The translations under genes were made by a program, and so were the position numbers. The notes beneath the pieces are model-generated. The model did not search any database. It saw nothing but the letters and a program-made list of their open reading frames with translations, and was not told the origin of the DNA. From Paracamarosporium sp. OC-R06-R3 (lineage: Eukaryota > Ascomycota > Dothideomycetes > Pleosporales > Didymosphaeriaceae), in assembly GCA_019828545.1 (NCBI GenBank), contig JACVRA010000704.1, forward strand, positions 1 through 27,917: a DNA stretch of 27,917 nt, written 5' to 3'. Of this stretch, positions 1 through 27,917 are shown one piece after another; position 1 is the stretch's first letter, and each line of letters opens with the position of its first letter.

Positions 1-295
1 ATAGCCCCTTCGTACGAAAGGAGTTGGGTATGTTGATCTATGGTTTACTTGTTGTTTATAGTGCAATATTTTTGTCGCTTACTTTTACTTAAGTAAGTTG
101 TATATAGGCATGGCAAGAAAGCTACATCAATTAAAGATAAGTGCTGAATGCATTTAAGCGCGAAACTCACTTTAAGATACTTATAAACGTAGTAGAACAC
201 TACGATTTATTATAAAAATTTTATTTTTATAATAAATAGGTTTTAGTTGTATATAATATATATTTTTATATATTGACATAAAGTACTAATTTTTT
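1..295 (+). rRNA. rnl: rnl, 3' terminal part of large-subunit rRNA
   Basis: The window opens just before the sarcin-ricin loop of domain VI (CGTACGAAAGGAG at 11-23), followed by a segment resembling the LSU 3' domain (AAGTGCTGAATGCATTTAAG near 139-158). It continues the rnl exon that runs off the other end of the window. The 3' end is approximate, placed in the AT-rich stretch before trnT. Confidence 0.9.
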
Positions 296-335
296 TTTAA
301 GCTAAAAATTTTCCATAGTTATGGAATTAAATATG

Positions 336-406
336 GCCTGGTTAGCATAAAAGTAATGCACCCGTTTTGTAATCGGTAGAAGTAAGTGCGATACTTGCAC
401 TGGGCT
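336..406 (+). tRNA. trnT: tRNA-Thr (TGT)
   Basis: Cloverleaf with a 7-bp acceptor (GCCTGGT/ACTGGGC, containing G-T pairs) and anticodon TGT at 368-370. First of the twelve-tRNA run between rnl and cox1. Confidence 0.9.
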
Positions 407-411
407 ATAAA

Positions 412-484
412 GATCCAATGGTCAAGTCGGTTAAGACATAACATTTTCACTGTTTGGACGAGAGTTCGAATCTCTCTTGGATTA
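412..484 (+). tRNA. trnE: tRNA-Glu (TTC)
   Basis: Acceptor GATCCAA/TTGGATT, T-arm AGAG-TTCGAAT-CTCT, anticodon TTC in the loop TTTTCAC. Confidence 0.9.
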
Positions 485-487
485 TAA

Positions 488-559
488 AAGAAATTAGCTC
501 AGCGGTAGAGCTGTCGCTTTACACGCGAAGGGTCAGGTGTTCAAATCACCTATTTCTTA
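488..559 (+). tRNA. trnV: tRNA-Val (TAC)
   Basis: Acceptor AAGAAAT/ATTTCTT, D-arm GCTC-AGCGGTA-GAGC, anticodon TAC within CGCTTTACACGCG. Confidence 0.93.
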
Positions 560-560
560 A

Positions 561-631
561 TGCGAATTAATGTAATGGTAGCATATTTGGCTCATGACCA
601 AAAAATTTAGGTTCGAATCCTAAGTTCGCAA
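561..631 (+). tRNA. trnM: tRNA-Met (CAT), first of three
   Basis: Acceptor TGCGAAT/GTTCGCA, anticodon stem TTTGG/CCAAA with loop CTCATGA. One of three CAT tRNAs; initiator, elongator and possible Ile(AUA) roles cannot be assigned from sequence alone. Confidence 0.9.
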
Positions 632-633
632 AT

Positions 634-708
634 TAAGGCTATAGCTTAATAGGTAAAGCGAACTGCTCATGATAGTTTGAATAAATGTTCGAGTCATTTT
701 AGTCTTAA
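634..708 (+). tRNA. trnM: tRNA-Met (CAT), second of three
   Basis: Acceptor TAAGGCT/AGTCTTA, anticodon stem AACTG/TAGTT with loop CTCATGA. Confidence 0.88.
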
Positions 709-710
709 AT

Positions 711-794
711 TATCCAAGTGCTGAAACTGGTATACAGTGCAAACTTAAGATTTGCTGGCGTTAGCCGTGAACGTTCGATCCGTTCCTTGGATAA
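711..794 (+). tRNA. trnL: tRNA-Leu (TAA)
   Basis: Class II tRNA with a long variable arm. Acceptor TATCCAA/TTGGATA, anticodon TAA in AAACTTAAGATTT. It reads UUR, by far the commonest leucine codons in the core genes. Confidence 0.92.
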
Positions 795-798
795 AAAA

Positions 799-870
799 GG
801 GGTTATAGTTTAATTGGTAAAACTGCGATTTTGCATATCGTTATCTCAGGTTCGACCCCTGATAACTCCA
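799..870 (+). tRNA. trnA: tRNA-Ala (TGC)
   Basis: Acceptor GGGGTTA/TAACTCC, anticodon TGC in GATTTTGCATATC, T-arm TCAGG-TTCGACC-CCTGA. Confidence 0.92.
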
Positions 871-939
871 GGGCAGATATGTTTATTTGCCTATATCAAT
901 AAAAGTGTATATTTATTACTACCTATTATTAGTAAAATA

Positions 940-1012
940 GCTCGAAAAGCTCAATTGGTTGAGCGGAAAACTGAAGATTTTTAGGTTACAAGTTCGAGTC
1001 TTGTTTCGAGCA
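940..1012 (+). tRNA. trnF: tRNA-Phe (GAA)
   Basis: Acceptor GCTCGAA/TTCGAGC, anticodon GAA in AACTGAAGATT, T-arm ACAAG-TTCGAGT-CTTGT. Confidence 0.93.
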
Positions 1013-1149
1013 AAGGATTTAGTTTAATTAAAACATGTATAGATTTAAATATGAATTTAAATTTATACGAGATATAGGTTCTCTCGACAAGCATTTCCCT
1101 TGAAATTTAAATCATAAGGGGGATGTTTCTAAACAAACATTCCCTTATA
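1013..1149 (+). repeat. tRNA-like relic plus strong hairpin in trnF-trnL spacer
   Basis: The spacer begins with GGATTTAGTTTAAT followed by AAAACATGTATA. These strings recur in the tRNA-like elements near atp9, orfB and orfD. A near-palindrome of ATTTAAAT blocks follows. The spacer ends in a stem of about 13 bp at 1116-1149, ATAAGGG..ATGTTT paired with AAACATTCCCTTAT. No coding potential seen. It is probably a degenerate tRNA or RNA-processing element. Confidence 0.45.
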
Positions 1150-1223
1150 ACAGATATGCTGAAATTGGTAAACAGGGCTCACTTAGGATGAGTAAATTAT
1201 AAGTTCGAATCTTATTATCTGTA
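1150..1223 (+). tRNA. trnL: tRNA-Leu (TAG)
   Basis: Acceptor ACAGATA/TATCTGT, anticodon TAG within CTCACTTAGGATGAG. It reads CUN codons, which are rare in the core genes. Confidence 0.9.
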
Positions 1224-1225
1224 AA

Positions 1226-1298
1226 TATCTCGTTGACTAATAGGTAAGTCCTAAATTTTTGGTATTTATTTATGGGTGTTCGAATCGCTCCGAGATAA
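1226..1298 (+). tRNA. trnQ: tRNA-Gln (TTG)
   Basis: Acceptor TATCTCG/CGAGATA perfectly paired, anticodon TTG in AAATTTTTGGTATTT. Confidence 0.88.
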
Positions 1299-1306
1299 AT
1301 TATGTA

Positions 1307-1377
1307 GCCAAGATAGTTTAAGGGTAGAACAATAATTTCATGAATTAAGAATGAGAATTCGAATTTCTCTCTTGGCT
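1307..1377 (+). tRNA. trnM: tRNA-Met (CAT), third of three
   Basis: Acceptor GCCAAGA/TCTTGGC, loop TTCATGA with anticodon CAT, and a weak A/T-only anticodon stem with one mismatch. A candidate for the AUA-reading tRNA-Ile if its anticodon C is modified; that is inference only. Confidence 0.85.
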
Positions 1378-1381
1378 TAAG

Positions 1382-1452
1382 GTGGGTATAGTTCAATGGT
1401 AGAACAGCTGTATGTGGCATAGTACATCCTTGTTCGAATCAAGGTATCCTCC
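1382..1452 (+). tRNA. trnH: tRNA-His (GTG)
   Basis: Anticodon GTG in TGTATGTGGCATA, D-arm GTTC-AATGGTA-GAAC, T-arm CCTTG-TTCGAAT-CAAGG. The acceptor has one T-T mismatch. A G at 1381 could be the extra -1 residue typical of tRNA-His. Confidence 0.88.
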
Positions 1453-1591
1453 CTTTTTTATCCAATTATCTTTTTTTTTTTTATTGTTTAATCATTTCGG
1501 TGTTATATTTATAGCACTTATATAAATTTAATGTAATTTTTATAATAAATATTATGATTTTTTTTTATTACTACAGTAGTTTGTTAGAAAA

Positions 1592-3268
<1,677 letters not shown>

Positions 3269-3276
3269 TTTGTTGT

Positions 3277-3312
3277 AATAAAAAAAAAATACTTGTGTAT
3301 TTTTTTTTATTA
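3277..3312 (+). terminator. A-run/T-run hairpin after cox1
   Basis: A run of ten A followed by TAC-TTGT-GTA and nine T folds into a long, near-perfect A/T hairpin nine bases after the cox1 stop. A second stem, GGGTTTAA/TTTAAACCC, lies at 3350-3374. They could mark cox1 mRNA 3'-end formation; that is inferred from position only. Confidence 0.4.
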
Positions 3313-3390
3313 ATATTCTTTTTGTAAAAAATAATTTAAACAAATAAAGGGGTTTAACTTTAAGTTTAAACCCTAAAAATTTAATTTTCC

Positions 3391-3435
3391 TTAATAACTA
3401 AAACATGTATAAATATAGTGCTATTTTACTTATTA
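3391..3435 (+). repeat. AAAACATGTATAAAT element, copy 1 (upstream of atp9)
   Basis: A 45-base stretch in the cox1-atp9 spacer that matches 21686-21730, downstream of orfD, at about 40 of 45 positions. Its core AAAACATGTATA also occurs after trnF at about 1032. It resembles the 5' half of a tRNA-like element. Confidence 0.6.
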
Positions 3436-3455
3436 ATAGTTTATAATATAAATTC

Positions 3456-3744
<289 letters not shown>

Positions 3745-3776
3745 TATTTTAAAGAAAAATTAAAAATAAGGGGGGG

Positions 3777-4055
3777 GGTAAAAATTATAAATTTTTATCT
3801 TTATATTCCCAGTAGGGATTTAGTTTAATCGGTAAAAACGTATATAAATAAGTTAAAACTTATATATATATATAGGTTCGACTCCTATAATTCCTGGCTT
3901 AGAATTAGGTACTAAGCGGTATTTAATTTATATTTTTATAAAGTTAAATATCTGAAATCCTTAGCATTACAAAATAATTTACTTAAAATAAACAAAATAA
4001 TTTTCAACAAAATTTAAATGCAATAAAAAACAACAAACCTTATATATATTTTTTA
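3777..4055 (+). repeat. atp9-nad3 spacer, copy 1 of a ~280-bp duplication
   Basis: This spacer, with its tRNA-like element and the nad3 leader, recurs at 10182-10465. Between 3811 and 4019 I see only a different number of TA units and one T/C substitution. Divergence rises towards both ends. The copy directly precedes nad3 here and orfB there. Confidence 0.93.
3814..3896 (+). ncRNA. tRNA-like element (t-element) between atp9 and nad3
   Basis: A 7-bp acceptor-like stem (AGGGATT/AATTCCT), a D-arm-like GTTTAATCGGTAAAAAC and a proper T-arm (ATAGG-TTCGACT-CCTAT) are present. The anticodon arm is replaced by an A/T-rich segment containing ATAAG-TTAAAA-CTTAT, with no normal seven-base loop. It is therefore probably not a functional tRNA but a tRNA mimic that could be cut by RNase P and RNase Z to separate atp9 and nad3 mRNAs. 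A second copy lies at 10220-10304. Confidence 0.55.
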
Positions 4056-4463
4056 ATGACAACAACAACTTTTTTTTTATTTTTAATACCTATTTTAGCT
4101 GTTATATTATTAGCAGTTAATTTAATTCTTTCTCCTCATAATCCATATATAGAAAAAGATAGTGCTTTTGAGTGTGGTTTTCATTCTTTTTTAGGTCAAA
4201 ATAGAACACAATTTAGTATATCTTTTTTTATATTTGCATTATTATTTTTACTATTTGACTTGGAAATTCTTTTAGTGTACCCTTACATAGTAAGTGCTTA
4301 TACTAATGGAATATACGGACTATCTGTAATGCTTTTATTTTTTTTAGTTTTAACTTTAGGATTTGCTTTTGAATTAGGTAAAAATGCATTGAAAATAGAA
4401 AGTAGACAAGTACATAATTTAGATTATAAATTATGAAATGGTTATTCATTAATATATAGTTAA
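4056..4463 (+). CDS. nad3: NADH dehydrogenase subunit 3
   Basis: Membrane-arm subunit of complex I, 135 residues and three transmembrane helices. Family landmarks are YEKD-like EKDSAFECGF (around 33-42) and the DLEIL segment. Reading through TGA 4434-4436 as Trp adds WNGYSLIYS before TAA. The ATG at 4056 follows the leader shared with orfB. Confidence 0.96.
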
Positions 4464-4613
4464 ATAATAACAAAACTAGAAAATAGTGGCAACTATTTAA
4501 AAGTTATTTTAATTTAATTATATAAATAGTAACATAATAAAAAATTATCTACGATATAATATGAAAATTTTTAAATTTTTTTGTATAAATTAAATATAAT
4601 AATAGATATATAT

Positions 4614-5369
4614 ATGATATTTAATACTGAAATTTTACAATTGGATGCTCCCACTCCTTGAGGTTTATTTTTTCAAGATAGTGCTACACCTCAGATGGAA
4701 GGATTAGAAGAACTACATAATAATATAATGTTTTATTTAGCAATTATATTATTTACTGTTGTTTGAATAATGATAACTGTAGTAAGAAATTTTATAGCTT
4801 CAAAATCTCCTATATCTCATAAATATATGAATCACGGAACACTTATTGAATTAATATGAACTATAACACCTGCATTAATACTTATATTAATAGCATTCCC
4901 ATCATTTAAATTATTATATTTAATGGATGAAGTTATGGATCCATCTTTAGTTATTTATGGAGAAGGTCATCAATGATATTGAAGTTATCAATATCCAGAT
5001 TTTACTAATGATGAAGGTGAATTTGTTGAATTTGATTCATATATAATACCTGAAAGTGATTTAGAAGAAGGTAGATTTAGAATGTTAGAAGTTGATAATA
5101 GAGTAGTTATACCTGAATTAACACATACAAGATTTGTTATTTCAGCAGCTGATGTAATACATTCTTATGCATGTCCTTCTTTAGGTATTAAAGTTGATGC
5201 TTACCCTGGTAGATTAAATCAAGCTTCTGTTTATTTAAACCGTAAAGGTACATTCTTTGGTCAATGTTCAGAAATATGTGGTATACTGCATAGTTCTATG
5301 CCTATAGCTATACAATCTGTTTCTATAAAAGATTTCTTATTATGATTAAGAGATCAAATAGAATCATAA
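4614..5369 (+). CDS. cox2: cytochrome c oxidase subunit 2
   Basis: Complex IV subunit that receives electrons from cytochrome c through its CuA centre. It has 251 residues, with two N-terminal transmembrane helices and a C-terminal cupredoxin domain facing the intermembrane space. CuA ligands are visible as H183 (VIHSYACPS), C218, E220, C222 and H226 ([11 protein letters not shown]) and M229. N-terminus [16 protein letters not shown] is standard. Several TGA codons encode Trp, so plain standard-code reading splits the gene. Confidence 0.97.
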
Positions 5370-5406
5370 TATATTATATTTAATATATTATATAAATATA
5401 TATATG

Positions 5407-5433
5407 TATAACTATATTAAATATATAGTTATA
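5407..5433 (+). repeat. inverted repeat before nad4L
   Basis: TATAACTATAT pairs with ATATAGTTATA across a five-base loop, an 11-bp A/T-rich hairpin in the cox2-nad4L spacer. Possible processing or regulatory structure; function unknown. Confidence 0.35.
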
Positions 5434-5477
5434 TGTTGAAAGCACAGTTAAATCGAAAAGAAACAATAAAATTTAAT

Positions 5478-5747
5478 ATGAATTTTTCAATATTTTTGTT
5501 CCTTATAGGAATTTTAGGTTTTGTTTTAAATAGAAAAAATATAATACTTATGTTAATTTCTATAGAAATAATGCTATTAGCAATTACATTTTTAATATTA
5601 ATAAGTTCATTTAATTTTGACGATATTTTAGGTCAAACATTTGCTATATATATAATAACTATAGCTGGTGCAGAATCTGCAATAGGTTTAGGTATATTAG
5701 TAGCATACTATAGATTAAGAGGAAGTATATCTATACAATATAAATAA
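5478..5747 (+). CDS. nad4L: NADH dehydrogenase subunit 4L
   Basis: Complex I membrane subunit, 89 residues and three transmembrane helices, starting [11 protein letters not shown]. The conserved core EIMLLAITF and the [11 protein letters not shown] segment are visible. An in-frame ATG at 5433 would add 15 charged residues not usual in the family, so 5478 is preferred. The stop TAA shares its last A with the nad5 start, the conserved fungal nad4L/nad5 overlap, implying one bicistronic mRNA. Confidence 0.95.
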
Positions 5748-7726
5748 TGTATTTAACATTAATAGTTTTACCCTTATTAGGTTCAATATCTTCAGGTTTT
5801 TTTGGAAGAAAAATAGGTATTAGTGGTTCACATATTATAACATGTAGTTCAGTTATTTTAACAACATTTTTAGCTATATTAGCATTTATAGAAGTAGGAA
5901 TAAATAATATACCAGTTACTATAGATGTAGCAAGATGAATAGATGCTGAAGCATTAAATGTTATGTGAAGTTTTAAATTTGATTCTTTAACAGTTTCTAT
6001 GCTTTTACCTGTACTAATAGTATCAAGTTTAGTACATATATATTCTATAAGTTATATGAGTCATGATCCTCACAATCAAAGATTTTTTAGTTATTTAAGT
6101 TTATTCACATTTATGATGATAATACTTGTAACTGGTAATAATTACTTATTAATGTTTGTGGGTTGAGAAGGTGTTGGTATATGTTCATACCTATTAGTAA
6201 ATTTTTGATTTACTAGAATTGCAGCAAATCAAAGTTCTATTTCAGCATTACTTACTAACAGAGTAGGTGATTGTTTTTTAACAATTGGTATATTTGCTAT
6301 GTTATGATCTTTTGGTAATATAGATTATAACTTAATATTTTCATTAGCTCCTTATTATAATGATAATATAATAACTATGATAGGTATTTGTTTAGTTATA
6401 GGTGCAACAGCTAAAAGTTCACAAGTAGGATTACATATATGATTACCTCAAGCTATGGAGGGTCCTACACCTGTATCTGCATTGATACATGCAGCTACTA
6501 TGGTTACAGCAGGTGTATATCTATTAATGAGATCATCTCCTTTAATAGAATATAGTTCAACTGTTTTAATTATTTGTTTATGATTAGGTGCTATAACAAC
6601 TGTATTTAGTTCTTTAATAGGTTTATTCCAACAAGATATAAAAAAAGTAATAGCTTATTCTACAATGAGTCAATTAGGAATGATGGTTATAGGTATAGGA
6701 TTATCTTCTTATAATATAGCTTTATTTCATTTAGTTAATCATGCATTTTATAAAGCATTATTATTTTTAGGTGCAGGAGCTGTTATACACTCAGTAGCAG
6801 ATAATCAAGATTTCAGGAAATATGGAGGATTAAGACCATTTTTACCTCTAACTTATTCAGTTATGTTAATAGCTTCATTAAGTTTAGTTGCTGTTCCATT
6901 TATGACTGGATTTTATTCTAAAGATTTAATACTTGAATCTGCTTATGGTCAGTTTTACTTATCTAGTACTATAGTATACTTTATTGCTTCTATAGGTGCT
7001 ATGTTTACAACACTTTATTCTGCAAAAGTATTATATTTAACTTTTTTAACTAACCCTAATGGGCCTTTAAATAATTATAAATTTGCACATGAAGGAGATC
7101 TTTTCTTAAATATACCTTTAATAATATTAGCTGTTTTCTCTATATTTTTTGGATTTTTAACTAAAGATATATTTATAGGACTAGGTACAGGATTCTTTTC
7201 TGATAATAGTTTATTTATACATCCTAACCACGAAATTTTATTAGATACAGAATTTGCAGTTCCTGTGTTATTTAAACTATTGCCTTTATTTTTTACAATT
7301 TCTTTAAGTATATTATCAATTTTATTTTCTGAATTTACACCTAATTTATTAATTAATTTTAAATTTTCAACAACAGGTTATAATATTTTTAGCTTTTTTA
7401 ATCAAAGATTTTACATAGAGTTGATATATAATAAATATATTGTTGAAAATATCTTAACTTTAGGTGGACAAACAACTAAAAGTCTTGATAAAGGATCAGT
7501 AGAATATTTAGGACCATATGGATTAGAAAAAGGATTATTAAATTTAAGTAATAGTATAAATAATTTAAGTACAGGTGTAGTAACTACTTATGCGTTATAT
7601 ATATTAATGGGTTTAATGTTTTATATAACATCGTTATACTTTTTTAATTGAGATAGTAATTTGTTGATATTAATAATATTTTCTTTATTTGTTATATTAA
7701 ATAATAAACTTTTTTTACAGAAATAA
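5747..7726 (+). CDS. nad5: NADH dehydrogenase subunit 5
   Basis: Large antiporter-like proton-pumping subunit of complex I, 659 residues with many transmembrane helices. Landmarks are the [12 protein letters not shown] segment, [12 protein letters not shown], and [20 protein letters not shown] with its conserved His and Lys. The ATG overlaps the nad4L stop by one base. Internal TGA codons at 5936 and at 7649-7651, among others, are Trp. The C-terminal end after the latter reads to TAA at 7724-7726. No introns. Confidence 0.97.
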
Positions 7727-7779
7727 AAATTTTTAGCTAAAAAATATTATATACAAAATGTAATTTTCGTTATCTATCT

Positions 7780-9483
7780 TTGTTAATAGCATCAGTTTTT
7801 TCTTTATTATTGTCTAATTCGTTAGCTTTTAGACGTGATATTTCAATACTTTATTCTAGAATTGGAATTATTATTTTATTTTATTGTATATATTTAGCTT
7901 ATAATAGTTTATTTATAACATATATAGATAATGGTATTGGTATATTTGGTAGTTTATTTTATATATCTTCTATAACACAGGCATTTCATATTTTAATATT
8001 TTTTTTAAGTTTATTGATATTAAATATGACTGCTTTTTATCCTAGAAAATTAGTATATAGTGGATATTTAGGTGTTTTTAATTTATTATTTTCAAAGTTA
8101 CAATTCTTAAAAAAACTTACTATATCTAATATTATTTTAAAAAATGGAGAACAATATTCTATTTTAGAATATACTTTAGTGTTATTATTTGTTATAATAG
8201 GTAGTATTTTATTAATATCAAGTAGTGATTTAATATCTATTTTTTTAGCTATAGAATTACAAAGTTATGGATTATATTTATTATGTGCAATTTATAGAAA
8301 TTCTGAGTCATCTACTTCATCTAGTTTAACTTATTTTTTATTAGGTGCATTAGCATCTTGTTTTATACTTTTAGGTATAGCTTTAATATATGCTAATTTA
8401 GGTGTAACGTATTTAGATAGTTTTTATATAATAAATAATTTATCTTCTATTTTAGATCAAAGTGTAAATAAATTTAATAATTATACAACTTTTATACCTT
8501 ATTCTATTTTACTAATAGCTGTAGGTTTATTATTTAAAATATCTGCTGCTCCATTCCATTTTTGATCACCTGATGTTTATGATGGTATCCCTACAATAGT
8601 GACAACATTTGTAGCAAATATTGCAAAAATATCTATTTTAATATTAATATTACAATTAGTTCATTTTACAAGTAATATTTATATTTCTACTAATTATTCT
8701 TGAACAACTAGTTTATTATTAAGTTCTTTATTATCTTTAACAATAGGTACTATATTAGGTTTAACTCAATTTAGAATTAAAAGATTATTAGCTTATAGTA
8801 CAATATCACATTTAGGATTTATGTTATTAGCTTTAAGTATTAATAGTGTAGAGTCAATACAATCTTTTATATTTTATTTAATACAATATAGTATTTCTAA
8901 TGTTAACGCATTTGTTATATTGGTGGCTATAGGTTATAGTTTATATAGTTATAATGATAGTAATATAAATAATAAACAAATAGTTGATAAAAATAATTCT
9001 CCTATACAAATGATAACTCAATTAAAAGGATATTTCCATATAAATAGTATATTAGCTTTAAGTTTTGCTATTACTTTATTTTCATTTGCAGGTATTCCTC
9101 CTTTAATGGGATTCTTTGCAAAACAGATGGTATTTTCTTCTGCTTTACAGGAAGGGTTTATTTTTTTAACTTTAATTGGTGTATTAACTAGTGTTATTAG
9201 TGCTGTCTATTATTTATATATAGTAAAAACTATGTTTTTTGATTGACATTCTTATACATATTTAAATAAATTAAATAATTTAAGAATACCTGTTGTTTTA
9301 ACTAATAAAAATAAAAAAATAAAAGAAATTTATTTAAAATCAGATTTTACTTTATCTAGTTCTTTTAGCTTAACTATTTCAATTTTAACTTTAATAATAT
9401 TATTATTTATTTTCATGCCTAATGAATGATTAAATATGTCAAATATACTTTCTATATTGTTGTTTGTTCCTAATATTATATAA
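7780..9483 (+). CDS. nad2: NADH dehydrogenase subunit 2
   Basis: Antiporter-like complex I subunit, about 567 residues. Family features include [10 protein letters not shown] near the N-terminus, [45 protein letters not shown] and [12 protein letters not shown]. There is no in-frame ATG at the N-terminus: the only nearby ATG (7758) is followed directly by TAA. TTG 7780 best fits the family N-terminus, while the frame stays open back to 7741 with ATA 7744 as an alternative. Start therefore uncertain. In many Sordariomycetes nad2 and nad3 are adjacent; here they are separated. Confidence 0.93.
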
Positions 9484-9535
9484 TTAGAAAAAAATTATGA
9501 TGTTAAATTTCTTTTAATTAATATGTTTTCATTAA

Positions 9536-9606
9536 ATAGCTATTATTTTTTAACTTTTCAATAATCTTTTTAGAGATTTGTTGTTGTATACTTGTATATA
9601 TATATT
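9536..9606 (+). promoter_or_regulatory. atp9-type leader in front of orfA
   Basis: It shares TAGCTATTAT and then AATAATCTTTTTAGAGATTT with the atp9 leader, with an insertion between them and a more diverged end. The promoter-like TTAGAGATTTG is at 9570-9580. It suggests orfA is expressed from a copied atp9 signal. Confidence 0.6.
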
Positions 9607-10179
9607 ATGGTTATGATTATGGTACAACATTTTGAAGCTTCATGTAATAGCAGTTCATTTAACGGTTATGTAGGAATAGTTGCATTAGGTATTGGGTTAA
9701 TACCACTTGTTACTCCTCCAGTGGCAATATTAATAATTACGGGTATTGCTAAATTTAGATTAAAAATAATAGATAAACAAAACTTAGCTGAGGATAAGGG
9801 TAAAATCGATATAGAAGATAAACCCTTATATACTACAAATAGTTCAAAGAATGCTACAGTATCTAATACTACAGTATCTCCTTCTAATAGTTCAGAATTT
9901 CCTACTAGTACTTCTGTAACTCCTTCTGATACAGGAGGTAATAATCTTGTAAAGGATCCAAGTAGTATCCTTAAGGGATATATAGATGATTTATATAAAG
10001 CTCTTACAAAAGGGGACAATTTGCTTCAAGATGAAAATTTGGGTTGACTGGTTTATAACAGCCGGGTACCTTCAGAAAAAGAAGCTGCGGAACTTCTTGA
10101 GTTATTTATGAAAAATCAAGAAGTTCCAGAAATTCTTGTTGAATTTTTGAATAATCTTAATAAAATGAATATCTTTTAA
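9607..10179 (+). CDS. accessory ORF A, unrecognised membrane protein of a four-member family
   Basis: Not a gene I recognise. From ATG 9607 it is 190 residues, reading TGA 10045-10047 as Trp; a TTG at 9592 would add five residues. Residues about 15-50 are hydrophobic (GYVGIVALGIGLIPLV, then AILIITGIAKF) and probably span the membrane. A Ser/Thr/Asn-rich linker follows at about 80-120. The C-terminus carries the family motif: G136-D137, L140, W147-L148-V149, N151, V154-P155, then acidic helices. It sits behind an atp9-like leader and ahead of a copy of the atp9 3' flank, so it takes the place of atp9 in a duplicated locus. The linker is much less AT-rich in sense than the core genes. Function unknown. 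Confidence 0.75.
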
Positions 10180-10181
10180 AA

Positions 10182-10465
10182 GGGTATAAATTATAAAATT
10201 TTATCTTTATATCCCCAGTAGGGATTTAGTTTAATCGGTAAAAACGTATATAAATAAGTTAAAACTTATATATATATATATAGGTTCGACTCCTATAATT
10301 CCTGGCTTAGAATTAGGTACTAAGCGGTATTTAATTTATATTTTTATAAAGTTAAATATCTGAAATCCTTAGCATTACAAAATAATTTACTTAAAATAAA
10401 CAAAATAATTTCCAACAAAATTTAAATGTAATAAACAACAACAACAAACCTTATACTTTTTTATT
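10182..10465 (+). repeat. atp9-nad3 spacer, copy 2, between orfA and orfB
   Basis: Near-identical to 3777-4055 over its centre. It includes a tRNA-like element and ends in a nad3-type leader that leads into the orfB ATG with similar spacing. Confidence 0.93.
10220..10304 (+). ncRNA. tRNA-like element, copy 2, between orfA and orfB
   Basis: Same folding potential as 3814-3896: identical acceptor, D-like and T-arm sequences and one more TA unit. It would give the orfA and orfB transcripts the same processing punctuation as atp9 and nad3. Confidence 0.55.
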
Positions 10466-10819
10466 ATGAATATTGATTTTACTACATTTGATTACGATGC
10501 TGCTGTAACAGCAGCAATTGCAGCTGCAAGTGCGCACCCTAATGATTTACTTATTGTGGGTGCTATATTTTTATGTGTTTCTACAATTAGAGTTGCATAT
10601 GTAAATTTTATTAAGGAAACTAGAGCAACCATTGCGGAGGAAAACAGATTCTCTGAAGAAGAAATTACAAATCTTAGAGAGTCATTACAACAACACACTA
10701 ATAATTTAGATAGTGGAGATAGTAAGCTAGTGGAGGTCTGTTGGGAATGGATTGTTAATAACGAATACATTCCACGTGTGGAAGAAATAATAAGCATTTT
10801 ACTACAATTAAATGTTTAA
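10466..10819 (+). CDS. accessory ORF B, unrecognised single-span membrane protein
   Basis: Not recognised; 117 residues. An Ala-rich N-terminal region (11-24) is followed by one hydrophobic span at about 27-45 (NDLLIVGAIFLCVSTI). A charged, probably helical segment (ETRATIAEENRFSEEEITN) and the family motif follow: G84-D85, L88, W93-E-W95-I-V, N99, I102-P103, then a short amphipathic helix. Both Trp codons are TGG, while the core genes I read use TGA. The span resembles orfC (I..V.T.R.A). Its leader is a copy of the nad3 leader, so it takes the place of nad3 next to orfA. Function unknown. Confidence 0.78.
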   Translation: MNIDFTTFDYDAAVTAAIAAASAHPNDLLIVGAIFLCVSTIRVAYVNFIKETRATIAEENRFSEEEITNLRESLQQHTNNLDSGDSKLVEVCWEWIVNNEYIPRVEEIISILLQLNV

Positions 10820-10850
10820 TTTATATTATAAATTAAACATTTAACTTTTA

Positions 10851-10953
10851 ATTAATGTGGTGTATATAATTTAATTATTATTATATATGGGTTTGGAAGT
10901 AATAAAAATATATTTTTGTATATTAAAGTGTTTATATATATAATTTTTTAACT
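10851..10953 (+). promoter_or_regulatory. cob-type leader in front of orfC
   Basis: Aligned with 11456-11560. The last ~50 bases are almost identical, including AATAAAAATATATTTTTGTA and ATTAAAGTGTTTATATATA, ending just before the start codon in each. The first half has diverged. Confidence 0.85.
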
Positions 10954-11370
10954 ATGCAAAATATAACAAAGTACGTAGAATTAGCTAAAGACGCTTCAAA
11001 TTTTTTTGATCAAAATACTCCAACAGGTGTAACTTTAGCCTTAATGGTAACTATACTATATACTGTTTGGACAGCGAGATTTGCCCTTTCGATAATTGTA
11101 GATAACCCTGATATAACAACACCATGTAGGTTAACTGAAGGTATGTTATATGAATTCAATAGTTTACACTATCTATTTACTGAAGAATTTTTATCTTCAT
11201 TAACTTTGGATTGTTTAAACCCTATTACCTCAGAGGTTTTAGAACAATTAAAAGCCGAACTCCTTATGGGGGACGCTTTTCTTCTGGACTCCGGTCTGGA
11301 TATCATAGTAGGTATGAATTCCATATCTCAAGCCGTGTTAGAAAGTCAAATTCTTCTATTATATATTTAA
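10954..11370 (+). CDS. accessory ORF C, unrecognised single-span membrane protein
   Basis: Not recognised; 138 residues. A short soluble N-terminus is followed by a hydrophobic span at about 26-50 (GVTLALMVTILYTVWTARFA, then LSIIV), a variable region, and the family motif: L104-M105-G106-D107-A, L110, L115-D-I-I-V, with N at a shifted place. It is most like orfD, whose G-D also lies at 106-107 after LLEM. The Trp in the span is TGG. The stretch 11255-11305 is unusually GC-rich, with CTC, CTT and CTG leucines, unlike the TTA-only style of the core genes. Cob leaders lie on both sides. Function unknown. Confidence 0.75.
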   Translation: MQNITKYVELAKDASNFFDQNTPTGVTLALMVTILYTVWTARFALSIIVDNPDITTPCRLTEGMLYEFNSLHYLFTEEFLSSLTLDCLNPITSEVLEQLKAELLMGDAFLLDSGLDIIVGMNSISQAVLESQILLLYI

Positions 11371-11455
11371 ACTATTTTATTTGTAAAAATTTTTTTTCTA
11401 TAGATAATGGTTGTTTTATATTATGAACAAATTAAGGCTAAAGTTACAAAAAAAA

Positions 11456-11560
11456 ATTAATGTGTTGTGTGAAAAAATTAATTATTATTTTATAAAGGTT
11501 TGAAAGTTAATAAAAATATATTTTTGTATATTAAAGTGTTTATATATATATATATTTTTT
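11456..11560 (+). promoter_or_regulatory. cob leader, the likely source copy
   Basis: The 105 bases before the cob ATG, duplicated before orfC at 10851-10953. The two copies bracket orfC as direct repeats. Confidence 0.8.
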
Positions 11561-13902
11561 ATGAGAATTTTTAAAAGTCATCCTTTATTAAGATTAGTTA
11601 ATTCCTATGTTATAGATTCACCTACACCATCTAACTTAAGTTATTTATGAAATTTTGGTTCGTTATTAGCTCTTTGTTTAATAATACAAATTGTTACAGG
11701 AGTTACATTAGCTATGCATTATACACCTAGTGTAGCTGAAGCTTTTAACTCTGTTGAGCATATTATGAGAGATGTAAATAATGGTTGATTAATACGTTAT
11801 TTACATGCAAATACTGCATCTGCATTCTTTTTTTTAGTTTATTTACATGTGGGTAGAGGTTTATACTATGGTTCATATAAAGCACCTAGAACTTTAACTT
11901 GAATTATAGGTAGTATAATTCTTATAGTAATGATGGCAACAGCTTTCTTGGGTTTGTCAAATAGCCCAAAATGACACAAACAAAATTATATTTATAAAAA
12001 TAACAAAAATAAAAACAATTTAAATAAAAAATACTATAGTACTAATACTAATTCAAGTAATTATAGTAAAGTAGTAACTGATTTTTTATCTGATAAAAAT
12101 TTAAAGGCAGTAACTTGTTTTGAGGATTTACAATTACAGGAAACTAAAAATAAAATAAATGAATATTCAAAAAATAAAGCTGGTATTTATTTAATATTGA
12201 ATAAAGTTACATTAGATTATTATATAGGTTCTGCATCTACTAATAGATTTTATTCTAGATTCTATAAACATTTAATAAGTTTAATAGGAAGTAAAATTGT
12301 TAAAAATGCTGTAAGAAAATATGGTGTTAATAATTTTGCATTTATTATATTAGAATTATTTCCAGAAGAAGTAAATAAAGAGAATAATAAAAAATTATTA
12401 AATTTAGAAGATTTCTATCTTAAATCCCTTTTACCTAACTATAACATACTTACTGAAGCGGGTAATAGTTTTGGATACAAACATACAGAAATAGACCGTA
12501 TTAAAATGAAAGCTAATTATAGTGAAGAACGTCGTAATAGAATAGGATTACTAAATAAAGGTAAAAATTTAAGTGAAATTACCGTAGAAAGGATGAAAGA
12601 AAAAGCCTTTTTAAGATCATCTTATAATTATAGTGAAGAAGGTTTAGCTAATCTGAAAAAAAATTCTAAACCTATTATACTTTATAACAAAGATGGTACT
12701 GTATACGGGGAATATAATTCTATTGTAGATGGAAGTAAAAGTTTAAATTGTTCTATTAAAACCATATCAAGAGCTTTAAGATCTAATAGTAAAATATTAA
12801 AGAGAACTTGATATGTAAAATATAAATAAATAATTTTGTTTGTGTTATAGTCACACAAGTCGAAAACCTTATGTAACTTATAAAAGAAAATAAGGCTAAA
12901 GTGTAATATCCTGACAAGGATATTGAGAAATATTAATTTCTTGGCAATGTCAGTGAAAACGGTTAAAATTGTTTAATATCTAGACCGTCGGTTATTTATA
13001 TGATCGCTACAGACTGGGTCACTGATGGGTAGCTGAAACGTTACTTAATGTACAGTCGGAACTTTGCACTTAACGTGTATATAATATACGAATTCAAAGT
13101 TATTATAGCATTGTAATTTTACAATGTAAGTTTGTATGTTTTACCTTATGGTCAAATGTCATTATGAGGAGCAACAGTTATTACTAATTTAATGAGTGCT
13201 ATACCTTGAATAGGACAAGATATTGTTGAGTTCTTATGAGGAGGTTTTTCAGTTAATAATGCAACTTTAAATAGATTTTTTGCATTACATTTTGTATTAC
13301 CTTTTGTATTAGCAGCTTTAGTTTTAATGCATTTAATTTCATACCATGAAACTGTAGGATCAGGTAATCCTTTAGGTATATCTAGTAATTATGATAGATT
13401 ACCTTTTGCACCTTACTACATATTTAAAGATTTAATAACAATCTTTTTATTTTTCTTTGTTTTATCTTTATTTGTATTCTTTATGCCTAATGCATTAGGT
13501 GATAGTGAAAATTATGTAATGGCTAATCCTATGCAGACTCCTCCTGCCATAGTGCCTGAGTGATATCTTTTACCTTTCTATGCTATATTAAGATCTATAC
13601 CTAACAAATTATTGGGTGTTATAGCAATGTTCTCTGCTATATTAATTATATTAGTTATGCCTATAACTGATTTATCTAAATATAGAGGTTTACAATTTAG
13701 ACCTTTAAGTAAAGTTGCTTTCTATGTATTTGTAGCTAATTTCTTAATATTAATGCAATTAGGTGCAAAACATGTTGAATCACCTTTTATAGAATTTGGT
13801 CAAATTTCAACTGTTTTATATTTTTCACATTTCCTTGTAATAATGCCTTTAGTTAGTTTTATTGAAAACACTTTAGTAGAACTTATTACTAAGAAAAATT
13901 AA
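11561..13902 (+). CDS. cob: cytochrome b (exons 11561-11953 and 13135-13902)
   Basis: Core subunit of complex III, which carries electrons from ubiquinol to cytochrome c. Joining 393 nt of exon 1 to 768 nt of exon 2 gives 386 residues, the usual fungal length. The four heme-ligating histidines fall at H82, H96 (exon 1) and H183, H197 (exon 2). PEW (PE then TGA-Trp, 13556-13563) is the Qo-site motif. The group I intron interrupts [15 protein letters not shown] after nucleotide 393. Trp codons are TGA. The 5' leader is duplicated before orfC. Confidence 0.97.
11954..12829 (+). CDS. intron-encoded GIY-YIG homing endonuclease, fused in frame to cob exon 1
   Basis: The frame runs on from cob exon 1 through TGA-Trp codons to TAA at 12827-12829, giving 291 intronic residues. 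A low-complexity Asn/Lys-rich linker ([10 protein letters not shown]) is followed by the GIY-YIG domain: [20 protein letters not shown] carries both signature triplets. Next come an R-F-Y-S-R-F segment, an N-F-A-F-x-I-L-E strand and E-D-F-Y-L-K. The C-terminus ([19 protein letters not shown], then a helix-turn-helix) resembles a NUMOD1 DNA-binding module. It would cut intronless cob alleles to spread the intron and may mature from a fusion precursor. No break seen, so probably intact. Confidence 0.9.
11954..13134 (+). mobile_element. group I intron in cob at position 393
   Basis: The exon ends in T and the intron in G, as group I introns require. P1 is visible: exon TTGGGT pairs with intron GCCCAA at 11964-11969, with the T-G pair at the splice site. 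The catalytic core lies after the ORF (about 12835-13134), including CAGACTGGG near 13009 and ACAGTCGG near 13050 as plausible P7 strands. The intron carries a GIY-YIG endonuclease in frame with exon 1. It is the only intron I see in a protein gene here. Confidence 0.9.
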
Positions 13903-13954
13903 TATATTTCATGAAAAGATCAGAAGCTAAATATTATATTCCCCTTTTTTTTTA

Positions 13955-14025
13955 GGAGCTTGAGTAGAAGGTTCTACGTTTTGACTGCAAATTGAAATAT
14001 AGGGATTCGAGTTCCCCGAGCTCCT
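13955..14025 (+). tRNA. trnC: tRNA-Cys (GCA)
   Basis: Acceptor GGAGCTT/GAGCTCC, anticodon GCA at 13987-13989, T-arm GGGA-TTCGAGT-TCCC. Lies between cob and nad1. Confidence 0.9.
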
Positions 14026-14394
14026 TGATTTATAGTATAAAATTTATTTTAGTTTTATATTAAAAATCAAAATTCATTTTTGTTTTTCCATAGTTTATCA
14101 ATAACTTTATCTAGTATTTCGTATAATAATATTACGAACTATAGAGCCATATATTCTATATTTATTAATTTACATAAAAATTCAGGTATTGTTAGATGAC
14201 AATCTATTAAAAGACAAATTGTACCTGTTTTATTCTAAAAAATTAAATTAAATTCTAATTGTAAAATATTGGTTTTAAAAATATATAAAGTAATTATAGT
14301 ATTAAAAAAATTTTTAGTTTTTTATTAAAATTTATATATTTAATTATTTTTTTTTATTATTATTTTAATGTTTATAAATAAATATACATAATAT
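14026..14394 (+). other. trnC-nad1 spacer with possible coding relic
   Basis: A 369-base gap. A frame open from 14053 to TAA 14236-14238 (61 codons, no ATG; TTG 14080 or ATT 14059 could start it) reads plausibly as protein, ending NLHKNSGIVRWQSIKRQIVP and five more residues. It includes codons less AT-biased than the spacer. I do not recognise it; it could be a relic of an intron ORF or an unknown gene. The rest, 14239-14394, is A/T-rich with no structure I can name. A seven-codon ATG frame at 14368-14391 stops just before nad1. Confidence 0.35.
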
Positions 14395-15462
14395 TTGATT
14401 AGTTTATTATCTCTAATTTCTATTGCTGAGGGTCTATTAGTTATAGTGCCTGCTTTATTATCTGTTGCTTTTGTTACTGTAGCTGAAAGAAAAACTATGG
14501 CAAGTATGCAAAGAAGATTGGGTCCTAATATTGTAGGTTATTATGGGCTTTTACAAGCATTTGCTGATGCTTTAAAATTATTATTAAAAGAATATGTTGC
14601 TCCAACTCAAGCTAATATTGTTTTATTTTTCCTTGGACCTATTATAACATTGATATTTTCTTTATTAGGTTATCTTGTAGTTCCTTACGGTTCAGGATTA
14701 TATATTTCAGATTTTAGTTTAGGTATATTATATATGTTAGCTGTATCTTCTTTAGCTACTTATGGTATATTATTAGCTGGTTGATCTGCTAATTCAAAAT
14801 ATGCTTTTTTAGGTTCTTTAAGAAGTACAGCTCAATTAATTAGTTATGAGTTAATATTAAGCTCAGTTATATTATTAGTGGTTTTACTTTCAGGTAGTTT
14901 AAATTTAATATCTATAGTAGAATCACAAAGAGTAATAAGTTTTGTATTTCCTTTATTTCCTTTATTTTTAATATTTTTCATAGGTTCTATAGCGGAAACT
15001 AATAGAGCTCCATTTGATTTAGCTGAGGCTGAATCTGAACTTGTTAGTGGATTTATGACAGAACATTCATCTGTAATATTTGTTTTTTTCTTTCTTGCTG
15101 AGTATGCAAGTATTATTTTGATTTGTGCATTAAATAGTTTATTATTTTTAGGAGGTTATTTAAGTATAGTACCTTTAGATATTTTAATTAGTATTTTAAA
15201 TGTATTTTTTAATGTTAAAGAAACTATTTTTTTTGATTTAATTATAAACATTTCTTCTTCTCCTTTAAATTTAGCTATTAAAACTAGTGTATTGATATTT
15301 GTATTCATTTGAGTAAGAGCCTCTTTCCCTAGAATCCGTTTTGATCAGTTAATGTCAGTATGTTGAACAGTGTTACTACCTGTTATAATTGCATATATTG
15401 TATTAATACCATGTTTTGTATATTCATTAGATATGATACCTGTAAATATAGCTTTAATATAA
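14395..15462 (+). CDS. nad1: NADH dehydrogenase subunit 1
   Basis: Complex I membrane subunit at the quinone-binding junction, 355 residues. Family motifs are [32 protein letters not shown] and [20 protein letters not shown], part of the quinone-pocket loop. Internal TGA codons, for example 14782-14784 and 15310-15312, are Trp. No ATG is available: the upstream in-frame ATG 14368 is cut off by TAA 14389-14391. Initiation at TTG 14395, or ATT 14398, is inferred. Confidence 0.95.
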
Positions 15463-15631
15463 AATTAAGGACGAAAAAAATTTTTTCTTCATATATCTAA
15501 ATATATACCACAATTTAAATATAAAATATATAAAATTTTAAAATTTTATTATGTGTATTAAAAATCAGCGTATGTGAGTTGTATAAATGTATATTAAATT
15601 ATATATATATGCAGTAAATAGAAAAAAAAAA

Positions 15632-17095
15632 ATGTCTTTATTATTATTATTAATACCTTTAATTGGTATAAGCTTTATTGTTTTAGAGTCTAATTATGGT
15701 TTACATTTAGCTAATATGAAAATAAAATCTATAGGGTTGATTACTTCAATCATTAATTTAATAATTTCTTTATTTATGTTTATAATATTTGATTTTTCAG
15801 GTAAACATTTTCAATTTATTGAAGAACAATATAAAATAAATTATTTTGATATATATTTAGGTGTAGATGGTTTATCTATATACTTTGTATTATTAACAAC
15901 AATAATAATGCCTATTGCATTATTATCTAATTGAAATTCAATACAATCTAAAAATATACTATCTTTTGTGGTTATAATATTACTTTTAGAAACTTTATTA
16001 TTAGCAGTATTTTTAGTTTTAGATATATTGTTATTCTATATTTTTTTTGAGAGTATATTACCTCCTTTATTTTTATTAATAGGTTTATTTGGATCAAGTA
16101 ATAAGGTAAGAGCAAGTTTTTACTTATTTTTATATACTTTATTAGGTTCGTTATTTATGTTATTATCTATAATAACAATGGCCTCTATAATGGGAACTAC
16201 TGATTTTGATGCTTTATTTAAAACAAATTTTGAGTATACAACACAATTATTTTTATTTTATGGTATATTTATAGCTTTTGCTGTAAAAACTCCTACAATT
16301 TTTTTAAATACTTGATTATTAAAAGCTCATGTAGAATCACCTTTATCTGGTAGTATAATTTTAGCAGGTATAGTTTTAAAATTAAGTTTATATGGAATAT
16401 TTAGATTAATTTTACCTTTATTGCCTAAAGCTTCTTTAAATTATACATTTATAGTTTATGTAATAGGTGTAGTAACTATTATATATGCTAGTTTTAGTAC
16501 TCTAAGAACTATAGATGTTAAAGAGCTTATAGCTTATTCATCTGTATCTCATGCAGCTGTGTATCTTTTAGGTGCATTTAGTAATACTATACAAGGTATT
16601 GAAGGTGCTATAGCTTTAGGTTTAGCTCATGGTTTTGTATCTTCTGGTTTATTTATATGTGCAGGAGGAATTTTATATGATAGATCATCTACTAGATTAA
16701 TAACTTATTATAGAGGTATGGGACAAATTATGCCTATCTTTAGTATATTATTTTTTATTTTATCTTTAGGTAATTGTGGTGTTCCATTAACTTTGAATTT
16801 TTTAGGAGAATTTATGTCAATATATGGTGTATTTGAAAGAATGCCTATTTTAGGTATATTAGCTAGTTCTTCTATAGTATTCTCTGCAGCTTATACTATA
16901 TTTATGTACAATAGAATAGCATTTGGTGGTTCTTATTCTATTTTCTTTAAAGAAAATTTAAGAGATGTTAATAAAAGAGAATTTATAATGTTATTAATTT
17001 TTGTAATATTAACTGTATTATTTGGTATTTACCCTTCTCCTATTTTAGATGGTTTACATTATTCAGTTTCTTCATTAATATATAATATTAATTAA
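15632..17095 (+). CDS. nad4: NADH dehydrogenase subunit 4
   Basis: Antiporter-like proton-pumping subunit of complex I, 487 residues. Family features are DGLSIYFVLLTT, FESILPPLFLLIG, the loop KTPTIFLNTWLLKAHVESP, and ELIAYSSVSHAAVYLLG. Starting at ATG 15632 gives MSLLLLLIPLIG, the normal N-terminus. An in-frame ATG at 15587 would add 15 residues including a Lys run (NRKKK) and is less likely. Confidence 0.96.
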
Positions 17096-17127
17096 GATTA
17101 AATTAATTTGTTTTAATTTATTTTTAG

Positions 17128-17198
17128 TTCTTATTAGCTCAATGGTAGAGCAGAATACTTCTAATATTTTGATCTAAGTTCGAATCCTAGATAAGAAT
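17128..17198 (+). tRNA. trnR: tRNA-Arg (TCT)
   Basis: Acceptor TTCTTAT/ATAAGAA, D-arm GCTC-AATGGTA-GAGC, loop TTCTAAT with anticodon TCT. Reads AGR, the main arginine codons here. Confidence 0.9.
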
Positions 17199-17319
17199 GA
17201 TTATTATAAAATATATATATATTTTATATATAATTATGTGTTTGTTATCCTGTAATAAAGATATGTAATATATATATATATATATATAACTTTATATCTA
17301 TATTAATAAATATAAAAAT

Positions 17320-17466
17320 ATGCCTCAATTAATACCTTTTTTTTTTGTAAATCAAGTTGTATTTACTTTTGTTATATTAACAGTATTAGTTTACACATTT
17401 TCTAAATTTATATTACCTAAATTTGTTCGTACTTTTATATCACGTATTTATATAAATAAATTATAA
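17320..17466 (+). CDS. atp8: ATP synthase F0 subunit 8
   Basis: A small single-span F0 stator protein, 48 residues, starting [12 protein letters not shown], the standard fungal signature. A hydrophobic span ([15 protein letters not shown]) is followed by a basic tail. It lies 66 bases ahead of atp6, the usual atp8-atp6 pair, probably on a shared transcript. Confidence 0.95.
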
Positions 17467-17532
17467 TAATTACGTAATATGTTGGAAATCCAACCTTAAA
17501 ATACACTAAGTATGTATGTATACATAGCAATA

Positions 17533-18303
17533 ATGCAAGTAAATTACATATTAAGCCCATTAGACCAATTTGAAATTAGAGATTTACTTTCTCTAAATAT
17601 TAGTTTATTAAATAACACTCATATATCTTTAACAAATATAGGTTTATATTTATCAGTAGGAATTATATTAATAATAAGTTATAGTTTATTAGCTACTAAT
17701 AATAATAAAATAATACCTAATAGCTGATCATTAAGCCAAGAAACATTATATTTTACTGTACATGGTATAGTAATTAATCAAATAAATTCAAATAAAGGAC
17801 AAGTATATTTCCCTTTTATATATTCATTATTTATTTTTATTTTAGCCAATAATTTATTAGGAATGATACCATATAGTTTTGCATCTACATCTCATTTTGT
17901 TTTAACTTTCTCTATGAGTTTTACAGTTGTTTTAGGTGCAACAATTTTAGGTTTTCAAAAACATGGATTAAAATTCTTTTCTTTATTTGTACCTTCTGGA
18001 TGTCCTTTAGGTTTATTACCTTTATTAGTTTTAATTGAATTTATTTCTTACTTATCAAGAAATGTTTCATTAGGATTAAGATTAGCTGCAAATATATTAT
18101 CTGGACATATGCTTTTATCTATTTTAGGTGGATTTACATATAATATAATGACAAGTGGTTTATTATTTTTCTTCTTAGGATTATTACCTTTAGCATTTAT
18201 AATAGCTTTCTCAGGTTTAGAGTTAGCTATTGCTTTTATACAAGCTCAAGTTTTTGTAGTTTTAAGTTGTTCTTATATTAAAGATGGATTAGACTTACAT
18301 TAA
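17533..18303 (+). CDS. atp6: ATP synthase F0 subunit a (subunit 6)
   Basis: Proton-channel subunit of F0. From ATG 17533 it is 256 residues, starting MQVNYILSPLDQFEIRDLL. SPLDQFEI is the conserved fungal N-terminal region, where the propeptide is usually removed. The essential arginine lies in SLGLRLAANILSGH, and GLELAIAFIQAQVF is the last conserved helix. ATG 17512 lies seven codons upstream in frame (263 residues) and cannot be excluded. One TGA (17725-17727) is Trp. Confidence 0.95.
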
Positions 18304-18333
18304 TTATAATCTTATATATGTTTTAAAACAAAA

Positions 18334-18404
18334 GCTCTTATAGCTCAATGGTAGAGCAGGATACTGTTAATATCCGTATAGATGTTCGATTCATCTTAAG
18401 AGCT
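18334..18404 (+). tRNA. trnN: tRNA-Asn (GTT)
   Basis: Acceptor GCTCTTA/TAAGAGC, D-arm GCTC-AATGGTA-GAGC, anticodon GTT in GATACTGTTAATATC. Confidence 0.93.
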
Positions 18405-18416
18405 AGGGTTATGCCC

Positions 18417-18626
18417 TATAATAGGTATTTTATACCAGTAAATGGAAAGTTCGGAAATTATATAAAAATACACGTATAATAATAATACGAGATCAAGAGA
18501 TGTTGGGGGTTTAGTAGAAACTAAAAAAACTTTATAAATTAAAAATTTATGTATTGTTTTCGAGCATGTATCCCCTTATTTAGTTTTTATTTAGAATCAT
18601 AATTATACAGAAACCGTCTTATTATT
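18417..18626 (+). ncRNA. rnpB: mitochondrial RNase P RNA
   Basis: The trnN-rns spacer holds both conserved P4 strands of RNase P RNA: GGAAAGTTCGG at 18444-18454 (CR-I type, compare bacterial GGAAAGUCCGG) and ACAGAAACCG at 18607-18616 (CR-V type). They are about 155 bases apart. An outer P1 helix, TAATAGG 18419-18425 with CTTATTA 18618-18624, encloses them. The total of ~210 nt is close to the 232 nt I recall for Aspergillus nidulans mitochondrial P RNA. It is the catalytic RNA for tRNA 5'-end maturation, with nuclear proteins. Ends approximate. Confidence 0.82.
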
Positions 18627-18687
18627 AATAATATATATATATTATTATCTCTAATCTTAATGTTATTATGCATTAAAAAAAAAATTA

Positions 18688-20120
18688 TTTTTGAGTTTGA
18701 TGATGGCTCTGATTGAACGCTGTCCAAGTACTTGACACATGCTAATCGTACGACTTTATTTATTTTTATGTAAAGTAGTGGTGTACAGGTGAGTAAATGA
18801 TAATTTGGCTACCTTAAAGTAAGAGTAAATCTCTTATAAAAAAAAAAGGAAATCAAAATTCTGCTTTAAGATGTTAATCTTTATCTCGGTGAAGTAGTAG
18901 AAGAGGTAATGTCTTTTTCTAGCTAACACTCGTAGTCGTGACTGAGAGGTCGATCGACCACATTGGGTCTGAAAAAACCCCAATGCGTATTAGTACAGCA
19001 GTGAGGAATATTGGTCAATGGTCTAACGACTGAACCAGTAACTTGGAAGAATGTAAATGTATTTTAATTAATACAATAACGATTAATTCGTATAAAATTC
19101 TAAATAGGATAATGATAATGACAATTTCCTATTTATAAGTCTTGACCAAATTACGTGCCAGCAGTCGCGGTAATACGTAGAAGACTAGTGTTAGTCATCT
19201 TTATTAGGTTTAAAGGGTACCTAGACGGTAAATAACACTTGAGTAGAGTATTTATTTACTAGAGTTTTATGTGAGAAGGAAGAACTTCTGGAGTAGTGAT
19301 AAAATACGCTGATACCAGAGGGACTGGTTACGGCGAAGGCGTCCTTCTATGTAAAAACTGACGTTGAGGGACGAAGGCTTGGGTAGCAAGAAGGATTAGA
19401 TACCCTAGTAGTCCAAGCAGAAAATGATGAATGTCATAGACTAGATAAAAATTTAGTTTATAAATGAAAGTGTAAGCATTCCACCTCAAGAGTACTATGG
19501 CAACATATAAACTGAAATCATTAGACCGTTTCTGAAACCAGTAGTGAAGTATGTTATTTAATTCGATAATCCGCGAATAACCTTACCACAATTTGAATAT
19601 ATTAAGTTATTACAAGCGCTGCACGGCTGTCTTTAGTTAATGTCGTGAGATCTGGTTAACTCCTATAATTAACGAAAACCCTCATTTTATTTGTATATAT
19701 AAAGTGGTTCTCCAGTATAGTGGAAAGATAATAGGGATTAAGACAAGTCATCATGGCCTAAATATTGTGGGCTATAGACGTGCCACATATGCCTCTACAA
19801 AGGGATGCTATATTGCGAAATGGAGCTAATCCCCAAAATTGGATATAATATGGATTGTTGTCTGTAATTCGACAGCATGAATAAGGAATTACTAGTAATC
19901 GTGAATCACCATCGTCACGGTGAATCTAATCTCAGCTAGGTACTAACCACTCGTCAGGCGCTGAAAGGAGTATGTGCAATAAGTTTGGTTTGTTTATATA
20001 TTAATATACATGGTCCTTGATGTATAAATATGTAGGCATAATTTTCGTATGCATGACTTTAATTGGTGTTAAGTCGAAATATGGTTCGTGTAATGGAAAT
20101 TGCACGGGATTAATAACCTG
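18688..20120 (+). rRNA. rns: small-subunit rRNA
   Basis: Universal SSU segments are present in order: TGATGGCTCTGATTGAACGC near the 5' end, GTGCCAGCAGTCGCGGTAAT at about 19156 (530 loop), ATTAGATACCCTAGTAGTC near 19397 (790 region), TGTCGTGAGATCTGG near 19640, and TTGCACGGGATT near the 3' end. Length about 1.43 kb, no intron seen. Both ends approximate; the 3' boundary lies before an A/T homopolymer-rich spacer. Confidence 0.95.
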
Positions 20121-20197
20121 AATAAAAAATAAACTTTAATTTGTTTGTTAAAAAAAAAAACTATGTTTTTTTTTTAAAAAAACTTTGTTTTTTTTAA

Positions 20198-20282
20198 AGG
20201 AAGGTTCCATTATTGGTAAAATGGGTTGAGCTGTAAACTCAATAGCAATATGCTTTTATGAGTTCGAATCTCTTGCTTCCTA
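20198..20282 (+). tRNA. trnY: tRNA-Tyr (GTA)
   Basis: Class II length of 85 nt with a long variable arm. Acceptor AGGAAGG/GCTTCCT with one mismatch, anticodon GTA in TTGAGCTGTAAACTCAA. Confidence 0.9.
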
Positions 20283-20371
20283 AAAATACATGTATAAATA
20301 ATTGTTTTTTATTTTCCTTATTTAGATAAATATATATATATATATTTATGACAAAAAAATAAAATAAATAT

Positions 20372-20998
20372 ATGAATAATATAAATATATTAAAAGATAT
20401 AAATTCAGGTTTTATGCCTGAAGTGTTAGATATAATTTATTTATTATCTATTGTATTTGGTATTTCAATAATAATAAATAAAAATCCTATTATTTCGGTA
20501 TTATTTTTAATAGGATTATTTGTAAACATCTCTGGTTTATTAATAATAGTTGGATTTGGTTTTATAGGATTATCTTACATATTAGTATATGTAGGAGCTG
20601 TTTCTATTTTATTTTTATTTATTTTAATGTTAATAAATATTAGAATATCAGAACTTACAAATGAAACTAGTAATGATACACCTTTAGCTATTTTAACTGT
20701 TATGCTATTTTACTTTTTAATTTCTCGTATTTTACCTGGAAATTTAAATTTATTAAATACAAACGTAGATAATTCGCATGTAATTGATATAAATATTAAT
20801 CAATATATATATGATGAACAAATACAATATGCAAGTAGTAAATCATGAGATACTTCTTTAGTAGATATAACACATATAACGGGTATAGGTAATGTTATGT
20901 ATACAAATTATGCTATTTTACTTATTATAGCTTCTATTATATTATTATTAGCTATGGTAGGTTCTATTGTGATTACAAAGAAGGGAGAAAATAAATAA
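20372..20998 (+). CDS. nad6: NADH dehydrogenase subunit 6
   Basis: Complex I membrane subunit, 208 residues. The conserved third-helix region reads SYILVYVGAVSILFLFILML, with the conserved Tyr. Near the C-terminus, reading TGA 20846-20848 as Trp leads into a last helix (NYAILLIIASIILLLAMVGS) and the tail ITKKGENK. The variable loop in between is Asn-rich. It sits between trnY and the orfD cassette. Confidence 0.95.
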
Positions 20999-21122
20999 TA
21001 TATTATTAGCTAAATTCTATAGCTAAATAATTACAAAGTGTATATAAGAGTTAATTATGTTTTTTTTATTTATATGGGTTAGGATAGGTAGACAAAAGTT
21101 TTTTAAATTTTAATAATAGAAC

Positions 21123-21175
21123 TTTTTAATAATCTTTTTAGAGATTTAGGTTGTATAATTATATTTATATATTTA
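21123..21175 (+). promoter_or_regulatory. exact copy of the atp9 leader in front of orfD
   Basis: 53 bases identical to 3468-3520. The promoter-like TTAGAGATTTA is at 21138-21148. The identity ends exactly at the start codon (atp9 ATG 3520, orfD ATG 21176), which points to a recent copy or ongoing gene conversion. Confidence 0.88.
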
Positions 21176-21601
21176 ATGTGAGTTCTAGAAATAGATTGAA
21201 ATGCTTTTGTCGCTGATGCACTTGTCCAAGCATCAAATATTTTAGCTTTTAATGCAGTTATGGCTGTAAATACCTCTCAAGGTCTAGTTTTTGTAAATCA
21301 TATTGATTGAAATTCTCTGGCTATTATATTTATAAAAATTAAAAATATGAGAAAAAAATATACTAGTTTTATTGACAATGTTGAAGAAAGAATACCCGAA
21401 CAAGGAGAACGACCAAGACCTGGAATGACTAGAGAGCTCATTAATGAATATGAAAATATTAAAAATGAAGGTTACAGGCTTCTAGAAATGGGAGATGCTA
21501 GGCTAAATGCTTTCAATTGGGATTGAATTACTACTAATAGTCACGTTCAATTAAATCAGGAGCAAGCTATTGAAATTTTAATGAGAATAACTCAGTATTA
21601 A
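21176..21601 (+). CDS. accessory ORF D, unrecognised protein of the orfA-D family
   Basis: Not recognised; 141 residues, visible only when TGA is read as Trp (four TGA, one TGG). N-terminus MWVLEIDWNAFVADALVQ; two modestly hydrophobic stretches at about 20-42 and 46-56 could be membrane-associated. A charged middle (RKKYTSFIDNVEERIPEQGE) follows. The C-terminal motif is LLEMGDARLNAFNWDWITTN: G106-D107, L110, W115-D-W117-I, then V-Q and a short helix. It matches orfB (GDSKLVEVCWEWIVNN) best and orfC in position. It lies between nad6 and cox3 with an exact atp9 leader upstream and an atp9-spacer element downstream. Function unknown. Confidence 0.75.
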
Positions 21602-21685
21602 ACAATAGTATAAATTATTTTTATAACAAATCTACATAAGATTTAAATTATAAATTTTATAGTTAACCCCTCTATAGGGATTTAG

Positions 21686-21730
21686 TTAATAGCTAAAACA
21701 TGTATAAATGTAGTGATATATTGCTTATTA
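21686..21730 (+). repeat. AAAACATGTATAAAT element, copy 2 (downstream of orfD)
   Basis: Matches 3391-3435 at about 40 of 45 positions. It is preceded by TATAGGGATTTAG, like the start of the atp9-nad3 tRNA-like element. It closes the orfD cassette on the cox3 side. Confidence 0.6.
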
Positions 21731-21808
21731 TATTACAAAAAGGAGGATAAAAGAGAAAATTATGGTTTTTTATTTTTAATTTGTACGTTTATATATAATA
21801 TTTGATAT

Positions 21809-22618
21809 ATGCTTTATATACCTAAAGAAAATTTCCAACATCATCCTTTTCATTTAGTATCGCCATCTCCTTGACCATTGTATACAAGTATATCTTTATT
21901 TATACTTACTACTTCTACAGTTTTATTTATGCATGGTTTTGAATATTTTGATTATATTGTATTTATTAGTATATTAAATGTAATTAATTCTATGGCTTTA
22001 TGATTTAGAGATATAGTTTCTGAGGGTACTTATTTAGGAAACCATACTTATGCAGTACAAAGAGGATTAAATTTAGGTGTTGGTCTGTTTATAATATCTG
22101 AAGTTTTTTTCTTTATAGCTATTTTTTGAACTTTTTTTCATAGTTCTATATCACCTAGTGTAGAATTAGGAGCTCAATGACCACCTATGGGTATTGAAGG
22201 TGTTAACCCTTTTGAATTACCATTATTAAATACTATAATTTTATTATCTTCTGGTGTTACTATAACTTATGCTCATCATTCATTAATACAAGGGAATAGA
22301 AAAGGTGCTTTATATGGTACTATAGCTACAATAATATTAGCTGTAATATTTACAGGATTCCAAGGTTTAGAATATACAGTTTCATCTTTTACTATTTCAG
22401 ATGGTGTTTACGGATCATGTTTTTATTTTGGTACAGGTTTTCATGGGTTACATGTTATAATAGGAACAGCATTTTTAGCCGTAGGATTATGACGTTTGAT
22501 GGCCTATCATTTAACTGATCACCATCATCTTGGATATGAATCTGGTATTTTATACTGACATTTTGTTGATGTAGTTTGATTATTTTTATATATTTCAGTA
22601 TATTACTGAGGTTATTAA
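21809..22618 (+). CDS. cox3: cytochrome c oxidase subunit 3
   Basis: Complex IV core subunit without redox centres, 269 residues and seven transmembrane helices. Landmarks are [15 protein letters not shown] at the N-terminus, [24 protein letters not shown], and YWHFVDVVWLFLY at the end. Trp codons are TGA. Start ATG 21809 gives the standard N-terminus MLYIPKENF. Confidence 0.97.
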
Positions 22619-22645
22619 TTGATACAAATTAAATTTTTTTTTTTC

Positions 22646-22716
22646 AACGTGTTAATTCAATGGTAGAATATTATGCTACGGACATAATTATATAAGTTCG
22701 AATCTTATACACGTTT
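22646..22716 (+). tRNA. trnR: tRNA-Arg (ACG)
   Basis: Acceptor AACGTGT/ACACGTT, anticodon stem TTATG/CATAA with loop CTACGGA, anticodon ACG. First of the second tRNA run. Confidence 0.9.
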
Positions 22717-22747
22717 ATTAATAAATAGTTTATTAAAGATCTTAATA

Positions 22748-22819
22748 GAGACCTTAGTTTAACGGTAAAACATGTGACTTTTAATCATTATCTTGTGGGT
22801 TCAAATCCCATAGGTCTTA
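22748..22819 (+). tRNA. trnK: tRNA-Lys (TTT)
   Basis: Acceptor GAGACCT/AGGTCTT, loop CTTTTAA with anticodon TTT, T-arm GTGGG-TTCAAAT-CCCAT. Confidence 0.9.
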
Positions 22820-22822
22820 AAA

Positions 22823-22893
22823 ATGACTATAATTTAATGGTAGAATCGTCGACTTCCACTCGATAAATGCTGATTCGAATTCAGCTAGTCATA
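22823..22893 (+). tRNA. trnG: tRNA-Gly (TCC)
   Basis: Acceptor ATGACTA/TAGTCAT, stem TCGAC with loop TTCCACT, anticodon TCC. Its T-arm GCTGATTCGAATTCAGC is identical to that of the next trnG. Confidence 0.9.
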
Positions 22894-22950
22894 TATTTTT
22901 TAATAAAAAAAAATTAGATTAATAATTTAAAGTTGCGTTAATAATATAAA

Positions 22951-23021
22951 ACGATCATAAGTTAGTGGTAGACTACTCGTTTACCAAACGAGGTGCGCTG
23001 ATTCGAATTCAGCTGATCGTA
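22951..23021 (+). tRNA. trnG: tRNA-Gly (ACC)
   Basis: Acceptor ACGATCA/TGATCGT, stem CTCGT/ACGAG with loop TTACCAA, anticodon ACC. A second glycine tRNA; its T-arm is identical to the TCC copy, suggesting an old duplication. Confidence 0.88.
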
Positions 23022-23034
23022 ATTTAATTTTTTA

Positions 23035-23107
23035 GGGTTAGTAACTTAATAGGTAAAGGGTATCTTTGTCGAAGATATAGATGTCGGATCGAGGCCGACC
23101 TAACTCG
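23035..23107 (+). tRNA. trnD: tRNA-Asp (GTC)
   Basis: Acceptor GGGTTAG/CTAACTC, anticodon stem TATCT..AGATA with GTC, T-arm GTCGG/CCGAC with the unusual loop ATCGAGG. Confidence 0.9.
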
Positions 23108-23112
23108 AAAAA

Positions 23113-23193
23113 GGAAAGGTGGCCATAGGTAGGGCGGGTCGTTTGCTAAACGATATATGTATATATCTAAGAGTTCGAATCTCTTCTTTTCCG
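23113..23193 (+). tRNA. trnS: tRNA-Ser (GCT)
   Basis: Class II tRNA, acceptor GGAAAGG/CTTTTCC, anticodon GCT in CGTTTGCTAAACG. Reads AGY. Confidence 0.9.
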
Positions 23194-23196
23194 TTT

Positions 23197-23267
23197 AAGA
23201 GTATAGTTTAATGGTAAAACCGCAAACTTCAAATTTGCATTTCTTAGTTCGAGTCTGAGTACTCTTG
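23197..23267 (+). tRNA. trnW: tRNA-Trp (TCA)
   Basis: Acceptor AAGAGTA/TACTCTT, stem GCAAA/TTTGC with loop CTTCAAA, anticodon TCA. This directly supports TGA as a Trp codon in this genome. Confidence 0.93.
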
Positions 23268-23299
23268 TATATATTAAAAAAAAATTAAATATGTTTTTT

Positions 23300-23371
23300 G
23301 GTTCTTTAACTTAACTGGTAAAGTGTATTCTTGATAAGGATATGTTCAGTGTTCGATCCACTGAAGAATCA
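23300..23371 (+). tRNA. trnI: tRNA-Ile (GAT)
   Basis: Acceptor GGTTCTT/AAGAATC, anticodon GAT in TTCTTGATAAGGA. Expected to read AUU and AUC. Confidence 0.92.
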
Positions 23372-23372
23372 T

Positions 23373-23458
23373 AGAGAGTTGGCTGAGTGGTTTAAGGCGA
23401 CTAGCTTGAGTCTAGTTAAAGATAAAAACTTTCATATGTTCAAATCATATACTCTCTG
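23373..23458 (+). tRNA. trnS: tRNA-Ser (TGA)
   Basis: Class II tRNA, acceptor AGAGAGT/ACTCTCT, stem ACTAG/CTAGT with loop CTTGAGT, anticodon TGA. Reads UCN. Starts two bases after trnI. Confidence 0.92.
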
Positions 23459-23464
23459 AAAATA

Positions 23465-23537
23465 CAGGTTAGAGCCAGGTTGGTTAGGCGTCTCATTTGG
23501 GTTGAGGAATTGTTATGTTCGAATCATAATAACCTGA
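23465..23537 (+). tRNA. trnP: tRNA-Pro (TGG)
   Basis: Acceptor CAGGTTA/TAACCTG, stem TCTCA/TGAGG with loop TTTGGGT, anticodon TGG. Last tRNA before rnl. Confidence 0.92.
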
Positions 23538-23609
23538 TAAATATAATAGAAATATTTACAACAATTTAGCTATAGTCTAGCTATGAAAATTTTGTTTTTT
23601 TTAATTATG

Positions 23610-26174
23610 TGTAAAAAGAAATTATTATGGATAATTAGCTATATATTAAAGAATCATTATAAGGCATAATTTAAATTCTAAGAGAAATCCTAAATAATAA
23701 AACAAAGTGAATTGAAATATCTCAGTAACTTTAGGAAAATAAATCAAACGAGATTATTATTTAAGTAAATACTAAGTAATAATAGCCTAGTTTAAGTAAA
23801 ATGGATAATATCTGTTTGAATATAGGGGAACCTTCCTCTAAGGCTAAATATGATATATAAGCGATAGTGAATAGTACCGTGAGGTAAAATTTGAAATAGT
23901 AATTTTATAAGCAGCTCGAGTAAAAATTAAAATTATAAATAAGAGTGTACCTTTTGCATAATGGGTCAGCAAGTTAATTTTAGATGCAAGTGGTATAATT
24001 AATTAAAAACTACCTAAGATAAACCAATTATGAAAAAATGATAAGTATCTAAAATTAGACCCGAAGGCTAGTGATCTTACCATGATCAGGGCTAAAAAGG
24101 CCCGAACGGGTTATCGTTGTATAGATATCCGATGAATTGTGGTAAGTTAGTGAAAGATAAAACTGACTAGTATAGCTGGTTTTCCGCGAAACCTATGTGA
24201 GTAGGTAATTTAATTAACATCTTAGCAGGTACAGAACTGTGATCTCGGACAATATTATTTATATAATATTTGTTTACATCGGGGGATTGTAGTGATTTTA
24301 TCGGAGAGTATTTGCACTCGGAAGGGCAAAGATGATTATTGAATAATCGGACATAGTACGATAAGGTTGTATGTCTAAAGGGAAACAGCCCAGAACAAGA
24401 GTTTAAGGTTCCAAAATTATTGTTAAGTGAAATTAAGGATGTTTTTTTCAAAAACAATCAGGAAATAGGCTTAGAGGCGGCCATTTTTTGAAGATCTCGT
24501 AACAGAGCACTGATTAAATTTAATAGGAAAAAATACCGAAAATTTAACGGATCTAAATAATATACCGAAACCTTGTACACAATAACTGTGGGGTAGCGGA
24601 ACATCGGATGTTTAAATAATTAGTATATTTATTTTTATATAGTATACTACACAATATAAGCCCTATGAAACTTATATTAAAAATATAAATATTTTTTAAT
24701 ATGAAGTTTCATTCTTTACTTTACTTAGTATTGTCTCTGTTGAGTATTACTTAGTATTGGCTCTGACGAGTTTGACTCAGAGGAGTTTGACTTAGGGATC
24801 ATTCTTTCTTAGATTGGTTCATGAGAGTGACTTATATTGTTGAAAGAATTCCGATAGATAATGCTGACATGAGTAACGAAAAAGTTAACCTCGCCTTAAG
24901 CTTATGGTATTTAAATTAATTTTCGGTGTCTAAGTAATTAATCTAAAGATAATTGCGATGACGTAATAATTAATATGTAATTAATATAATTATAAATTTA
25001 ACTAAATTTACAAAACTATTTATAACAATATGCATATATTATATTGAAAGATTGCATAACCTTTGTAAAGTAGCACAGGTTCAGGAAGTAAATTTTTTGT
25101 TATAATATATTTATATATTGTTATATTAAATGATAAAGTAGTAATTAGTTTATACCGTACCTAGATACTATCACAAGTAAGCAAGTAGAGTATACAAAGG
25201 CGTTTGAGTGAACAATCATTAAGGAACTCGGCAAATTAACTACCGTAACTTCGGGATAAGGAGAACCATTTTTATTAGTTTGACCAATTTTATATTGGAT
25301 AAATATTAAATTAATAGAAAGAGGAGGCATAGAATAATGTTGTACGACTGTTTAATAAAAACAAAGCACTCTGCCAAGATAAAAAGTCTAAGTATTGAGT
25401 GTGATGTCTGCCCAATGTCGGCTGGATAACGAATTTATCTTGATATTTATTTGAGGTTTTGAAGGATACCCCGATCAATGGCGGCCTTACCTATGAGGGT
25501 CCTAAGGTAGCGGAATACCTTGGCCGTTAAATGCGGTCTTTGCATGAATGACTTAACGATACAACAGCTGTCTCGATGATTGTCTCAGTGAAATTGGAAT
25601 AGCAGTGCAGATACTGTTTACCTCTAGATAGACGAGAAGACCCTATGCAGCTTTACTGTTACTAATTACAAGAGATTAATTTAAGTTAATTGCGAGTGTA
25701 TAAGGTAGTCGTAAGACAATAATGAAACACCTTTATTTGTACTTATCATCTACTCTTGATGATTAGGAGGCAGTTTATGCGGGGCACAGATCCCACAAAA
25801 AGTACCTGGGTATATCCAAAGTTCATATTGTAAATTTGTAAATTTATTTACAAATATTTTAATTTGTTATTAATTATGTTAATAATAATACAGTTATTGT
25901 TAGATTAAATTCAGTATATTTTTTATTTTTAGTAAGATTTTAACTATATGGTGAATAGATGTATTTTAAGCTAAAAGTTATATTTAGCTTATTTTTATAT
26001 TAATATTGTATATGTTCTTTATTAATATAATTTTTATATATACTATAAAAGTTTAATGGCTAAATCTTGCTTTACTGTTTGACTTACAAGTCTATCAGTC
26101 GCGTAAGCGGGGCATATGATCACAAGATGCATAAAGGAAAGGTCTTGGATTAAAGAAAAAGTTACGCTAGGGAT
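23610..26174 (+). rRNA. rnl: large-subunit rRNA, exon 1
   Basis: LSU landmarks in order include AAGTGAATTGAAATATCTCA (domain I), the GTGAAATTGGAATAGCAGTG segment near 25589, GACGAGAAGACCCTATG near 25631, and GTTACGCTAGGGAT at 26161-26174, where the intron enters. The 5' end is approximate, after trnP. The variable region near 24720-24795 contains short tandem repeats. Confidence 0.93.
24721..24795 (+). repeat. short tandem repeats inside an rnl variable region
   Basis: TTACTTAGTATTG.CTCTG..GAG occurs twice (24721-24744 and 24747-24770), followed by TTTGACTCAGAGGAG and TTTGACTTAGGG. An expansion within a non-conserved LSU segment. Confidence 0.6.
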
Positions 26175-27844
26175 TTAGCTTAAGTCCCCTAATATCATAA
26201 GATATTATATATAATTTGGGTAAATTTCAAAAACAACTTTTAAAGTGAATTTGAAGCGAAACTTATTTTAGCTTTAATTTTATATTTTATATAAAATAAA
26301 ATAAGGACGTTCAACGACTAAAAGGTGAGTATTGCTAACAATAATCCTTATTAGATACGCCCAACATCTTTATAAATTATAATTAGTATAAATATTATTA
26401 TTATGAAATAATAATGAAATAGACTTGATATAATGTCAAGCTTGTTATTTTAATAATAACATTAAATAAAAATATGTTAAATATTATAAAATCTAAATTG
26501 AATATCTCTTATAAAAAGGATAGTAATAATAAAAATGTTGCTATAGATTATAAAAATTTTGTACCTGCTATAAGAGATTGAAAAAATAGTATTTATGTTT
26601 ATAATAAAAATACTTTAAGTTTAATACCAGTAGCAAGTAATTATATTATGAAATTGATTAAAGGTTATTTTACTTTATCAAATTTAAAATTAGAAAGAAA
26701 ATTAAGAAAAGAAAGATTACGTCGTAGATCAATAAAATTATCTACAAATAAAATTTTTTTAAGTGATGGTGAATTTAAACATACAAATGATAAAGTAATA
26801 ATTACATTGTATTTATATAATAGACAAAAATACAATTATTTATATAAATTAAAAAAAAGATATGTAAAATTATTTGTTAAAGCTAGATTTTTGGAAAAAT
26901 TAAATTTAATTAAATCTAAATGATTAAATCATTTACAAGAACAAAAAGAATTAACTAAAGATTTAATTAGAATTTTTCCTAGTTATAGTTATAAATTATC
27001 TTTTTTAGAAAGTTATTATTATAAAATGTATATTAAAAAGGCTTTAAAAAGACTAAAATTTTATATGTTTTATAAACAATTGCTTTATATTAATCAAAAT
27101 AAATTTAATTATTCTTATTTACAAGGTTTAATGTATTTAATAAAAAAAATTTTTAACAAAAATGTAGAATTAAATTTAATAAATTTAAAATATTTTTATT
27201 TTAATAGTGATATTTTTTCACAACCTCTAGTTTTAAAATTAAGAAAAAAAAGAAATTTATTAAGATATTTAAAAGCTTGTGTTAGAAAAGTAAAAATAAA
27301 AAAAACTAATGAAATAATAAATAATTATTTTTTTGATCTTAATAAATTGTCTAATGTAAAAGATTTTGATATTTTAAATAATTTGTTATTAAATTTATTA
27401 AAACAAAATGAAAAAAATTATACTAATAATACTGTGGTAAAAGATAAATATGATTTTAATATATTAAAATATATAATATTAAATAACATAAAATATAAAA
27501 GAGTATCTGGTGTTAGATTAGAAGCTGCAGGTAGATTAACTAAACGTTATACTGCATCAAGATCTCGTAATAAAGTTATTTATAAAGGTAATTTAGAAAA
27601 TACACTTTCTTCTGTTAAAGGTTATTCATCTGTATTATTAAGAGGAAACTTTAAACCTAATCTACAATATACTAAACTAAATTCTAAATCTAGAATTGGT
27701 TCTTTTGGTGTTAAAGGTTGAATTAGTGGTGAGTAAATTATCTGTATATTTTAATAAAATTATCCTTATTTATATAAAGATGAAGAAATAGTCTGAACCA
27801 TTTTTTGAAAAATGGAAATAAATATTTTATGGTAACAAAAATTG
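26175..27844 (+). mobile_element. group I intron in rnl (L2449-type site) carrying rps3
   Basis: It interrupts CTAGGGAT/AACAGGCTAATTTGCGC in domain V, the classic filamentous-ascomycete site that hosts rps3. The 5' exon ends in T and the intron in G. P1 can form between exon TAGGGAT and intron GTCCCCTA near 26184-26191. The core flanks the ORF, with the closing part after 27737. No homing endonuclease seen, so it is probably fixed rather than mobile. Confidence 0.92.
26474..27736 (+). CDS. rps3: ribosomal protein S3 (intron-encoded)
   Basis: Mitochondrial small-subunit ribosomal protein uS3, 420 residues from ATG 26474. It is very Lys/Asn-rich, as is usual for this gene. The C-terminal signature is clear: [20 protein letters not shown] at about 339-358, then [20 protein letters not shown] and GSFGVKGWISGE. 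TGA codons at 26579-26581, 26921-26923 and 27719-27721 are Trp. It is freestanding within the rnl intron, not fused to an endonuclease. Confidence 0.94.
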
Positions 27845-27917
27845 AACAGGCTAATTTGCGCAAGAGAGTACAAATTGAGTGCGCGGTTTGGCACCTCGAT
27901 GTCGGCTTAGCTCATCC
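27845..27917 (+). rRNA. rnl: large-subunit rRNA, start of exon 2
   Basis: AACAGGCTAATTTGCGC through GGTTTGGCACCTCGATGTCG is the peptidyl-transferase region of domain V. The window ends at GCTCATCC. The rRNA resumes, after a missing stretch, at position 1. Confidence 0.93.

Follow-up and report, generated by a model that had tools for sequence, protein, structure and literature searches.

Do the four accessory ORFs of this locus (orfA to orfD) belong to one protein family, as the initial annotation proposed from a common C-terminal motif, and how might such genes be expressed? The window, by which we mean the whole stretch of DNA analyzed (27,917 nucleotides), proved to be a compact fungal mitogenome as had been supposed, and all four frames, read with code 4, are open at the positions first assigned to them. 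Accessory ORFs of fungal mitogenomes tend to be filed as hypothetical and then ignored. The ORFs and the blocks around the G-D of the motif are as follows; the profile mentioned is the two-block profile described below, which was trained on orfB and orfD.

orfA, 9607..10179, + strand: open frame of 190 aa (code 4), with a hydrophobic N-terminal stretch, a linker and a C-terminal G-D domain
orfA G-D block, 9982..10077, + strand: residues 126-157, placed by the two-block profile
orfB, 10466..10819, + strand: 117 aa, G-D at residues 84-85
orfB G-D block, 10685..10780, + strand: residues 74-105, part of the training set
orfC, 10954..11370, + strand: 138 aa, G-D at residues 106-107
orfC G-D block, 11239..11334, + strand: residues 96-127, placed by the two-block profile
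orfD, 21176..21601, + strand: 141 aa, G-D at residues 106-107
orfD G-D block, 21461..21556, + strand: residues 96-127, part of the training set

The G of the G-D is residue 136 in orfA, 84 in orfB and 106 in both orfC and orfD, and the identical position in the last two agrees with what was noticed at first. The second motif reported for orfB and orfC (I..V.T.R.A) is present with a corrected spacing, I...V.T.R.A, in which the Arg is residue 42 of both proteins. The frame of orfA is also open from a TTG at 9592, upstream of the ATG at 9607. Third-position GC is 16-24% in the ORFs versus 5-13% in the core genes, and the TGG codon, which is absent from all core slices examined, is used in orfB, orfC and orfD.

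Database searches yielded 11 relatives of orfB (54-89% identity), 8 of orfC (55-96%) and 14 of orfD (49-60%). Relatives of the three have open, alignable frames and occur in other, mitogenome-sized contigs, such as those that encode P0008, P0012, P0019, P0021, P0024 and P0029. Three protein searches retrieved no relative of orfA, only orfA itself, which the collections of two of these searches included. The view that the proteins match no known family held, since nothing convincing was found in Pfam, NCBIfam, PHROGs or PDB sequences. Weak Pfam matches below the cut-off or limited to a single member were dismissed (Glyco_hydro_98C and DUF2681 for orfA; DUF641 for orfB; DUF4230, ArsP_2, MurD-like_N and Baculo_ODV-E27, each in one of nine B members; Phage_Gene47 in one of 12 D members; DUF5725 in one of nine C members), as were PHROG and NCBIfam matches for orfA and orfB (E 0.021-0.075) and three PDB sequence matches to the B-D alignment (E 0.72-2.4). 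None of the four ORFs has a LAGLIDADG or GIY-YIG match in Pfam; a GIY-YIG match was obtained for the ORF in the cob intron. No relatives were found in viral contigs or prokaryote genome contigs, and one C relative used as a query had no match in bacterial plasmids. When the assembly to which the window belongs (43.1 Mb, 337 contigs) was searched for nuclear copies with the four proteins and one DNA stretch, matches were obtained in the window's own contig only. A 5.8S rRNA was not detected in this assembly.

The kinship of the four proteins was examined by pairwise Smith-Waterman scores, each compared with 2000 shuffles, and by alignment of profiles with hhalign. Against the shuffled controls, B-D (score 95; reached by 0 of 2000 shuffles), A-D (55; 2) and A-B (45; 12) stood out, whereas the scores of A-C (34; 363), B-C (28; 905) and C-D (25; 1414) were often reached. 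Pairwise comparison alone thus leaves orfC unconnected to the other ORFs. When homologues were included, the B-D profiles aligned over 112 columns (p 9.2e-10) with G-D on G-D, and orfB and orfD are homologous along their full length. G-D also fell on G-D in A-D (p 1.9e-4 with two D sequences, 0.0022 with 12), A-B (p 0.002), A-C (p 0.0069) and B-C (p 0.014). The C-D profiles were aligned at G-D when two D sequences were used (p 0.25) and away from G-D when 12 were used (p 0.077). orfB and orfD are thus firmly placed in the same family, and there is good evidence that orfA joins them through the common C-terminal domain.

The position of orfC was addressed with block profiles, from which incomplete sequences were excluded (P0018, P0020 and P0021 of B; P0025, P0027 and P0034 of D; P0017 of C in the two-block test only). 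Profile HMMs of the single G-D block gave mixed results for orfC. With the first block set, an HMM trained on A, B and D gave scores that were reached by none of 2000 shuffles for orfC, P0008 and P0010 and by nine for P0019; trained on B and D, the corresponding counts were 7 (orfC), 8 (P0008), 228 (P0010) and 51 (P0019) per 2000. The reverse HMM, trained on C, matched orfA and orfB at scores reached by 61 and 46 of 2000 shuffles and had no match at all in orfD and P0001. When more D sequences were used, the HMM trained on A, B and D scored six C members at levels reached by 0 to 37 of 2000 shuffles; the best match of P0007 was off the G-D and P0019 scored below the best of 68 decoys. The corresponding HMM trained on B and D placed its best matches off the G-D in all three C members tested (8 to 83 of 2000 shuffles).

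The two-block profile combines a membrane-type helix with the G-D block and was trained on B and D only. Its G-D block landed on the G-D in orfA and in all eight full-length C members tested, with scores that were reached by 0 to 1 of 1000 shuffles; orfA and the eight C members outranked all 333 decoys, which consisted of windows of core proteins (without atp9, atp8 and nad4L) and mechanical ORFs. This test was run after the single-block ones and its blocks were picked with the motif in view, so the significance is somewhat flattered. The helix block was out of register in P0010, one of the eight C members, and shifted by one position in orfA. The original observation holds and extends further than first described, and the two-block profile brings the G-D into register in all four proteins.

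Predicted structures were compared for orfB (pLDDT 90.7, pTM 0.82) and orfC (pLDDT 89.7, pTM 0.83), with confident models that rest on 13 sequences for orfB and 9 for orfC. The two agree in helical layout, and in both the third long helix ends six residues after the G-D. Fold searches returned common helical arrangements only. A chance resemblance at the G-D between an unrelated orfC and the other ORFs is unlikely; the shuffle-level B-C and C-D scores, the C-D profile alignment off the G-D and the displaced matches of the HMMs trained on B and D favor such a reading, and the ranking of all eight C members above the decoys and the agreement of the B and C models in helix layout and G-D position argue against it. 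Despite the failed pairwise and C-D profile tests, it is reasonable to include orfC in the family on the joint profile and the same predicted helix layout. The proposal of one protein family accordingly stands firmly for B and D, well for A and reasonably for C.

The description of all four as small membrane proteins with a hydrophobic N-terminal part stands only in part. The best 19-residue Kyte-Doolittle mean is 2.28 in orfA and 2.26 in orfB, borderline in orfC (1.71) and weak in orfD (1.55), and two relatives of orfD gave 0.99 and 1.07. orfD and these relatives are without a clear membrane helix, and orfD is probably not an integral membrane protein.

All four ORFs are preceded by a copied 5' leader, in each case that of a core gene. 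This is the strongest feature of the locus and it was missed by the initial annotation. The regions concerned are:

atp9 leader, 3468..3519, + strand: origin or sister copy of the leaders of orfA and orfD (atp9, Pfam PF00137)
atp9-nad3 spacer, or nad3 leader, 3776..4055, + strand: contains a tRNA-like element (nad3, Pfam PF00507)
tRNA-like element in the nad3 leader, 3814..3896, + strand: Rfam tRNA, 49.1 bits
orfA leader, 9555..9606, + strand: atp9 leader copy, 86.5% to atp9 and 87.3% to the orfD leader
orfB leader, 10182..10465, + strand: copies almost the entire atp9-nad3 spacer (94.7% identity in 285 columns, E 3e-125)
tRNA-like element copy in the orfB leader, 10220..10304, + strand: Rfam tRNA, 48.3 bits
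orfC leader, 10850..10950, + strand: cob leader copy, 86.9% over 107 columns, E 1e-28
cob leader, 11455..11560, + strand (cob, Pfam PF00033)
orfD leader, 21123..21175, + strand: 53 of 53 nt identical to the atp9 leader, E 5e-21
cox3 upstream region, 21644..21805, + strand: parts like the nad3 and atp9 upstream regions (76-89%)

The orfB leader starts 3 nt past the stop codon of orfA. In a blastn self-comparison, used in place of an earlier one that was scored too leniently and returned AT-rich noise, the core-leader copies that precede the ORFs rank first among the repeats of the window, the fifth of them tying with the match between the atp9 and cox3 upstream regions. When 153 pairs of upstream regions were compared, five stood out (z 12.8-35.6; the next, 5.1), and an ORF is present in all five. 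The similarity ends at the start codon or 3 nt before it: regions downstream of the start codons are not alike in this way (scores 14-22), the ORFs show no similarity to the donor genes in the 110 nt that follow their start codons, and no repeat between core coding sequences and the ORFs was listed in the self-comparison of the window. The core upstream regions are themselves weakly alike in places (atp9-cox3, 89% over 45 nt; nad3-cox3, 76%), so some leader sharing occurs without ORFs. Among the relatives of orfD, P0022 has an N-terminal extension that matches the translated 3' part of the window's cox3 leader in 17 of 21 residues (0 of 500 shuffles). P0023 indicates the same place without significance (43 of 500), and the likeness of P0031 to the atp9 leader lies in low-complexity residues (11 of 500). 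P0022, a single protein, seems to carry the cox3 leader instead, and for this reason leader exchange has probably taken place on more than one occasion.

We consider it likely that orfA to orfD form one family of accessory mitochondrial genes and that they are expressed by way of leaders captured from respiratory genes. Their products would be small helical proteins that begin with a short helix, continue with a second one that lies in or on the inner membrane and ends in a basic residue, and finish with the C-terminal helical G-D domain. The 5' leaders of core genes (atp9 twice, nad3 and cob) would have been acquired by recombination inside the mtDNA, factors serving the core genes would process and translate the ORF mRNAs, and the ORF products would then appear alongside respiratory-chain subunits at the inner membrane. 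Expression through the leaders, the direction of copying, the membrane placement and the function are inferred. We lean toward a selfish or dispensable role over that of a fixed respiratory subunit: different ORFs, and apparently different species, have different donor leaders, and no relative of orfA was detected.

The opposite assignment, a fixed family of accessory subunits or assembly factors in which the leader ties each member to the complex of the donor gene, appears rather doubtful: the donors do belong to complexes I, III and V and the B and C relatives are well conserved, but the same leader stands on two ORFs, a cox3 leader seemingly on one orfD relative, and orfA is without relatives. 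We give similarly little credence to the idea that a mitochondrial plasmid or other mobile element inserted near core genes and that the ORFs are its remnants or its cargo. Their distinct codon use would fit such an origin, and there is a precedent in two Aspergillus-type mitogenomes, for which plasmid-derived polymerase genes are described between cob and nad1 (PMC3562157). Against it, the four ORFs have no polymerase or homing-endonuclease match in Pfam, and the searches of viral contigs and, with one C relative, of bacterial plasmids, collections without fungal mitochondrial plasmids, gave no relatives. Less probable still is that the spacers are a dispersed repeat family both propagated and kept alike by mtDNA recombination (gene conversion), with the ORFs adjoining them independently. 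Core upstream regions do share pieces (atp9-cox3, nad3-cox3) and one copy contains the tRNA-like element; however, an ORF takes part in all five outstanding pairs, and random repeats would not end at, or 3 nt before, start codons.

The layout of captured leaders and accessory ORFs resembles that of plant cytoplasmic male sterility (CMS) ORFs, and we claim no kinship with them. In both cases novel mitochondrial ORFs lie near core genes, those of CMS often with membrane helices, and here, as in CMS-type ORFs, the region upstream of a core gene has been copied. In contrast, CMS ORFs are described as chimeric, often with pieces of core coding sequence, whereas the ORFs here have no similarity to the donors in their first 110 nt, and the four ORFs of the window seem to be paralogues. 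In Fusarium sacchari, duplicates of atp9, and of its upstream region together with the first 24 bp of the gene, are described inside the cob-i393 intron (PMC7285627); the atp9 upstream region is likewise copied elsewhere in a fungal mitogenome, but those copies are intronic and include atp9 itself, whereas the leaders here precede unrelated ORFs. The Aspergillus and Penicillium mitogenomes are described as having hypothetical accessory ORFs without known homologues and common to some relatives (PMC3562157). These are, like ours, non-core and shared by some related mitogenomes, and the excerpted description mentions neither one family nor copied leaders. A fungal ORF family with copied leaders was not found among the titles and abstract openings listed in searches of an open-licence library.

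A bolder reading, which we regard as unlikely, is that the four ORFs are paralogues that form a fungal equivalent of the CMS genes of plants. Such a family would persist by hijacking and repeatedly swapping respiratory leaders, would exchange its C-terminal domain between lineages, and would act where mitochondrial types compete with one another or the mitochondrion competes with the nucleus. The four accessory ORFs of this mitogenome look like one family, three members of which have database relatives, and leader capture could explain, in concrete and testable terms, how a new mitochondrial gene gains expression. It would supply natural mitochondrial leader swaps for probing what the translation activators of non-yeast fungi recognize, and may represent a fungal parallel to the male-sterility genes of plants.

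Self-comparison of the window showed that its top repeats are five pairs of leaders (the upstream sequences of genes, ending near the start codon), in which the accessory orfs A-D (orfA, 9607..10179; orfB, 10466..10819; orfC, 10954..11370; orfD, 21176..21601) are matched to core genes or to each other.

Leader pairs in the window, with identities from the self-comparison
nad3 leader 3776-4055 and orfB leader 10182-10466, + strand, 94.7%
cob leader 11455-11561 and orfC leader 10850-10950, + strand, 86.9%
atp9 leader 3468-3520 and orfD leader 21123-21175, + strand, 100%
orfA leader and orfD leader, 87.3%
atp9 leader and orfA leader, 86.5%

On the donor side, all four core-to-ORF alignments stop no more than 1 base from the start codon. 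The same holds on the ORF side except in orfC, where the alignment stops 3 nt before it. When the 110-nt regions upstream of 18 genes were compared in all 153 pairs (some start codons being assigned mechanically), the five leader pairs stood out with z values of 12.8-35.6, the next pair having z 5.1, and just six pairs beat every one of 200 shuffles. For the five pairs, nothing comparable was seen in the 110 nt downstream of the start codons (scores 14-22), and thus what these pairs have in common is their leaders and does not extend into the coding parts. The atp9-orfA match equals in score one match between the upstream regions of atp9 and cox3. The region upstream of cox3 resembles that of atp9 (21686-21730 and 3391-3435; 89% over 45 nt) and the nad3 leader (21645-21709 and 3782-3849; 76%), indicating that the core-gene leaders are mosaic too.

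Gene names were assigned by reading the translations, with Pfam confirmation for atp9, nad3, nad2, nad6, cob, cox3 and the VAR1-type ribosomal protein. The window, one contig of a 43.1-Mb assembly with 337 contigs, contains core mitochondrial genes, rRNAs and tRNAs in the order cox1-atp9-nad3-cox2-nad4L-nad5-nad2-cob-nad1-nad4-atp8-atp6-rns-nad6-cox3-rnl; orfA, orfB and orfC are housed in the nad2-cob interval and orfD in the nad6-cox3 interval. The large rRNA model matched at both contig ends (1-185 and 23604-26217) and the VAR1-type ORF (26474-27736, by Pfam) lies between the two matches, consistent with a circular map opened in rnl, downstream of that ORF. Exon 1 of cob is continuous with the reading frame of an intron ORF that encodes GIY-YIG and NUMOD1 domains (11561-12829).

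Leaders and spacers in the orfA-orfB block follow those of the atp9-nad3 locus one by one, and a tRNA-like element is present in both. In Aspergillus and Penicillium mitogenomes, atp9 was described between cox1 and nad3 in all but one genome, the exception being one Talaromyces (there named Penicillium marneffei) with atp9 between nad2 and cob (PMC3562157). This position, together with the mirrored locus, suggests that the orfA-orfB block is an old copy of the atp9-nad3 locus, the coding parts of which would later have been replaced. The two tRNA-like elements (3814-3896 and 10220-10304) are near-identical and, at 49.1 and 48.3 bits, score above the Rfam tRNA cut-off; ARAGORN missed both at default settings and called Tyr(ata) at relaxed ones only, and an ordinary Tyr(gta) gene lies at 20198-20282. 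These elements may be processing signals. A near-perfect 37-nt palindrome (10808-10844; 97% match to its own reverse strand) surrounds the orfB stop codon.

A protein search with A, B and C aligned together recovered 11 relatives of orfB (54-89% identity) and eight of orfC (55-96%). A further search, with D aligned to its first relative and to A, gave 14 relatives of orfD (49-60%), including the one found with orfD alone. For orfA, included in the alignments of two protein searches, only the self-match P0002, which is cut at the orfA TGA codon, was found. None of the named sequence families matched the four ORFs convincingly. For some relatives the longest contigs reported measure 28,762, 30,052, 30,782, 31,985, 32,387 and 39,846 bases, lengths that a whole compact mitogenome would have. 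Equal contig sizes were reported for the matched proteins P0003 and P0010 (3639) and for P0009 and P0013 (1668), which suggests, without proving, that B and C relatives adjoin each other there too. One partial hypothetical protein with 96% identity to orfC (P0017, 518-base contig) is labelled as from the bacterium Spirosoma jeollabukense, and probably represents fungal contamination of that assembly.

The initial annotation had proposed that the four ORFs form one family of small membrane proteins with a shared C-terminal Gly-Asp (G-D) motif. The motif is real, and the single family is mostly borne out. In pairwise comparisons, the B-D score was reached by 0 of 2000 shuffles, A-D by 2 and A-B by 12, but orfC was tied to none of A, B and D. 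The hhalign profile comparison was strongest for B-D (p 9.2e-10, 112 columns), and the weaker pairs A-D, A-B, A-C and B-C also matched G-D to G-D; C-D, however, did not reach significance, and its top local alignment fell away from G-D when 12 D sequences were used. Single-block HMMs on orfC gave mixed outcomes. When only B and D were used to train a two-block profile (a membrane-type helix and G-D), A and all eight full-length C members outscored all 333 decoys, which include windows from most core membrane proteins; the G-D block fell on G-D in 9/9 and the helix block was in register in 7/8 C members. The blocks were picked with the motif already in view, and we regard this result as good, not independent, evidence that A and C belong to the family.

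The AlphaFold2 models of B and C were confident, with helices as follows.

Helices in the AlphaFold2 models
orfB (13 sequences; mean pLDDT 90.7, pTM 0.82): residues 10-23, 28-57, 64-90, 94-98, 105-115
orfC (9 sequences; mean pLDDT 89.7, pTM 0.83): residues 7-20, 25-50, short-helix insert, 93-112, 126-136

These two models are alike in helix spacing, with four residues between the first two helices, in an Arg at residue 42, and in the placement of G-D, 6 residues before the third long helix ends and 20 to 21 before the last begins; comparison with the PDB returned only common helical bundles. Hydropathy supported a membrane helix in A and B and marginally in C, but hardly in D, to which the description as membrane proteins therefore extends poorly.

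Exchange seems to have occurred among the orfD relatives as well. One of them, P0022, carries an N-terminal extension. Over the final 21 residues of this extension, 17/21 positions agree with the window's cox3 leader in translation (score 86; 0/500 shuffles over 54 frames), and the match reaches in frame as far as the cox3 start codon plus one further codon. This suggests that the orfD homologue P0022 lies behind a cox3-type leader, whereas orfD in the window has an atp9 leader. The same place in the cox3 leader was indicated for P0023, not significantly (43/500 shuffles); for P0031 the resemblance is to the atp9 leader, though in low-complexity residues (11/500). P0024 (on the 30,782-base contig) is identical to P0031 in the C-terminal 45/45 residues and shares 58/95 N-terminal ones; with P0025 it shares 95/95 N-terminal and 23/36 C-terminal residues, and the C-terminal 36 residues of P0025 equal those of P0027. 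Judging from these sequences, the C-terminal G-D domain seems to have been swapped as a block within the orfD family, although assembly chimaeras could conceivably produce the pattern among P0024, P0025 and P0031.

Codon use also sets the four ORFs apart. Third-position GC is 16-24%, against 5-13% in the slices of core genes, intron ORFs and rps3-type genes examined, and TTA makes up 0.27-0.60 of their leucine codons, compared with 0.71-0.94 in the slices. B has two TGG codons and C and D have one each; the compared slices have none and use TGA. These differences suggest separate ancestry or different constraints.

Plant CMS genes are described as novel ORFs joined to core-gene sequence, a layout which the window ORFs share; pieces of core coding sequence, common in those genes, were not seen in the window ORFs (PMC3789559, PMC11312923). 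The comparison does not extend to sterility, toxicity or a restorer. Since the likeness is one of layout, we would file orfA-orfD as a variant of fungal mitochondrial accessory genes, CMS-type in layout without membership. In Fusarium sacchari, a copied atp9 upstream region is likewise reported, there next to an atp9 copy (PMC7285627).

In budding yeast, several mitochondrial mRNAs depend for their translation on nuclear-encoded activators that act on the 5' leaders (COB on Cbp1 and COX2 on Pet111, for example), and Atp9 synthesis requires Aep1 and Aep2; according to the same source, the majority of known translation activators are restricted to such yeasts (PMC3978653). If the source fungus has equivalents, a whole leader would be enough to co-express a new ORF with the donor gene, and we infer that expression of orfA-orfD may be maintained through the copied leaders. 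The copied leaders add considerably to the interest of the ORF family beyond what was initially claimed. The donors are not the same for all the ORFs, and for orfD they apparently vary from one species to another; this speaks for a need to be expressed as such, not for a link with any one respiratory complex.
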